A stretch of 64,000 nt of DNA from Planctomycetaceae bacterium (GTDB taxonomy: Bacteria; Planctomycetota; Planctomycetia; Pirellulales; UBA7805). The notes below the pieces were generated by a model. The model saw only the letters and a program-made list of their open reading frames with translations, did not search any database and was not told where the DNA came from. A program made the position numbers and the translations under genes. The stretch is from positions 1 to 64,000 of the forward strand of contig CACOUL010000009.1 of assembly GCA_902630355.1 (NCBI GenBank). The letters are read 5' to 3'. Shown here in pieces: positions 1-64,000 of the stretch (position 1 is its first letter; every line of letters begins with the position of its first letter).

Positions 1-181
1 ATGGAGTTTAGGGCCCCGACCCAGATGTTTGTAACACAACCGTTTGAACCCACAGCTTTTCGAAGGGATCGAAAACAAGAGGTTGGTGTCACAGGCAGGG
101 GCGTTGAAGTTTGTAGTTGGACATGGATTACGGCCGGCTACAGACATAAAGCAAAAACAGTGAGAGTATGGAGCACCTGAC

Positions 182-754
182 ATGAAGGTCTTCACAACCG
201 GACAGGTCGCAAAGATCTGTAAAGTGGCCCCCCGTACTGTAAGCAAGTGGTTCGATTCTGGACGTCTGAAGGGATACCGTATTCCGGGTTCTCAAGACCG
301 AAGGATTCCTCGCGAGTACCTCATCAAGTTTCTCAAGGAACATGGAATGCCTCTAGGCGATCTCGAGGATGTTGCCATGGCCAAGGTTCTGATCGTTGGA
401 CAGGATCAGGTTCTGATTGAAAATCTGAAGCGAGAGCTTCCCGCAGAAAGATCCTTCAAGGTCTCAACGGCCGCAAGTGGATTCGAGGCGGGTATTCAAT
501 CAGAGAGTTTTCATCCCGACTGCATCATCGTTGATTTCTCGATCGGTCAGGTAGAAGCACTTCAGATTTGCCAGAACCTGCGAAGAAACAACGAGTTTAC
601 TGAAACGATCCTCATCGCCTTGCTTCCCGACGATGGAAGTTCGATGAATTTCGATCGTAGCAGCATCAATGAGACGTTCAAGAAACCGTTCGACGCTGCT
701 CTGCTCGCCGAGCGACTTCGAACCCTCATCGGTGCCAAGAAGGAACTCGTGTAA
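182..754 (+). CDS. Helix-turn-helix (excisionase/MerR-like) protein fused to a receiver-like domain
   Basis: A 190-residue two-domain protein, probably a DNA-binding regulator. Residues 1-55 form a winged-helix DNA-binding domain of the excisionase/MerR type (TTGQVAKICKVAPRTVSKW followed by the GSQDRRIPREYL wing). Residues 67-185 match a response-regulator receiver fold. The usual phospho-acceptor Asp is present (D118 in IIVDFS) and so is the conserved Lys (K168 in FKKPF). The acidic pair at the end of strand 1 is degenerate, reading VLIVGQD, so Mg-dependent phosphorylation may be weak or absent. A GGAG sits eight bases before the ATG. No histidine kinase lies nearby. HTH plus receiver fusions recur in planctomycetes, but I know of no assigned role. 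Confidence 0.85.
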   Translation: MKVFTTGQVAKICKVAPRTVSKWFDSGRLKGYRIPGSQDRRIPREYLIKFLKEHGMPLGDLEDVAMAKVLIVGQDQVLIENLKRELPAERSFKVSTAASGFEAGIQSESFHPDCIIVDFSIGQVEALQICQNLRRNNEFTETILIALLPDDGSSMNFDRSSINETFKKPFDAALLAERLRTLIGAKKELV

Positions 755-1027
755 AACCGGTCCCCAACCGGAGAATACAACCCGCGACGTTGGGAATCGA
801 CTCGCGGAATAAATAACGACGAAGCCAACAGAACGCCCGTAGGACGGTTCCGCCAGGAGCCATCTGCGAGGCGTTTTGGCTTGCGCAGGGGGATATCACA
901 GGTGTCATCTCCGGGAGTTATCCTCCTCGGGCCGTGCGAATCGACGTGGACTCGGCAGAGCAGAGTGGCGTAAACTACCAAACTAAGGCGTTTCAGGCGA
1001 CGGGCCCGGGATGCGCTGCCACTCGAT

Positions 1028-2200
1028 ATGACGCAACGGACTGCTCGATTGATGAGAGGATTCAAGGAATCCAATCCACGTATTCTTCTGGTTCGGCTCA
1101 GTGCGATCGGCGATTGCATTCTCACTGTGCCGGTGATTCATGCGCTGCGTAAACAGTTCCCTTTGGCGCATCTGGCGTGGGTCGTTGATGAGCGGGCTGC
1201 CGTACTTCTCGACGGTCTCGGCGATCTGGATGAACTGCTGGTGGTTCCGCGTCGTTGGCATCGGTCGCTCAGTACGATCCTCGCGGTTCGCCGGGCACTA
1301 CGGAAGCGGGCGTTCGATGTTGCAATCGATCCGCAATCCTTGACTAAGAGCGGGCTGCTCAGTTTTTTGAGCGGCGCACCGACCCGCATCGCGTTTGCGC
1401 GGCCCGACGGTCGGGAACTGGCGCCGCTGCTTGCCAATACGCGCGTGGAGCCGACCCGAAAACATCTGGCGGAGCGCACGCTCGAACTTTTACGACCGCT
1501 CGGGGTGGAAGGGGCAATCCCCGAATTTCAGCTGCCTTGTTTTGCTTGCCACGAAGAGATCCTCGATTTTGCCGACGTGAGTACGGGTGCGAAAAAACGG
1601 TACGCGGTGGTGAATGTGGGTGCCGGCTGGCCGAGTAAGCTTTGGACCGCCGGGGGGTTTTCCGAGGTCGTGCGCCATCTCGGTGCAGCGCACGGGCTCT
1701 CTTCAATGATCGTATGGCACGGTGAAGAACGCGAGATGGCGGTGCAGATCGCTGCGCAGAGTGGCGGCTATGGCCACTTGGCCCCGGCCACGTCGCTACC
1801 GGAACTTGCGACGCTGCTGCGGGAAGCGAGATTGTTGATCGCGTGTGATACCGGCCCCCTCCACCTGGGCGTCGCACTGGGGACTCCCTCGGTAGGACTT
1901 TATGGTCCCACCGATCCGGCCCGTTGCGGGCCATATGGTTTTCCGCATCGTGCGGTGCAACCCGAGGGAGGGTCGCCCCTGATCGGCATGCGGCGGAGCA
2001 AAGGCAATGAGTTGATGCAGAAAATCCGCGCCGAGCAGGTGACTGCAGCGTGTGATGGAGTACTCGCCGATTCGGCGGCCCGAGCGGAGTCTCCGATTGC
2101 GAGTCGGCATATTTTCCATTTGCACGGTAGATCGTCCGCGGGACGGTGCGCCGCAGACCGAAGCAGGCAGGACTACGAGCAACTGCGAGGTGTGCGATGA
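1028..2200 (+). CDS. Glycosyltransferase family 9 (heptosyltransferase-like)
   Basis: A 390-residue protein of the ADP-heptose:LPS heptosyltransferase family (GT9), expected to act at the cytoplasmic face of the inner membrane in LPS core or related glycan assembly. The N-terminus has the family's ILLVRLSAIGDCILTVPV strand-loop. The C-terminal nucleotide-sugar site is the typical DTGPLHLGVALGTPSVGLYG stretch followed by PTDP. Length is close to the usual 340-390. An alternative ATG lies at 1052; neither start has a strong ribosome-binding site. The stop overlaps the next gene's start in an ATGA, so translation is probably coupled. The sugar donor and acceptor cannot be read from sequence. Confidence 0.88.
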   Translation: MTQRTARLMRGFKESNPRILLVRLSAIGDCILTVPVIHALRKQFPLAHLAWVVDERAAVLLDGLGDLDELLVVPRRWHRSLSTILAVRRALRKRAFDVAIDPQSLTKSGLLSFLSGAPTRIAFARPDGRELAPLLANTRVEPTRKHLAERTLELLRPLGVEGAIPEFQLPCFACHEEILDFADVSTGAKKRYAVVNVGAGWPSKLWTAGGFSEVVRHLGAAHGLSSMIVWHGEEREMAVQIAAQSGGYGHLAPATSLPELATLLREARLLIACDTGPLHLGVALGTPSVGLYGPTDPARCGPYGFPHRAVQPEGGSPLIGMRRSKGNELMQKIRAEQVTAACDGVLADSAARAESPIASRHIFHLHGRSSAGRCAADRSRQDYEQLRGVR

Positions 2201-2787
2201 TTGACGTAGCGCAGGTGACAGGCATGCAACACCTGATGGTCGCCCATTGGCACGGCGGGCCCCTGGATAACCCGTACGATGGATTTGTCGGGCTCGCGTG
2301 TGCACAGCATCAACATAATTATCGCCTCTGGCACGAAGAGGACATTGCCCGCAGTCCGGATGTCGGGGACGCCCGGATCGCGGCAGCCAAGCGGACCATC
2401 GACCGGATGAATCAGCTTCGCAATGATGCGATTGAGAAACTGGATGATGTGATCGCTGATTTACTGCGGGAGGCAAGGGTCGAATCGGAGGGACCGCTCA
2501 ATACGGAGACGCCCGGGAGTGCGATTGACCGACTTTCGATTCTGTCGCTGCGGCTCTATCATCTCGACGAACAACTGCGCCGACCGGAGGTGGCAGAACC
2601 GCACCATCGCGGGGTTCGCGAAAAAATTGCGGTCTGTACTCGCCAGCACGGCGAACTGAGCCAATCGCTCGGCGAGCTAATCGCAGATCTGTTCGCCGGG
2701 CGCAAACGGCACCGCACGTATCGCCAACATAAAATGTATAACGATCCGGCACTCAATCCGTATCTTTACGTCAGCGGTGGTGAATGA
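2197..2787 (+). CDS. DUF4254 domain protein
   Basis: A 196-residue protein matching DUF4254, recognised from the LWHEEDIARS motif, the charged helical middle (IDRMNQLRNDAIEKLDD) and a C-terminal YRQHKMYNDPALNPYLY segment. It is predicted to be soluble and helical, with no signal peptide. The function is unknown. The family often sits beside glycosyltransferases, and here its ATG overlaps the stop of the GT9 gene by four bases, so a role in LPS or surface glycan synthesis is inferred from context only. A longer in-frame start at 2146 would run inside the GT9 gene and is less likely. Confidence 0.85.
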   Translation: MIDVAQVTGMQHLMVAHWHGGPLDNPYDGFVGLACAQHQHNYRLWHEEDIARSPDVGDARIAAAKRTIDRMNQLRNDAIEKLDDVIADLLREARVESEGPLNTETPGSAIDRLSILSLRLYHLDEQLRRPEVAEPHHRGVREKIAVCTRQHGELSQSLGELIADLFAGRKRHRTYRQHKMYNDPALNPYLYVSGGE

Positions 2788-2797
2788 TCCGCTCGGC

Positions 2798-3934
2798 TCA
2801 GTTCCGCTTTGTTTTCTGCGGCGTGTAGGGGTGGTTTCGCTTGCGGACCACGGTGGCCGACTCGATCGCATCGTCCTTTTGTAGTTGTCTCGCGGTGGAA
2901 AGTCCCTCCGAGACGCGACCGAAAACGGTATGGCGACCGTTGAGGTGGTCGGTGGGCAGATGGGTGATAAAGAACTGGGAGCCGCCCGTATCTTTCCCGG
3001 CGTGGGCCATGCTCAAACTACCGGCAAAGTGCATCCGGGTATCCGGGCGGCTACACTCGCACTCGATGGTGTGGCCGGGCCCGCCGGTTCCGTCGTTGCG
3101 GGGGTCGTCATCTTTGCTGTTCGGATCGCCCCCTTGCGCCATGAATCCCGGAATGACTCGATGGAAGCGGGTGCCATCGTAAAAGCCGCTTTCCACGAGC
3201 GAAATAAAGTTGGCAACCGTGTTGGGGGCCTGGTCTTCAAAAAGCTCGAGCAGAATTTCGCCGCGTGGTGTTTTGAGCAGCACCTGAGGATTTTTCTCCG
3301 CGGCACCCGCTTCGGCTTGGCGAATCGCCTGTTCTCGTTGCCAAAACTCGGGGTATTTTTTTGCCGCCTCAAGAAAGGTTCCCACCTGGGGGTCGGGCGA
3401 CTGCTTTGTCTGTGCCTGCTCGAGCAATTGTGCGGCGCGCGCGAATTGGTGATTCGCGTAGGCGGCTCTTCCAGCGACTGCCAGAACGGTTGCTGAGTCG
3501 TCGCCACCGGCGAGGAGGCGATCGGCAATCTGGGATGCCTCATCGTACCGATTCTGGGCAAAGCAGGTTTTTAATAACTCTTCGGCCGTGGGAATCGTCT
3601 CCGGATGCGCTTGGTAGTCGAGTGTGGTGGCAAGCGGCCGCATTTGAGCAAAGAGCGATTCATATTTTTTTATGTATGTCGCCCTCAGTGCCTCGAATTC
3701 CGCGATGATTGCCTCGCGGTTCGGATCGCTCTGGGCACGCTTTTGTAGGTCGCCCATTTTTGCGGAAACCTCCGCGTCGAGCTTTTCCTTTTCTGCAACC
3801 AGTGCATTCCAGCGATCGATCGGTGCAGGACCACCCTCCGGGTCGTCAGCTGGAGCCGGGGCAGCGATACAGAGCAGCAACAGGAAGGTAAGCGGGAGGA
3901 GCAGGCGGACGAGTCGGTAGGCGGAGATTTTCAT
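2798..3934 (-). CDS. Exported cyclophilin-type peptidyl-prolyl isomerase with a helical N-terminal region
   Basis: A 378-residue protein. The first ~30 residues are a Sec signal peptide (hydrophobic LVRLLLPLTFLLLLCIAAP, cleavage near APADD). Residues ~30-190 are charged and helical, with a TPR-like stretch. The C-terminal ~170 residues are a cyclophilin domain with the core signature YDGTRFHRVIPGFMAQGGDP and GSQFFIT, which contain the catalytic Arg and the substrate-pocket Phe/Gln. It should catalyse prolyl isomerisation outside the cytoplasm. I chose the ATG at 3934 because it directly precedes the signal peptide. It is convergent with the DUF4254 gene, ten bases apart. Confidence 0.9.
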   Translation of the reverse strand: MKISAYRLVRLLLPLTFLLLLCIAAPAPADDPEGGPAPIDRWNALVAEKEKLDAEVSAKMGDLQKRAQSDPNREAIIAEFEALRATYIKKYESLFAQMRPLATTLDYQAHPETIPTAEELLKTCFAQNRYDEASQIADRLLAGGDDSATVLAVAGRAAYANHQFARAAQLLEQAQTKQSPDPQVGTFLEAAKKYPEFWQREQAIRQAEAGAAEKNPQVLLKTPRGEILLELFEDQAPNTVANFISLVESGFYDGTRFHRVIPGFMAQGGDPNSKDDDPRNDGTGGPGHTIECECSRPDTRMHFAGSLSMAHAGKDTGGSQFFITHLPTDHLNGRHTVFGRVSEGLSTARQLQKDDAIESATVVRKRNHPYTPQKTKRN

Positions 3935-4182
3935 CGGGTTTCTTTCATCGGGGCGTGAATCGTTGACCCCCGGAGGATAACGCACGATCGTCCCGGGCGA
4001 CAGTCAGGGGACCGCGGCGTGAAGGGCTCTGCCTTCAAAGGACGAGAGACACTGGTCCGGTGCTAGCATGCCCGGAGCAAGAGAATTCGCATAGGAGATT
4101 CCCCCCGTGGGGAGTAAACTGCGAACGCTTCAGCTCGAGTCTGGAGCTGGGGCCGGGTTTCGGTACGTCGGGAAAGGAAGCA

Positions 4183-5424
4183 ATGGCGACGCCGATTTTC
4201 AAATGTATCCATGCCAGCGATTTGCACCTGGAGCAGACGTTTTCCGGGATGGAGAATCTCCCGGTCGCGCTGCTCGATCCGCTCCTCGACGCGCCCTACC
4301 TTGCAGCGGAGTCCATTTTCTCCGCTGCCCTGAGTGAGAACGTCGACTGCATGCTGCTTACCGGCGACATTCTCTCACCGCAGGAGGCCGGTCCTCGCAG
4401 CGTACTCTTTCTTGTCGAACAGTGCGAGCGACTCGCGCAACGTGGGATTCCGGTCTACTGGGCGCCGGGCGGGAGTGATCCGCCCGTTCGCTGGCAAGCT
4501 GCCTCACTCCTTCCCCCGAACGTACATCGTATACTCGGGAAAGAGCGCGAAATCATACATCGCCTCCAAAGTGGCCGGGAAGTGCGGCTCCTCGGACCGC
4601 AGGAAAATCGGCAGGCGATTCGTCCGGGCGATTATCCGGCGGTGGAAGACGAGCGAATCAGTCTGGCGCTTGGATACGGAACCGTGCGTCCCGAGTCGTT
4701 GGGAGAACTCGGCTATCACTACTGGGCGCTCGGCGGAGTGCATCTGCGCGAAACAGTTGCCCGTGAGCCGACGGTCCACTACCCGGGCACTCCCCAAGGT
4801 CGATCTCCACAGGAAACGGGTCCCCGCGGGTGCACGCTCGTAGAGATCGATACCGATGGCTTGGTGCAGACCAGCCCTATCGTGACCGATGCGGTCCGCT
4901 GGGGTCGGTATGCGGTGGAGGTAGATTTGGAGACAACGACAGAATCGCTTTACGCAAAGATGCGCAGCGAGTTGGGCCGCGGCTTGATCGACGCTGCGTC
5001 GCGGCCACTGCTGATTTCCTGGAGAATCGCCGGAAACGGGCCACTCGTCCGCGGACTGCAGGCCACGGCGGCGGTGACAGAGTGGCTCGAGCAACTCAAT
5101 GCCGTCGATTGCGATGGCGCGGCCGTTTGGCACGTCGGGATTGAGGTGATCTGTCCGGCCGAGTATCCGGAGGACTGGTACGCGGAAGAGACGATTCGGG
5201 GTGAATTCCTTCGCACCCTCAAGGAATTGCAGGACGACAGTGCGCCGACGTTAAATCCAGTCGAACCGCTTCCGCCCGGGTCGGTGGGGGATGCCGTTTC
5301 CCGCCGCATTGCGGAGCAAAGTGACGAGCAGACCGCACTGGCGGTCAAGCGGGCTGCCGATCTCGGCGTCTATTTACTCTCGGGCGAGGACGAATCGTCC
5401 TCCACCGGTCACCCTACTGATTGA
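4183..5424 (+). CDS. SbcD/YhaO-like calcineurin-fold DNA repair protein with degenerate metal motifs
   Basis: A 413-residue metallophosphoesterase-fold protein, partner of the following SMC-like ATPase. The ATG follows the strong ribosome-binding site GGAAAGGAAG, and the protein starts with strand 1 and motif I, HASDLHLEQ (D13, H15). Motif II is LLTGDILSP near residue 60. Motif III, normally GNHD/E, reads PGGSDPP, and the late GHxH motif reads GGVHL, so several metal ligands of Mre11/SbcD nucleases are missing. The C-terminal half is a capping region of unclear fold. It is separated from the ATPase by 19 bases and is almost certainly co-transcribed. The pair resembles Bacillus YhaO-YhaN. Nuclease activity is doubtful. 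Confidence 0.85.
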   Translation: MATPIFKCIHASDLHLEQTFSGMENLPVALLDPLLDAPYLAAESIFSAALSENVDCMLLTGDILSPQEAGPRSVLFLVEQCERLAQRGIPVYWAPGGSDPPVRWQAASLLPPNVHRILGKEREIIHRLQSGREVRLLGPQENRQAIRPGDYPAVEDERISLALGYGTVRPESLGELGYHYWALGGVHLRETVAREPTVHYPGTPQGRSPQETGPRGCTLVEIDTDGLVQTSPIVTDAVRWGRYAVEVDLETTTESLYAKMRSELGRGLIDAASRPLLISWRIAGNGPLVRGLQATAAVTEWLEQLNAVDCDGAAVWHVGIEVICPAEYPEDWYAEETIRGEFLRTLKELQDDSAPTLNPVEPLPPGSVGDAVSRRIAEQSDEQTALAVKRAADLGVYLLSGEDESSSTGHPTD

Positions 5425-5443
5425 ACGAGGCAATTTGGGAAAT

Positions 5444-8400
5444 ATGCGGATTCACTCGTTGTCTCTCACCGATTTTGGTTGCTGGCAGAATCTTTCTCTC
5501 GGAAATCTCTCCGGTCACATCAATGTGCTCCATGGCCCCAATGAGGCGGGCAAGAGTACGTTGATGCATTTTTTGCGAGGGATGTTTTACGGCCATTACC
5601 CGTTTGCCTCTCAAGTACTCGCGGAGGAAGGCTCGCAGGAAAAGAATCCGCCGGTCGGCATTCTGGGCGTTGAAACCGCAACCGGGAAATACCGTGTCGA
5701 ACGGACCTTTTCTCTGGGCGCTCGTCCCGTACTCTCCACCGGGGGCGTGTCGGTTGAATCGCTTGTGGCCGACGAATCGCAAGAGACGGAAGGGCAGGGG
5801 GCATCGGCGACGACACTCCAGGTCCTGCTTAGCGGCGTGGATGCGGCGATGTATCAGAACGTGTTCGCGTTCGGGCTCGATGAAATGGAAGCGATTGGTG
5901 TGCTGGGCCAAACCGAGGCGGGTGATTACCTGTACGATCTGAGCGCCGGTGTCGATCGGGTCTCTCTTGCGCGGGTTTTTCGCTCGCTCAACAGTGAGCG
6001 GGATGCACTTCTGGATTCCACGGGCGAGGGTGAGATTGCACGGTTGCTCGAGGAGCAAGGGGCTCTACAGGCGAAGCGCGACGAGGTGGCAGAAGAACTC
6101 GGACGCTACCGATCGTTGATTTCCGAACGCGGGCGGTTGGAGGGTAAGCTGCAGCAGTTGGATTCCAGTGCAGAAGAAGAGAAAACGCGGGCCGCGATAT
6201 GCGATCTTGCCGCGGCGCTGCGACCGAGTTGGGAAAAAATGCAGGAGGCGTCCGCATCGCGGGAGGCACTCGGTGTAATTCCGGAAGTGACGGAGGCGCA
6301 ATTTCTGGCACTCGAGGAGTTGGATACGCAGGAAAATTTCTTGCGCGAGCAAAGCCGATCGATTGAGGAACGGATTGCCGAGGCTGCCGAGACTCTGCGG
6401 GCACTGCCCCTACGCGAGGCGATGCTCCGCGACGGACCTGAGATCGAAGCGCTGCTCGCGCAGCGGCCGTGGATCGCCTCGCGCGCTCAAAATATAGATC
6501 GCTTCAGTGGAGAGCAATCCTCGTCGCAGCGGCAGGCACGTGCCGAGAGCCTGGAATTGGGCGTGCAGGTTCAGGAAGCCCTTCCGCGGCTGCGCAACGA
6601 TGCGCGCGCACTGAAGGAGGCCCGTGCGGTGATCCGCGCAGCCGAGGCTGCCGCCCGTGATCATCCGCTTCCGGTCGCGGAGCAGGAGGACGAGGATGCC
6701 GCGGCGCAGCTCCAAGCGGTAGAGGAGCGAGCTGCGGATTTGAAGCGTAGAATTCAGTTGGAGCAGAGGCTTTTGCAACTGAGCGATACCCGGCAGGATT
6801 TAGAGTTGCAATTCGAAGGACTCCTGCAGCGGAAGGTGCTTTCGGTCCGGGTCCTCCTCGTCTCTGGCTCTCTGTTCTCGCTCGGTGTGATGCTCGCCTG
6901 CAGCGGACTTTTTTTGCTCTCGGTGGCAACCTGGGGAGGCATTTTGCTTACCCTCACCGGGATCGGTGGGTCGGTGGCGGGCGGATGGCTCAAGCGAATG
7001 CTTCAGCGGGCCGAGGACCGGGAGTGGGATGCGGCAGAGCGACAGCGCGAATTGCTCGCTTCGCAGCAGCAGCAGGCCGAAGCGGATTGTCAGCAAATCG
7101 ACCAGCGACTCGACGATGGGCGTGGGCCGTACGCAGTTCAGCTGCGTGAAGCTGAGAAACAGTGCGCGACGCTCCAGCAAGCGGTTGCACAGCAGAGAGC
7201 AAACGCCGGCTCCCGCGAGGTTGCCGAAAAACTAGCTGCCGAAGTCGCCGAAGCCAAAGCTGCCTACCAGGAAGCCCGCCGCGCATGGCAGCGGTCCCTT
7301 CATGCAGAAGGATTGCCGGCCAAACTTTCTCCGGCCGCGGTCCGTCGACTTGCCGCGCGGTGCCGCGAAGAGGCGGAAGTGGAAAAGCGCAATGCCGCCT
7401 TGCGGGCGGAGGCTGTGGCGCAACAGGAAGAACTTGCCGCGATCGGCAGGCAGGTCGAGGCGTTGCTCGAGAAGGCACACGTTGCAGCGGTGGAGTCCCA
7501 CGATCTTTCTGTCGGCCAACTGCTGCTAAGTAAAATCGACCTGCTTGCGCAAGAGTGGTCGGAACAGACTGCATTGTTTGCCGAGCGGAAACAACTGCGG
7601 GGACTTCGGTGGGGGCTTGCGCGAGAACACCGCCAGTGTCGGCGACAGCTCAAATTACTGCAGCAGCGTAAAGCACGGACGTTTATTGATCTCGGGCTCT
7701 CGGCGAGTGAGGATCTGCAGCAGTTGGCTCAAACGTGTGCGACCGCCAGGGGCTATGAGGCGGAGATTGCTTCCCGGAAAGCGGAGATGGTTCTCGCGTG
7801 CGGCACAACCTGTGAATTCGAAACAGTGGTGAGCGAACTCGACGGGGTGACAGAAGATCAACTGCGGCAAGAGAGAGAACGGATTGCAAAGCAGAGAAAA
7901 AAAACCGGTGAGAAAATAGTGGAACTCGCGCAACAGCGGGCTCGACTCGGCGAGCAATTACTCTCGTTGGCCAACGATCGGCGCGACGCCTACTTACAAC
8001 TCGAGCTTTCGCGGGTTGAGGCGCGACTCGAAACTGCCACATCGCGGTGGCGCGATCTTGTTTGCACGGCACAACTCCTCGATTCGATTCGGCGCTGCTA
8101 TGAGCAGCAGCGACAGCCGGCAGCACTTCAGGAGGCGAGTGTGTATTTGGACCAGATGACCGACGGAAGGTATCGCCGGGTCTGGACCCGACTCGATCGG
8201 GAAATGCTTTGCGTCGATGATTTTCAGGGTCGTAGTCTGCCGGCATCGTCACTCAGTCGAGGTACGCGTGAGCCGCTGATGCTTGCATTGCGTCTGGCAC
8301 TCGTCAGTCAGTTTGCTCGTCGCGGCATAAGGATGCCGTTGGTCCTCGACGATATCCTGGTTCATTTCGATGCGGAGCGGGCGCGGCTGGCGGTCACTTT

Positions 8401-8563
8401 ATTGCAGGAATTTGCGTCTGCTGGCGGCCATCAGATATTCTTTTTCACCTGTCATAAACATCTCGTCACCCTGCTGACGGAAATGGGCGCCGAAGTGCGA
8501 CTGCTTCCGGAAACGCGCGCCAGGACCGACAAGGCGGCGTCGGATCACTCGCAGGCGGCATGA
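5444..8563 (+). CDS. YhaN-like SMC/Rad50-type AAA ATPase with central membrane hairpin
   Basis: A 1039-residue Rad50/SbcC-like ATPase. Walker A is GPNEAGKST at residues 31-39. The C-terminal lobe has the ABC-type signature SLSRGT near 936 and Walker B MPLVLDDIL near 964, followed by a FFFTCHK switch. Between them lie long coiled coils rich in Glu, Gln, Arg and Ala. Around residues 466-515 are two hydrophobic helices (VRVLLVSGSLFSLGVML and WGGILLTLTGIGGSVAGG), replacing a Rad50 zinc hook; this membrane hairpin is typical of YhaN proteins. ATG 5444 was chosen because MRIHSLSL begins the ATPase fold. It is presumed to act with the preceding SbcD-like protein in DNA end processing at the membrane (inference). 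Confidence 0.88.
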   Translation: MRIHSLSLTDFGCWQNLSLGNLSGHINVLHGPNEAGKSTLMHFLRGMFYGHYPFASQVLAEEGSQEKNPPVGILGVETATGKYRVERTFSLGARPVLSTGGVSVESLVADESQETEGQGASATTLQVLLSGVDAAMYQNVFAFGLDEMEAIGVLGQTEAGDYLYDLSAGVDRVSLARVFRSLNSERDALLDSTGEGEIARLLEEQGALQAKRDEVAEELGRYRSLISERGRLEGKLQQLDSSAEEEKTRAAICDLAAALRPSWEKMQEASASREALGVIPEVTEAQFLALEELDTQENFLREQSRSIEERIAEAAETLRALPLREAMLRDGPEIEALLAQRPWIASRAQNIDRFSGEQSSSQRQARAESLELGVQVQEALPRLRNDARALKEARAVIRAAEAAARDHPLPVAEQEDEDAAAQLQAVEERAADLKRRIQLEQRLLQLSDTRQDLELQFEGLLQRKVLSVRVLLVSGSLFSLGVMLACSGLFLLSVATWGGILLTLTGIGGSVAGGWLKRMLQRAEDREWDAAERQRELLASQQQQAEADCQQIDQRLDDGRGPYAVQLREAEKQCATLQQAVAQQRANAGSREVAEKLAAEVAEAKAAYQEARRAWQRSLHAEGLPAKLSPAAVRRLAARCREEAEVEKRNAALRAEAVAQQEELAAIGRQVEALLEKAHVAAVESHDLSVGQLLLSKIDLLAQEWSEQTALFAERKQLRGLRWGLAREHRQCRRQLKLLQQRKARTFIDLGLSASEDLQQLAQTCATARGYEAEIASRKAEMVLACGTTCEFETVVSELDGVTEDQLRQERERIAKQRKKTGEKIVELAQQRARLGEQLLSLANDRRDAYLQLELSRVEARLETATSRWRDLVCTAQLLDSIRRCYEQQRQPAALQEASVYLDQMTDGRYRRVWTRLDREMLCVDDFQGRSLPASSLSRGTREPLMLALRLALVSQFARRGIRMPLVLDDILVHFDAERARLAVTLLQEFASAGGHQIFFFTCHKHLVTLLTEMGAEVRLLPETRARTDKAASDHSQAA

Positions 8564-8567
8564 CCGG

Positions 8568-9710
8568 TCAGGCCGTCGGGTCACCCGGTGACGGCTGTGC
8601 CGTGGAGGAATCGAGAAAAGCGGCAAGAAACCGCTTGCGGATGTCCCAGGTCACGTACGAAAGATAAATATTTCCACCGATCGATGCGAAGAGTACGAGC
8701 AGCAGCCAGAGGCTGACGCCGCTCTGTTGGGCTGCCTGCGTCGTGTCGGCCGGCCCGTCCTGTGCTACACCATCAGCTGGACCGGCAGTTTCCTGCGGCT
8801 TGCTTGCCGCATCGGTCGGTTCGTGCTCTTTCAGCACGCTCGGCAGTTCGGTGACGGCAGGCGTTTGCAATTGAGTCTGAGTCACACCGAAAGCATCTGC
8901 AGCTGGGACCTCCGGCGGGGGTGGTAAATTCAATTTCGCCGGGGGGCTGACGGTTTCAGGCGGAGGCGGAAGATCGAGGCGGTGTGTCGGCGGAACCACA
9001 GGCGAGTCGGCTGTCGGTGCTTCACGAAGCGGCACGCTGTCGCCGAGTTGGTATTCTTCTGCTCCCGGAGTTTGCTCCACCGTCGGTTGCCGGCGGTAGT
9101 CGGGAACGAACGTTTCTTTGCTCGGCGGCAATTCGGTGAGCGGTGCTGACGGTGCTGACGGTGGTTCGGTCGCGGGCGGTGGTGGCAGGGTGGCCAGATT
9201 CGACGGCGGTTTCACATCGCCGCTTGCGTCGCGGGTTGCTGCTGGAATGGGCTCTGTGGGGATCGACCGGATCTCCATGCCCTCGCTATCGGGTAATTCC
9301 GTGGCGGCTACCCACCGGGCATCGCGCTCGGCCGCATGCCCCTCGTCGGCAGGTTCGGCAGGGACCACGATCGAATGATCCGAAGCAGCGGGCTCTGTCG
9401 GGTCAGGTTGTGCAAGGGAGAGGGTCGGTGGCGCAGACGTGTCCGGGGTAGCAATCGCATCAGGCGGCGGTCCGCCGGTTGCAGGACGAGCCGTCTGACG
9501 TGGCAAGGGTTCGTTGCCCACAATGATCCGATAGCGGCGAACGGAACGCAGCATGGGACGGACGCCCACTTCAATTTCATCTCCTGCGCGAAGCGATCGC
9601 AGTTGCTCGGGCGAGATCTGAATGATGTATTCCAAATCTCCCTCTTCGGTCGGCTGCCATCCTACATCGACGCCGATGACTGCTGCGAGCAGTAAACTGA
9701 TTCCATGCAT
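8568..9710 (-). CDS. Exported Pro-rich protein with C-terminal membrane anchor, function unknown
   Basis: A 380-residue protein. It begins with a signal peptide (MHGISLLLAAVIGVDVG) and a ~60-residue folded N-terminal part (EYIIQISPEQLRSLRAGDEI, then RRYRIIVGNEPLP). A long low-complexity linker rich in Pro, Thr, Ala, Glu and Ser follows, for example LDLPPPPETVSPP. One transmembrane helix lies near the C-terminus (WLLLVLFASIGGNIYLSYVTW) before a short basic cytoplasmic tail. ATG 9710 is supported by the ribosome-binding site AAGGAGG nine bases upstream. The layout suggests a periplasmic domain held on a flexible stalk. I do not recognise a characterised family. The 3' end is convergent with the YhaN-like gene, four bases apart. 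Confidence 0.8.
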   Translation of the reverse strand: MHGISLLLAAVIGVDVGWQPTEEGDLEYIIQISPEQLRSLRAGDEIEVGVRPMLRSVRRYRIIVGNEPLPRQTARPATGGPPPDAIATPDTSAPPTLSLAQPDPTEPAASDHSIVVPAEPADEGHAAERDARWVAATELPDSEGMEIRSIPTEPIPAATRDASGDVKPPSNLATLPPPPATEPPSAPSAPLTELPPSKETFVPDYRRQPTVEQTPGAEEYQLGDSVPLREAPTADSPVVPPTHRLDLPPPPETVSPPAKLNLPPPPEVPAADAFGVTQTQLQTPAVTELPSVLKEHEPTDAASKPQETAGPADGVAQDGPADTTQAAQQSGVSLWLLLVLFASIGGNIYLSYVTWDIRKRFLAAFLDSSTAQPSPGDPTA

Positions 9711-9909
9711 GGAAGCATTCCTCCTTGTTCTGCGCTCCGGAGCATTTGCTGCATGATACCTCTGTTGGCCGGGGGTGGTAAAGGTTATTTCCTGACGTCC
9801 GCGCGACTCCCTGTTGGGGATGTCGAATCGGGCGGCGGATGATAAGATTTCGCCAGATTGGGTGTCGGTTGCGGTCGCGACGGAATAGAGCGGAAGGTGG
9901 CGAGTTGGC

Positions 9910-10902
9910 ATGAGAGGTATATCGACCAGATTGCTCAAGCGGTTGCTCAGCGGAGGCATTCTGGCACTCGTGATCTGGGGAATTTACCGCACGATCGCGG
10001 ACGCCCTCGGCGAACTGGACAATCAGCCGGTACCCTGGCATCTCGATTATTTTTGGCTTTGCATTGCGGCTCTCCTGTACCTGGTGGGAACCGTACCGTT
10101 GATCGTTTTCTGGCATCGGGCATTGAAATCGGTCGGATGCGATCCCGGTTTTCGCGAAACCGCGCGTGCCTACTGTATCGGGTCGCTCGGAAAGTACGTT
10201 CCCGGTAAAGCGCTCGTGGTGGTGATGCGGACCCGCCTTCTGTATTCAGAGCGTGCCGGGGCAACCGCAACAACGGTAAGTATTTTTCTCGAGACGCTGA
10301 CGATGATGGCGGTCGGTGCGTTTCTGGCCCTGCTCTCGCTCGTCCTCTGGCTCGACGATCATTTGAACGATGAGCGGTTTCTTTTGCCATTGGCAGTAGG
10401 TCTCTTGTTGCTTGCGGGATTGCCGACCTGGCCTGCGATTTTTCGTCGCATCGTTCTTCGCCTCGGGACCGCGCGGCTTGACGACAAAATCGAGGAGCGG
10501 CTTGAGGGTATTCGTTTTCCTTTGATGGGATTCGGTTGGCTTTGCACTGCGGCCGCATGGCTTTGTTTTGCCGGAAGTTTATGGTCGGTGGTGCAGGGGA
10601 TGGGGCTCGATCGCGAAGTGACCGGTGAAGGCTTTCCGTATTTTCTTGCGGCGATCACGATGGCGGTGGTCGCCGGATTTCTTTCTTTGATCCCCGGTGG
10701 TGCGGGCGTGCGGGAATACATGATTACGGTGATTCTCGGCCACTTCTATTTTGCCGAGGTTCTCGAGCTTCCCTTCGCTGCCGTGACGGCGCTGCTGGCG
10801 GCCGTGCTGTTGAGGATCATTTGGCTGGTGGTCGAGTTGCTGCTCGCCGCTGCACTCTATCCGTTGAGGCATCCGCCACGTTCCGCTTCCGGCGAAGGGT
10901 GA
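9910..10902 (+). CDS. Lysylphosphatidylglycerol synthase TM-region/UPF0104 flippase-like membrane protein
   Basis: A 330-residue integral membrane protein with about eight predicted helices, matching the UPF0104 / AglD-type lysylphosphatidylglycerol-synthase transmembrane family. Family features include the YCIGSLGKYVPGKA motif near residue 95 and the SLIPGGAGVREY motif near residue 258. Members are proposed lipid flippases or accessory factors in lipid and glycan synthesis. It is the first gene of a likely operon with a GT2 glycosyltransferase and a multi-pass membrane protein, which suggests work on a lipid-linked sugar (inference from neighbours). It is divergent from the Pro-rich protein gene. 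Confidence 0.85.
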   Translation: MRGISTRLLKRLLSGGILALVIWGIYRTIADALGELDNQPVPWHLDYFWLCIAALLYLVGTVPLIVFWHRALKSVGCDPGFRETARAYCIGSLGKYVPGKALVVVMRTRLLYSERAGATATTVSIFLETLTMMAVGAFLALLSLVLWLDDHLNDERFLLPLAVGLLLLAGLPTWPAIFRRIVLRLGTARLDDKIEERLEGIRFPLMGFGWLCTAAAWLCFAGSLWSVVQGMGLDREVTGEGFPYFLAAITMAVVAGFLSLIPGGAGVREYMITVILGHFYFAEVLELPFAAVTALLAAVLLRIIWLVVELLLAAALYPLRHPPRSASGEG

Positions 10903-11037
10903 GTGATCGGCACGTGGAGTTGTGCGGCTTACGAATTGAAACGCTCCTCCGCGCCAGATAGAATGAGGTTTTCTGCGGGCGTGCCGCATAATCGGTGGGC
11001 ACTCGGCAATGTCCTGATGACGAGGGGAGTGATCCGC

Positions 11038-12054
11038 GTGATTTCAATAGTCGTCCCCGTATTCAACGAGGCAGAATCGCTCGAGTCATTGATTCAAGAA
11101 ATCGATGCGGTCGCTTCGAGCGAGTCGCTGGCGGTAGAAATTATCGTGGTCGACGACGGTTCGCGCGACGGGTCCTGGGAGGTGATCGCTCAGGCGGCGC
11201 AGCGGGATCACCGCATCCGCGGAATCCGATTCCGTAAAAATTTTGGCAAGGCGTCGGCACTCGATGCCGGGTTTCGCCTCGCGCGGGGCCACTTCGTGAT
11301 GACGCTCGATGGAGACCTTCAGGACGATCCTCGCGAAATCCCTCGTTTTCTGAAAAAAATGGAAGAGGGTTTCGATGTGGTGAGCGGTTGGAAAAAGATA
11401 CGTCACGATCCGCTTAACAAGATCATTCCATCCCGCGTTTTCAATTGGCTCGTGAGAATGACGACCGGTCTCACGTTGCACGACTTCAACTGTGGGATGA
11501 AGTGTTACCGCCAAGAGGTGCTCCGCGAGGTCCATCTCTATGGGGGCATGCATCGGTTCGTTCCGGTGCTGGCGGCGGCACGCGGGTTTCACATTGGCGA
11601 GATTGCGATCAGTCATCGGCCTCGCAAGTATGGAAAAACGAAGTATGGTTCCAAGCGTTTGCTCAAGGGCCTTTTGGACTTGATCACGGTTCTGTTTCTT
11701 ACCGGTTATGGGCATCGGCCTCAGCACCTGCTCGGAGGCGTTGGCCTCGTGTCGTTTTTACTTGGCGGGTTGGGGATGCTCAGCCTCGCGATCCAGTGGG
11801 TCATCTCGCGGATGATCCCAGGCATTCCGGTACTTCACGTGAGCGAGACGGCGCTTCTTTACTATTCGCTCGGCGGGTTGCTTATCGGCGGACAAATGCT
11901 CTCGCTCGGATTGATTGCCGAGATGCTTGCCGCGCAGTCGAGTCGCGGTGCGGCCCGCTATTCGATCACCGAACAGACTGATTCCGTGGAACCTGGCGAC
12001 TCGGCCGCTACCGCAAAGATCCCTGCTGTAGAGGAGCAGTCACACGAGGCATGA
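11038..12054 (+). CDS. Glycosyltransferase family 2, polyprenyl/dolichyl-phosphate sugar synthase-like
   Basis: A 338-residue membrane-anchored GT2 enzyme. The GT-A fold begins ISIVVPVFNEAESL, followed by VVDDGSRDGS and the metal-binding DGDLQDDP. RPRKYGKTKYG is typical of GtrB/DPM1-like enzymes, which move a sugar from a nucleotide onto polyprenyl phosphate. Two C-terminal hydrophobic segments (GVGLVSFLLGGLGMLSLAI and ALLYYSLGGLLIGGQMLSLG) anchor it. I chose GTG 11038 because GAGGGGAG lies eight bases upstream; ATG 11017 is an in-frame alternative without a ribosome-binding site. The stop overlaps the next gene's ATG (ATGA), so translation is coupled. Confidence 0.87.
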   Translation: MISIVVPVFNEAESLESLIQEIDAVASSESLAVEIIVVDDGSRDGSWEVIAQAAQRDHRIRGIRFRKNFGKASALDAGFRLARGHFVMTLDGDLQDDPREIPRFLKKMEEGFDVVSGWKKIRHDPLNKIIPSRVFNWLVRMTTGLTLHDFNCGMKCYRQEVLREVHLYGGMHRFVPVLAAARGFHIGEIAISHRPRKYGKTKYGSKRLLKGLLDLITVLFLTGYGHRPQHLLGGVGLVSFLLGGLGMLSLAIQWVISRMIPGIPVLHVSETALLYYSLGGLLIGGQMLSLGLIAEMLAAQSSRGAARYSITEQTDSVEPGDSAATAKIPAVEEQSHEA

Positions 12055-13658
12055 TGCACAGCAAGGAAGGAAGCGATCCGATGCAAAGCCCAGAGCAGTC
12101 GCTGCCCGGGAGGTCGACCCCTGAGGTCAGCGGCCGGCGGACGCGGTATGCTGCCTATTCGTTGCTCATCGTCCTTTCGGCCGGCATGATCAGTGGCCGG
12201 ATTCTTGCGGTGACGGCAGTCGATGTGGCTTCCATCGAAAAAATGCGACTCCGCTCATCCGTTGATCGTCAGCGTCAGCAACTTGCGGCCCAGGGTCTTC
12301 GCGGAGAGGCGCTGGAAGATGAGCTTGCAGATTTTCGCATCAAAAAGGCGAAGCAGCTCCGCTTGTCGCGGCCTTTCCTCAGTGCCAATGATCGCAGTCG
12401 CTGGTGCACGATTAGGGCGCTGGTGGACGACGGCACCTATGCGATCGATCAAATTGTCACCGATCCGGCAGAGTATCCCCGTTGGCAAACGATCGATCAA
12501 ATCAAGCACGCGCAGACCGGTGAGCCTCACCTCTATTCGAGTAAGCCAACGCTCCTGCCGACGCTTCTGGCGGCAGAATATTTTGTGATTCAGAAACTCA
12601 CCGGATGGACGCTTGCCGATCAACCGTTCGAGGTGGTGCGGGCCATGCTTTTGGTGACGAACGTACCGGCGGTGATCCTGATTCTGTGGGTGATCGTGCA
12701 GTTGGTGGAACGATTGGGATCGACCGACTGGGGGCGCATTGCGGTGGTGGGGACGGCTGCCGGGGGCACCTTCCTGACGACTTTCGCGGTGGTGCTCAAC
12801 AATCACCTGATCGCTGCGACCTGTACGTCGATTGCGTTTTTCGCGGTGGTGAAGATTTGGATCGACGGCAGTCGAGAAAAACGCTGGGTGATGCTCGCTG
12901 CATTCTTTGCCTCTCTTGCGATGGCAATTGAGCTTCCTGCGGGGTTACTTCTGGCAGTCCTGGGGATCGGATGTCTGTGGTTCGTCCCGCGCAATACCCT
13001 GCTTTACGGGTTGCCGGTCGCATTGGCGGTCCTCGCCCTCGCGGTCAGTACCAATGTCCTGGCGCATCGGACGGTGCTGCCCCCGTATGCGTTTCGCGCG
13101 GAGGGAGAGGACTGGCAGAGCGGCAATTGGTACGTGTACGACTATCGGGTCGGTCAGCGGGTCATTTCCAGCTACTGGAAGACCGATGCCGACAGCATGC
13201 AGGCGCGATCAAAGATCGACCGAGGTGAGCCATCGCAGCAAGAGTACATCGTTCAGAGTTTGATCGGTCACCACGGCATTTTTTCCCTCACACCGATTTG
13301 GATTCTGAGTGTGGCGGGCGTCATGTCGATGCTGGTGCGTCGCGTGACCCCATCGCTCAGGTCGCTCGGCTTTGCGATTGCCACCGTTTCGATCGGGTGC
13401 CTGGCCTTTTACTTTTCACTCGGTGAAGAATCCAGGAATTATGGCGGCATGACGAGTGGTCCACGATGGTTCTTTTGGATGATCCCCCTCTGGCTCGTTG
13501 CTTTGATTCCGGCTGTCGACTGGTCTTCGGTGAACTGGCGGCGCCGATTGTTGACCGGTTGTCTGTTGTTTTTCAGCGTGCTTTCAGCAAACTACCCGAC
13601 CTGGAATCCGTGGGTGCAACCGTGGATTTACGATGCGATGGTTCACTTCAGTCGATGA
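12051..13658 (+). CDS. Multi-pass membrane protein, possible GT-C-type glycosyltransferase
   Basis: A 535-residue polytopic membrane protein with about ten predicted helices. After the first helix there is a ~130-residue soluble loop containing NDRSRWCTIRALVDDGTYAI and a later GEPHLYSSKPTLLPTLLAAE stretch. That layout resembles GT-C glycosyltransferases (the ArnT/PMT/Alg10 type), where a large first loop holds catalytic acids. I cannot assign a family with certainty. The start is the first of two adjacent ATGs and overlaps the GT2 stop. Position after a flippase-like protein and a polyprenyl-phosphate sugar synthase fits a role in using the lipid-linked sugar (inference). Confidence 0.75.
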   Translation: MMHSKEGSDPMQSPEQSLPGRSTPEVSGRRTRYAAYSLLIVLSAGMISGRILAVTAVDVASIEKMRLRSSVDRQRQQLAAQGLRGEALEDELADFRIKKAKQLRLSRPFLSANDRSRWCTIRALVDDGTYAIDQIVTDPAEYPRWQTIDQIKHAQTGEPHLYSSKPTLLPTLLAAEYFVIQKLTGWTLADQPFEVVRAMLLVTNVPAVILILWVIVQLVERLGSTDWGRIAVVGTAAGGTFLTTFAVVLNNHLIAATCTSIAFFAVVKIWIDGSREKRWVMLAAFFASLAMAIELPAGLLLAVLGIGCLWFVPRNTLLYGLPVALAVLALAVSTNVLAHRTVLPPYAFRAEGEDWQSGNWYVYDYRVGQRVISSYWKTDADSMQARSKIDRGEPSQQEYIVQSLIGHHGIFSLTPIWILSVAGVMSMLVRRVTPSLRSLGFAIATVSIGCLAFYFSLGEESRNYGGMTSGPRWFFWMIPLWLVALIPAVDWSSVNWRRRLLTGCLLFFSVLSANYPTWNPWVQPWIYDAMVHFSR

Positions 13659-13679
13659 ACCGGTCGCCGCTCAAGTGCG

Positions 13680-14390
13680 TTAGACCGTAAGTGGCAAAGG
13701 GTCGGCCAGAAACGCTTCGTAGGCTGCCCGCATTTGCACTTCATCCATCGAGGCGTCAGCCCATACCCCACATGCCCGCGCGCGGACAATGACTCCCTTT
13801 TCTAAAGAGCGGTCGAAGATGGGGCGTGTGAGGGAGAAGTCAGAATGTTCTCTCGACCACTCGACGCGCACCGAGAGAAAATCGCTCGGTTGAATCATCT
13901 CGATATAACTCAGTGGGCCGAAACGGATCAGCAGGCATCCCGTACTAACGCCCGGTGTGAGCGTGGTCGTGGATTCCACCCGCGCGAGCCCCTCGCTCTG
14001 GTGGTCCGGAAGATGGAAGATTTCACGGCACCCCGATCCGCGGGTGCATGTTGATAGTTGAGAGTGGGCATCGAGCGATGCGGTTTGCGCGGCAACAATA
14101 CACTCCAACTGATCGATTTCGCCGGTTTGCGACCGCTTCCAGTAGACTTGATGATCGAACGGTAGCATTCCCCTTTTTCCGTAATTGACCACGAGGTCTT
14201 CATTGCGGACATACGCCTCGATCGACTCCCCATCGGTGGCGAGGTGCGGCAATTCGAAGAGGCACAACGAGGGGCCCCCGGAGCGACGCCAGTCGAAGCC
14301 GTTTTCCGGTTGATTGAGGGCCAGCTTCCCGGTTCCACCACCCAAGGAGGTGGTCGCCTGCAGATCATTGAGTTGCCAGAGTGAAGTCAT
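13680..14390 (-). CDS. Hypothetical protein, predicted soluble beta-rich
   Basis: A 236-residue protein with no signal peptide or transmembrane segment. I do not recognise the family. Visible features are a PENGFDWRRSGGPSLCLFELP segment, a YVRNEDLVVNYGK segment, a cluster of Cys residues near the middle (CTRGSGC), and a C-terminal RACGVWADASMDEVQ stretch. Alternating hydrophobic residues suggest a beta-sandwich. Its stop is convergent with the membrane protein gene 21 bases away. Upstream lies a structured non-coding region, but an intrinsic terminator at 14525-14565 faces this gene, so it should have its own promoter between 14391 and about 14520. Confidence 0.65.
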   Translation of the reverse strand: MTSLWQLNDLQATTSLGGGTGKLALNQPENGFDWRRSGGPSLCLFELPHLATDGESIEAYVRNEDLVVNYGKRGMLPFDHQVYWKRSQTGEIDQLECIVAAQTASLDAHSQLSTCTRGSGCREIFHLPDHQSEGLARVESTTTLTPGVSTGCLLIRFGPLSYIEMIQPSDFLSVRVEWSREHSDFSLTRPIFDRSLEKGVIVRARACGVWADASMDEVQMRAAYEAFLADPLPLTV

Positions 14391-14524
14391 TGAGGAGTTC
14401 CGTCGCGAGCTATTACGAGGGGAGGGTTACCGAGTCGTCGGGGCATAATGACACGGAAACAGAAACGTTGCTGAACCGCGCCCGTGTTCGTCCGCACGTC
14501 CGTCGTTCTAGTACAGCCTAGCGC

Positions 14525-14565
14525 AAAAAAAAACCCCGCCGCTTGCACAAGGCAGAACGGCGGGG
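14525..14565 (-). terminator. Intrinsic terminator, minus strand
   Basis: A perfect 8-bp GC stem, CCCCGCCG (14534-14541) with CGGCGGGG (14558-14565), closes a 16-base loop. On the minus strand the stem is followed by nine U (A-run at 14525-14533 on the plus strand). It faces away from the inositol phosphatase gene and stops before the gene at 13680-14390, so it serves neither annotated gene. Confidence 0.75.
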
Positions 14566-14646
14566 CCGGAACAGAGAAGAGGCCAAAAATGAAATGTGTT
14601 CCTGAATAATTCCAGAGAAGGTTTAGGTGTTAACCACACCCTCTTC
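14525..14646 (-). ncRNA. Candidate small RNA with promoter, structured 5' part and intrinsic terminator
   Basis: An orphan transcription unit on the minus strand. The promoter is TAGACA (14674-14679), a 16-base spacer and TATTAT (14652-14657). Transcription would start near 14646 and end in the U-tract of a strong terminator at 14525-14565, giving about 120 nt. Near the 5' end AGAAGAGG (14640-14647) can pair perfectly with CCTCTTCT (14575-14582), enclosing a hairpin GGTGT-loop-ACACC (14626-14640). One or two bases of the outer stem may precede the transcript start. No convincing reading frame or ribosome-binding site is present. It does not resemble SRP RNA, tmRNA, 6S or RNase P RNA. Expression and exact ends are untested. 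Confidence 0.45.
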
Positions 14647-14651
14647 TTTAG

Positions 14652-14679
14652 ATAATAACCAATCGATTCCGTGTGTCTA
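14652..14679 (-). promoter_or_regulatory. Sigma-70-like promoter of the small RNA candidate
   Basis: On the minus strand, TAGACA (14674-14679, five of six to consensus) and TATTAT (14652-14657, five of six) are separated by 16 bases. The next downstream features are the RNA hairpin and the intrinsic terminator. The same -35 hexamer occurs in the imuA promoter of this window. Confidence 0.5.
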
Positions 14680-14714
14680 CATTTTGACCACAAAAAAATA
14701 ATGCGTTTTTTTCT

Positions 14715-14754
14715 CAGCAAAAAACACGGTTTTTGCTGTATGAAAATAATACAG
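14715..14754. other. Two overlapping perfect dyads in the AT-rich intergenic region
   Basis: CAGCAAAAA (14715-14723) and TTTTTGCTG (14730-14738) form a perfect 9-bp inverted repeat with a six-base centre. A second dyad, CTGTAT (14736-14741) with ATACAG (14749-14754), shares three bases with it, so the two hairpins would exclude one another. They lie between the small RNA promoter and the inositol phosphatase gene and could be operators or an RNA structure. No other sequence between 14391 and 14820 looks coding. Confidence 0.4.
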
Positions 14755-14820
14755 TCCCGGACATCGGTAAGTTGGCAAAGGCCTATTGGACCGTTTTTCC
14801 ATACGGATTAAGTTGGGCTC

Positions 14821-15618
14821 ATGGAAGTGTTGACCGAGATCGCGAGAGTGTGTGAGCAAGCGGCCCGACGTGGTGGTGCTGCGCTTCTTGATTGGTCGCA
14901 ACGTTTTACGATTCGTGAAAAGGGGCCGGCCGATTTGGTGACCGAGGCGGACCTTGCCGCCGAAGAGATTGTGCGCCAAACGATTGCCGATTCATTTCCC
15001 GATCATCAATTCGTGGGTGAAGAAACGACCCCCAGTGCCGCGGTGGAAGGGGTTTTGCGGGAGGCGACCGAGTGTGTTTGGATTGTCGATCCGCTTGACG
15101 GGACAACCAATTACGCGCACCGAGTTCCCCACTACGCCTGTTCGGTCGCAGTGGTCCGCGCCGGCGAGGTGCTTGCCGGCACGGTGTATCATCCTACCGC
15201 AGAGGAGTGTTACGTTGCCGTGCGACAGGGCGGTGCGTTTCTCAATGGAGAACCGCTTGCAGTGAGTCGCACACAATCGCTCGACGCGGCGCTGGTTGCC
15301 GCGAGTTTTCCCCCGAGGATCGACCGCAGCGGCACGGAGGTTCAGAAACTGCTCGGTGTGATCGAACGGGCCCAGGCGATTCGTCGAACAGGGTCGGCTG
15401 CGTTGAATATGTGTTACGTTGCATCGGGCCGTCTCGATGCGTACTGGGCGACCGGGACATCGGCCTGGGATATTGCCGCCGGTTTGCTACTGGTCCGCGA
15501 GGCCGGGGGCACGGTCACCGATTTGAGCGGGGGTCCTTTTTCGCTTTCTCAGCCACAGCCCCTGGCGTCGGGAACTGCCGAATTGAATCGCGAATTGGCC
15601 GCTATTCTGGGTTCCTAG
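14821..15618 (+). CDS. Inositol monophosphatase family protein (SuhB-like)
   Basis: A 265-residue protein of the inositol monophosphatase/FBPase/CysQ superfamily, at its normal length. The metal site is complete: GEET near residue 67, the WIVDPLDGTTNY signature near residue 90, and the C-terminal WDIAAGLLLVREAGG motif. It hydrolyses a phosphate monoester such as myo-inositol-1-phosphate, or a related sugar phosphate, with Mg in the cytoplasm. The exact substrate (inositol phosphate, histidinol phosphate or PAP) cannot be read by eye. It starts at ATG 14821 after an AT-rich non-coding stretch and appears to be monocistronic, with the next gene's promoter only about 60 bases beyond its stop. 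Confidence 0.9.
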   Translation: MEVLTEIARVCEQAARRGGAALLDWSQRFTIREKGPADLVTEADLAAEEIVRQTIADSFPDHQFVGEETTPSAAVEGVLREATECVWIVDPLDGTTNYAHRVPHYACSVAVVRAGEVLAGTVYHPTAEECYVAVRQGGAFLNGEPLAVSRTQSLDAALVAASFPPRIDRSGTEVQKLLGVIERAQAIRRTGSAALNMCYVASGRLDAYWATGTSAWDIAAGLLLVREAGGTVTDLSGGPFSLSQPQPLASGTAELNRELAAILGS

Positions 15619-15678
15619 CTTCCCCTGGCCACGTTTTTCACGCTCTTATTTCGGCAGGCCGCTCGCTGCCGCGAATGT

Positions 15679-15707
15679 TTGGGACCCTGTGGAATCTGGA
15701 CTATAAT
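15679..15707 (+). promoter_or_regulatory. Sigma-70-like promoter for the giant-protein operon
   Basis: TTGGGA (15679-15684), a 17-base spacer and a perfect TATAAT (15702-15707) lie 60 bases past the stop of the preceding gene. Transcription would begin near 15714, giving a leader of about 90-140 nt before the first giant gene. Confidence 0.6.
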
Positions 15708-15754
15708 AAGAGACTGTGGCACATCTACCGGAGGCCAAAACCCGGGGGGCCGGG

Positions 15755-15783
15755 CACCGCATGATCGGGATGCCTGTGCGGTG
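15755..15783 (+). promoter_or_regulatory. Leader hairpin followed by a possible leader peptide
   Basis: CACCGCA (15755-15761) pairs perfectly with TGCGGTG (15777-15783) in the leader. The right arm touches the ribosome-binding site GGAGGA (15783-15788). Eight bases later a 15-codon reading frame runs from GTG 15797 to TGA 15842-15844, out of frame with the giant gene and overlapping its possible starts. Translational control of the operon is a plausible inference. Confidence 0.35.
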
Positions 15784-15806
15784 GAGGAACGGTCGAGTGA
15801 GAGTAG

Positions 15807-18800
15807 GTGGCCGGTTGTTCCGTGCGATTCTGCCGAACGATTGAGTGTGACACCGTGTGGCGCCGTGTATCCAGATTGGATTTCCGATCCCCTCGCTCGA
15901 GATGCGCTTGGAGCGGATTTTTTACTTCGCTCAGTTGCACGCTCCTCTTCATCTCTACCCTGTGGATCTCTACGCTGTGGCCGCCCGCGCTGTTGGTCGC
16001 CGCGCCCCCCTCGCCCGCGACTCCCGACGCCACCAAACCGGTTGCGGTGAGTCCAGCGGAGATCGACCCTCAGGAGCGGCTAAGGCGTGAGGCACCTCGA
16101 GAAATCGGTCCGGAAATCTACTACATTCCGGATGCCCGAGGCCGTTTGCGGCCTGCGGTCCTCAACGAGTTGACGTTCGAGGAGTTTAAACGCCTTTTGG
16201 GCCGACGAGCGTCGCAACGCGGTCTGCCGCCCCAGTATGTGCTTACTGAACTCGATGTGACTGCCGATGCGGGCAACGATACGGCAGACTTGAAGATTTC
16301 AATCCGCATTTTGAATCGTGCCAGTGCGGATGATGCATGGGTTCCGATTCCGCTCAAGATGGGCTCCCTTATTTTTTCTCCGGATCGCCCGGCACTCTAC
16401 GAAGGGGAGGGAGACTTCTACATCAATTACGATACGGATCGGGAGGGCTATGTGATCTGGTTGCGTGGCGGGAAGGAACAGCCGCATCGCTTTACGCTGC
16501 AGGGCAAGGTCTTACTGCAGCGCGTCGGCAGCGAGAGGCAACTCAAGTTGCGTATTCCTCGCGCCACCCAATCGGCCTTCGAGCTACGGATACCACAGGC
16601 CGACCAGTCGGTTCGCCTGCTCTCCGGGGGTAGCATCGGGGAGGTGCAGGAGAGCGAGGGTGAGACCCGGGCCCGCCTGGAGGGCATCGCGGGTGAAATG
16701 CAATTGGCCTGGAGGCCTGCTTTGGTCCGCAACGCACCGCGGATGCAGGCGCTCGACGTGGCCGGTCGCCAAAGAATTGAGATGGATGGTGGACAGATCC
16801 GCACGGAAGCCGTTCTGCGGATCCAGAGTTTTGCCGGTCCGTTTGATCGCTTTCGCGTGAAGTTGCCACCGGAGTCGCGGTTGCTGAGAGAGAGCGCTGA
16901 GGGATACTCAATCCAGATCAATGAGCAAGAGGGTGACGCGGGCGAGAGTGGTTGGGTCGACGTAAAGCTGAATCAACGTACGAAAGGCCCGGTTGAGATT
17001 CGACTTGCATCTCAGCAGATACGGGATCTCTCTCGACCGGAGGAGACGACTGAATTGGCGGGATTCGATGTCGAGGGATCGATTCGGCAATCGGGACGAA
17101 TCGATGTGTTTGTCACCGGCGATTGGCAAGTGCGCTGGAGTAACGACGAGAATACTCGTTTTGATATTCGCCGTGTCGATGCCCCCTCCGATCTGCCGCT
17201 TACGTCAGATTGGGCAGCCAGTTTCGAATATTATCGGCAACCGTATTCGTTGAAGGCAGAAATTGAGCCACCCAATACCGAAGTGGCAGTCGAGCCCGAA
17301 TTGTATTTCGACATTGAGAAAGACCGAGTGGTACTCGATGCGAGATTTAAATACCAGATTCGTGGCGCGCGCGTTTTCGATCTCCATATCGATATGAAAG
17401 ACTGGAGCGTGCTTCCCGGTGGCATCGGCCCGGTTGAGCGTATCGATAGCAGTGGGCTGAGAGTCAATGACGATGGTCAGTTAACGATCCCTTTTCAGCG
17501 GTCGGTCGGGGGTGATTTCGAAATATCGGTGCGTGCAGAGAGAGCCCTTGCTTCAGATGCTGACGTATTAACTTTGCCACTGCCGCAACCTCAAGCGGAC
17601 CGCCTCGATGCTACCGTCGTGGCGATCAGTCCGGCTGACGATGTAGAGTTCATCCCGCGCGAGGGAGGACAATTGCAAGATCGCGTTCCATCGGGAGCCA
17701 AAGCAAGATTCGATGTCAGGCAACAGGAGCCCTTGTTTTATCTCTTCGAGCGGGGTGAAGAGGTACCCACGGCGATGACCGGTGATATTCGATTTCGGCA
17801 GCGTGAGATTAGTTCGCAAGTGAAAAGTCGCATTCGACTCTCCGCAAAAGAAATGGAAGTTGAACAAACGCTTCGATTTGATGTTCGATATCAGCGGATC
17901 GATTCGATTTCACTCCTGGTGCCGAAGGAATTGCTCGGCGAGGCTGATCTGATCCGCCGTGGGGGCAAATCGCTGCCGCTGTTGGTGGTGGATGAGGATC
18001 TGTCAGCTGAAGTTTCCCAGGTGCGTGTTCCGCTAGAGAATGCGATCGGTGAGGTGGTGCTCGACGTCGCCTATCGACGGGAGGCCGATGCATTGGAACC
18101 TGGCACCCTTTCGTCGATGACCACACCGCTTGTGATGCCCGCGGAGGGGACGCTCGAGGAGAATGAACTCTTGTTGGAGTCGGCCGAGGGAATGGAAATG
18201 GATTTGATCGGCGAAGCGTGGGAACCGGTCGATAGCTCGGATGGCGCGGTTGCGGGAGAGGTTGACTTTGAAGCCGCTCGCTATCGGATCGAAAAACCGA
18301 TGAGTGAAGTTGTGGTTCTCGCCGGCATGAGCGAAGACTCGCTCAGCCGACAAATTACGGTGCGGCGTGGTTTTTTGCAGACGTGGCTTACGCCGCAATC
18401 CCGATATGATCGTGTCACGCTGTTGCTGGACAACCGAGCGGCGTTTTTCGATTTCGAATTTCCGGAGGATGTTACCAGATCGGGGATCGGTGTCCGACTC
18501 GACCGAGAGCGAGCCGATGTCCGCTGGCTAAGTGGGCGTCGCTTGCGGATTGCGTTGCAGAGCCCGACATCCCACGTTTTGGAAATCGAATGGAAAACGC
18601 CTTCCCGTCCGATGGAAGATAACGCTTTTTTTGGACAGCGTGTTGGCTTGGCGATGCCCGCGTTACCGGACAGTGTGCAATTGCAGCGACCCCTCTACTG
18701 GCAAGTGGTACTTCCACAAATGCAACACCTGTTGGCGGGCCCTGCAGAGGCGGTGTCCTACAATGAGTGGCAGTGGCGGCGTGCCGGCTGGCGGCGGATA

Positions 18801-19376
18801 CCATTGGTCGGCGAACGGGAACTCGCTCAGTGGGCCGGTGCCGACGCGAGGCAAAACGATCTCCCCGGTAAATCGCGGTTAGCGACCGCAGGAATCAATC
18901 GCTACCTGTTCCGCCTTCCGGAGTGGCCGCAACAGTTATCGGTCCTGACAATTCCCCGGACCATGCTCGTTCTGATACCGGCAGGAATCGTATTGGCCGC
19001 CGGGATGGCCTGTATCTACATTCCCCGCCTTCGTCGCGGTAAGCTGGCATTTGCGTTGGCGATCGGTTTGTTGGCGGCGGGGCTGCTCTATCCCGAGCCC
19101 GCGGCAATGGTCATTCAGATGGGCTTGTTGGGTCTGGTGCTTACCTTGCTGGCCATCTTCTTACGGAAGATGCTCCGCGGTCGAGGAGTCGAACAGATTA
19201 TTATTGAGCGGACGAGTGGGTCGAGTCATCGTCAGCGGACGACCGAGTTGCATCACTACGAGATGGTGCCGCAAACGACTTCTTCGGTGACTCAGGTCAG
19301 CAGTGGGGAATCGTCTCTGCACGCGGGACCGCTGGAGGCACCGCTCGATGGATCGGTTGCGGAGCCCAAGTCATGA
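15807..19376 (+). CDS. Giant exported/membrane protein A of unknown function, paralogue of the next gene's units
   Basis: Up to 1189 residues. The start is uncertain: GTG codons at 15807, 15822 and 15855 are in frame and none has a clear ribosome-binding site. A hydrophobic segment (CTLLFISTLWISTLWPPALLVA) near residue 45 should act as a signal sequence. The next ~1000 residues are beta-rich and contain repeated sub-modules, approximately at nt 16340-16615, 16840-17150, 17366-17650, 17900-18205 and 18360-18740. Two or three transmembrane helices follow (nt ~18940-19175), then a Ser/Thr-rich tail. The stop overlaps the next gene in ATGA. The same succession of modules and terminal helices occurs in the next protein. 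I know no characterised homologue; a large envelope protein is inferred. Confidence 0.75.
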   Translation: MAGCSVRFCRTIECDTVWRRVSRLDFRSPRSRCAWSGFFTSLSCTLLFISTLWISTLWPPALLVAAPPSPATPDATKPVAVSPAEIDPQERLRREAPREIGPEIYYIPDARGRLRPAVLNELTFEEFKRLLGRRASQRGLPPQYVLTELDVTADAGNDTADLKISIRILNRASADDAWVPIPLKMGSLIFSPDRPALYEGEGDFYINYDTDREGYVIWLRGGKEQPHRFTLQGKVLLQRVGSERQLKLRIPRATQSAFELRIPQADQSVRLLSGGSIGEVQESEGETRARLEGIAGEMQLAWRPALVRNAPRMQALDVAGRQRIEMDGGQIRTEAVLRIQSFAGPFDRFRVKLPPESRLLRESAEGYSIQINEQEGDAGESGWVDVKLNQRTKGPVEIRLASQQIRDLSRPEETTELAGFDVEGSIRQSGRIDVFVTGDWQVRWSNDENTRFDIRRVDAPSDLPLTSDWAASFEYYRQPYSLKAEIEPPNTEVAVEPELYFDIEKDRVVLDARFKYQIRGARVFDLHIDMKDWSVLPGGIGPVERIDSSGLRVNDDGQLTIPFQRSVGGDFEISVRAERALASDADVLTLPLPQPQADRLDATVVAISPADDVEFIPREGGQLQDRVPSGAKARFDVRQQEPLFYLFERGEEVPTAMTGDIRFRQREISSQVKSRIRLSAKEMEVEQTLRFDVRYQRIDSISLLVPKELLGEADLIRRGGKSLPLLVVDEDLSAEVSQVRVPLENAIGEVVLDVAYRREADALEPGTLSSMTTPLVMPAEGTLEENELLLESAEGMEMDLIGEAWEPVDSSDGAVAGEVDFEAARYRIEKPMSEVVVLAGMSEDSLSRQITVRRGFLQTWLTPQSRYDRVTLLLDNRAAFFDFEFPEDVTRSGIGVRLDRERADVRWLSGRRLRIALQSPTSHVLEIEWKTPSRPMEDNAFFGQRVGLAMPALPDSVQLQRPLYWQVVLPQMQHLLAGPAEAVSYNEWQWRRAGWRRIPLVGERELAQWAGADARQNDLPGKSRLATAGINRYLFRLPEWPQQLSVLTIPRTMLVLIPAGIVLAAGMACIYIPRLRRGKLAFALAIGLLAAGLLYPEPAAMVIQMGLLGLVLTLLAIFLRKMLRGRGVEQIIIERTSGSSHRQRTTELHHYEMVPQTTSSVTQVSSGESSLHAGPLEAPLDGSVAEPKS

Positions 19377-22300
19377 TGAGCGTGTGCCGCATTCTTGTTG
19401 TACTCGGTCTTGCTCTCCTTGCAGCGATCCCGTCGGCGACTGTCGCGGAAGAGGCGGAGGGCAGGGGGATCACCTTTCGCAGGGTCTACGTTCCGGCCGA
19501 TCGGTTGAGCGAAGGGCCCTTCGGCAACCGAATATACAAGCCGATCGATGCCGCAGTATTTGAACGTTGGGCAACAGGGATCAAGGCGGGGGCGAAGCCA
19601 CCCCGGATTGGCGATGCCCTCTTCACTGCTGCTCTAGGTGATCAGAATCAATTGACGGGTGAGTTGGCGATGAAGATTGAATCGCCGGCAGGCGAACTTG
19701 CCGCGATGCCCCTGGAGCCTTGTAACCTCGCGCTCGGAGATCTGCAGTGGGAGCAGGAGGGGGAAAAAATTCCTGCCCGGATCGGAAGTGATCAGAGTGG
19801 ACGTCTTGTCCTTTTTATTCGTGGATCCGGAACGCTCCACGCCAATTGGTCGCTGCGCGGCAAACGAAATCGGGGTGGTCAGTTGCAATTCAACTTCGAG
19901 GTTCCCGCAAGCGGGACAAAGCAACTCCTTCTCGAATTGCCTCCCGGAACCGAACCCGACGTGAGGGGGGCCCTGATCGACGTGCCGCCGGTAACTGCCG
20001 ACTCAATGCGGCGATGGGAATTGCAGTTGAGCGGAGGGAGTCGCATTCCCCTTCAGATTTCCCGCAGTGTTTCCGATTCGGGCGAGAAGCGATTGGATTT
20101 GCTCACGCAATCGCGGTCTTACGATTTTCGCATCGATCGCATGCAACTCGATCAGGAATTGTCGTTGAGCGTGTACCGCAAGCCGATCAGGCGACTGTCG
20201 CTGGCGATCGATCCGGAGTTGCGGCTCGTTGAGGCGTTTGTGGGTGAGGAGCCCATTGAATGGCTCGAGCAATCTTCGGCCGATTCGGAGCAGCAAAAGG
20301 TGGTTCTCCTGTTCCCGGAACCGGTTGCGGGCAACGATCGGATCGTGCGGATTCGGGCGATTGCTTCACCGGTTTTTGATGCAATGTGGAGACTTCCGCG
20401 GGTCACTCTCGAGGATCTTTCCTGGCAAGAGGGCACCACGACGCTCCTTGTTTCGGCACCTCTCGTCACCGAGCGGCTGGAACTCTTCGGGTGTCAGCAA
20501 CTCCGGGCCGGGCGGGTTCCGGGCCGGGAAGGCGCAGAGGTTTTTGAACTACAGGACCATGGTCCGGATGCCGGCGCAGAGGTGGTTCTGGCACTTTCGT
20601 CAGGCGAGGGAACGGTTGATTGTGTGACCACGTATACGGTGCGGGAGGGGGCCATCGAAGGCCGTATGGTCTGCGATCTGAGTGTACGGGGTCCTCCGAA
20701 GTTTCAGATACGTGCCCGCGTTCCCGACGCATGGAATATCGAGTCGGTTGTGGCCGACGACTCGGGCGTACTAGCCGGATGGCGACAGGAGAGGGTGGCC
20801 GACGGCAACGTATGTATCCTTTCGCTTCGTCGCGGTATTTCCTCGGCGGCGCCTTTACGGTTTGAGATCACAGGAAGGCGAAGTCGCACCGGGGCACTGG
20901 AGTTGGCCGATTTGCAGATGCTGCAATTCGAAGGATTCCGCCGCAGGAGAGAACTTATCGAGTTTTCCGCGTCTGATCCCTATCGCGTTCGCGTCGACGA
21001 CCGCAACGCGGTCCCGCGACTCACCTTGGATCAGCTCGGGAGCGGGGACCGTGAAAGGGTCGAGGAGAATTTCTCCTTCAAAAAGCGAGATGCGGAGGAG
21101 GAGGGCCGATTGCCCGAGGATTTGGTTGCGGAAGATTCCGGCGAGGCAGTTTCCGGCGAAGCGGGGTCGCGCATCTGGTATGACACCTCCGACAATCAAT
21201 CGTTTTCGGTCCGACTGGAAAAACCGGTCCCCCGGTTTTCCGTAGAAACCCGGATTGAAGCCCAAGTAAGCAACCGGAATTTGAACGAACAGTGCGTGCT
21301 GGAGTGCACGCCTCAACAGAGCAGTATCGATTCGATGCAGGTCGTGTTCTCCCAGAAAAGGGACTCGCCGATTCGCTGTTCGGTAATCGACCACCAGGGT
21401 GTCGTTCTCGATGGAGTACGAGCGGTGAAGAGTGAGGTAAAAGAACGAACGGCGGGGGATACGCGGGAAAGATGGACTTTACGTTGGAACCGCCCTCTGA
21501 GTGCGAAGTTTCAGATTCTCATCGATCGGACGACTCGCTTGGATCAACAGATCGACATCGCTTTAGTGAGTCTGCCGGAGGCGGCAGAGCAGCGGGCCAC
21601 CGCCTCGGTCCTCGGAAGCCAAGGGAATCATATCGCGGTCGCAAATCAGAAATTGAAAGCACTTCCCGTCGAAGAGGGATCGGATTACGCGCGCAATCCG
21701 ATGCAGGCGCGTTTCCGCTACGATCCGGAGCGAGACGTGGATGGTGTCCGTGGCGGACGATTGTCCGTTGTCCGGCGATCGGCGACTGTCGGTTCTGCAC
21801 TCATCTGGCGGGCGATTGCCGAATCCTGGTTTACACCAGAAGGGCAGGGGACCCACAGAATGACCTACTACTTGGAAAACGAAGGTCAGGCATTCTTTAC
21901 GGCGTCGCTCGGTCAGGGCGAGCAATTTGAGAGTGCAGAAGTGGATGGTGTGCAGATTCGGATGCCACCGGTCGGTACGGACGTTCCGCTCGCAATTGCC
22001 TTGCCGGAGGACCAACGCTTTTCGGTTGTCGAGTTGCAGTGGAGTACGCCCGCCGTTACCGGTTATGTGCCTTGGATCCGTAAGGTCCCTTTGCCTTTGC
22101 CCGAGATCGATGTTCCCGTGATCGAGTGGACAAGAGTCGTACATGCGCCGCCCGGTTACGTGACGACCGATGGTTTGACGGGGGTGGGAGCAGATCGCGT
22201 CGGGTTGAGTTGGCAGCAGCGGTTGTTTGGGCCCCTTGCCCGACTCGAGTCGGCCCCTGTTTTCGATCCTTTTGATTCCGAGAGTTGGTCCGCGATTCCG

Positions 22301-25300
22301 CTGGTGACGCAAGATGCCAAGCGGCGGGTGACGAGACGTGCAGAAAAGTTTGTCACTAGGATGGGGATCGTTCTCTCGCAGAATCCGCAGACCGCCTCGT
22401 GGGGTGACCTCGCCCGGCTTGGTGAGTCGGTTTTGGGGGTTGATGACATCACGGGTGAGCGACTGTGGGTCGATGTCGATGCGCTTTCTGCTGTGGGAAT
22501 TGGCCCCGAGACTCCGATTGAAGTACATCAGGCACGAACCCCAGCAAGACTGGCAGCCGAAACGTTGCAAGCCGCAAATCTGGTACTCGCCGCGACGCGG
22601 CAAGGGTGGATTCTATCGACTGCTGCCGCGTTGCAATCGAGCGAATCGGACTGGTTGATTGAGGGAGTGGTTTGCCGGGTACCCGGTACTCGAACCGGTG
22701 ACACGAATTCGGCGTTGCCCTCTTCCGCCTTACCTCTCAAGCGATGGAGAGAGGAAAAGTCAGTGAGCGACTTTCCCTGGCAGCCGGTGTGGCGGGAAGG
22801 ATTTGATTTTGCTGAGCGGCAGGGTGGCTCCACCCTTTATCTGGACCGGTCGCAGACCAACCTTGCATCGGTTCAATTGGTCGACGTGCGATCGCTGCGA
22901 GGTTTGCAGTGGACCCTCTTTACGGTAGTGGCACTTGCGGGCTGCTTGTGGGGTCCTTTCGATTTAAGAAAAGGTTGTCTCGGTTTGTTGTGCCTGGCAG
23001 CCGCAGCCCTCATGTTGCCGGCAACGGTCGCGCCGCTGGCCACCGCGTCGTTTTGTGCTGCAGGTGTGGCTTTTCTCTTTCATCGTTTTGCGCCTTTCGC
23101 AGTCTTTTCCGCAGCAGCGCCCGACCAACGCCCGCATACGGCTCCAGAGGACGCGGTGACCAAGACGATGCGACTCTCCGGGTCGGAGATAAGTTTATTG
23201 TCTCTCGCAGGCATCCTTTTCTTCTCACAAATGGCATCGCACGCGGCGGACCCCTCGAAAGGTTCGGCTGTCGTAGTCATTCCGGTGGATAGTGAAAGTA
23301 AAAAGGGTGGTGACACGTACTATCTCTCCCCCGCTTTGTTCGAGGGGGTCTACGAGGAAAGGTTATCGTCGCCCTCGGTGATTGATTGGTTGCTCACCGG
23401 CGCTCACTACCGAATCGAGTTCGACTGGGAAGAGAATCAAAAGCGATTGGAAGTGGAGCAGTGTACCGCCTCGATACAAGTTGAAGTTGGGCTTCGCGAA
23501 ACGCGCGTGCTTATCCCGATCGCTTCGGAGGATGTCGAACTCGATCAGTGCCGGGTGACGATCGATGGAAAAGTTTATGACGGGATTGAAAGAACGCCTG
23601 AGGGCGCCTTTCTGATTTCGATCGACGAACCGGGTATTTATTTGGTTGAATTTTCTTTTCCGTTACGCGTTGTCGATACGGGAGGGTTGCGACAGGTCCG
23701 GGTTCCCATACCGGCATTGGCAACATCGACGTTAGAAGTCGACTTGCCCGTCGATGCCGTTCCACCTGAGGCCCTCTCAGCACAGGGGGCGACCCGGAGA
23801 GACGAAGTTCGGAATCGACTCCACGTTGACCTCGGAAATACCGATCAACTGGTACTGCAGTGGCGTGAAGGCGCGACTGCAGCAGAAGGCGATGCGGCGG
23901 ATGTGGATCAGTTGATCTGGATGAAAGTGCAACCCGGTGCGGTGGTGGTTGATGCCCGCTTGAAGATTGATTCACGGGATCGACGCAGTCAACGGATACA
24001 AATTGCGACCGACCCGCAACTTCGCCTGCTCTCGCCCCTGCGTGGTGAGGTCGACGGGCAGTCGGTTCCGATCAATCATGTTCGCACCGAACCGGGCGAT
24101 CCTCAGACGATTGAATTGCAGTGGGATAAGGCAGTCGATGGTGAGTTAGAAATCCGCTTACCATTTCTTTGGGCGGGTGTTTCGGGCATGGGGACGGTGC
24201 GTATTCCCCAGTTCGACGTGGTGGGCACTCGCGATTACCGGCGGTGGATTGCCGTTTCCGTCGATCCATCGCTCATCGTCGATCGGGATGCCGTCAGCGG
24301 CGACTCTTTGCTCAAACCGTTATCGATCGCCACGGCGGGAGAAACGTGGAATGTGGCAGGCCAGGCGCCCGACTTCTTTTATCAACAGACGGGAAGTCAG
24401 ACCGACTGGAGTTTGCCGACGCGACTCGAGGACTCCGAAACGGTCGCTTTTGCGAAGGTGGCTCTAGGTATCTCCGACAAGGTGACGGAGGTGGTCGCCG
24501 AATATGATCTTGAAACCACCGACGGACATCGCTGCCAGTATCATATCGATCTCCCCGATCACTTTCAGCCTGAGCGAGTCGAAGTCTTCTCCGAGGGAGT
24601 CGATCGAGTGCTGCGCTGGTCGACGCACGAAGAGTCGGGCGTGAATCAACTCACTCTTTTTCTCGCGGAAGCGGTCCGGGGAATCCAGCAGTTGGTCATC
24701 CACGGACATATGCCCCATTCTGCGGAAAGCCTGCGAGTTCCACGGTTCACAATGAAAGATGTGACGATGCGCGGCGGCCAGATTGCCATTTATCGCGGTC
24801 CTCGCGTTCAGGTCCGGCTGGAGGGAGAGAAGGTCAACTGGCAACGATTGGACGATCCGGTGCCGATGGCCCGGATTCCGAAGAACTTCGGTCGCGCGGT
24901 CGGAGTCTATGAGTTCCCTGTAGATACCTCGGCACCGCAGATTGCCATCGCGCCAAATCCGATCGACGCCGAGGCGATTCAAGTCGTTTCGCTCAACCGG
25001 ATCGACTCGAAATGGATCGTTGACGTCGATTTGAGAATCGAGGTAAAGCGTGGCAGACTCGACACGATCAGGTTACGGATTCCCGATGATTATGCGGGGC
25101 CTTTTCGTCTCGATCCACCTCTTCCCTTTACGATCAAGCCCTTGCCGGGAGGTGCCGGTTCGCTGCTCGAGGTGCATCCGAAAGATGCGATTACCGATGC
25201 GCTGCGATTCTCGCTTCGAGGTCCGCTCGATATCGCGCCGGAGGATCCTGTCCGCTGCCCCATCATCTCAACGCAGGACATCCCGAGGGTCTCCCGATTT

Positions 25301-26578
25301 GTGGTGATCCCGAAAAAGGTTGATTTGCAGGACGCCTCGTGGAAGACGGCGGGCCTGGTGCCACGACGCCTTCCCGAAGATTCAGAAAATGCACCGCTTG
25401 CGGGAACGTCGGTGACCTCGTTTCAGGTTACGGGCCGTGACTATCGCGCGGTCCTCGAGTCGGTGGGACAGCCGGCGCAGGAACCGGAAATTCCCCTGGC
25501 GACTGTAGATGTCGCAACCGGGCGAGTTGATCGGTATTTCGGTCGAGTTATTTTTCACTTGGTCCCGGCTGGGTTATCGCGGGTGCGGCTCTGCCTTCCT
25601 CACGACTCTGCAAAATTACTCCGCATCCGTGTGGATGATCGATCGACGACGATGGCGGAGCGTGACGGGTGTTGGGAAATCGAACTCCACTCCAGTAATC
25701 TGCTTCAGCGGATCGAGGTCCTCTATTCTGCTCCCTACAGCAAAAGAGGGAGAGGTATGCGGGGGGTATCGCAACCTTCACTTGCGGTGGATGGCGAAAA
25801 GATACCTGTGGACTCCACGCTCTGGTCGTTGGCCGGTGCCGATCGTTCCGGACGCTGGCATGCAAAGGGTTCACCCATCGATACGGAGAGTGCCGTGGCG
25901 CGCCAGTACGAGCATTTACATAAAAGGATGCGTACATCGCTCGATGTGTTGTCGGATGTCACGTCGGCCGAACCGGTTGAAGCCCTGCTTCCCTGGTATA
26001 ACCGCACGGTGAGGCACTTGGTATCGACTGAAGCCGAGATGGACTCGCTGGTGGCAAAGCTTCCGGCCTCGGTGCCAACAGCGGTCTCCGCCGAGTTTGC
26101 CGCACGAAGTGAGGTGCTAGCGGAGCAGGTGCGTGACCTTGCCGGCCGGTTAGTGACGCAAGGAGTTTTCCCCAAGGTGGAGGCATTTCGAGACGTGGGA
26201 CCGCTCGGTCCGGACCCTTGGCAGGGAATCTTTCCTCGTCCTCAGGCGTTGGCCGCTGAGGAGCCGCAGGGGACGCTCGCTGTTGAGCCGCCCGCAGGGC
26301 TCTCATCGACGCGATCTTTGCGTTGGTGGCTTGTGGCAATGGTACTGCTGGCAGCAGGTGTGATCGGCTTTTCTCCGGAGTGGGTCGACCGCTGGATGCA
26401 TTGCAGTGTCCCGTTGCTACCGCTGCTATTCGTAATCGCCATGTTTTATTGGTTGTTCTTGAGCCCCAGCATTCTTGGTTTTCTGGTGATGACTCTCATC
26501 GGGGTCACTGCTCTCGCGTGCGGTTGGAATCGCGCCGTGGTCGAAGTGCCACCGAGATCGCACCAAGGAAGCGAATAA
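19373..26578 (+). CDS. Giant exported/membrane protein B, two fused paralogous units
   Basis: A 2401-residue protein starting with a clean signal peptide (MMSVCRILVVLGLALLAAIPSATVA written in two parts: MMSVCRILVV and LGLALLAAIPSATVA). It consists of two halves. The first, to about residue 1260, ends in several hydrophobic helices (nt ~22890-23130). The second opens with what looks like another signal peptide (MRLSGSEISLLSLAGILFF, nt 23168) and ends in three or four helices (nt ~26310-26530). Candidate beta-rich repeats lie near nt 19715-19965, 20185-20500, 20690-21000, 21810-22165, 23500-23760, 23980-24290, 24525-24830, 25058-25330 and 25580-25860. No catalytic motif is seen. Start overlap with protein A argues for co-translation and joint function. 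Confidence 0.8.
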   Translation: MMSVCRILVVLGLALLAAIPSATVAEEAEGRGITFRRVYVPADRLSEGPFGNRIYKPIDAAVFERWATGIKAGAKPPRIGDALFTAALGDQNQLTGELAMKIESPAGELAAMPLEPCNLALGDLQWEQEGEKIPARIGSDQSGRLVLFIRGSGTLHANWSLRGKRNRGGQLQFNFEVPASGTKQLLLELPPGTEPDVRGALIDVPPVTADSMRRWELQLSGGSRIPLQISRSVSDSGEKRLDLLTQSRSYDFRIDRMQLDQELSLSVYRKPIRRLSLAIDPELRLVEAFVGEEPIEWLEQSSADSEQQKVVLLFPEPVAGNDRIVRIRAIASPVFDAMWRLPRVTLEDLSWQEGTTTLLVSAPLVTERLELFGCQQLRAGRVPGREGAEVFELQDHGPDAGAEVVLALSSGEGTVDCVTTYTVREGAIEGRMVCDLSVRGPPKFQIRARVPDAWNIESVVADDSGVLAGWRQERVADGNVCILSLRRGISSAAPLRFEITGRRSRTGALELADLQMLQFEGFRRRRELIEFSASDPYRVRVDDRNAVPRLTLDQLGSGDRERVEENFSFKKRDAEEEGRLPEDLVAEDSGEAVSGEAGSRIWYDTSDNQSFSVRLEKPVPRFSVETRIEAQVSNRNLNEQCVLECTPQQSSIDSMQVVFSQKRDSPIRCSVIDHQGVVLDGVRAVKSEVKERTAGDTRERWTLRWNRPLSAKFQILIDRTTRLDQQIDIALVSLPEAAEQRATASVLGSQGNHIAVANQKLKALPVEEGSDYARNPMQARFRYDPERDVDGVRGGRLSVVRRSATVGSALIWRAIAESWFTPEGQGTHRMTYYLENEGQAFFTASLGQGEQFESAEVDGVQIRMPPVGTDVPLAIALPEDQRFSVVELQWSTPAVTGYVPWIRKVPLPLPEIDVPVIEWTRVVHAPPGYVTTDGLTGVGADRVGLSWQQRLFGPLARLESAPVFDPFDSESWSAIPLVTQDAKRRVTRRAEKFVTRMGIVLSQNPQTASWGDLARLGESVLGVDDITGERLWVDVDALSAVGIGPETPIEVHQARTPARLAAETLQAANLVLAATRQGWILSTAAALQSSESDWLIEGVVCRVPGTRTGDTNSALPSSALPLKRWREEKSVSDFPWQPVWREGFDFAERQGGSTLYLDRSQTNLASVQLVDVRSLRGLQWTLFTVVALAGCLWGPFDLRKGCLGLLCLAAAALMLPATVAPLATASFCAAGVAFLFHRFAPFAVFSAAAPDQRPHTAPEDAVTKTMRLSGSEISLLSLAGILFFSQMASHAADPSKGSAVVVIPVDSESKKGGDTYYLSPALFEGVYEERLSSPSVIDWLLTGAHYRIEFDWEENQKRLEVEQCTASIQVEVGLRETRVLIPIASEDVELDQCRVTIDGKVYDGIERTPEGAFLISIDEPGIYLVEFSFPLRVVDTGGLRQVRVPIPALATSTLEVDLPVDAVPPEALSAQGATRRDEVRNRLHVDLGNTDQLVLQWREGATAAEGDAADVDQLIWMKVQPGAVVVDARLKIDSRDRRSQRIQIATDPQLRLLSPLRGEVDGQSVPINHVRTEPGDPQTIELQWDKAVDGELEIRLPFLWAGVSGMGTVRIPQFDVVGTRDYRRWIAVSVDPSLIVDRDAVSGDSLLKPLSIATAGETWNVAGQAPDFFYQQTGSQTDWSLPTRLEDSETVAFAKVALGISDKVTEVVAEYDLETTDGHRCQYHIDLPDHFQPERVEVFSEGVDRVLRWSTHEESGVNQLTLFLAEAVRGIQQLVIHGHMPHSAESLRVPRFTMKDVTMRGGQIAIYRGPRVQVRLEGEKVNWQRLDDPVPMARIPKNFGRAVGVYEFPVDTSAPQIAIAPNPIDAEAIQVVSLNRIDSKWIVDVDLRIEVKRGRLDTIRLRIPDDYAGPFRLDPPLPFTIKPLPGGAGSLLEVHPKDAITDALRFSLRGPLDIAPEDPVRCPIISTQDIPRVSRFVVIPKKVDLQDASWKTAGLVPRRLPEDSENAPLAGTSVTSFQVTGRDYRAVLESVGQPAQEPEIPLATVDVATGRVDRYFGRVIFHLVPAGLSRVRLCLPHDSAKLLRIRVDDRSTTMAERDGCWEIELHSSNLLQRIEVLYSAPYSKRGRGMRGVSQPSLAVDGEKIPVDSTLWSLAGADRSGRWHAKGSPIDTESAVARQYEHLHKRMRTSLDVLSDVTSAEPVEALLPWYNRTVRHLVSTEAEMDSLVAKLPASVPTAVSAEFAARSEVLAEQVRDLAGRLVTQGVFPKVEAFRDVGPLGPDPWQGIFPRPQALAAEEPQGTLAVEPPAGLSSTRSLRWWLVAMVLLAAGVIGFSPEWVDRWMHCSVPLLPLLFVIAMFYWLFLSPSILGFLVMTLIGVTALACGWNRAVVEVPPRSHQGSE

Positions 26579-26654
26579 GTAATCGCGTTGATTCGATACG
26601 TCTTGATGTGATTGGCGGTGCTATCATTTTGCGGTCGCCTTGCGTCCTATTCGT

Positions 26655-26674
26655 ATTGGCCCTCGAGAGCCAAT
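26655..26674 (+). terminator. Weak hairpin terminator after the giant-protein operon
   Basis: ATTGGC (26655-26660) pairs with GCCAAT (26669-26674), with a CTCGAG palindrome in the loop, followed by a short T-run. It lies 77 bases after the stop. The U-tract is poor, so this is tentative. Confidence 0.3.
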
Positions 26675-26742
26675 TTGCTAACGTGTCGACTCACTTGGAA
26701 TCTGTGTAATTCTCTGAGGCCGACATGGAGGGAGGCCTGCTT

Positions 26743-27264
26743 ATGTCTTCTCGTTCTCAACAACGACTTGGCGTTCACATTCGCTGGATGATCCGGCGCG
26801 ATATGGCCGATGTTCTCGAGATTGAAAACAGTAGTTTTGAATTTCCTTGGTTCGAGGAAGATTTCATTCGCTGTCTACGGCAACGTAACTGCATCGGCAT
26901 GGTCGCAGAATATGACGAGCACATTGTCGGCTTCATGATTTACGAGTTGCATAAGGTGCGTCTGCATATCTTGAATTTTGCAGTACACCCGGAGTTTCGT
27001 CGGAATCACGTCGGCGAGCAAATGGTCTCCAAGTTGATCAGCAAACTTTCGTATCAGCGACGGACGCAGATCACTCTGGAGGTCCGCGAGACCAATCTGG
27101 AAGCGCAGCTATTTTTCCGCGGGCAGAATTTCCGTGCGACCAACGTCCTTCGTAGCTTCTACGAAGATACGCCGGAAGACGCCTATTTGATGGAGTACCA
27201 GTACCGCCAGGAGCCGACGGAAACGATACTCCCCTTCAATCGAATCACGCGTTTGGCCGGTTGA
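26743..27264 (+). CDS. rimI: GNAT acetyltransferase, RimI-like (ribosomal protein S18 alanine N-acetyltransferase)
   Basis: A 173-residue GNAT-fold protein. RimI-type features are the FEFPWFEEDFIRCLRQRN segment near residue 27, the acetyl-CoA loop ILNFAVHPEFRRNHVGEQM, and LEVRETNLEAQLFF, in which the conserved Glu and Asn follow RimI. RimI transfers acetyl from acetyl-CoA to the N-terminal Ala of ribosomal protein S18. ATG 26743 is preferred over 26725 because GGAGG ends seven bases before it. The C-terminus is somewhat longer than E. coli RimI, and the substrate could be another protein N-terminus. It sits upstream of plsC. Confidence 0.8.
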   Translation: MSSRSQQRLGVHIRWMIRRDMADVLEIENSSFEFPWFEEDFIRCLRQRNCIGMVAEYDEHIVGFMIYELHKVRLHILNFAVHPEFRRNHVGEQMVSKLISKLSYQRRTQITLEVRETNLEAQLFFRGQNFRATNVLRSFYEDTPEDAYLMEYQYRQEPTETILPFNRITRLAG

Positions 27265-27406
27265 CGATACGTGGGATATCGCTTTCCCCTTGTTCTTTCG
27301 CGTGGTACCTGCCATGGTGTGAAGGTCGCTCGGCCCGGGAAAATCGCGGTGGTCGCTGCATCGTGTTCGATACGAGGAAGGAACGGGTACCCCCATCGTC
27401 GCTGCT

Positions 27407-28162
27407 TTGATTCTGTTGATCCTTGCGGCAGGTATGGTCGTCTTTCTCTCGATCTGCTTCATTCGCAGTCCGTATAACGTGCCCCAAACGATCGTTGCCT
27501 GGATCAATCTCTGTCTCACCCGAATCCTGTGGCGGGTCGAGGTGGAGGGACATATTCCGGCGAGTGACGGTGTCGGCGGAGTATTGATTTGCAATCACCG
27601 TGGTTCGGTCGATCCCTTTTTCGTTCAGTTGGTTGCAGGTCGGATCGTTCACTGGTTTGTTGCGAGAGAGTACTTCAAGTTTCCGGTGGTCGGGAGCTTC
27701 TTGCGTATCAGCGAGAGCATTCCTACCAATCGTGCCGGAATCGATACCGCGTCGACCAAGGCTGCGATCCGCATGGCGCGTCAAGGAGATTGGATCGGCA
27801 TGCTTCCGGAGGGTCGAATCAATCGAACCGAAAAAATTTTGCTGCCGGGTCGCCCCGGGGCGGCGCTCATTGCCTTGAAGGCACAGGTTCCCGTGGTGCC
27901 TTGCTATCTCGAGGGCGTGCCGTACGACGGCACGTTCTGGGGTTGTCTCTTCATGGCGGGACGGGTGAAGTTAACGATTGGCAAGCCGATCGATCTTTCG
28001 CCTTATTATGGCAGAGATCGCGATCATCAGGTATTGGGGGAGTTGACGCTGCTGTTCCTCAAGCGGATTGCCGAGTTGGGAGGGCGGCCCGATTTTCAAC
28101 CGCAGTTGGCAGGTCGTCGTTGGTCGCCGATTACCGAAAAAGAGGACGCCGCGTCATCCTGA
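27407..28162 (+). CDS. plsC: 1-acyl-sn-glycerol-3-phosphate acyltransferase (PlsC family)
   Basis: A protein of about 251 residues with an N-terminal membrane helix (LILAAGMVVFLSICF) and the acyltransferase motifs NHRGSVDP (the H-x4-D catalytic pair), PTNRAG, PEGRINR and VPVVPCYLEG. It transfers an acyl group to lysophosphatidic acid in phospholipid synthesis at the inner membrane. The start is unusual. No ATG or GTG lies between the upstream in-frame stop (27320-27322) and TTG 27407, while the ribosome-binding site GAGGAAGGA at 27374-27382 is rather far away. ATG 27434 is an alternative that shortens the helix. The 3' end overlaps the convergent ATP-grasp gene by 67 bases. Confidence 0.87.
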   Translation: MILLILAAGMVVFLSICFIRSPYNVPQTIVAWINLCLTRILWRVEVEGHIPASDGVGGVLICNHRGSVDPFFVQLVAGRIVHWFVAREYFKFPVVGSFLRISESIPTNRAGIDTASTKAAIRMARQGDWIGMLPEGRINRTEKILLPGRPGAALIALKAQVPVVPCYLEGVPYDGTFWGCLFMAGRVKLTIGKPIDLSPYYGRDRDHQVLGELTLLFLKRIAELGGRPDFQPQLAGRRWSPITEKEDAASS

Positions 28163-29289
28163 GTCTTCGTGAGCAGTCGCGAAGCGAAGCGTTTGGCAGC
28201 TGCATGTAAGTTTGCGCCGAGGTGTTCGCGTTGCGTCGAGCGAGCAAGGAGCGTGGCAACCGGATGGGTCTTGGCAATCGGCGTCAGTGGTGGCGGAATG
28301 TCGGCGAGTCGGATTTCAACCGATTGCGACTGATCTGAGAAACAAAAGTCGGCAAGACCGTGCGGGAAGACGAGATCCTCCGGTGCAAAGTATACCGCTT
28401 TTGCGAAATGTTGATGCGGCTCATCGAGCGAGATGGTTTCGATCGGTTCTCCGCGGCAGGCACGCACATGTTGCCTCACGATCTGTGTATCGCACGCAAG
28501 ATCAACGATCTCCGCCGAAGCGGTGAAGCGAGGGTTGACCTCCACGGGTCGGATAACGTCGCCTTGCACCACTGCGTCCACTCCGAACAGGCCGCGCAGT
28601 GAAAAATGTCGAGCCAGCGCGCAGCCGATCGCCTCCCATTCTGCTCGAAGGCGGCATTCGAGTTTGAGCGGGCCGAGCGACCCGGCGTAACCGAAGGTGC
28701 GGGCGTTAAGCCACGGAGTGCCGATCCATTGTTCGGTGACGGCTACGAGACTCGAGTTGCCACCGTGTGCCAAAAACAGACCGCTCTGCGAGTGCCCCTC
28801 AATAAACTCCTGGTAATAGTTTTCGTTCCCCGTGCTCGGGTCTGTCTGCTCAAAAAGACGAATCCCCAACCCGCCGCTGCCGCGCAGTCGTTTGATGAGC
28901 CAGGGTGACGCTGGCGACCGCGGGGGCGTTCTGCGAGTCTCGACGCCCGCCAGTCCAGCGCACACAAGCGCCCGCTGCACTTCCAACGGATCACGAACAC
29001 GGCGGACCACCGCGAGTGGGCACCCGTAAACGGGCCGCGATGCGGCGAGTTGGGCAACGATCTGCGGATGATTTTCCATGCCGCCTGCGAGAAGGACCGG
29101 TGCATCAGGCAAATCTGCGGCGACTTGAGCGATCGATTCCGGAAAGCGAGGACAGGTCCGCACCGTTGCAACTCGGCAGAGATCGATGTCGCCGAATTGG
29201 TCGATGGCAAAGGGATGAAAGCCGGAACGTACGGCCGCCTCGGCTGCGGCCCGGGCACTGGCCCCGACAATAAGTAGCGGTTCCTGCAT
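28096..29289 (-). CDS. ATP-grasp domain protein, probably linked to tetrahydromethanopterin metabolism
   Basis: A 397-residue ATP-grasp protein. The N-terminal pre-ATP domain starts LLIVGASARAAAEAAVRSG. The ATP-binding lobe has LIKRLRGSGGLGIRLF, followed by YYQEFIEG, and the metal/catalytic strand VIRPVEVNPRFTASAEI. Such enzymes join a carboxylate to an amine or thiol using ATP. ATG 29289 has GAGAGGA eight bases upstream. It is divergent from fae across a 256-base gap, and methylotroph H4MPT clusters include an ATP-grasp gene (orfY), so a role in pterin cofactor synthesis or C1 metabolism is inferred. Its last 67 bases overlap the convergent plsC. Confidence 0.82.
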   Translation of the reverse strand: MQEPLLIVGASARAAAEAAVRSGFHPFAIDQFGDIDLCRVATVRTCPRFPESIAQVAADLPDAPVLLAGGMENHPQIVAQLAASRPVYGCPLAVVRRVRDPLEVQRALVCAGLAGVETRRTPPRSPASPWLIKRLRGSGGLGIRLFEQTDPSTGNENYYQEFIEGHSQSGLFLAHGGNSSLVAVTEQWIGTPWLNARTFGYAGSLGPLKLECRLRAEWEAIGCALARHFSLRGLFGVDAVVQGDVIRPVEVNPRFTASAEIVDLACDTQIVRQHVRACRGEPIETISLDEPHQHFAKAVYFAPEDLVFPHGLADFCFSDQSQSVEIRLADIPPPLTPIAKTHPVATLLARSTQREHLGANLHAAAKRFASRLLTKTQDDAASSFSVIGDQRRPANCG

Positions 29290-29545
29290 GTTCGGGTCCT
29301 CTCGACGGGGCGAGGGAATGCAACGCATCCCCTCCGAATCCTTTTAGAGACTCTATGCGACAGCGTCTTGCAAATCAAACTGACTCTGGTATCGTTTCGG
29401 GTCCTGTGTTGCGGTCCCGCCCCGATGGAGCGGTGGGAGGCTGCGACCACCGGATGGCCTGCTGTCTGCGTGAGATTGATTGAGAACAGGGCCGTTCGGC
29501 TGAAAAATCATCAACAGCCATTTTATTTTTTCAGGAGTACACACC

Positions 29546-30043
29546 ATGTCGATGTTTGTAGGTGAATCTCTCAAGGGCGATGGCAATGAAATTGCCCATA
29601 TTGATCTTTTGATCGGGAGAAAAGATGGTCCCGTAGGCGTTGCCTTTGCCAATGCACTGGCCCGTCAGAGTGAAGGACATAGCAATTTGTTGGCCGTGCT
29701 CACCCCGAACCTGGCGGTCAAGCCCTCCACGGTGATGATCACCAAGGTAACGATCAAGGGATCGAAACAGGCGGTGCAGATGTTCGGTCCGGCCCAGGCA
29801 GCCGTTGCCAATGCCGTTGCCGATTCGGTCGCCGAAGGTGTGATTCCCAAGGACCAGGCCGAACAACTTTGTATCGTCTGCGGCGTCTTCATCCACTGGT
29901 TGGCTGAGGATGACAAAAAGATTTACGACTATAATTACGAGGCGACCAAAGAGTCGATCGCCAATGCCATGGCGGGTGAGCCCTCGGCAGACGCGATGCT
30001 CGCGGGCAAAGACGCTGCAGAGCATCCGTTCCGCGGATTCTAG
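29546..30043 (+). CDS. fae: Formaldehyde-activating enzyme (Fae)
   Basis: A 165-residue protein of normal length for Fae, which condenses formaldehyde with tetrahydromethanopterin to methylene-H4MPT in the cytoplasm. Diagnostic stretches are VGESLKGDGNEIAHIDLLIG, with the catalytic His at residue 18 (His17 in the Methylorubrum enzyme), then PVGVAFANALARQSEGH, LLAVLTPNLAVKPSTVM, and a central QMFGPAQAAVANAVADSV. The ATG is preceded by CAGGAG. Two hairpins follow the stop. Fae indicates H4MPT-dependent formaldehyde oxidation or detoxification, known to occur in planctomycetes; other genes of the pathway are not in this window. Confidence 0.96.
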   Translation: MSMFVGESLKGDGNEIAHIDLLIGRKDGPVGVAFANALARQSEGHSNLLAVLTPNLAVKPSTVMITKVTIKGSKQAVQMFGPAQAAVANAVADSVAEGVIPKDQAEQLCIVCGVFIHWLAEDDKKIYDYNYEATKESIANAMAGEPSADAMLAGKDAAEHPFRGF

Positions 30044-30061
30044 CATACCGCAATCGAATGA

Positions 30062-30126
30062 CTCCGCCTCGAAAGGTCGGAGACAGCATACGGTTCATCG
30101 CCCCTCGAACGTTTCGGGGGGCGATG
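30062..30126 (+). terminator. Two tandem hairpins after fae
   Basis: The first, 30062-30082, is CTCCG-CCT-loop-AGG-CGGAG with one bulge. The second, 30096-30126, is a 9-bp stem CATCGCCCC with GGGGCGATG. Neither has a good U-tract. They lie between the convergent fae and ABC permease genes and could end transcription in either direction or protect the fae mRNA end. Confidence 0.45.
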
Positions 30127-30160
30127 CTTTGCGCTGTGCGGGTGGCGGCGCGCGCCAACG

Positions 30161-31933
30161 CTAAAATTCCATTTGCCGGAACGCGCGGAAGCCGATTCTC
30201 AACATGAAGTAGACGGTCCAAATTCCCACGGCGACCGCGATGAGAATGCCAATGAGCATCGCCGTCTGCGTTTTTTCTGGGGAGAAAAATTCGGAGAGGT
30301 GCCCCAGTCCCACCAGGGCGTCGAGATGGCAGGGCCCTGCAGCGACGCCGACAATGAAGATGATATAAACGGCACTGAGAACAAGATTCAACGTGCCGCC
30401 AAATCCGGAGGCAATCTTCGAGGGACTGATGGCCCGCAGATTTGGGATGCTGGCACCGAGGCCCACCGCAATGGCAGCCAGACCGGCGCACAGTAACAGA
30501 CAGACCAATTCGTGTACCGCTACGATAGTTCCCGGCAGTTGGAGTAAGCTGTCGCTTAAAAGAATCAGCAGGCTGCTCGGCAGAAAGGTGCCGATGCTGG
30601 CAAAGAGGAATTTGCCGCGAAGGATCGTTTCCCGTTCGATGGGAAGGAGGCCGAGAATCCAGAATTTTTGTCCCTCGAGGCTGATCATGGGGAAAATAAA
30701 ACGCGTGGTGAAGGTGGAGAGGATAAGCCCCACGACGAGCAGGTTCAGAAAACTCACCAGATTCACCCAGCCCGCAAATGGCGCCGCGTCTTGAATGCTT
30801 TTGATATTGAGAAAATAGAGTCCCACCAAACCAAAAAAGATCAGAAACTGAGCCCATTGGAGCGGATCTCTGCGGACCAAACGGAAATCTTTGATCAGGA
30901 GCAGCCGGATTGCAGTGGGGGATGAAGATAAGATTTTCGTCATCCATTGATCGAGCCAACGGAATCCGATCGTCCGCCGATGCCGGACTGCCGTTTGCAG
31001 CCGATTGTAGCTGACAAAAAGAATTCTGCCGGCGAGGAGACTGGCAATCATCTGCAGGAAGAGGGCATTCGATGCAAGTAGTGCAAAAAAGAGAATCGCC
31101 TGGGCCCATGACTGATATTCGAGTCTGCCACTTTCGCTGCGGGCCGCTTCCAAGATTCCGCTACAGAGCCACCAACTGGGGAAGAGTCGGTTTTCGGCTG
31201 TACTGAGACGGATCATCGTTTCTTCAAACCATTCCGGAGTGAGCAGTTCGTTCTGTCGACTGAAAAAGACGGTCCAAACGCTCCAGGCAACCAGCCCGAA
31301 AACCGTGAGAGCCGAAACGACGACAATCGGTCGCCTCAGTGGGGCAAAGAAATGCACTGTCGCGAGACAAACAATCGCGCCGAGGCCGGTGGGGATAAAA
31401 GCAAAGGCAATCATCAGGGGCAGCAGCAAGACGTAGTAATACCAGTTGGCCCCGACAACGATGCCATACGCCACCAACATCGGGCTGCCGATCAGAATGA
31501 ATCCCCAGCCGCTGAGAAAAACCGCCTCGGAGAATTTATATTGAAAAATGCGTTCCGGACTGGTGGGGGTCGTCATCAGGAACCGCACCTCCTGCGACTG
31601 GTAGATTCCTCCGTATAAAAGGATCGCACTCGAGAAGAAGAGCATGATCATCAGCGATGCGTAAAAAATGTTGAATACCTTTTCAACGGTCTCCTGCGTG
31701 AAGGCGCCCGCTTCTTTTTGAAGGAAGAAAAACCCCTCAAGCATGATAAAGAAGAGCGCCACCCAGATGACCATGCTCATAAAGGCGGCCAGCGAGGCGC
31801 GGAGGCGACTTGTTGCCAAAAGTTCACGGAGCGTCGTTTTTAAGATGCTCCTGTGAAGCCAACGATAAAGTCTCGCTTCCTCCACTAAATTGAGCAGGCG
31901 TGGAGGTTCGGCGATGGGCGACTCAGGCGACAT
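30161..31933 (-). CDS. ABC exporter permease-like membrane protein
   Basis: A 590-residue polytopic membrane protein with roughly a dozen predicted helices, in two similar halves separated by a soluble stretch around residues 300-350. It resembles large ABC-2-like exporter permeases. Segments such as YQSQEVRFLMTTPTSPERIF after the third helix and EGQKFWILGLLPIERETILR in the second half occur in such permeases and may be coupling helices. It follows the ATPase gene by 61 bases and is probably co-transcribed with it. Substrate unknown. The ATG at 31933 lacks an obvious ribosome-binding site. Confidence 0.8.
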   Translation of the reverse strand: MSPESPIAEPPRLLNLVEEARLYRWLHRSILKTTLRELLATSRLRASLAAFMSMVIWVALFFIMLEGFFFLQKEAGAFTQETVEKVFNIFYASLMIMLFFSSAILLYGGIYQSQEVRFLMTTPTSPERIFQYKFSEAVFLSGWGFILIGSPMLVAYGIVVGANWYYYVLLLPLMIAFAFIPTGLGAIVCLATVHFFAPLRRPIVVVSALTVFGLVAWSVWTVFFSRQNELLTPEWFEETMIRLSTAENRLFPSWWLCSGILEAARSESGRLEYQSWAQAILFFALLASNALFLQMIASLLAGRILFVSYNRLQTAVRHRRTIGFRWLDQWMTKILSSSPTAIRLLLIKDFRLVRRDPLQWAQFLIFFGLVGLYFLNIKSIQDAAPFAGWVNLVSFLNLLVVGLILSTFTTRFIFPMISLEGQKFWILGLLPIERETILRGKFLFASIGTFLPSSLLILLSDSLLQLPGTIVAVHELVCLLLCAGLAAIAVGLGASIPNLRAISPSKIASGFGGTLNLVLSAVYIIFIVGVAAGPCHLDALVGLGHLSEFFSPEKTQTAMLIGILIAVAVGIWTVYFMLRIGFRAFRQMEF

Positions 31934-31994
31934 TCAACGGTTCTCAAGCAGGGTAGTATCGACTCGCGGCGTTCGTGATCTTGGCAGGTGTTGA

Positions 31995-32714
31995 CTAATT
32001 CTCTTCGTGGGTCATCTCAAGGAACATTTCCTCCAACGTGGAGTTCTGCTGGCGGCATTTTTCCTTCAAGTCGGCGAGAGTTCCCAGGAACCTGATCCTA
32101 CCTCCGACAATGATGCCGATGCGATCCCCGATCTCTTCGGCGATCTCCAAGGCGTGAGTCGACATGAAGACGGTCGTACCAGCTGCTGCCTGGGCTCGCA
32201 GTATATCTTTCACTAAACGGATATTTTGGGGGTCGAGTCCCACCATCGGCTCATCGACTACCAGCACTTCGGGTTTGTGAAGAAAGGCCGAGGCAAACAC
32301 GAGTCGCTGTTTCATTCCGTGCGAGTACGTTTCGGTCAGTTCATCGATGAACTTGCCCATACCGAACCGCTCAATTTCACAGTCCGCGTGCTCGGTGCCG
32401 TGCATGCCATACATATCGGAAATAAATTGCAGAAATTCGCGGCCCGTGAGTTTGTCGTAGAGGTGAGGCTCGTCCGGAACGTAGCTGAGTTTCGACTTTG
32501 CTTCGCGCGGTTCTTTGGCCACATCGTGTCCGCAGACCCGCACATGCCCCTGGTTCGGTTGCAGCAACCCGACCGCCATCTTCATGGTCGTCGTTTTGCC
32601 GGCACCGTTCGGGCCGAGGAACGCAAACAGTTCGCCGGCGGGTATCGAGAGATCGAGGTGATCGACTGCCAGGCGATCGCCGTAAGACCGGGAAACACCG
32701 TGGTATTCGATCAT
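31995..32714 (-). CDS. ABC transporter ATP-binding protein
   Basis: A 239-residue ABC ATPase of usual length. Walker A is GPNGAGKTT, the Q-loop region LSYVPDEPHLYDKLTGREFL, the signature YSHGMKQRL (a variant of LSGGQ common in ABC-2 exporters), and Walker B VLVVDEPMVGLDP, with the switch His in STHALEIAEEI. It powers the adjacent permease at the inner membrane. The start overlaps the stop of the upstream gene in ATGA, so all three minus-strand genes form an operon. Substrate cannot be inferred. Confidence 0.92.
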   Translation of the reverse strand: MIEYHGVSRSYGDRLAVDHLDLSIPAGELFAFLGPNGAGKTTTMKMAVGLLQPNQGHVRVCGHDVAKEPREAKSKLSYVPDEPHLYDKLTGREFLQFISDMYGMHGTEHADCEIERFGMGKFIDELTETYSHGMKQRLVFASAFLHKPEVLVVDEPMVGLDPQNIRLVKDILRAQAAAGTTVFMSTHALEIAEEIGDRIGIIVGGRIRFLGTLADLKEKCRQQNSTLEEMFLEMTHEEN

Positions 32715-33700
32715 GGTGGCGGTTCTCTTCCTAGGTCACCTTCTTCGATTTCAAGACTTTGGGATCGTGCCACCGCATCCCAATTTTTTTGAAGTTCAAG
32801 TGCCAAGCTTTGCGCCTGGTCATCAACGCGACGGAGCAGCGTAAATCGCGAACCGAGGAGGACAATTTCCTGTTTGAGTACCATGCCGTTATCAGGGCGG
32901 ACCCACAAGCGTCCGAGGTATTCGTCGGCGGAGCGGGACCCGGAGCCTTCGTCGCGTCGATACACGACGAGTAGCGTTTCCACAAGTTGGTTGTTCCAGA
33001 TCATCGGATCGTACCGCTCGACAGTGGCGACGATTGTTCCCTGTGGCGAAGTGGGAGGCCTGAAGGGGCTGATTTGATACGTGGACCACCGTTGGCGGAT
33101 GCGCAACCGTGGCATATAGCCATGCGGTGAAATCTCGCTACTGATCAGAGAGTGAGATCGCAGAGGTACCGCCCGCTTACCGAGGAGGCGATTGCCCAAC
33201 TGGAACGATAGCTGGAGTTCGTCGCCTTCCACTTTTCCTGCAATCTGCATCCATGGATCCATTCCGCTTGCGGTTCGCTTGCCTAAGAAGATAGAGGAAC
33301 TCAATTCTTTGAGGCTGTAGTCGGAATCAAGTAAAGATCGATTGGCCAACTCCAGATTGAAATCCTCGGAACGACGTCCCCAATCGGCCAACTGTTCGAG
33401 TAACCACGCCGAAGCGGCGACGTCCGTCTTCGGCCAATCGGTAAATTGAAGGCGACTGAGCAACTCGAGTTCGCCGTTGGGCGTCTCCGCCACATGGTTC
33501 GCAGCCCACCCGACCGAATGAAAATTCCAACGCATGTCCCAGATGACGGGCATGTTGTCGAGCAGTTGTGCAGCGGTGGCTGCGTGATGATTGGGGGGGT
33601 CCCCCCGGTGCAGGGCAGGCATCAACTTGGAGACGAGCAACCACGACATCGTCGCGAGCCAGAAACAGACGACCGTGATTTGATAAAAACGAATCGACAT
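32711..33700 (-). CDS. Hypothetical membrane-anchored protein of the ABC exporter operon
   Basis: A 329-residue protein with one N-terminal transmembrane helix (ITVVCFWLATMSWLLVSKL) followed by a ~290-residue extracytoplasmic domain. I do not recognise the family. Visible features are MRWNFHSVGWAANHV and YLGRLWVRPDNGMVLKQEI. The alternating pattern suggests a beta-rich fold that may bind lipid or lipoprotein. It is the first gene of the operon and overlaps the ATPase start by four bases, so it is likely an accessory component of that exporter. ATG 33700 was chosen because it directly precedes the helix; longer upstream starts add unlikely Arg-rich sequence. Confidence 0.72.
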   Translation of the reverse strand: MSIRFYQITVVCFWLATMSWLLVSKLMPALHRGDPPNHHAATAAQLLDNMPVIWDMRWNFHSVGWAANHVAETPNGELELLSRLQFTDWPKTDVAASAWLLEQLADWGRRSEDFNLELANRSLLDSDYSLKELSSSIFLGKRTASGMDPWMQIAGKVEGDELQLSFQLGNRLLGKRAVPLRSHSLISSEISPHGYMPRLRIRQRWSTYQISPFRPPTSPQGTIVATVERYDPMIWNNQLVETLLVVYRRDEGSGSRSADEYLGRLWVRPDNGMVLKQEIVLLGSRFTLLRRVDDQAQSLALELQKNWDAVARSQSLEIEEGDLGREPPP

Positions 33701-33923
33701 ACGTGAATATTGCTGTCCGCCTGCGGTTCTCTGCTCGGGCAATCTAACATGCCGGGCAACAATATGCCAGAGTTTCACCCGTCGCGATGCCAAGCGGCCG
33801 CGAACTGTGACCAGGCGCATTGATGCGCAAAATGCGGTTGCCACCGGATGGTGAAACGAGGATGATGCCCGCCGGACGCAGGTCGCTCGCCGCAGAAAAA
33901 ATAGACGAAGGAAATGCCGATCG

Positions 33924-34610
33924 ATGCGTGTACTGATATTCAGCGCGGTTGTCCCCCTCGCATGCGCCCTGGGTGGCGGTTGCGATAGAGCGGGCAGTTC
34001 CGGGCAGTCAGTGACGGCGAGTATTGATACCGAACTGCCCGATACCCCGGCCGCGCAACAGAACGCAAAAAGCGAGCCCCCGCTCCTCGACCCTCAGTTC
34101 CCGGTCGTGGTGATCGACACCTCTCTGGGGGAGTTCCGCGTGCAACTGGATCTGGAAAAGGCACCGATTACGGGAAAAAACTTTCTCTGGTACGCCAGCA
34201 ACGGGCATTACGATGGGACGATTTTCCACCAGGTGGTGCCCGATTATATGGCGCTGGGCGGAGGCTATACGCCCGAATTCGTTGAAAAGCCAACGCAGTT
34301 TTGGATACGCAACGAGGCCTACAACGGATTGAAGAACAAGAAGGGCACCATTGCCATGGCCCGCCGACCCGACGAGGCCGACAGCAGCACGTGCCAATTT
34401 TTTCTGAATTTAACCGACAACCCGCATCTGGACCATCAAAGTCGCGATAGTGTTGAAACGTATGGTTACTGTGTTTTCGGTAAAGTGGTCGACGGCAACG
34501 AAGTCCTCGATAAACTCAGCGGCGTTTCGGTTGCGGATCGCGACGCCTTCTCATCCGTTCCCCAGCCGGCGGTTGTGATCCGCAAAGTGACGGTGCCGAA
34601 GTCGCCCTGA
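33924..34610 (+). CDS. Cyclophilin-type peptidyl-prolyl isomerase, probable lipoprotein
   Basis: A 228-residue protein. The N-terminus is a signal peptide ending in CALGGGCD, so Cys20 may be lipidated, though the lipobox is not ideal. A ~35-residue polar linker leads to a bacterial cyclophilin domain: VVVIDTSLGEFRVQLD, KNFLWYASNGHYDGTIFHQV, MALGGGYTPEF, STCQFFLNLTDNPHLD and YGYCVFGKVVDGNEVL. The FHRV Arg is replaced (FHQVV), so catalysis may be reduced; some PpiA-type enzymes vary here. It should act in the periplasm. It is divergent from the ABC operon. Confidence 0.86.
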   Translation: MRVLIFSAVVPLACALGGGCDRAGSSGQSVTASIDTELPDTPAAQQNAKSEPPLLDPQFPVVVIDTSLGEFRVQLDLEKAPITGKNFLWYASNGHYDGTIFHQVVPDYMALGGGYTPEFVEKPTQFWIRNEAYNGLKNKKGTIAMARRPDEADSSTCQFFLNLTDNPHLDHQSRDSVETYGYCVFGKVVDGNEVLDKLSGVSVADRDAFSSVPQPAVVIRKVTVPKSP

Positions 34611-34755
34611 GCGGGACTGCGGGGTACCGCACCGACGTCGAGTCCTGCCCTTAGCGATCGGCTCGACATGCTCTGCGCACTCTGCATGGGCGAAAGGTCG
34701 GGAAAAACCGTGGAAAAGGGGGGAATACGCCCGGAAAAAAAAGCGGTCCATTTTG

Positions 34756-34784
34756 TTGCTCTTTTGGGGGGTGGGTGTTATAAT
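34756..34784 (+). promoter_or_regulatory. Extended -10 promoter of the zinc-ribbon gene
   Basis: TTGCTC (34756-34761), a 17-base spacer and TATAAT (34779-34784) preceded by TG at 34776-34777, giving an extended -10. Transcription would start about 65 bases before the ATG at 34855. Confidence 0.6.
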
Positions 34785-34854
34785 CCCGATTCTTTTCTTA
34801 CGGAACTTTTGGGGCGAGTTAATTCGGAAATGCCCGTCAACGGAGGGAACGGAC

Positions 34855-35085
34855 ATGTCGAAACCTGCTTTTTTCCTGCAGGAATGCGGTACCTGTGGCA
34901 GAAATCTAAGGATCCGTGTGGAGTATCTTGGCAAACGGGTCGTTTGTCAGCATTGCAAATCCCATTTCCGGGCGGCCGATGGCGGCGGGAGGGGTGACTC
35001 CCCGGTCAAAGTCGAGAGCGTGATTCTCAAGCGTGCCGACCAATTGCTTGCGGCCGCAGATGAGATGAGGCAGCGTCCGCGATAG
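34855..35085 (+). CDS. Small zinc-ribbon protein
   Basis: A 76-residue protein with two Cys pairs, CGTCGRNLRI near residue 13 and VVCQHCKSHF near residue 33, spaced as a zinc ribbon. The rest is a short basic/acidic helix (ADQLLAAADEMRQRPR). The start is supported by GGAGGGA six bases upstream and by a clear promoter (34756-34784). It is a single-gene unit, convergent with aroA. Similar short ribbons are common in planctomycetes; a nucleic-acid or protein-binding role is possible, but no function can be assigned. Confidence 0.78.
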   Translation: MSKPAFFLQECGTCGRNLRIRVEYLGKRVVCQHCKSHFRAADGGGRGDSPVKVESVILKRADQLLAAADEMRQRPR

Positions 35086-35299
35086 CAAACGGTCCATGAT
35101 GAGACATCGGAGTGCCGAGCCCCGGTTCGGAAGGGCAGGGTATTGCTCGGGGTTTCGCCCAATCATTCTCCAGCGGATCGCATCCTGTTGCTCACCCTGT
35201 TGATAGGAGGCCTTGGAGAATCACTTGACCGCGATTTCGTTTCCGCATTACTGCTTCCTTGCCGGAGTTACTGCGCCAAGGTTCGTTGGAGCATGAAAC

Positions 35300-36577
35300 T
35301 TACTGTGCCGATGCGGTAATGGCCTGCAAGTCGTCGAAGAATCCCGGGTACGTCTTTGCTGTGCAACCGGGGTCGAGGATACGGATTCCCGGAACCCGCA
35401 AGCCGATGAGTCCCAGGCTCATCGCCATGCGGTGGTCATCGTAAGTTTCGATCGTCGCAGAACCGAGAGCGGTGGGCGTGATACGCATGCCACCGGGCAT
35501 TTCCTTAACGTCGGCCCCCAATTTCCGCAACTCCCGCGCAAGATCACCGATCCGATCGCTCTCCTTGTGGCGGATATGTTCAACACCCTCGATGGTGGTG
35601 GTTCCTTTGGCAAAAAGTGCCACAGCGGCCAACGTCTGCACCGTATCGCTGAAGTCCCGCATGTCGACGGTGATCCCCTCAAGTGGGCCGCCGACGACGG
35701 TCGTGCCGCCTTCATCTTGCTCCAGGCTACACCCCATTTGCCGCAGGCAATCGCAAAAGGCCACGTCTCCTTGCAAACTGTCGGATGTGAGGCCCTCGAC
35801 TCGTACCCTGCCACCGGTGATTGCCGCTGCAGCCCAGAAATAACTCGCCGCTGATGCGTCGGGTTCAATCGGGTAGTTGCGGGCCAGGTACGGCTGCGGT
35901 GCGATGTCGAATGTCATCGCTTCGCTGCGGGTCACCTTCACCCCGAAGGCATCCATCACCGAGAGGGTCATCTCGATGTAGGGCGCCGAGACGAGCGGCC
36001 CCTCCACTGAGAGCTTTAGGGGGCTCATGGCCGCCGGCGCGGCCATGAGCAAGCCGCTGAGGTACTGGCTCGAGAGATCGCCTCGAAGTGCGATTCTCCC
36101 GCCCGCCAGTCCGGAAGCCCGCACGACGACCGGGGGGAACCCTTGTTGGGAGTCGACTGCAATGCCGCACGTCTGCAGCGCTTCGGTCAGGGGGGCAATC
36201 GGCCGCTCGCGCATGCGGGAATTGCCATCGAGCGTAAAGGTCCCCTGCCCGGTCGCGACCAGAGCGGTGAGAAAGCGAAAACTCGTACCGCTGCCCCGCA
36301 AATGGAGGGTCGCCTCGTTGGCTGGAAGGACCCCATCGCAGCCCTCAAGTTCGATCTGTCCGCGATCCCAATCCGCCGTCAGTGCAATGCCCAGGGCCTC
36401 CAGGGCCTCGGCCATGGTCCGCGTATCTTCACTGTCGAGTGCTCCATGCAGCGTTGATCGCCCGCGAGCCAGCGCAGCGCAGAGCATTGCCCGGTTGGTC
36501 AGGCTCTTCGATCCGGGAGGACGAATCGACGCCTCGATCGGACTTTGGACGGGAACTATTTCGAGCGATGTGGACAA
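35300..36577 (-). CDS. aroA: 3-phosphoshikimate 1-carboxyvinyltransferase (EPSP synthase)
   Basis: A 425-residue EPSP synthase, the sixth step of the shikimate pathway, joining shikimate-3-phosphate and PEP. Motifs are PPGSKSLTNRAMLCAALARG, HLRGSGTSFRFLTALVA (divergent from the usual GNAGTAMR), RMRERPI, DASAASYFWAAA, KESDRIGDLARELRKLGADV and YDDHRMAMSLGL. The start appears to be TTG at 36577 with GGGAGA about eight bases upstream; the next ATG would remove the conserved PGSKS loop. Stand-alone here; aroK and aroE are 26 kb away. Confidence 0.95.
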   Translation of the reverse strand: MSTSLEIVPVQSPIEASIRPPGSKSLTNRAMLCAALARGRSTLHGALDSEDTRTMAEALEALGIALTADWDRGQIELEGCDGVLPANEATLHLRGSGTSFRFLTALVATGQGTFTLDGNSRMRERPIAPLTEALQTCGIAVDSQQGFPPVVVRASGLAGGRIALRGDLSSQYLSGLLMAAPAAMSPLKLSVEGPLVSAPYIEMTLSVMDAFGVKVTRSEAMTFDIAPQPYLARNYPIEPDASAASYFWAAAAITGGRVRVEGLTSDSLQGDVAFCDCLRQMGCSLEQDEGGTTVVGGPLEGITVDMRDFSDTVQTLAAVALFAKGTTTIEGVEHIRHKESDRIGDLARELRKLGADVKEMPGGMRITPTALGSATIETYDDHRMAMSLGLIGLRVPGIRILDPGCTAKTYPGFFDDLQAITASAQ

Positions 36578-36945
36578 ATGTCATATCTCCCGAGACGTGG
36601 CGTAAAAAGCATCATGCTATTCTCGTTTGCTGCACTCGTCTCTGGCAAGCGGGCCTCTGGCGAGGTGCGTTGGATGCCTTTGGAGTGTTGGCCTCGTTTT
36701 TCGGGATTCGCGGCCACAAGAGTCTATTTTTAGGGAGCGGCTCCCTCGGTTTTGTGGTTTCTCTCTCTGCAGATTTGGGGATAATAGGAGTAGATAGTGG
36801 TGAGTCGGTGCAGTCGTTGCTCGGTTGCGGGGCGCCACCTTGGGGCCGACCGGCAGCGGAATGACACTGAGCGATGACACTGAGCGATAACACGGCGTGA
36901 TGAGATGGGATTTGCCAGATGAGGGTGCATTCAAGGAGTGAGGGT
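36578..36945. other. Intergenic region with a dyad and a 13-bp tandem repeat
   Basis: No gene is supported in this 368-base gap between the divergent aroA and cytochrome/DUF1549 genes. It holds a perfect dyad AGGGAGC-G-GCTCCCT at 36732-36746, and two exact copies of ATGACACTGAGCG (36861-36873, 36874-36886) with a degraded third copy from 36887. The repeat lies 60-85 bases before the DUF1549 gene start and could bind a regulator. Confidence 0.5.
36861..36899 (+). repeat. 13-bp tandem direct repeat
   Basis: ATGACACTGAGCG occurs twice without interruption (36861-36886), followed by a third unit matching at ATAACACGGCG. It is non-coding and sits just upstream of the DUF1549/DUF1553 gene. Confidence 0.6.
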
Positions 36946-39900
36946 ATGGCGGGGCGATCCTGGTGGGGCATGGCCGCATGTCTCTTCGGGCTCGCAGTCA
37001 GTTCCGTGGCGGCCGACGAGAAGGTCGACTACCAGCGGCAGATCCAACCGCTGCTGGCCCGGCACTGCTACGCCTGCCACGGGCCGGATCGGGAATTACA
37101 GGAAAACGAACTGCGACTCGACCGTCGCGAAGACGCACTTGAGAGTGCGATTACCCCGGGCGACCCCTCCGCAAGCACGTTGTTGGAACGAATCCTCGAG
37201 GACGATCCCGAACTGCGGATGCCACCGCCGGCATCCAAAAAACCTCCGCTCACCGACGAGGAAATTGACTTGCTCGGCCGCTGGATCGAGCAGGGGGCAA
37301 CCTTCACAGAACATTGGTCGCACCAAGTGCCCGCACGGGTCGCACCTCCAAAGAGCGGCGGTTGGTCGCGGGGGCCAATCGACGACTTCGTCGCGGCCCG
37401 CCACAAGCAGCAAGGACTCACTGCCGCGTCCGCTGCGGATCGCCGCACCTTGGTTCGTCGTCTATCGCTCGATTTAATCGGTTTGCCACCCACCGAAGGA
37501 GAGGTCGACGCGTTTCTTGCGGATACTGCCCCCGGTGCCTACGAGCGGCTCGTCGACCGACTACTTGCCTCGCCCCATTTCGGCGAACGGATGGCCGTCT
37601 ATTGGCTCGATCTGGTGCGGTATGCCGATACCGGGGGCTATCACGGAGACAACGATCGCGATCATGCACCTTACCGTGATTATGTGGTGGAGGCGTTCAA
37701 TGAAAATCTTACCTACGACCGGTTCATGCGGGAACAACTGGCCGGAGACCTGCTGCCGGACCGGACGCGACGTCAACAGATCGCCTCCGGTTTCAACCGG
37801 CTGAATATGACCACCCGCGAAGGTGGCGCTCAGCCCAAGGAATATATGGCAATCTATGCCGCCGATCGGGTCCGCAACACGGGCTCCATTTTTCTGGGCC
37901 TCACGCTCGGCTGCTGTCAATGTCACGATCACAAATTCGATCCCTACACGCTGCGCGATTTTTACAGCATGGCAGCATTTTTTGCCGACGTGCAGGAAAC
38001 GCTCGTCGGCATCCAGAAGCCGCTGCTGCTGCTCGACCCCCAGCAGACGCAGCGGATCCACGACCTCGAGGAGGCCGCCTCTGCGGCCCAATCGCTGCTC
38101 GACGGAGAGTCGGCCGCATGGGATGCCGCCCAGGTGCGTTGGGAGGCCGAGGAGGAGCGCTCCACCGAACTGGTTTGGACCGATCCGGCGCAACTCCAGA
38201 TTGCAAGTCAAGCCGGCAATACGTTTGAGCAACTCGAAGATCGTTCGCTTTTGGCGCTCGGGGATCGTGCGGCAAGCGATACGTACGTACTAGAGATGCC
38301 AATCCCGCCGAAGGGTCTCTCCGCCTTTGAAATCGAACTCTTTCCACATGCCACCCTTCCAAAACAGGGGCCGGGACGGGCCGGCAACGGAAACCTGGTG
38401 CTGTCGGAGTTTGAAGTCTGGCGTGATGGCGAGCGATTGCAGGTGGCCGAGGCGGTGGCGAGCCACTCGCAAAGCGGTTGGGAAATTGCCAAGACGATCG
38501 ATGGCGACGAGGCGACCGGATGGGCGATCCGCCCCAAGATAGGTCAGCGGGTTACGGCCTATTTTGCCCTGGCCGAACCGCTCGCTGCCGGCGCGGAGGG
38601 CAATCTCGAAGTTCGACTGCGACAGCTTTACGGTAGCGGCTACCTGATCGGTCGCTTGCGACTGCGGACGACCGACGCGGCAGAGCCACTCGAGGCGATC
38701 AAGCCCACCCTCCCGTACAAAGCGGTTTACGACGCGCTGGCACAGCGCAGCGACGGGCGCACAGATGCAGAGAAAAAACTGTTGCGTCGGCACTTCCGTG
38801 GAATTGCGCCCGAGACAGAGGGCGTGCGAACTTTGATTCGTGACGCGGGGAAGGAAAAGAAAACCATTGAGGAGTCGGCCCGGCGAGTGTTGGTGACGAT
38901 GGCACGCGAACCGAGGGTCGTGCGGATTTTGTCGCGTGGAAACTGGCAGGACGAAAGCGGAGAGATCGTTCAGCCCGCCATCCCGGCGTCGTTGGGTACG
39001 ATCGAAGTGGCTGCCGGAAAGCGGGCGGGAAGGCTCGAATTGGCAAATTGGCTCGCCGATCCCCAAAATCCTCTCACCGCCAGGGTGTTTGTGAATAGGC
39101 TCTGGAAACTTCTGTTCGGGCGGGGGTTGGTCAATTCGCTCGGCGATTTCGGTACGCAGGGAACTCCCCCGAGCCACCCGGAATTACTCGATTTTCTCGC
39201 CGTCGAATTCGTGGAGAGCGGCTGGGATATGAAGCATCTGCTCCGGCAAATCGTACTCTCGAGTACCTACCGGCAGTCCTCTGATACGGCTGAGGGGCAA
39301 CTCGATGAGGACCCTGAAAATATTTGGCTTGCGCGGCAGGGCAGATTCCGCCTCGACGCCGAGATGATCCGCGACAACGCGCTCGCACTGAGTGGGTTGC
39401 TGGTATCTCGGATCGGTGGCGAAAGCGTGCGGCCCTACCAGCCGGAAGGATATCTGGCCCACCTGAACTTTCCCCAGCGTACCTATCAGGCCGACCAGGG
39501 CGAAAATCAATACCGTCGCGGCCTCTACACCTTCTGGCAGCGCACGTTTCTACACCCCGCGATGGCGCTTTTCGATGCCCCGTCGCGCGAGGAGTGTACG
39601 GTCGCCCGCCCGCAGTCCAATACGCCGCTCCAGGCGCTGTTGCTCCTTAACGATCCGACCTTCGTCGAGGCTGCCCGCGCCTTGGCCCTGCGGATCCTCG
39701 AGCAGGGTGGTGATGACGACCGCGCCAAACTTCGTTACGCCTATCGTCGCTCGCTCGCCCGAGATGCGACCGATGGAGAACTAGAGGTACTCGAGCAACT
39801 TCTGGCAAAGCATCGCGATCACTATCGGAATCACGAGTCGGAGGCAGCGGCCCTCGAGTCCAACGGTCTGTGGCAGACGCCCGAGGGAGTCGATCTAGTG

Positions 39901-39969
39901 GAGTTGGCGTCGTGGACCAATGTGGCCCGCGCGGTCCTTAATTTGCACGAAACGATTACCCGCAACTAA
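36946..39969 (+). CDS. Exported cytochrome c / DUF1549 / DUF1553 protein (planctomycete PSD1 type)
   Basis: A 1007-residue protein with a signal peptide (MAACLFGLAVSSVAA), then a planctomycete-type cytochrome c domain with one haem site CYACH at residues 41-45, then DUF1549 (~residues 115-330: PIDDFVAARHKQQGL, HFGERMAVYWLDLVRYADT), a middle carbohydrate-binding-like region, and DUF1553 (~680-960: LANWLADPQNPLTARVFVNR, RNALALSGLL-like core, RPQSNTPLQALLLLNDP). Such proteins are abundant in planctomycetes and are paired with DUF1501 proteins, as here 15 bases downstream. A role in polysaccharide breakdown has been suggested but not shown. ATG 36946 has AAGGAG seven bases upstream. Confidence 0.93.
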   Translation: MAGRSWWGMAACLFGLAVSSVAADEKVDYQRQIQPLLARHCYACHGPDRELQENELRLDRREDALESAITPGDPSASTLLERILEDDPELRMPPPASKKPPLTDEEIDLLGRWIEQGATFTEHWSHQVPARVAPPKSGGWSRGPIDDFVAARHKQQGLTAASAADRRTLVRRLSLDLIGLPPTEGEVDAFLADTAPGAYERLVDRLLASPHFGERMAVYWLDLVRYADTGGYHGDNDRDHAPYRDYVVEAFNENLTYDRFMREQLAGDLLPDRTRRQQIASGFNRLNMTTREGGAQPKEYMAIYAADRVRNTGSIFLGLTLGCCQCHDHKFDPYTLRDFYSMAAFFADVQETLVGIQKPLLLLDPQQTQRIHDLEEAASAAQSLLDGESAAWDAAQVRWEAEEERSTELVWTDPAQLQIASQAGNTFEQLEDRSLLALGDRAASDTYVLEMPIPPKGLSAFEIELFPHATLPKQGPGRAGNGNLVLSEFEVWRDGERLQVAEAVASHSQSGWEIAKTIDGDEATGWAIRPKIGQRVTAYFALAEPLAAGAEGNLEVRLRQLYGSGYLIGRLRLRTTDAAEPLEAIKPTLPYKAVYDALAQRSDGRTDAEKKLLRRHFRGIAPETEGVRTLIRDAGKEKKTIEESARRVLVTMAREPRVVRILSRGNWQDESGEIVQPAIPASLGTIEVAAGKRAGRLELANWLADPQNPLTARVFVNRLWKLLFGRGLVNSLGDFGTQGTPPSHPELLDFLAVEFVESGWDMKHLLRQIVLSSTYRQSSDTAEGQLDEDPENIWLARQGRFRLDAEMIRDNALALSGLLVSRIGGESVRPYQPEGYLAHLNFPQRTYQADQGENQYRRGLYTFWQRTFLHPAMALFDAPSREECTVARPQSNTPLQALLLLNDPTFVEAARALALRILEQGGDDDRAKLRYAYRRSLARDATDGELEVLEQLLAKHRDHYRNHESEAAALESNGLWQTPEGVDLVELASWTNVARAVLNLHETITRN

Positions 39970-39984
39970 AGGGAATGAATCACT

Positions 39985-41406
39985 ATGCAAAATCATGACC
40001 CGATCATGCAAGCGATTTGCCGCCGCACCTTCCTCGACCGATCGCGCGTCGGACTCGGCGCGGCAGCCGTATGGTCGCTGCTCGGTCGTGGGCAGGTGGC
40101 GGGTGCCGAGAGTAAACGCCCCGGATTGATTGAGCCTTTGCACCACGCCCCCCGGGCCAAACGGGTGATTTTCCTCTGCCAGGCGGGCGGCCCGTCTCAT
40201 TTGGAAACCTTCGATTACAAGCCAAAACTGGCCGAGATGGATGGCCAGCCCATGCCGGAATCCTTTACCGAAGGGCAACCGATCGCCCAACTGCAGAACA
40301 ACGAGCTGCGCTGCTTCGGGCCGCAACGGAAATTCAATCCTCACGGTCAAAGCGGACAGATGATCAGCGATGTGTTTCCGCACACGGCCAAATTGGCCGA
40401 CGACCTATGCATCGTGCGCTCGGCGCAAACGAATCAAATCAACCACGATCCGGCCCACACGTTCATGAATACGGGGACGCAGATTTCGGGGCGTCCGAGC
40501 ATGGGGTCCTGGATCACCTACGGACTCGGAAGCGAAAGCGAGAACCTGCCGGGTTTCGTGGTACTGACCTCGGTGGGAGGCGGGCAGAGCCAGCCGATCG
40601 CCGCCCGGCAGTGGCACAGCGGCTTTCTGCCGAGTCGCTACCAGGGGGTGCAGTTCCGCTCGACCGGCGACCCGGTCCTTTACGTCTCGCGTCCCGAGGG
40701 GGTGGCTGCCGGCCCGCAGGAGGATGTGCTTTCGGCCGTCTCCGCGCTGAATCGACTGCGGCAGGACGCGACCGGCGATCCGGAAATCGAAACGCGGATC
40801 GCGCAGTACGAACTCGCGTTCCGTATGCAGCGGAGCGTGCCGGAACTGATGGATATTTCAGACGAACCGGCGCACATTCTCGATCTCTACGGTACGCAGG
40901 GCGGGGACGGGAGTTTTGCGGCCAACTGTTTGCTCGCGCGCCGACTGGCCGAGCGGGGCGTACGATTCATTCACCTTTACCATCGGGGCTGGGATCACCA
41001 CGGCGGAGTCCGGGAAGGGGTCGCCAAGACGGCGGGGCTGGTCGATCAGGGGACCGCGGCCCTGCTTACCGATCTGAAGCAGCGCGACATGCTCAAAGAT
41101 ACGCTCGTCATCTGGAGCGGCGAGTTCGGCCGCACGCCGATGGCGCAGGGCAACGGACGGGATCACCACATCAAGGGGTTTTCGCTCTGGATGGCCGGGG
41201 GCGGCATTCGCGGCGGGATGTCCTGGGGAGCAACCGATGAGTTGGGGTACCATGCCGTGGACAACGTGTTCCACGTCCACGATCTGCACGCCACGATGTT
41301 GCACCTGCTGGGAATCGACCACGAGCGACTCACCTACCGTTTTCAGGGGCGCGATTTCCGTCTGACCGATGTCCACGGTCGCGTAGTGAAGCCGCTTCTC
41401 GCCTGA
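39985..41406 (+). CDS. DUF1501 (sulfatase-fold) exported protein
   Basis: A 473-residue DUF1501 protein of the alkaline phosphatase/sulfatase superfamily. An N-terminal Arg pair followed by FLDRSRVGLGAAAVW suggests Tat export. Family stretches are VIFLCQAGGPSHLETFDYKP, FNPHGQSGQMISDVFPHTA, NHDPAHTFMNTG, HLYHRGWDHHG, WSGEFGRTPMAQGNGRDHH and the C-terminal HATMLHLLGIDHERLTY, which supply the His/Asp metal ligands. It follows the DUF1549/DUF1553 gene by 15 bases, the standard pairing in this phylum. Catalytic activity and substrate are unknown. Confidence 0.93.
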   Translation: MQNHDPIMQAICRRTFLDRSRVGLGAAAVWSLLGRGQVAGAESKRPGLIEPLHHAPRAKRVIFLCQAGGPSHLETFDYKPKLAEMDGQPMPESFTEGQPIAQLQNNELRCFGPQRKFNPHGQSGQMISDVFPHTAKLADDLCIVRSAQTNQINHDPAHTFMNTGTQISGRPSMGSWITYGLGSESENLPGFVVLTSVGGGQSQPIAARQWHSGFLPSRYQGVQFRSTGDPVLYVSRPEGVAAGPQEDVLSAVSALNRLRQDATGDPEIETRIAQYELAFRMQRSVPELMDISDEPAHILDLYGTQGGDGSFAANCLLARRLAERGVRFIHLYHRGWDHHGGVREGVAKTAGLVDQGTAALLTDLKQRDMLKDTLVIWSGEFGRTPMAQGNGRDHHIKGFSLWMAGGGIRGGMSWGATDELGYHAVDNVFHVHDLHATMLHLLGIDHERLTYRFQGRDFRLTDVHGRVVKPLLA

Positions 41407-41494
41407 TCCGCTCTCGGCGGTATCTTGAAGCGGTCGCAGACAGCGGATACGGTGATGACAGTTCAGCCCCCTGTCCGGAAAGGAAAAATTCACG

Positions 41495-41869
41495 ATGAGC
41501 GATGCAGTGATCCGTGGAGTCGTCCACCTCATTGAAGAAACCAAGGAGTATGGCCAGCGAGGATTCCGCAAGCGATTGGTCGTCCTCGAACAGGATAAAG
41601 GTTCCTTTACGAATTACCTCCCCGTCGATTTTACCAAGGACAATTGCGATCGGGCCGATGAGTTCAACGAAGGAGATGAACTCGAAGTGACTTACCGGCT
41701 TAATGGCCGCAAGTGGCAGCGGGATGCGGCGAGCGAAGTCAAATGGTTTCTCAGTGCTGAAGTACTCAACTTCAAGGTGCTCAGTCAAAAGGGTGCGGGG
41801 GTTGCGGCCGAGGGACCGAGCGACACCGAAGACTTCATTCCCGACGACAGCGATGACGTGCCCTTTTAG
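41495..41869 (+). CDS. DUF3127 OB-fold protein with an SSB-like acidic tail
   Basis: A 124-residue protein resembling DUF3127. Residues 1-90 show the OB-fold pattern (VIRGVVHLIEETKEYG, RGFRKRLVVLEQ, FNEGDELEVTYRLNGRKW, WFLSAEVLNFKVL). The C-terminus ends DSDDVPF, nearly identical to the DDIPF tip with which SSB recruits repair proteins. It may bind nucleic acid or compete with SSB for partners (inference). AAGGA lies 11 bases upstream of the ATG. It is convergent with dnaE2, the last gene of the translesion cassette, with 36 bases between the stops. Confidence 0.82.
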   Translation: MSDAVIRGVVHLIEETKEYGQRGFRKRLVVLEQDKGSFTNYLPVDFTKDNCDRADEFNEGDELEVTYRLNGRKWQRDAASEVKWFLSAEVLNFKVLSQKGAGVAAEGPSDTEDFIPDDSDDVPF

Positions 41870-41905
41870 GACGCGGGCAGTTTTGCAGTCGGGTAGCTTC
41901 GCAGT

Positions 41906-44900
41906 TCAGCGGAAGTCGCGCGAGCGATGACTCAGCGACATGATCGCTTCGGGTAGTTCTTCCAGTTTCTCGGCGATCAGGTGGATCACCCGATCTTTCC
42001 GTTCCAGTCGACCGCGGGCGATCAGGGCGACCGCCTCGTTGGCAATTGAGCGAAATCGCTCCCAGGTTCCCGGGTGGATGATCAGGTTGGCAATCCCCGT
42101 TTCATCCTCAAGGGTGAGGAAGGTGATCCCGCTGGCCGTGCCGGGGCGTTGGCGATGCAGGACGAGGCCTGCCACTGCCACTTTTCGATCGCAGGGGTGG
42201 GTTTGCAGGTCGCGGCAGCAGACGACCCGGCGTTGGCCGAGAGAGGGACGGAAAAAAGCGAGCGGGTGGCCGCGCAGAGAAAGCCCTTGCGTTTGATAAT
42301 CGGTAAAGACCTGCTCCAGATCGGTGGGTGCGGCGAGTTGTTCGCAGGTATCGTCTTGCTGTAGTTCGTGGTCGAAGAGAGGATATTCGCGACGACTCTT
42401 TTCTTGTGCCAACGCACTCCAGAGTGCTGTGCGGCGATTGAGTGTGAGCGAGAGAAAGGCATCGGCGCGGCTCAATTGGGTGATCGTTGCCCGCCCGAGG
42501 CGGGTGCGGCGGGTGAAATCCTCGATCGATCTATAGAGGCACTCTTTACGGCAGTCGACGATCTGCCGGCCGACATCCCGGGGGAGCCCGCGGATCATCC
42601 GCAGCCCCAGGCGGAGTTGCAGCACGCCTCGGTGCTTTTCCAGCGTGCATTCCAAATCGCTCTGGTTGACGTCGGGTGGTTGCACGACGACTCCCATTTG
42701 TCGGCACGATCGAATCAATTGGGCGGGCGCATAAAATCCCATCGGCTGACTGTTTAAAAGACCGGCAGTGAAGGCCGCCGGATAGTGGTGCTTGAGCCAG
42801 GCAGACACGTAGACCAACAGCGCAAAGCTGGCAGCGTGCGATTCGGGAAATCCGTAGAGACCAAAACTGCGGAGTTGCGAGAAGAGGAGATCGCAGTACG
42901 CGGGGCTGTATCCTCGCTGTTGCATGCCGGCGATGAGTTGTTTGCGGAACGGATCGATCGAACCATCGGTCCGCCAGGCCCCCATGGCGCGACGCAGGGC
43001 ATCGGCCTGACCGGGGGTGAAGCCGGCGGCGGTGATTGCCAATCGCATGGCCTGTTCCTGAAAGAGCGGAACCCCCAGCGTTTTCTTCAGAACCGTCCGG
43101 ACTTCATCGCTGGGATAGTCGACCGGTTCGCTCCCACGTCGTCGCCGCAGGTAGGGGTGCACCATGTCTCCCTGAATGGGGCCAGGGCGGACGATGGCCA
43201 CCTCGATCACCAGATCATAAAACGTCCGCGGTCGCAGTCGGGGCAGCATGCTCATCTGGGCCCGGCTCTCGATCTGAAAAACCCCGACCGTCTCGGCGCG
43301 ACAGATCATGTCGTAAACCGCGGCATCTTCGGCAGGAATGCTCGCCAGGGTCAGTTTGCGTCCGGTGTGCCGCTCGATCAGGTCCAGCGCCTTGCGGATG
43401 GCGGTGAGCATTCCCAGTGAGAGACAGTCGACCTTAAGGATTCCGAGCGCGTCGAGGTCGTCTTTGTTCCACTCGATCACGGTCCGCCCCGCCATCGCCG
43501 CATTTTCGATCGGTACCAGTTCGCTTAACCGGCCGCGGGTCATAACCATGCCGCCGACATGTTGCGAGAGGTGTCGCGGGAACCCGCAGAGGGCATTGGC
43601 CAGGCGAATCCAGCGAGCGAGAAGCGGGTCCGGCAGGTTGAGTGGACCGGTGCGTTCTTTGATGGTTTCGATATCGATTTTTTTCAGGCGACCTGCGTTC
43701 TTGGCAACCCGGTCGATCGTTTCGGCCGCGATTCCCAGCGAGCGACCCATATCGCGAATTGCGGAGCGGGGCCGGTAAGTGATCACCTCGGCGGTCATGC
43801 CGACGCGGTGGCGGCCGTATTTCCGGTAGATGTATTGAAGCACCTCTTCGCGACGCTCGTGCTCGAAATCGACATCGATATCGGGTGCTTCGTTCCGCTC
43901 CCGACTGACGAAACGCTCGAAGAGAAGATCCATCCGGGCAGGATCGATTGCCGTGATGCCGAGGCAGTAACAGACGACAGAATTGGCGGCCGAGCCTCTT
44001 CCCTGGCAAAAAATCCCCTGGCGACGGGCAAACTGAACCAAGTCCCAGACGGTGAGGAAGTAGGCTTCGTAGTTCAATTCCGAGATTAATTTCAGTTCGT
44101 GTTCTATGCGCTGCGAGAGGTCTGCGCCGATTCCCGCCGGATACCTCCATCGCGCCCCCTGCCACGTCAGTTGTGCTAAGTGCGCCCTTGCGGTCATTCC
44201 TCGGGGAACGAGTTCTTCGGGATATTCGTAGCGAAGTTGGTCGAGCGAAAAGTGACAGGCGTCGGTAATTTCGAGCGTTCGCTCGATCGCCTCGGGTGCG
44301 GCCGCATAGAGTTTGCGGATCGTGGCGACGCTCCGCAGGTGATGTTCTGCATTGGGGGGCAAGTGCTGCCTGATATGCCGGACGGTCGTCGAATGACGGA
44401 CTGCTGTGACCGCCTCGTGCAGCGCGCGGCGCCTTCGCGTGTGATAGCGTACATCGCCTGCGGCGACGAGAGGCAGTTGGAGCGATTGCGAGAGCGCTTG
44501 CAGTTGCGCAAGTTTTCCGCGGTCGTCCCGATGCAAGTGAAGGGTGGCCATTAAACTGCAGTCAGATCCGAAGAGATCGCCATAGCGCTGCAACTGCCGG
44601 AGGTGCACAGCGTGCCGCGACCAGTTTTTTTGTGCCCGCAGCAGCTCCTCGGGGGAAACGGCCGCGTGGAGCCCTTCTGAGAACGCAGCGACATCATCGA
44701 ACGAGAGGCGGCAGTTCCCTTTTTTTGCCCGGCGGCGTCCCCGCGTGATCAGTCGGGCGAGGCGACCGTAAGAGGCCCGATCGGTGGCAAGCAGTACCAC
44801 CGGCGGTGCGTTGCGAGGAGTAATTTCAGCACCGATCAAAAGTTTCAGCTTGGCGGTGCGCGCCGCCGTATGGGCTCGCACGATACCGGCAAGCGAATTT

Positions 44901-45022
44901 TCATCGGTGATGGCCAGCCCGCTGTAGCCGAGGGCCGCGGCGCGACGGACCAGTTCTGCGGGGTGGGAGGCACCCCGAAGAAAAGAGAAGTTGCTGCGGC
45001 AATAGATTTCTGCGTAGGGCAT
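41906..45022 (-). CDS. dnaE2: Error-prone DNA polymerase III alpha subunit DnaE2 (ImuC)
   Basis: A 1038-residue C-family polymerase. The PHP domain starts CRSNFSFLRGASHPAELV, the form typical of DnaE2 rather than replicative DnaE1. The palm has GRGSAANSVVCYCLGIT and the catalytic PDIDVDFEHERREE with its Asp pair. The finger domain and helix-hairpin-helix follow (FPESHAASFALLVY), and the C-terminal OB domain includes GLVLHRQRPGTASGITFLTLEDE. It carries out mutagenic translesion synthesis with ImuA and ImuB. It lies 46 bases downstream of imuB in the same operon. Confidence 0.95.
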   Translation of the reverse strand: MPYAEIYCRSNFSFLRGASHPAELVRRAAALGYSGLAITDENSLAGIVRAHTAARTAKLKLLIGAEITPRNAPPVVLLATDRASYGRLARLITRGRRRAKKGNCRLSFDDVAAFSEGLHAAVSPEELLRAQKNWSRHAVHLRQLQRYGDLFGSDCSLMATLHLHRDDRGKLAQLQALSQSLQLPLVAAGDVRYHTRRRRALHEAVTAVRHSTTVRHIRQHLPPNAEHHLRSVATIRKLYAAAPEAIERTLEITDACHFSLDQLRYEYPEELVPRGMTARAHLAQLTWQGARWRYPAGIGADLSQRIEHELKLISELNYEAYFLTVWDLVQFARRQGIFCQGRGSAANSVVCYCLGITAIDPARMDLLFERFVSRERNEAPDIDVDFEHERREEVLQYIYRKYGRHRVGMTAEVITYRPRSAIRDMGRSLGIAAETIDRVAKNAGRLKKIDIETIKERTGPLNLPDPLLARWIRLANALCGFPRHLSQHVGGMVMTRGRLSELVPIENAAMAGRTVIEWNKDDLDALGILKVDCLSLGMLTAIRKALDLIERHTGRKLTLASIPAEDAAVYDMICRAETVGVFQIESRAQMSMLPRLRPRTFYDLVIEVAIVRPGPIQGDMVHPYLRRRRGSEPVDYPSDEVRTVLKKTLGVPLFQEQAMRLAITAAGFTPGQADALRRAMGAWRTDGSIDPFRKQLIAGMQQRGYSPAYCDLLFSQLRSFGLYGFPESHAASFALLVYVSAWLKHHYPAAFTAGLLNSQPMGFYAPAQLIRSCRQMGVVVQPPDVNQSDLECTLEKHRGVLQLRLGLRMIRGLPRDVGRQIVDCRKECLYRSIEDFTRRTRLGRATITQLSRADAFLSLTLNRRTALWSALAQEKSRREYPLFDHELQQDDTCEQLAAPTDLEQVFTDYQTQGLSLRGHPLAFFRPSLGQRRVVCCRDLQTHPCDRKVAVAGLVLHRQRPGTASGITFLTLEDETGIANLIIHPGTWERFRSIANEAVALIARGRLERKDRVIHLIAEKLEELPEAIMSLSHRSRDFR

Positions 45023-45068
45023 GATGTGTGATCGGGGGCTGACGGTGGGCGAAGGGTCTGCAGGCGGT

Positions 45069-46559
45069 TCAATCGAACTGGCCGTGCAGAAACCAATCTC
45101 GAGCGGTGCGAAAAATCCAGAACCGTTTCAGCGACGTGGTCTCGACGCGATAGTAGTCGCGAAAAACGCGCCGCGCGCGATGGTGTGTGTGCCGGCTCGA
45201 TTCGATCCGCTCGGGGCCCTCGATCAACCGCACCGTGTGATGGCCCCCGAGGCAGTAAAATTCGAGCGGTAGATCGTCCCGGTCGCAGCGGGTAATCTCG
45301 ATGCGTTGCGGGTTGCGGTGCAGCCAGAGGGGACGAAGATCGATGCTGTGGGAAGTTTTGCGTATTGCCGGTGTGCGATTTCTCCTCGAGCGGCGTGCTG
45401 TCGATACGAATCGTACGGCCCGTTCGGCAATCGCATCGGTTCGCAACTGCGGCTGCGCGACGGCCCGCGATCCCAGACGACCGTGCAGCCTTTCGAGGCA
45501 GCGCTCGAGCGAGGCAGCAAAGGGGTTGGTTGGCAGGGAGTCTGTCGAGTGGGCCCCCTCGTGGTGGTCGAACCAGGTGAGTTGCCGGTATTCTTGCTGG
45601 GCACTCTCGGTCACGGTCAAAATGATATCGCAGACCGGAGCGGTGAGGGGCGTTCGTTCGAGACGGAGTCCGAGCAATTCGGCGAGGTGGGGTACGTCTC
45701 CGCAGGCGTGGTAAAGGGCCACGGCGAAGTGTACTTCGGTCCGATCCTGTAGTTTCAGCCGACAAGCGATGCCGAGCGGGATGCGGCTGCGATCAGAAAG
45801 GGTGTGACCGATTCGGTCCACGAGTTGCCGGAACACTGCGTTCACAAGATCGCAGTCGCAGGTAGGGAATTCAAAAGACCATTCGGCGCTGGTTTCCTCC
45901 GGTGGTGGAAGGATCGGTAAAGACTCTGCAAGGTTCCCGGTGACGCGATCGATGCTTTGGGCCACTTCCTTTCCAAACCGCGAGGCCAGTTGTTTGCGGG
46001 GCAGGGCGAGAAGTTGCCCTACGGTATGGATGCCCAACAGTGCGAGCGACTCGATGGCCCCCGGCTGTAGCCTCAAGGCGGCGACCGGTAGCGGCGCGAG
46101 TGTTTTGAGGGGAGGAGTTCCGGGCGCAAGCTGGTGTAGCGCGATTGCCGGCGCCCGGAAGGGGGGGGGATCGTCGAGGACGGGGTATCTGCCGAAGTGG
46201 GCCAGGGCCCAGGCGGTGCCGATCGAGTTGGCGAGTCCCAGGTGCGCCCGCACGTGTCGCCGACACAAGGCACGGGACAGCGTTTTTACTAATCCTTGCT
46301 CTCCACCGAAGAGGGGACCTAATCCGGTGATCTCCAGCAGGAGCGTACTGCCGGCGATTCCCCGCTCGCCGGGCTCGCGCTCGATCGACACGCAGGGGCT
46401 GAACTGCTGGCACCAGAGCGCAAAGGCCTCGAGGCGCTTTTGCTCCCTCTCTCGCCGATGGGGCGCCTTGAGCCGCTCGCCTCGTTCTGCCTCGTCGGGT
46501 GGAAGGGGGTCAGGGAGCCAGAGGCAGAGATGGCGCCTGACGGAACGTTCCGCTTGCAT
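45069..46559 (-). CDS. imuB: ImuB, inactive Y-family polymerase-like adaptor
   Basis: A 496-residue Y-family polymerase homologue. The N-terminal catalytic positions are not conserved: the strand that should read DMDxFFA is LCLWLPD, and the SxDE strand is LLLEITGLGPLFGG, so it should not polymerise. The middle keeps helix-hairpin-helix and little-finger patterns (LALLGIHTVGQLLALP). A likely beta-clamp motif, QLTWF, is at about residue 326, matching the position known in mycobacterial ImuB. It bridges DnaE2, ImuA and the clamp. The ATG lies 50 bases inside the end of imuA. Confidence 0.9.
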   Translation of the reverse strand: MQAERSVRRHLCLWLPDPLPPDEAERGERLKAPHRREREQKRLEAFALWCQQFSPCVSIEREPGERGIAGSTLLLEITGLGPLFGGEQGLVKTLSRALCRRHVRAHLGLANSIGTAWALAHFGRYPVLDDPPPFRAPAIALHQLAPGTPPLKTLAPLPVAALRLQPGAIESLALLGIHTVGQLLALPRKQLASRFGKEVAQSIDRVTGNLAESLPILPPPEETSAEWSFEFPTCDCDLVNAVFRQLVDRIGHTLSDRSRIPLGIACRLKLQDRTEVHFAVALYHACGDVPHLAELLGLRLERTPLTAPVCDIILTVTESAQQEYRQLTWFDHHEGAHSTDSLPTNPFAASLERCLERLHGRLGSRAVAQPQLRTDAIAERAVRFVSTARRSRRNRTPAIRKTSHSIDLRPLWLHRNPQRIEITRCDRDDLPLEFYCLGGHHTVRLIEGPERIESSRHTHHRARRVFRDYYRVETTSLKRFWIFRTARDWFLHGQFD

Positions 46560-47301
46560 AGTCCATTTCCAGTTCAATCCGGTTGCCGGCCGCCAGATGC
46601 GCACCGCGCAAACGCTCGATGCAGAGCCGATGTTGAAAAAAAGGGGAGGCGTGCCTTCCCGGTCGGTGTGCGTCGGTCGCCGTCACCCTCAGCCGCGTTC
46701 TGGCGGCAGTCGGTTGCCGGCGCGTTGTTTCCGCACGCAGCAAGAGCCCCAAGGTGTCGTATTGTTCGCAGGCGTGCTGCAGGCGACGGAGGTGACGGAG
46801 CGTAGGCCGCACGGCCCGCCAGAGTACGGCAGCAAATCCCCGGCAACGGACTGCCTGTTCCAGAGCCCAGATTGCTTCCGTACTTCGTTTGGGCCGGAGG
46901 ACAATGAGTTGTTGCGGTGCGATACCGATTGCAGTGGCCGGATGAGGATAAAATTGTCGGCAAGGATCGAGGACGGCAATAGCGCGGCCGTCCCGGCTTG
47001 CGACGCGTGCCAGGCAGAGGGCCAATGTTCCGCTACCGAAACCGCGATGCAGAATTTCGATCAGTTCACCGGCGGGCAGTCCGTGCGGAAAAATTTTTTC
47101 TAGTACCCCTTCTTCCTCCTCGCGCGCGGCAGTGTGCGCATGTCGCTGCGTTCCGGTTTTCTCTTGTGTTTCTGTTTTCTCCCCTATTTCTGCTTCTGCT
47201 TCTGCCGTCTGCCTTGCGGGGGCCAGTAAATCACCGAGTGTGGCCTTTAATTCCGCAAGCGACGCAGTTCTCGACAGAAGCGAGGGGTCAGGGGGAGTCA
47301 T
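46510..47301 (-). CDS. imuA: ImuA, RecA-like translesion accessory protein
   Basis: A 263-residue protein of the ImuA/SulA-related RecA-like family. After a charged low-complexity N-terminus (Glu/Thr-rich, residues ~30-60), the core begins IFPHGLPAGELIEILHRGFGSGTLALCLAR, here given as one known stretch split at the P-loop: IFPHGLPAGELIEIL then HRGFGSGTLALCLAR. The P-loop is degenerate. RecA-like strands follow (AIAVLDPCRQFYP, QQLIVLRP, AAVLWRAVRP). It belongs to the SOS-inducible mutasome. ATG 47301 is chosen; a longer TTG start exists at 47349, but this overlaps the predicted promoter -10. Confidence 0.88.
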   Translation of the reverse strand: MTPPDPSLLSRTASLAELKATLGDLLAPARQTAEAEAEIGEKTETQEKTGTQRHAHTAAREEEEGVLEKIFPHGLPAGELIEILHRGFGSGTLALCLARVASRDGRAIAVLDPCRQFYPHPATAIGIAPQQLIVLRPKRSTEAIWALEQAVRCRGFAAVLWRAVRPTLRHLRRLQHACEQYDTLGLLLRAETTRRQPTAARTRLRVTATDAHRPGRHASPFFQHRLCIERLRGAHLAAGNRIELEMDYASGTFRQAPSLPLAP

Positions 47302-47340
47302 TTTCCTTGCTCGCGGGTCCTTGTTTTTGACTTTAAGGGT

Positions 47341-47369
47341 ACTGTACAAATGTATCGTATCGGTGTCTA
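47341..47369 (-). promoter_or_regulatory. Promoter of imuA-imuB-dnaE2 with a palindrome over the -10
   Basis: On the minus strand TAGACA (47364-47369) and TACAGT (47341-47346) are 17 bases apart. The palindrome GTACTGTAC (47339-47347) covers the -10, and a CTAG-TT-CTAG dyad (47367-47376) lies on the -35. A repressor such as LexA could bind here; the motif does not match the E. coli or Bacillus LexA boxes. Confidence 0.5.
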
Positions 47370-47492
47370 GTTCTAGCTGAGAGAATCCTGGGAGAATTTC
47401 TTAAAAAGCATGTATGCCCATCCGCCGTTCCACGCCGAAAAATGTGGCCGTTTGCCGCATGGATCGCTCACTCGCCTGCAGGAATCCTTGCT

Positions 47493-48938
47493 ATGCGCTA
47501 TCCCGTCCCGCTTCTGGTCCTGATTTTTGCGCTGGGTCACCTTGGCGGTTGCAATCGCCCTTCCCCGTCGTCCGCACCACCGGATCCGGCACAAGTTGCC
47601 GCCGAAAAGGCGCGTCGCGAAGCGGAACGGCAGACGGCAGAAGCGGCAGAAAAGATTGCGGAGGCTGATCGACGGCTTGCGGAGGCAAAAAAACAGCGGG
47701 CAGCGGCCGAAGTGCTTTCGGCCGAGACGCAGCAGCGACTCAAAAAAATAGCGGTCGCCGAAGCGGCAGAGAAAAAAGCAGCCGAGGTTGCCCGCGGTGC
47801 GGAAAAGTCGGCCGCGGCCGCTCGCCAGCGCGCGATCGAGGCCCAATCGCGTGCTCGCCAAGCGGAGGCTGCGGCCAAGAAGAAAGAAAAAACGGTAGAG
47901 AAAAAACTTCAGGCCGCCGAGTCCGCGCTCGCCGCTGCGGAGGCCGCCCGTAACGAAGCGACTCAGGCGCGAGACGAAGCGGCGCAGTTCCGTTCCTCGG
48001 TCGTGCAGGATGCCGATGCAGCCCGCCAGGAGAATCAAACGGCGCGCGAGGCACTCGAAACGGCCCGGCAGCAGCAACAACTTGCCGAGAAGGCGGCAGC
48101 CCTTGCCAGTCGTCAGCAAAAGGCGGCAATCGAAGCACAGCAGGCGGCCGATAAGGAGCGGCAGTTGGCCACAGCGGCCCGCACCCGGGCGATTGCAGCG
48201 CAAAAAAAACAACGCGATCTGATTGCCAAAGCAGAAAAGAAGCGGCAGGCGGCCGAGGAAGCGCATCGCACCCTCGCCGCAGCTAGCGAGGAGGTTCGCC
48301 TCGCCAGAATTCGCCTTGAGAAGTTACAGGAAAGTGTCGAGGCAAGCCAGCGGGCACTCGGGCAAACGCAACAGGCACTCGAGTCACAGCAGCAGACGGC
48401 GACTGCGGCGGTTGCGGCTGCGGAGAAGCAGCGGCGGGCAGTCGAGCAGGCAACCAGCGGTCTGGAGAAGGCCCGCCGGTCCTTTGCTGATGAACGCAAG
48501 ACGCTCCGCGAATTGCGAGGGGATGTTACGCGAGATGTCGCTTCACTCAAAAAGCAAAAGAAGCAACTCAGCCGCACAAAAAATGAACTCCAGGAGGAGC
48601 GCCAACATTTAACGGAGGAAAAAGCAGTCCTTGTCGCCGCATCCGGTGACTTGGCACAGCAGCGGGAGCAACTTGGCCGCAAACAGAAGAAAATCGCACA
48701 GCAGCAGAAGGATGCCGAAGCAAAATTGCGATCGATCGAGGCAAAGATTGCGTCGGCTGAGAAGAGACTCGCCGACCGGGAGGCCCGCCTGGCGGACACG
48801 CGGCGGGCGGCTCCCCCTAAGCGGGTAGCCGAAGCGGAGACGGAAGCCGACGAACCGGCGGCGGAGGATGATGCGGGGCCGCAGGACGAAAACGATGCGA
48901 CAGAAAAGCCCGAAGAAAAACCGGCCGCGACCCGTTAG
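47493..48938 (+). CDS. Long coiled-coil lipoprotein
   Basis: A 481-residue protein. A signal peptide ends in the lipobox HLGGC, so it should be lipid-anchored. Residues ~30-430 are nearly continuous coiled coil rich in Ala, Glu, Lys, Gln and Arg (for example AEKARREAERQTAEAAEKIA). The tail is acidic (EADEPAAEDDAGPQDEN). It resembles TolA- or OmpH-like helical rods in composition only. No enzyme motif is present. ATG 47493 was chosen for the signal peptide; a GTG at 47442 is upstream. It is divergent from imuA and convergent with the deacetylase gene, seven bases between stops. Confidence 0.78.
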   Translation: MRYPVPLLVLIFALGHLGGCNRPSPSSAPPDPAQVAAEKARREAERQTAEAAEKIAEADRRLAEAKKQRAAAEVLSAETQQRLKKIAVAEAAEKKAAEVARGAEKSAAAARQRAIEAQSRARQAEAAAKKKEKTVEKKLQAAESALAAAEAARNEATQARDEAAQFRSSVVQDADAARQENQTAREALETARQQQQLAEKAAALASRQQKAAIEAQQAADKERQLATAARTRAIAAQKKQRDLIAKAEKKRQAAEEAHRTLAAASEEVRLARIRLEKLQESVEASQRALGQTQQALESQQQTATAAVAAAEKQRRAVEQATSGLEKARRSFADERKTLRELRGDVTRDVASLKKQKKQLSRTKNELQEERQHLTEEKAVLVAASGDLAQQREQLGRKQKKIAQQQKDAEAKLRSIEAKIASAEKRLADREARLADTRRAAPPKRVAEAETEADEPAAEDDAGPQDENDATEKPEEKPAATR

Positions 48939-48945
48939 GCCTCTT

Positions 48946-49890
48946 TCAAGTTTGGTCGCTGACGAGCGATTCCAGGTGGATTTTCACGCACGCACCGAGT
49001 GCCTGGGGGTTGTAACCCCCTTCGAGCAAGCTCACCACGCGTCCCTGGCAGTGGACCCCAGCAACGTCGAGCACGCAGCGACTTAAAGTCGAAAAATCGT
49101 CCTCGCAAAGACCGAACGAACCGACCGGGTCGGCGTGGTGTGCGTCGAATCCCGCACTCAATACGATCAATTCGGGGCGCTGTTTGGCGGCGATGGTTTC
49201 CAGACTCTGGCGGAACTTTTCGAGATAATCGTCAGCGGCGATGCCGAATGGTAGTGGCAGGTTGCGGGTGGTGCCCAGGCCGGGCCCACTTCCGGTTTCT
49301 TCGGTCCGCCCGCTTCCCGGATAGAAGGGCCAACGGTGGGCAGAGAAGAACGCAACGTTGGGATCGCGATAAAAAATATCTTGCGTGCCGTTGCCGTGAT
49401 GCACGTCCCAGTCGACAATCAACACGCGGCTGACCCCCTCCGCGTCTCGCGCATGGGCGGCAGCAATTGCCGCGTGATTCAAGAGACAGAAGCCCATGGC
49501 CCCATCGGCCAGGGCGTGGTGACCGGGTGGGCGGAGGAGGCAGAACGCATTTTTTGCCTTGCCGGCGCAGACGCGACTGACCGCATCGCAGGCTGCCCCG
49601 GCGGCGCGGCGGGCCACGAGATAAGAGTGTGGCGATACGACCGTATCTTGCTCGATCCGACCGCCCCCGTCCCGGGTAAACGCTTCGAGTCGGGCGAGAT
49701 ATTCTGGGGTATGCACCCGCAATAAACTCTCTTCGCTCGCTTCAGTCCACTCGACGTCATCGCACCGATCCGCCAGATCGGTGTCGGCGATGGCGGCATT
49801 GACCGCGATAATTCGGTCGGGCGATTCAACGTGATTGCCTGTCTCGTGCTGCTGAAAAAAGGGATCGCGGCAAAGGAGGGTTGCGGACAT
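48946..49890 (-). CDS. Histone deacetylase family protein (acetoin utilisation/APAH type)
   Basis: A 314-residue zinc-dependent deacylase of the arginase-deacetylase fold, at family length. Motifs are RPPGHHALADGAMGFCLLNH (catalytic His 124/125), VDWDVHHGNGTQDIFY (zinc ligands D162, H164), LSAGFDAHHADPVG (zinc ligand D249) and LEGGYN (Y293). All catalytic residues are present, so it should deacetylate a protein lysine, a polyamine or another small molecule. ATG 49890 is chosen because the catalytic fold begins directly there; upstream in-frame sequence is not conserved-looking. Confidence 0.93.
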   Translation of the reverse strand: MSATLLCRDPFFQQHETGNHVESPDRIIAVNAAIADTDLADRCDDVEWTEASEESLLRVHTPEYLARLEAFTRDGGGRIEQDTVVSPHSYLVARRAAGAACDAVSRVCAGKAKNAFCLLRPPGHHALADGAMGFCLLNHAAIAAAHARDAEGVSRVLIVDWDVHHGNGTQDIFYRDPNVAFFSAHRWPFYPGSGRTEETGSGPGLGTTRNLPLPFGIAADDYLEKFRQSLETIAAKQRPELIVLSAGFDAHHADPVGSFGLCEDDFSTLSRCVLDVAGVHCQGRVVSLLEGGYNPQALGACVKIHLESLVSDQT

Positions 49891-50176
49891 CGGGTCGATC
49901 GCAAGCGTCAGGGTTTCGGGTGTCGGCGGAGAGGTGGGACCCTCCTCCTTTTTGATGTGATCATAGGCGAAAAAAGCCTGGGTCCCAAATCGATGCGACC
50001 GATGGGGTCGAGTTGAGAGGCCTGCAGCGGGGAAATCGCACTCTCGGGGTGGGAGCGGCGCCCGATTTCCCCTCCCGCTCACCTTGTCTACCCCACCCAC
50101 GGACCTCTATAATGGGCGGTTTGTGTTTCCCCGCGGTGTCCAAGTTCCGCCTGTTTCTCTCGGGAGTCTGCCACGC

Positions 50177-51502
50177 ATGTCTGATCTGATGGAATGTGAT
50201 TTATCACAACTCGTCCTTTCCAATAGTTCGTTCGGTCCGCAGGAGATTGAAAAAATTTCCGCGGCGATTGCCGGAGACGGCGGTCAGTTCAAGGTGCTGA
50301 AAAATTCGGTGGGCGATCTGGAGATGCAGCAACCCCGTTCGCCGGCGACTGCTGTTCGGTTGGGTGTTTGCTATTACTTGATGGGGCGCTATTCGCTTGC
50401 GACTGAGACGCTCAGCCAGGGAGACGGCGGCGCGCTGACCCAATTTTATCTCGGCCGTTGCCATTTCGCTGACGGAAACTATGCCGCCGCCAAGACGAGT
50501 TTCGAGGCTGCTGCAACCGCCGGCTACTCGGCCGATGCGTGTGCGTTGGCGATCAGCGAGGCGGAGCGATACATGGGAGATGCCGGCGGTGCGCTTGAGC
50601 GACTCAACGGACTTTCGGGTGCGGTCGAACAGACTGCGGAGTATTTGTATCAGCGTGGGGCCTGCGTTGCAGCCATCGGAGGGAATCCCGCCGAGGTGAT
50701 CGCACTGTACGAGCGGGCTGTGGAGACGGAACCGGAACACCCCGGCGCACTGTTTGGTCTGGCGAAGGAGACCGATCGCAACGGCAACGATGATGATGCG
50801 ATCGAACTGTACGAGAGAGCGGCGGCACGCTTTCCGGCTCACGTTGGCACGCTACTGAATCTCGGCATCCTCTACGAGGATAATGGAAAGTACGATCGCG
50901 CCGTTCGATGTTACCAGCGGGTGCTGGAGATCTATCCCGACCACGAACAAGCGCGACTTTATATGAAAGATGCCCGTGCCTCGGGCGACGTGATGTTCGA
51001 CGACGACGATCATCGCGATCGGGATCGCATGAGTCAGATTCTCGGTATTCCCGTTTCCGATTTTGAGTTATCGGTTCGGAGCCGTAACTGCCTGCAGCGG
51101 ATGGGCATTGAATCTCTGGGCGATCTGGCGCGTACCACCGAACACGAACTGCTGGCGAGTAAAAACTTCGGTGAAACGAGTCTGGTTGAGATTCGCGATA
51201 TTTTGGCAGCCAAAGGACTGGAGTTGGGCGCGTTGGCACACGAAAAAGCCCAGCCCGACGTTCCCTTCGAGCCGGAATCCCTCTCGGATGATGAGCGGGC
51301 GATGCACGAACGACCCATTCACGATTTGAGCCTTTCGGTGCGGGCCCGAAAATGCATGGTTCGCCTTGGGATCAATACGATCGGCGAACTGCTGCGTAAG
51401 ACGGGTGACGAACTTCTGGAGTGCAAGAATTTTGGTGTCACCAGCCTGAGGGAAGTCCGTGAAAAACTGGGGCCCATGGGATTGCGACTCCGGGGAGATT
51501 GA
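50177..51502 (+). CDS. TPR protein with two C-terminal RNA polymerase alpha-CTD domains
   Basis: A 441-residue protein. Residues ~55-265 are tetratricopeptide repeats (NLGILYEDNGKYDRAVRCYQ, AIELYERAAARFP). Residues 294-352 and 383-441 are two copies of the RNA polymerase alpha C-terminal domain, recognised from LSVRSRNCLQRMGI...KNFGETSLVEI and LSVRARKCMVRLGI...KNFGVTSLREV. The positions that bind UP-element DNA in E. coli (R265, G296, S299, E302) are kept in both: R301, G332, S335, E338 and R389, G420, S423, E426. N268 is kept only in the first copy. An acidic patch separates TPR from the CTDs. A transcription-associated or DNA-binding scaffold is inferred. Confidence 0.9.
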   Translation: MSDLMECDLSQLVLSNSSFGPQEIEKISAAIAGDGGQFKVLKNSVGDLEMQQPRSPATAVRLGVCYYLMGRYSLATETLSQGDGGALTQFYLGRCHFADGNYAAAKTSFEAAATAGYSADACALAISEAERYMGDAGGALERLNGLSGAVEQTAEYLYQRGACVAAIGGNPAEVIALYERAVETEPEHPGALFGLAKETDRNGNDDDAIELYERAAARFPAHVGTLLNLGILYEDNGKYDRAVRCYQRVLEIYPDHEQARLYMKDARASGDVMFDDDDHRDRDRMSQILGIPVSDFELSVRSRNCLQRMGIESLGDLARTTEHELLASKNFGETSLVEIRDILAAKGLELGALAHEKAQPDVPFEPESLSDDERAMHERPIHDLSLSVRARKCMVRLGINTIGELLRKTGDELLECKNFGVTSLREVREKLGPMGLRLRGD

Positions 51503-51531
51503 TCGCAGATTTTTCTGCCGTATGACTGCCT

Positions 51532-52692
51532 ATGTCCGCTTCGGCTTTTTCTTTTCAGTTGCGACATCGAAGTAGCGAATCGCAGGCGCGTTGCAGTTCC
51601 TTTTCGACACCGCACGGCACGGTTCATCTGCCCGCTTTCATGCCGGTCGGTACGCTCGGAACGGTCAAGGGCCTGTTAGTCGATCAACTCCAGAGAAGCG
51701 GTGCGGAGATGGTTCTGGCCAACGCGTACCACCTGGCGCTGCGACCGGGCGATGATGAGGTTTGCAGGCTCGGTGGTCTGCACGAGTTTATGGGTTGGCC
51801 GGGGCCGATTCTCACCGACAGTGGCGGATACCAGATTTTCAGTCTGGCCAATCGCACACGCATCAGCGAAGAGGGTGCCACCTTTCAATCGCATATCGAT
51901 GGCCGGACGGTTGAGCTTACCCCGGAGCGTGCGGTGGAGATTCAGGAGGCACTAGGAAGCGATGTGGCCATGGTACTCGATCACGTGGTCGGTTTGCCGA
52001 GTTCGAAGCAAGAGGTGGCCGAGGCAATGCAACGATCGCTCCGTTGGGCTGCCCGCTGTCGCGACGCGGCGACGCGAGAAGATCAAGCCCTTTTTGGTAT
52101 CGTGCAAGGGGGACTCGATGCAGCACTCCGCGAGGAATCGGCCAAGGCGTTGACGGGGATGGATTTTTCGGGATACGCGATCGGCGGGCTCAGCGTGGGC
52201 GAGACTCAGCATGAGATGGTCGACGCGCTCGATGCGACAGTACCTCATCTGCCTGCCGACCGCCCCCGCTATTTGATGGGAGTCGGCCGCCCGGAAGATT
52301 TGCTGGCGGCAATCTGGCGGGGAGTTGATCTGTTCGATTGCGTATTGCCGACCCGCAGTGGTCGACACGGAGTCGCGTTCACTGACCGGGGAGTCCTCCG
52401 CTTGAAGAATGAACGTCATCGAGGCTCGACCGATCCGCTGGAGGCGGACTGCCCGTGCCCGGCGTGCGAGCGGAGTTGCGGGTATCTGCGGCATTTGCTC
52501 CTGGCCGGAGAAATGCTCGGCCCCATCCTCTTGAGCCTGCACAACGTAACGTATTACCAGCGATTGTTGCGTCGCACGCGCGAGGCGATTCTCGCTGACT
52601 CTTTGGCCGACTTTTGCCGGGCGAGGTATGCCGGTTGGGGCGTCGAAGCAGCATTGGGGTCGGGGAGGGAGCCGTCGGCACCCGGTCGTTGA
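51532..52692 (+). CDS. tgt: tRNA-guanine transglycosylase
   Basis: A 386-residue bacterial TGT, which exchanges G34 of GUN-anticodon tRNAs for preQ1 in queuosine synthesis. Catalytic motifs are [13 protein letters not shown] (Asp general acid), [37 protein letters not shown] and the nucleophile strand [16 protein letters not shown]. The zinc site is [17 protein letters not shown] with a later SLHN His. It heads the tgt-yajC-secDF order seen across bacteria. It follows the TPR/alpha-CTD gene by 29 bases. Confidence 0.97.
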
Positions 52693-52855
52693 TCGCGAGC
52701 GGCAAGGCTGCTCTTGCTGCCGTTAGGGCGGCGATTTAAGATGGGCCCCTCTCCTGCGTGTCGGAACGGATCGCACAGTGCGGCCGGGAATTGACCCGGC
52801 CGGAGGATACCCAATCTCAGAGAATCGGTAGTTTATTCAGCGGGAAGGGAAGCGA

Positions 52856-53215
52856 ATGCCTGCCTTGGAAAATGTGATGTGCACGTTGTTTGCCCAGGAT
52901 CCCGTGCCGGATCCGGGCGGGGGCTTGATGCGACTTGCGCTTCCGGTGCTCGTGATCGGCTTTTTGTTTTATTTCATGTTGATCAAGCCGGAGCGACGGA
53001 AGCAGAACCGTCATCGGGAGATGCTTGAAAATCTTAAGAAGAACGACCGCGTGGTGACGGCCGGAGGCATCAAGGGGATTGTCTCTGCGGTCAATCGCGA
53101 TCAGCAGGAAGTGACGCTCACAATTGACGAATCGACCGGAACGAAAATTCGAGTGAACCTCTCGTCGATCGCAGGTGGCGAAGATGATGCTGATTCTGAT
53201 CAGGCAGTAAAATAA
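52856..53215 (+). CDS. yajC: Preprotein translocase subunit YajC
   Basis: A 119-residue protein with a single N-terminal membrane helix (LALPVLVIGFLFYFMLI) and a cytoplasmic domain with family stretches KPERRKQNRHREMLENLKKN and DRVVTAGGIKGIVSAV. YajC associates with SecDF and the SecYEG translocon. The start has GGGAAGGGAAG immediately upstream. It sits 20 bases before secDF. Confidence 0.95.
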   Translation: MPALENVMCTLFAQDPVPDPGGGLMRLALPVLVIGFLFYFMLIKPERRKQNRHREMLENLKKNDRVVTAGGIKGIVSAVNRDQQEVTLTIDESTGTKIRVNLSSIAGGEDDADSDQAVK

Positions 53216-53235
53216 TAGGGAAGGGCGGTTGAAGA

Positions 53236-56200
53236 ATGTTCGTCGATTTCATACGCGATGCACTTTGTTTTGCTCAGGTGGAAGTGGTTCGCGATAAAAT
53301 GTGGTACGAACATTGGTACGGGATCGTTCTGATTCTTTTTCTCATCTTCGCGATTCCACTCGTTTTGGGGCGACTGATCGCAAGTTCGGTGAAAATGGGC
53401 GACTATGCCAGCAAGATCGCCTTGATTCTTTTCGCCGCACTGGCCGCTTCGGTTGTCCTCGTATCACGCGAGCCGAATTTGGGAATCGATCTCGGTGGCG
53501 GCACGATTCTCGAGTACGAGGTCGATCAGCAGAAAAAAAGTGAGATTGATGCTGCTAACAGTACGGGCCAAGGCTTGATGGAGAAGATGGTTAACTCGAT
53601 CCGCCAGCGACTCGATCCCGCCGGCGTGCGCCAGGTGAGTATCCGCGAGTCGGGGCCCGAGCGTCTTGAGATCAAAATCCCACGCGTCTCGCAGGCCGAG
53701 GTCGAACTACTCAAGAAAAAGCTCATCACCGCGGGTAATCTGGAGTTTCGGATTCTTGCCGATCAGGAGATGGATGCCGCGCTGGTACGGCGCGTGCAGG
53801 AAGATGAAGATCCGGGAGTTCGCGTCATCAAAGACGAGGATCAACCGGCCAGAAAAAGCGAATCCCTGCACGATGTCTGGGTGGAACTGGCCCGTAATTT
53901 GAAGGGCGATGTGTTGATCGACGACGGTATCGAACGGGCCCGCTGGGTGCCGGTCGATCCAGAGCAGGCAGTCGAGATCCGCAACGATCCCGATTTGATC
54001 ACCAGACCAAGTCCCGATGGCAAGGGCATACAGCAGTTGATTATCGCGGGCCGCGCGTTGGCCGAGTGGGTGGAGGTAGGCGTCAAGACATCCAAGGTTG
54101 CGGGCGAGGAGCCGGTGCTGCGGATCGATCTCAACGAGTATACGGTGCAGCGACCCCGCGACGATGGCGGGATCGATGCGTTGGTGAAGATCGACGCCCA
54201 GAACGTGACCGGCGCGTATCTCAGCGGCGCAAGCCCAGGGACGAGCGATGCTGAGAGGGCGGTCGATTTCAACTTCAACATCACCGGGGCGAAAAAATTC
54301 GGAAAATTGACGTTCGACAACCAGCGGCCGAGCGGTCGGAAGCGGCGCCTCGGCATCATGCTCGATGGCGAATTGCTCTCGGCGCCGAATCTGCAGGCGG
54401 TGATCCGCGATCGAGGCCAGATTACGGGTAATTTTAGCATCGAAGAGGTCAAGTGGTTGGTCGGCGTACTCGACGCGGGAACCTTGCCGGCGGCGCTGAA
54501 TGAGATTCCGATCAGTGAACAGCGGGTCGATCCGACGCTCGGAGAGGCAACCATCGAATCGGGCAAGCGGGCGATCGGTATTTCCCTGATTGCAATCGCG
54601 CTTTTCATGCCGTTCTACTATCGCTTCAGCGGATTGGTCGCGTGCTTTGCCTTGGTACTCAATCTCGTGCTCGTCCTCGGCGTGATGCTGGCGATCGGCG
54701 CAACCTTTACTCTTCCCGGTTTGGCCGGTTTGGTACTGACGGTCGGCATGGCGGTCGATGCGAACGTGCTGATCTTCGAGCGGATTCGCGAAGAGTTGGC
54801 GGGTGGGGCAGCCTTGAGGATGGCGATCCGCAACGGCTTCGGACGTGCGACGCGAACCATTGTCGATGCGAATCTGACGACGCTGATTACTGCGATTGTG
54901 CTCTATGTGATCGGCAAGGATCAGCTCCGTGGTTTTGCGGTGACCTTGATCCTCGGTATCGGGATGAGCATGTTTACGGCGATCTTTTGCTCGCGTGTGA
55001 TTTTTGACATCGCCGAGAAGCGTCGCTGGATCACCAAATTGGGGATGATGCGATTACTCGGGAAAACGGACATCAATTTCATCGGCAAACGATATATTGC
55101 GGCAGTATTTTCGCTCGCCCTTATCGGCATTGGCCTCTACGGGGTCTTTTTGCGAGGCCCCAATCTGTTCGATATCGATTTTCGCGGTGGTGTGAAGGTG
55201 GAGGCTGTTTTTGTTGAACCGACCGACGATGGCGCGGTCCGCGAGACGTTGTTGAAGTATTCCTCTCAGCAGGCAGCGGACGGACGATTGACCGATTTGA
55301 AAGTTGTGGGGGTCGGCGATAACGGATTTTTGATCGAGACGACACAATCCGACCGTTCGCTTGTCGAAGATGCAATTCGCAGCCTTTTTGCCGGACGCTT
55401 GCAGACCAACTCGCTCACGTACGATCCGCAGGCGATGATAAAAATACCGTCTACGGGTGAGGCTGACGACGCTGCATCGGGCGAGACTGCGTCCGATGAC
55501 TCGGGTGCTTCCGACGGCGAAGAGAAACCCAAGGATCTCTTTGCCGGGGGCAGCGAAATTCCCATCGCATTCTCCGAACCGATCAATCAGGAGACGTTGC
55601 GGGAGCGATTGGAGGATCTGACGGAAAAACTCGAATTAGGAACTCCACGGATCGCCCTTTCAAACCCGAACGTATTTGGCGAAAGTTCCATTCGCGTCAA
55701 TGCGTGGGACCTCAAAACGACGCTCGACAGTGCCGATACCGAAAAATTGCTCGCAGCTTTGCAGCAAGAATTGACGCAAGATCCTGTTTTCCGTTCATCG
55801 ACCAATGTCGGCGGACAGGTTGCGGGTGATACGCAGAATCAAGCGTTTGTTGCCCTGTTTGCAAGTCTCGTCTTTATTATCGGTTACATTTGGGTTCGCT
55901 TTCAGCGGGTGACCTTCGGTCTGGCAGCCGTCGTGGCCCTGGTGCACGATGTGTTGGTCACTTTGGGGGTCATCGCCCTGAGCCAATTCATGGCGAGCAT
56001 TCCGGGGGTCGCCGAAGCGTTGCAACTTGAGGCGTTTAAAATCAGTTTGCCGATACTCGCGGCCTTTTTGACGATTATCGGCTATTCGCTCAACGATACG
56101 ATTGTGGTGTTTGATCGAATCCGTGAAGTGAAGGGGAAAAGCCCCCAACTGACTGCCGAGATGATCAACAAGAGTATCAACCAGACCCTCAGCCGTACGC

Positions 56201-56421
56201 TGCTGACATCGCTGACCACCCTGATTGTCGTCGTGATCCTCTATTTCCTCGGTGGACCGGGAATCCATGGTTTTGCCTTCGCACTGGTGATCGGTGTTAT
56301 TGCGGGTACGTACAGTTCGGTCTTTATCGCCTCACCGGTCCTGCTCTGGATGTCCGGCACGCGGGAGCCAAAACCGTCCGGCAAGGCAGAGAAGTCGGGT
56401 GGGGCAGTAGCTGCCGGATAA
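53236..56421 (+). CDS. secDF: Fused protein translocase subunits SecD-SecF
   Basis: A 1061-residue fusion of SecD and SecF, which use the proton gradient to complete protein export. The SecD part has helix 1 near residue 20, a second N-terminal helix (IALILFAALAASVVLVS), a large periplasmic P1 domain and a five-helix bundle with GLAGLVLTVGMAVDANVLIFERI. The SecF part begins near residue 615 (AAVFSLALIGIGLYGV) with DFRGGVKVEAVF and ends with ILAAFLTIIGYSLNDTIVVFDRI. Asp and Arg of the proton path are kept in both. An acidic linker, residues ~745-770, is unusual (GETASDDSGASDGEEKPKD). Fused SecDF is also found in Bacillus and planctomycetes. Confidence 0.97.
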   Translation: MFVDFIRDALCFAQVEVVRDKMWYEHWYGIVLILFLIFAIPLVLGRLIASSVKMGDYASKIALILFAALAASVVLVSREPNLGIDLGGGTILEYEVDQQKKSEIDAANSTGQGLMEKMVNSIRQRLDPAGVRQVSIRESGPERLEIKIPRVSQAEVELLKKKLITAGNLEFRILADQEMDAALVRRVQEDEDPGVRVIKDEDQPARKSESLHDVWVELARNLKGDVLIDDGIERARWVPVDPEQAVEIRNDPDLITRPSPDGKGIQQLIIAGRALAEWVEVGVKTSKVAGEEPVLRIDLNEYTVQRPRDDGGIDALVKIDAQNVTGAYLSGASPGTSDAERAVDFNFNITGAKKFGKLTFDNQRPSGRKRRLGIMLDGELLSAPNLQAVIRDRGQITGNFSIEEVKWLVGVLDAGTLPAALNEIPISEQRVDPTLGEATIESGKRAIGISLIAIALFMPFYYRFSGLVACFALVLNLVLVLGVMLAIGATFTLPGLAGLVLTVGMAVDANVLIFERIREELAGGAALRMAIRNGFGRATRTIVDANLTTLITAIVLYVIGKDQLRGFAVTLILGIGMSMFTAIFCSRVIFDIAEKRRWITKLGMMRLLGKTDINFIGKRYIAAVFSLALIGIGLYGVFLRGPNLFDIDFRGGVKVEAVFVEPTDDGAVRETLLKYSSQQAADGRLTDLKVVGVGDNGFLIETTQSDRSLVEDAIRSLFAGRLQTNSLTYDPQAMIKIPSTGEADDAASGETASDDSGASDGEEKPKDLFAGGSEIPIAFSEPINQETLRERLEDLTEKLELGTPRIALSNPNVFGESSIRVNAWDLKTTLDSADTEKLLAALQQELTQDPVFRSSTNVGGQVAGDTQNQAFVALFASLVFIIGYIWVRFQRVTFGLAAVVALVHDVLVTLGVIALSQFMASIPGVAEALQLEAFKISLPILAAFLTIIGYSLNDTIVVFDRIREVKGKSPQLTAEMINKSINQTLSRTLLTSLTTLIVVVILYFLGGPGIHGFAFALVIGVIAGTYSSVFIASPVLLWMSGTREPKPSGKAEKSGGAVAAG

Positions 56422-56552
56422 TCGGCGCATTCGGCAGGGTCTTCCAGGCCCGATCCCGGTAGCCGAAAAATTCTCCTCGCCTCCCGATCGGGAGGGGGTA
56501 ATAATTGGAGAGGTCTCCATTTGTCTCTCCCGTTGCCTCTTCGGAAGCAAAG

Positions 56553-57197
56553 ATGAAAAAAGCTTTAGTCGTGATTCTTTTGCTCGCTGCCGGTTTCGGC
56601 GGCGCGATGTTGTTTCGTCTGCCGGCCGATGCGGATCGTACCGCGTGGCGGACGCCGGATCGCGCTACGCCGCGGCCTGCCGTTACGCTCGGGCAGAAGG
56701 AGGATGTGATAAAGGCCACTCCGGTGCAGGGTGTTCCCGCGGCTCCGCTGGTCCGGCCCGAGGAGGAACGTCCCCAGAATCAGCCCGAGCGGCCCGCCGT
56801 ACTCCAACCCGGTGCTCGTCCGCCACTGCCCCGGCTCACGCAATTTGAGGACGCTGCCACTGGAGAGTCGGAGCCGGCTGCAGCGCCTTCTAAAGTCGCT
56901 CATCCGGCTGTGGTAAGCGAAGATCGCGCACTGCCACCTCCGGTGGCGAGGCTGCATACGATCGTCAACGGCGACACACTGGAGCGGATCTCGAGGCGTT
57001 ATCTCGGGGACGCAGCCTGGGCCGATGCGATCTATCGAGCCAACCGAAATATTATCAGTGATCGGGATCGCTTGCCGCTCGGCACGACGATTAAAATTCC
57101 GCCGGTGGAGCAACTGGCGGGCACGCACGGGACGCAAAACGCAGCGGAAAAACGCCTCGTACCCCTACCGAACTGGAATGCGAAGAGCGGTCGTTGA
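56553..57197 (+). CDS. Membrane-anchored LysM domain protein
   Basis: A 214-residue protein. The N-terminal helix (ALVVILLLAAGFGGAMLF) is a membrane anchor or signal sequence. Residues ~25-140 are a Pro/Ala/Glu-rich linker. The C-terminal ~55 residues are a LysM domain (LHTIVNGDTLERISRRYLGD, IYRANRNIISDRDRLPLGTTIKIP), which binds peptidoglycan or related N-acetylglucosamine polymers. ATG 56553 directly precedes the helix. It follows secDF by about 130 bases. No catalytic domain is present. Confidence 0.87.
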   Translation: MKKALVVILLLAAGFGGAMLFRLPADADRTAWRTPDRATPRPAVTLGQKEDVIKATPVQGVPAAPLVRPEEERPQNQPERPAVLQPGARPPLPRLTQFEDAATGESEPAAAPSKVAHPAVVSEDRALPPPVARLHTIVNGDTLERISRRYLGDAAWADAIYRANRNIISDRDRLPLGTTIKIPPVEQLAGTHGTQNAAEKRLVPLPNWNAKSGR

Positions 57198-57209
57198 GAT
57201 TACCGCCGT

Positions 57210-58280
57210 TTATTTATCTATTACCTGTCGCTCGTCTTCTCCCTTCCACGCCATCACTGGGTCACGTAGCCGATCGCGGAGCCGCATATTCATAAATGCG
57301 CGGATGTCTTCCCGGGCACCGAGTCCCAGATCGCTCTCGGTGAGGAGCGTTTTTCCATTAAGCTCCGTATCGAGTGACTTGAAGAACAGTGTCCATTTAC
57401 TTGGATCTTCCCCAGATGTTGTGTGATTTCTTTTTAGTCGCTGATAGATGTTTTTAGCAGTCTTCGCCTCACGAGTCTCGCGTTTGTTTTTCTTTTCTTC
57501 GGTATCTTGCTTCGCTCCTACAAGAATGAGTGTTGAGACGTTGCTCGTACCCACCTCGCGATCGTTCCATAGTTGGTCGATCTTGAGATCTTTCGATTTC
57601 CTCTCGGGCGACACGAGGACTATCGCTTTGATATCTTTTTTCCCAAGCCGATTGTTAATCAGCTCTCGCGACTTATGAAACGGAGATTTTGGTGACCAGT
57701 CATAGCTTGCGTAATAGGCAGCAAGGATGGCCCCTGTGCCAACGCCGATAATACAGGTCGCACTGATGTTCAGTTTCTTCGCATTGTTCTCCTTGAGTAA
57801 AAATTTTCGGACCGCCTCTAGGTCACCCGTAATGATGTCTCGCGGAGCGACGCTCCTAGGCGTTAGCTTTTGGGATTGCCCTGAGGCGGTTTGCATGAGG
57901 GTCGATCCACCGTGTCCCCTCAGGTCCGGGAGGATGACGGCATAACCTTGACTTTGGAGGTATTCGGCCAAAAGTTCGTATTCGGTTCCTTTTTCCTCCC
58001 AGTCGTGGATCACAATCACAGGGACCGATTTCTCACCCTCGGTTCCCTCGTAGTAGACGGCACTGAGCTTTGTGCTCACCTTCCTGTTCTGTTCCAGTGG
58101 AGTATGACTTTGTAGTTCGATTTCGACTGGAGCCGGTGGCGGTTCTTCTTCTTCCTTAGCCGAGGCGACAGGAACTGCGATCCCCAAAAGCATGCTCAGA
58201 AACAGCAGTAGAATGCCCCCTGATCGCCGACGGACGGCCCACGGGAACACTGAAATTCGGTAAAATTCGCACGGGTTCAT
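57210..58280 (-). CDS. Exported alpha/beta-hydrolase fold protein lacking the nucleophile Ser
   Basis: A 356-residue protein with a signal peptide (GGILLLFLSMLLGIAVPVASA). The fold is alpha/beta hydrolase: VPVIVIHDWEEKGTEYELLAEYLQSQGY is given here only in part as VPVIVIHDWEEKG, then AVILPDLRGHGGST. The nucleophile elbow, normally GxSxG, reads GVGTG (minus-strand nt ~57740), so the catalytic Ser is absent. The C-terminus carries Lys-rich stretches (TEEKKNKRETREAKTAKN). It may bind a ligand rather than hydrolyse it. Codon choice and Lys content are slightly lower-GC than neighbours. Convergent with the LysM gene. Confidence 0.82.
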   Translation of the reverse strand: MNPCEFYRISVFPWAVRRRSGGILLLFLSMLLGIAVPVASAKEEEEPPPAPVEIELQSHTPLEQNRKVSTKLSAVYYEGTEGEKSVPVIVIHDWEEKGTEYELLAEYLQSQGYAVILPDLRGHGGSTLMQTASGQSQKLTPRSVAPRDIITGDLEAVRKFLLKENNAKKLNISATCIIGVGTGAILAAYYASYDWSPKSPFHKSRELINNRLGKKDIKAIVLVSPERKSKDLKIDQLWNDREVGTSNVSTLILVGAKQDTEEKKNKRETREAKTAKNIYQRLKRNHTTSGEDPSKWTLFFKSLDTELNGKTLLTESDLGLGAREDIRAFMNMRLRDRLRDPVMAWKGEDERQVIDK

Positions 58281-58521
58281 GCCAGCTGGAATCCTGGTTT
58301 TTCGTGGATTGTACCCTTGATGATCTGTCACAAGTACCGCGTGACATTGTAGATAGGTTGTATGTATCGGTCAACGCAAACGATCGGGGTAAAGCGGCGC
58401 AATCTTCGAAAGTCGTTGCGGTACCCTGGGCCGAGTGCGGGGTTTTAATGGAGGTGGACAGTTGTGTCTGTAACTGTATGGCGGCCGCGTGGAGCGACCG
58501 TGGGGACGTGAGGTAGACGAC

Positions 58522-60555
58522 GTGAAGTGGAGAAAGGCACTACAACTCCGCTGGCAGGCGTATACGGGCGAGGAAGATACGCCCTTTGATGAAGATATGC
58601 CGGCCTGGCTGGTGAGTGTGACAGTGCACCTTTTGCTCTTCGCTCTGTTGGCCCTCTTTCTTCGCGAAACTCCGCCCGCAGAACGCCCGATCGAATTGGT
58701 GACGACCATCGCGGAGCCCGCCCCGGAGGAGCCGCCGCGAGATTTCTTTTTTTCCGAAATTGAAAAGGAAGAGATCGGCGCGAACAGCCTCAGCCACTTG
58801 GAGATGGCCGATGCGGCAGCGGAGCTATCAGCAGATTTCTCGGAACTGACGAGTGAAACGGAAATCGAAGAACCGGAGCAAGTTGAGATCACTGAAATTT
58901 CATTGGAATCCCTCGTCGATGCCGACGTGACATTTGAAAGCCAACCAAAAGTTGCCGTGCAGGGCGCGGCGGGCACGGGGGTGAGTGGTGCTTCAGGTGC
59001 AATCGACCGCATCACGCAGGAAATTATCGATTCGCTCGAGCAGCGAGAAACACTGGTCGTCTGGTTGCTCGATCAGTCGCGGAGTCTCTCGGGACAGCGC
59101 GAAAAAATTCAACAGCGATTTCACCGGATTTATGAGGAATTGGGGTACATCGAATCGACTGGAGATTCCCGCTTCGATCGAAACGACTTCAGCCCGCTCC
59201 TTTCTGCCGTCGTCGCCTTCGGGGAAAATATTACCGAAGTGGCGCGTCCGACTGCGGATGTGGCGGCACTGCGGGGGGCGGTGGCAGGTATTGACAATGA
59301 CACGAGCGGGATCGAGCGGGTCTTTGCCACGGTTCATCAGGCGGTAGGGGAGTATAAAAAGTACGCGGTCGGTGCGGATCGTCGCAACGTGATGTTTGTG
59401 ATTTTCACCGACGAGGCCGGTGACGACCCGCAACTGGTACAAGAGGGAAAAAGTATGCTCGATCTGGCGGTCGAAGGTTGTAGAAAGTACCAGATGCGGG
59501 TCTACGTCGTGGGGGTTCCCTCGCCTTTTGGTCGCCAGCAAGTCGAGGTGAAATGGATCGACCCCGACCCGACGTATGATCAGACGCCTCAATGGACCAT
59601 GGTCCGGCACGGCGCGGAGTCATTTTTGCCGGAAAGGCTCAAGCTGGCGTTTCCGGGGCAGGCTCGACAGGAGGAGCCGCTCGATTCCGGTTTCGGACCA
59701 TTCGCCCTCACTCGCTTGGCAGTTGAGACGGGCGGCATTTACTTTTCAGTCCACCCGAACCGAGATCCCGAGGGGCCCACCGTCCAAGTCGTGCAGAGGA
59801 ACGAAGTTGCCCACCTCTCCGGTTACATCAAATATTTTTTCTCGGCCGATACGATGCATCGCTATCGCCCCGACTACGTTTCGGGGACTGAGTATATGCG
59901 GCTGCTGGATGAAAATGCCGCCAAGCGTTCACTCGTCCGAGCCGCTTCCTTCTCCTGGACTCGTCCGATGGAATCGCCCCGTCGTGTGTTTCCCAAAAGA
60001 AGTGAGGCAGAGTTGGTTGCGATTCTCAGTGATGCTCAACAGGTCTCGGCTAAACTGATTGCCGGTACGCTCTCTCAGATGGTGGTGGAGCTAAGGCGTG
60101 GAGAAAAAGATAGAGACAAAATAGTGCGACCCCGGTGGCAGGCGGGATACGATCTGGCGATGGGGCGCGCGCTGGCGGCTTGGGTGCGGGCACAGGGATA
60201 CAATCATATGTTGGCACGGGCCCGGCGAGGCATGCAATTTGAAGATGGCCGCAACGATACGTGGGTGATTCGGCCGAGTCGCGAAATTCTCTCGGGCAGT
60301 GCCCTCAAAAAACAGGCGGCCGATGCGACCGAATATTTGAATCGGGTCATCGAGGAGCATCCGGATACGCCCTGGGCGATGCTCGCGCGTCGAGAGCTAT
60401 CCGAACCGCTCGGTTGGCAATGGACAGAGACCTTCACAAATGTGAATCCCCCGCCGCAACCGGCAGTGTCGCAGAACAATGCGCCTCGAACGCCTCGCGA
60501 CGATACGGTGCAAAGGATCGAGCGAAAGCAGACACGACCCCCACCACGACTTTAA
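58522..60555 (+). CDS. Membrane-anchored von Willebrand factor A domain protein
   Basis: A 677-residue protein. GTG 58522 is chosen because GAGGT lies seven bases upstream; a GTG at 58489 is possible. One transmembrane helix (residues ~29-47, WLVSVTVHLLLFALLALFL) is followed by a Pro/Glu-rich region. The VWA domain (~residues 175-390) has a full MIDAS, DQSRS at D184 and FTDEAGDD for the distal Asp. The C-terminal ~250 residues are a helical domain of unknown type with a Pro-rich tail. It may act in protein binding at the membrane. The N-terminal arrangement resembles TonB-like stalks in composition only. No operon partner is evident. Confidence 0.83.
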   Translation: MKWRKALQLRWQAYTGEEDTPFDEDMPAWLVSVTVHLLLFALLALFLRETPPAERPIELVTTIAEPAPEEPPRDFFFSEIEKEEIGANSLSHLEMADAAAELSADFSELTSETEIEEPEQVEITEISLESLVDADVTFESQPKVAVQGAAGTGVSGASGAIDRITQEIIDSLEQRETLVVWLLDQSRSLSGQREKIQQRFHRIYEELGYIESTGDSRFDRNDFSPLLSAVVAFGENITEVARPTADVAALRGAVAGIDNDTSGIERVFATVHQAVGEYKKYAVGADRRNVMFVIFTDEAGDDPQLVQEGKSMLDLAVEGCRKYQMRVYVVGVPSPFGRQQVEVKWIDPDPTYDQTPQWTMVRHGAESFLPERLKLAFPGQARQEEPLDSGFGPFALTRLAVETGGIYFSVHPNRDPEGPTVQVVQRNEVAHLSGYIKYFFSADTMHRYRPDYVSGTEYMRLLDENAAKRSLVRAASFSWTRPMESPRRVFPKRSEAELVAILSDAQQVSAKLIAGTLSQMVVELRRGEKDRDKIVRPRWQAGYDLAMGRALAAWVRAQGYNHMLARARRGMQFEDGRNDTWVIRPSREILSGSALKKQAADATEYLNRVIEEHPDTPWAMLARRELSEPLGWQWTETFTNVNPPPQPAVSQNNAPRTPRDDTVQRIERKQTRPPPRL

Positions 60556-60567
60556 GTGGTGTGCAAG

Positions 60568-60587
60568 GTTACTCCGAGTTACTCCGA
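60568..60587. repeat. 10-bp tandem repeat at the lipoprotein gene stop
   Basis: GTTACTCCGA occurs twice in tandem. On the minus strand this duplicates the final codons TCG-GAG-TAA, so a second out-of-frame copy of the stop region follows the real one. Confidence 0.6.
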
Positions 60588-61247
60588 ATAGAAGCGGTCG
60601 ATTTTGACTGCGTCCCGTGAGTCGTAAGCGTAGAAGTTGCGGCTGACCTGGTCGGCCAGGACGCGAACAAAACTTCGGCGAAATCGCCGTTCCGCATTTT
60701 TCTGATTTGCCAGATCGAAGGGAACACCGTTTTCAGGTGGATAAACGACCTCGAGGGGTTCCGCCTTGTAGACGGTGCGATCTTCTGCCACATCGAAGAC
60801 ACGGACTTCCGCCGAAGCGGTGCCTTGGAACATACTTTTACCCTGATAGAGCTTGAAATCGCTCAGATCGATGGCAATCACTAAATCGGCGTCCATTGCT
60901 TTTCCGAATTCCTCGAGCGAATCGAGTTGATGCGCGTCGCTCCAATCCAGAATCTCGTCGGGGTCGATACACTCGATCTCTTTGACTTTCTCGCGAAGAT
61001 TATCACTCACCGCTGCAGCCAGTTCCCGGTCTGCCCCGTAGTGTTGCAGCGCAAGTGCCGTGTGAGGGCGACAGATGACCGCCACGCGGCGTTTTTCAAG
61101 CCCATCGTAAAGTGCCGCGCGATCGTTGGGGTTCACGATCCAAAGCCCCGTGGCGAGCATCGTGCAGCCGGACATCGAAAGCAAAACGATGCAGGCAAAG
61201 AGCAGGATTGCAAAGGACGAGCGGCAGAGGGAAACTGCGTGGCGCAT
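60579..61247 (-). CDS. Predicted lipoprotein of unknown function
   Basis: A 222-residue protein with a signal peptide ending in LLSMSGCTML, a good lipobox, so it should be lipid-anchored. The rest looks like a mixed alpha/beta domain: RRVAVICRPHTALALQHYGA, then VKEIECIDPDEILDW, AMDADLVIAIDLSDFKLYQG and ASAEVRVFDVAEDRTVYKAE. This pattern is reminiscent of lipoproteins that resemble the TPR/LpoB-like penicillin-binding-protein activators, but I cannot assign it. The stop-codon region is duplicated just downstream (60568-60587). Confidence 0.78.
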   Translation of the reverse strand: MRHAVSLCRSSFAILLFACIVLLSMSGCTMLATGLWIVNPNDRAALYDGLEKRRVAVICRPHTALALQHYGADRELAAAVSDNLREKVKEIECIDPDEILDWSDAHQLDSLEEFGKAMDADLVIAIDLSDFKLYQGKSMFQGTASAEVRVFDVAEDRTVYKAEPLEVVYPPENGVPFDLANQKNAERRFRRSFVRVLADQVSRNFYAYDSRDAVKIDRFYSE

Positions 61248-61343
61248 TGGATTCTCGCGGGTTGGGGGCAGCTCAAACGCCCGTGTGGCCGGTGAGGTGA
61301 GGCGGCACGATAGCGATCGGGCCCTTTGCCAGCAAGGGCATTT

Positions 61344-62663
61344 TTATGCCCGGTTCCCACCGTGAAAATAGCGCATTTTAATCCCACGCCACCCCGATAG
61401 CATCGCTGCCATTCCGGCGAGGCAGACGAGCAAGGCGAGCGGTAAAAGCGATCCGGCTGATGCGAAAATGGGTCCCAGGTAATCCCAGATGGGGGCCCAT
61501 GAGAGCAGGACCACCGCGGTTGCCAGACACAAAAAGGGCCCGTATGGCACCACATCTTCTTTGCGAAGCGCGTATTGAAGAAGTCCTATGCAGAGGCCGG
61601 CCAGTGGTGCGAGAAAAAATATCACAAGCGTCGCTTGCCATCCGGCAAAACTACCGATCATCGCCAGAAGCGTCACATCGCCGAACCCCATCGCCTCCTT
61701 CTTTAAGGTGGCCCGTCCGACAAGGCGGATTGACCAGATAAGCACGGTGCCGCATGCCATGCCGCAGAGGCCGCTGAGGAGTCCAACCCAACTGACTCCC
61801 CCTTGGCTCCAAGTGTAGATGACGCCGAGCGTCAGGGCGCCGCCGACTCCCAGCAGCACTGCGGTTTCCCGCTTTCGACGTCCGCAGAACAGGGCGACCC
61901 AGAAATAATTCCAGGCCTTTCGTAATCCCGCGCGTTGATGCCACACCCGGGGCAGCAGGGCCACTACCCAGAACCAGAGACAACCAATCGCCAGACCGAG
62001 TTGGCCGAGGGCTGCCCCGCTCGCTTCATAAACTCGCGGCGCCATTAAGTGGATGAAATCGAGGTGGAGTTTGTGATCGGAGTTTTGCGTCAGGTGACCA
62101 CTCAGTACCTCGCCCCCGGGTACGGCAATCGTCGGCAGTGTCCAAGGATTAAGGGTTACCAGTAACAGGCCGAGAAGCGTTCCCGGCAGCGTGATCGTAT
62201 CGGGAATGGTTTTCTCATCGATATCGATAAAGGTGATCACCGTAAGCAGGCAGAGAAGTACCGCGTGGGATGCGAAAATGGACAGGTTTACCTCTCCCGC
62301 TGCCGGCTTGGGCCACGGATTGGTGGCCGCCTCAGCCGGAAAGATCAATACCGTCTCGCCCTCGACGTCAAACCAATAGAGCACCGTGGCGGCGAAGGCA
62401 AAGCCGAGTTCGAGTAAAAGCGGGCGAACCCAAAATCGCTTTCCCCAAAAATGCGCCTCGCGCCGCAGACGCAGCCATCCGATGACGGGAATGCGGTCGA
62501 GCAACGTGCGTCGTGGCAGCCCTGCAGGCGGGAGAGACCAAGGGCTGACCGCACGGCGATTCCACGCCAACTGATAAATGGCCCAGTTGAGAAGACTCGC
62601 CACACCGAGGGCCAGAAAGAAACAGACGAGAAGCCGCGTTTCAAGCTGCCATTGAGTTGTCAT
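61344..62663 (-). CDS. A24 prepilin-peptidase-like integral membrane protease
   Basis: A 439-residue polytopic membrane protein, longer than usual prepilin peptidases. Both aspartate motifs of the type IV prepilin peptidase fold are present: FIDIDEKTIPD near residue 145 and GFGDVTLLAMIG near residue 315. The N-terminal zinc CxxC motifs of PilD are absent, although WVRPLLLELGFAFAATVLYW resembles the YPLVEL-like helix. A ~120-residue extra region lies between the two Asp motifs. It would cleave leader peptides of type IV pilin-like or secretion pseudopilins at the inner membrane. No pilin gene is nearby. ATG 62663 was preferred over the adjacent GTG. Confidence 0.85.
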   Translation of the reverse strand: MTTQWQLETRLLVCFFLALGVASLLNWAIYQLAWNRRAVSPWSLPPAGLPRRTLLDRIPVIGWLRLRREAHFWGKRFWVRPLLLELGFAFAATVLYWFDVEGETVLIFPAEAATNPWPKPAAGEVNLSIFASHAVLLCLLTVITFIDIDEKTIPDTITLPGTLLGLLLVTLNPWTLPTIAVPGGEVLSGHLTQNSDHKLHLDFIHLMAPRVYEASGAALGQLGLAIGCLWFWVVALLPRVWHQRAGLRKAWNYFWVALFCGRRKRETAVLLGVGGALTLGVIYTWSQGGVSWVGLLSGLCGMACGTVLIWSIRLVGRATLKKEAMGFGDVTLLAMIGSFAGWQATLVIFFLAPLAGLCIGLLQYALRKEDVVPYGPFLCLATAVVLLSWAPIWDYLGPIFASAGSLLPLALLVCLAGMAAMLSGWRGIKMRYFHGGNRA

Positions 62664-62732
62664 CACAGGAGAGTTCCCTCACACAGGCCCCACAATGCAT
62701 CGTGGCATCGTGCATTCCTTTAGGATACCATC

Positions 62733-63287
62733 TCAGTCGGTGTCGGGGGGGTGAATCGTTGTGTGGGTTATGATTTCAGCTGCGATCTGGTCGACTTGCC
62801 TCTTGTCGGTCTCGACCACCAGATCGGCACACTGCGTATAGAGGGGCTCGCGCTCTTTGAGTAAATGGCGTATTTCGTCCGACCGTTCCAGGTTGGTTAA
62901 GGGTGGTCGCTGGGTCGCAGATCCGGGGTCACATTCGAGTCGTTGTTGAATCGTGTCGGCAGATGCACGCAGCCATACACAGGTGCCCGCATCGGCCAGC
63001 AGTCGACGATTCTCTTCAAGCAATACGATTCCCCCGCCGCACGCAATGATCGGGTACGGTTGGTCGAGGATCTCTCTCAAGGCAACCGTTTCACGACGCC
63101 GAAATCCATCTTCGCCTTCTCGATCGAAGATCTCGCTGATCGCACAGTCTACCACTCGGGTAATTTCAGCGTCGGTGTCGATCCACCGCTCACCGCTTAT
63201 CTTGGAAAGGCACGTTGCAACGCTGGTCTTGCCGGTGCCCCGGTAGCCGATGAGCAGCACGCGTTGCGTTGGTGAGGGAGTAGGCAT
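62733..63287 (-). CDS. aroK: Shikimate kinase
   Basis: A 184-residue P-loop kinase of usual size. Walker A is LIGYRGTGKTS, the shikimate-binding DTDAEI and RRRE motifs follow, then ACGGGIVL and the lid region with GSATQRPPL. It phosphorylates shikimate with ATP. ATG 63287 is chosen because it directly precedes the P-loop strand. It lies 35 bases downstream of aroE on the same strand, so the two are probably co-transcribed. Confidence 0.93.
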   Translation of the reverse strand: MPTPSPTQRVLLIGYRGTGKTSVATCLSKISGERWIDTDAEITRVVDCAISEIFDREGEDGFRRRETVALREILDQPYPIIACGGGIVLLEENRRLLADAGTCVWLRASADTIQQRLECDPGSATQRPPLTNLERSDEIRHLLKEREPLYTQCADLVVETDKRQVDQIAAEIITHTTIHPPDTD

Positions 63288-63322
63288 GAGCGTTTTATCC
63301 GCAAAACATCGACTGGGTTGCT

Positions 63323-64000
63323 CTACACGTTGACTGCACCAACTGAATTTCGCAACGTTTCTCGCATTGTTTTTTCGGGCGGTTCGACTCCGGTGAACAA
63401 GCGGAACTGCAGCGCAGCTTGGCGGACAAACATTTCGGTGCCGGTGACGGTGACGCACCCCTGACTGCGTGCCTCTTTGATCAAAAGTGTATTCTCGGGA
63501 TTGTAGACCGTATCGAGAACCGTCATTGAGGGTTTGAGGTAGTGCCGGTCAAACGGAGTGTCATCGACATTCGGATGCATGCCGACCGGCGTGCAATTGA
63601 TGAGTATCGACGGTTCCACGCCGTGTCGCGATTTCCAGGAGACGGTACGACAGCTGAGGTGATCCGCCAGTTTCTGGGCACGTTCATCGGTTCGACTGGT
63701 CACGATCACCTTCGCGCCGCGATTAAGCAGGGAGTAGGTCACCGCTTTTGCAGCGCCACCAGCCCCGAGAATCAACACGGTACGGTCCTCCAGGGCGTCT
63801 TCTCGCTCCGGCAGTCTCGATTCCAGGCTGTCGATTGCGGCGCGACTGTCGGTATTGTAGCCCACCATTCCCGAGGCAGAAAAAAGGAGCGTGTTGGCGG
63901 CACCGATACCGGCAATCACGCGGTCCACTTGGGTAAGCATTTTTGCGACCGCTTCCTTGTGCGGAATGGTGATGCTCAGCCCGCGGAGGCCCATTTGGGG
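63323..64000 (-). CDS. aroE: Shikimate dehydrogenase, 5' end beyond the window
   Basis: The visible 226 codons are open to the window edge. Family members are about 270-290 residues, so roughly 50-60 N-terminal residues are missing. The substrate site GLSITIPHKEAV with the catalytic Lys is present, then AANTLLF, the NADP loop LILGAGGAAKAVTYSLL, TSRTDERAQKL, INCTPVGMHPN, DTVYNPENTLLIKEA and a C-terminal FVRQAALQFRLFTG. It reduces 3-dehydroshikimate with NADPH. aroK follows on the same strand. Confidence 0.93.
   Translation of the reverse strand, partial: PQMGLRGLSITIPHKEAVAKMLTQVDRVIAGIGAANTLLFSASGMVGYNTDSRAAIDSLESRLPEREDALEDRTVLILGAGGAAKAVTYSLLNRGAKVIVTSRTDERAQKLADHLSCRTVSWKSRHGVEPSILINCTPVGMHPNVDDTPFDRHYLKPSMTVLDTVYNPENTLLIKEARSQGCVTVTGTEMFVRQAALQFRLFTGVEPPEKTMRETLRNSVGAVNV

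Follow-up and report, generated by a model that had tools for sequence, protein, structure and literature searches.

A planctomycete gene pair encoding three membrane-anchored units of predicted M1-N-like saddle domains, probably structural parts of the cell envelope

Two adjacent genes, A and B, located in the window (the whole analysed stretch of 64,000 nucleotides, from a contig of a 2.56-Mb draft genome that is ~70% complete), encode three homologous, membrane-anchored units of five domains each, and the repeated domain was assigned a fold like that of the N-terminal saddle domain of M1 aminopeptidases by a predicted structure and two sequence-profile tests. The anatomy of the pair is well supported; from it we infer the function, namely that the proteins probably serve a structural purpose in the planctomycete cell envelope, as components that have so far been undescribed. 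The closest named contig (97% identical) belongs to a metagenome bin of Pirellulales, which makes the source of the window a planctomycete of this order.

Two giant overlapping genes had been reported at 15807-26578 in an earlier note on this DNA, and both ORFs are indeed found there, on the forward strand, the end of gene A and the start of gene B sharing 4 nt (ATGA). Gene A (15807..19376, 1189 aa; its GTG start is that of the longest ORF and the true start may be further in) begins with an N-terminal helix or export signal, followed by the signature of unit A (16107..16196, EIYYIPDARGRLRP...FEEFKRLL), by domains A1-A5 (16194..18761, aa 130-985), predicted to be M1-N-like beta-saddle repeats, by three transmembrane helices (18966..19163, aa 1054-1119) and by a C-terminal tail rich in Ser and Thr. 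Gene B (19373..26578, 2401 aa) carries a signal peptide and two units in succession. Unit B comprises the signature RRVYVPADR...FERW (19472..19570), domains B1-B5 (19595..22207, aa 75-945) and ~3 closing transmembrane helices (22895..23080, aa 1175-1236). Unit C opens with an internal signal-peptide-like helix (23177..23245, aa 1269-1291), which is followed by the signature VVVIPVDSESKKGGDTYYLSPALFEG (23261..23356), domains C1-C5 (23375..25867, aa 1335-2165) and again ~3 helices (26315..26527, aa 2315-2385). Every unit thus has the same layout, i.e. an export signal with a short signature, five domains and ~3 hydrophobic helices at the end. The signature follows approximately the pattern hydrophobic-Y-hydrophobic-P ... 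F-E-x-L, which is clear in B and C and weaker in A, where it matches as a regular expression only 6 of the 39 sequences.

The homology of the units was assessed with profiles of orthologues collected across the order (40 for A, 39 for B). Profile-profile alignment (hhalign) matched A 122-979 to B 58-935 (E-value 2e-35, score 338), A 101-971 to B 1298-2157 (E-value 5e-32, score 303), and the first half of B to the second (34-927 vs 1297-2157, E-value 7e-38, score 363), with ~815 columns in each alignment, as compared to a top score of 52 for control profiles that were reversed, block-shuffled or column-shuffled. The earlier note, which inferred "at least three" paralogous, membrane-ended units and would have abandoned them if a profile of one repeat missed the others, was therefore right in substance: there are exactly three (A and the two halves of B, the second being unit C), with five domains apiece and hydrophobic helices closing each. 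The stretches it had paired by eye, in the same order, are also aligned in our profile-profile alignments: FLQTWLTPQSRYDR with IAESWFTPEGQGTHR, VLEIEWKTPSRP with VVELQWSTPAVT, the thrice-recurring earlier module FDVEGSIRQSGRIDVFV with the stretch of B at ~20400 and with FDVVGTRDYRRWIAVSV, and, between domains B3 and C3, FQIRARVPDAWNIESVV with CQYHIDLPDHFQPERVEV. Inside every unit we found a period of ~175 aa (e.g. A 109-762 vs 283-935, score 145), which delimits the five domains. In the all-against-all comparison of the 15 domains, domains 2-4 of every unit are mutually alike; domain 1 matches domain 1 across units and domain 5 likewise, forming two groups that are separate from domains 2-4 and related to each other. 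In the phylogenetic tree the units form three monophyletic clades within the order (support 1.0, 0.997 and 0.863), and the three units diverged before the radiation of the order.

For the fold prediction, one repeat (R) was modelled with AlphaFold2 from the nine R domains of the window and five from a near-identical contig. The model (pLDDT 67, pTM 0.67) is all-beta with very long strands, and the top 50 Foldseek matches to it in the PDB are all M1 metallopeptidases (best E-value 1.4e-6, query TM ~0.5-0.57), the matched region being the N-terminal saddle domain. For a domain of another type, modelled with C1 as query (pLDDT 73), M1 N-domains rank high but weakly (best M1 E-value ~0.01). Both models are of single domains and of moderate confidence, from alignments of 9-14 sequences. 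Two sequence-profile tests point to the same fold. A profile of 178 repeats aligned in register with Peptidase_M1_N from planctomycete M1 genes (positions 13-112 vs 12-110, score 31; controls 13-18), and, when 177,635 distinct PDB sequences were scanned with a profile of 60 repeats, 18 sequences matched up to E-value 10, all of them leukotriene A4 hydrolase (N-terminal domain, residues ~21-143 depending on the construct, E-value 3.5e-4).

The thin alignments and moderate pLDDT of the models would fit a reading in which the M1-like fold is an artefact and the true fold a beta sandwich of a different kind, as would the single-domain scores to M1_N, mostly at control level, and the lack of any match in A or B to the Pfam model of the M1 N-domain (PF17900). 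We regard this as highly improbable, as the separate PDB-wide search retrieved solely leukotriene A4 hydrolase N-domains, in a register that agrees with the Peptidase_M1_N alignment and in the very domain found by Foldseek. With protein B as query, no PDB chain was matched significantly. The earlier note knew of no described family with this design, and this stands for the architecture, as members from several lineages belong to no Pfam or NCBIfam family and none was found in the literature searched; the fold of the domain itself, the M1-aminopeptidase N-terminal saddle, is known and had been missed. Weak Pfam and NCBIfam labels (PIN_9, HILPDA, DUF5693, TgpA_N, VpsF and others) were taken as chance or membrane-helix matches.

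The survey of planctomycete genomes that the earlier note had suggested showed that most genomes within the order carry the pair, which also occurs in several further lineages of planctomycetes. Orthologues of gene A are present in 52 and those of gene B in 50 of the 58 genomes surveyed in the order; no copy was detected with two different queries in five good-quality genomes, which implies that the system is dispensable. Gene A was matched in 75 of 119 genomes of the class sample, and in the phylum sample A of the window matches 22 of 149 genomes and A of genome G128 53 of 149, all these being single-sequence searches, which undercount. No match was found among plasmid records. In other lineages, the 20 loci fetched all have A and B side by side, as do almost all fetched loci overall, and a start permitting the 4-nt overlap is found in 21 of 39. 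Genomes of one family (f21) hold two pairs, with B of ~2200-2400 aa in one and ~2690-2860 aa in the other; within the order this second pair type occurs in 7 of 58 genomes (E-value below 1e-100). A second paralogous pair with A of ~1130-1205 aa and B of ~2680-2860 aa is encoded in genome G005 (L084:2987-14444), and also at L144, L142, L148 and L150, all within the phylum; in f21 genomes it accompanies a pair of the window type.

The helix that precedes unit C in protein B, the fourth after the three that close unit B, resembles a retained signal peptide and is followed by an A-x-A-like site in several orthologues. This suggests that gene B arose by fusion of two genes resembling A, a reading which predicts that unfused genes exist elsewhere. 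Such genes were found in G118, which contains three separate genes in the order A-B-C (1128, 1237 and 1138 aa), each scoring best with its own unit profile (246, 194 and 217 bits), and in G068, which also carries three separate unit genes; G083 has the same layout, as judged by eye. Thus, both fused and unfused B-C states exist in different planctomycete lineages. In the unit tree the G118 and G068 genes cluster together beside clade A, outside the unit clades, which renders their one-to-one orthology less certain, their unit identity being based on HMM scores and gene order. In G128 (L153:1597-16157) we found three consecutive unit genes (1138, 2401 and 1286 aa) with apparently four units. 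Gene B of G003 (L082:7944-15180) is broken into ORFs of 413 and 2021 aa, for which a frameshift or an assembly error is the probable cause. A 3500-aa A-B fusion suggested by the class search proved to be a stop-to-stop frame, and the locus has separate genes (1147 and 2339 aa).

The HEXXH and GxMEN motifs are absent from both proteins, and no Pfam peptidase domain, including the thermolysin-like catalytic domain, was detected in 40 members of A or in B. The 89 columns of A that are at least 80% identical within the order comprise P, L, W, G, R, Y, A, V, Q and F, and none of them is D, E, H, K, C, S, T or N; protein B has 94 such columns, which consist mainly of P, W, G and L, plus a few R, D, A and Y. 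The lack of conserved residues of catalytic type favours a structural or binding role and, together with the layout of export signals and membrane anchors, a scaffold. A and B-C are probably parts of one complex, since the two genes adjoin each other, frequently with an overlap, and since many lineages have B and C fused in one chain. We propose, with a probability of roughly 0.45, that A and B constitute a heteromeric, inner-membrane-anchored, extracytoplasmic scaffold or tether without enzymatic activity, with three paralogous subunits A, B and C, of which B and C are fused. Each unit would be exported to the periplasm, where its beta-saddle domains would form a chain that the C-terminal helix bundle tethers to the membrane. 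Equal numbers of A and B-C would make up the assembly, which could brace or bridge the envelope, or serve as a docking platform, rather than act as a catalyst. The earlier note had considered an envelope scaffold or a trafficking machine; nothing in our analysis points to vesicle trafficking.

The same layout, with an export signal, a large ectodomain, helices and a cytoplasmic-looking Ser/Thr-rich tail in A, could also belong to a receptor or sensor, whose ectodomains would bind ligands or partner cells and signal via the helix bundle and the tail; we find this quite improbable, as Pfam reveals no signalling domain in the chain and neither a kinase nor a regulator is consistently encoded beside the pair.

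Directly upstream of gene A, the window contains a gene of the inositol-monophosphatase family (14821..15618, forward strand; PF00459). This family recurs at 19 of the 40 pair loci of the order, and in other taxonomic families of the class one pair type is likewise preceded by it. Genes for GNAT, PlsC-type acyltransferase and ATP-grasp proteins are located downstream of the pair in several genomes. The recurring neighbours point to an old gene neighbourhood without pointing to a function, and there is no envelope-specific clue among the neighbour genes. A 236-aa protein with no Pfam match is encoded on the reverse strand at 13680-14390, and its family occurs near the pair in 18 of the 40 loci of the order. 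At 28096-30043 an ATP-grasp_3 gene adjoins a gene for formaldehyde-activating enzyme (Fae), cf. tetrahydromethanopterin-linked C1 metabolism.

Sporadic neighbours outside the window bear on the possibility that the proteins are part of an export or assembly machine, in which the repeats would bind clients crossing the periplasm and pass them to an efflux or secretion apparatus. In G005 a set of HlyD, ABC ATPase and MacB/FtsX genes lies upstream of a second-type pair, an outer-membrane efflux gene adjoins pairs in G105/G126 and G068, and a sub-threshold T2SSB-like protein comes next after the unit genes of G128. However, in the loci read no such neighbour is shared between families; they are missing from most of the second-type loci examined and altogether from the pair type of the window, which renders the export machine unlikely. 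A link to MacAB-TolC-type efflux in particular, suggested by G005 and G105, was rejected, as it is missing around further second-type pairs among the stretches listed.

The PlsC-type acyltransferase near the pair in the window would suit a conduit that carries lipids or other hydrophobic molecules between two membranes along concave beta sheets, functionally like the AsmA/TamB-type bridges, and so would the long beta strands, the saddle-shaped sheets repeated many times and the inner-membrane anchor. This too we consider very improbable: Pfam searches retrieved neither AsmA nor TamB nor any other lipid-transfer family, and, as far as the single-domain models go, the domains are predicted to be discrete ~175-aa folds without a continuous groove.

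Returning to the scaffold, planctomycetes possess unusual envelopes whose periplasm is enlarged, and little is known of the components that give these envelopes their shape. It is conceivable, albeit on balance doubtful, that the pair represents an undescribed envelope machine, in which 15 protease-like saddle domains without catalytic function, carried by three subunits and anchored in the membrane, would brace, bridge or mould this enlarged periplasm; B-C might be cut at the internal signal to yield three separate subunits.

Among known systems, the closest are the M1 metallopeptidases, such as aminopeptidase N and leukotriene A4 hydrolase, with which the repeats of the window share the predicted fold and the strand register. 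In contrast to these enzymes, the window proteins have up to 15 tandem copies of the domain, with membrane anchors after every fifth, and they lack the catalytic domain, HEXXH and GxMEN, as well as similarity detectable with the Pfam model. The M1 N-domain is familiar as an accessory domain of proteases; here it is predicted to be reiterated as a module. TAF2, an M1-like TFIID subunit devoid of catalytic activity, exemplifies the use of the M1 framework as a non-enzymatic scaffold. Unlike the window proteins, TAF2 is eukaryotic and nuclear, and has a single M1 layout without repeats or membrane helices. The CAGE proteins, common in Planctomycetota and Verrucomicrobiota, are described as cage formers of ~2300 aa, in which Ig/alpha-2-macroglobulin-like domains are mixed with helical domains and which form homotetramers (PMC12485934). 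By that description they resemble protein B in length and in being exported planctomycete proteins with many beta domains, but they are non-repeated soluble chains, set apart from the three repeated units, the M1-N-like domains and the transmembrane helices of the window proteins. The planctomycete membrane-coat-like proteins are described as large proposed membrane shapers composed of beta-propellers and stacked alpha-helical repeats (PMC2799638), whereas the two domain types modelled here, each as a single domain, are predicted to be all-beta and M1-N-like, and are accompanied by membrane helices. The architecture is undescribed in the literature searched, mostly as judged from titles, abstracts and short passages. 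The pair is, in summary, a known fold in an undescribed architecture, absent from Pfam and NCBIfam, whose system-level role may be that of a scaffold, and a conserved, clearly delimited gene pair of planctomycetes can now be assigned a predicted fold.
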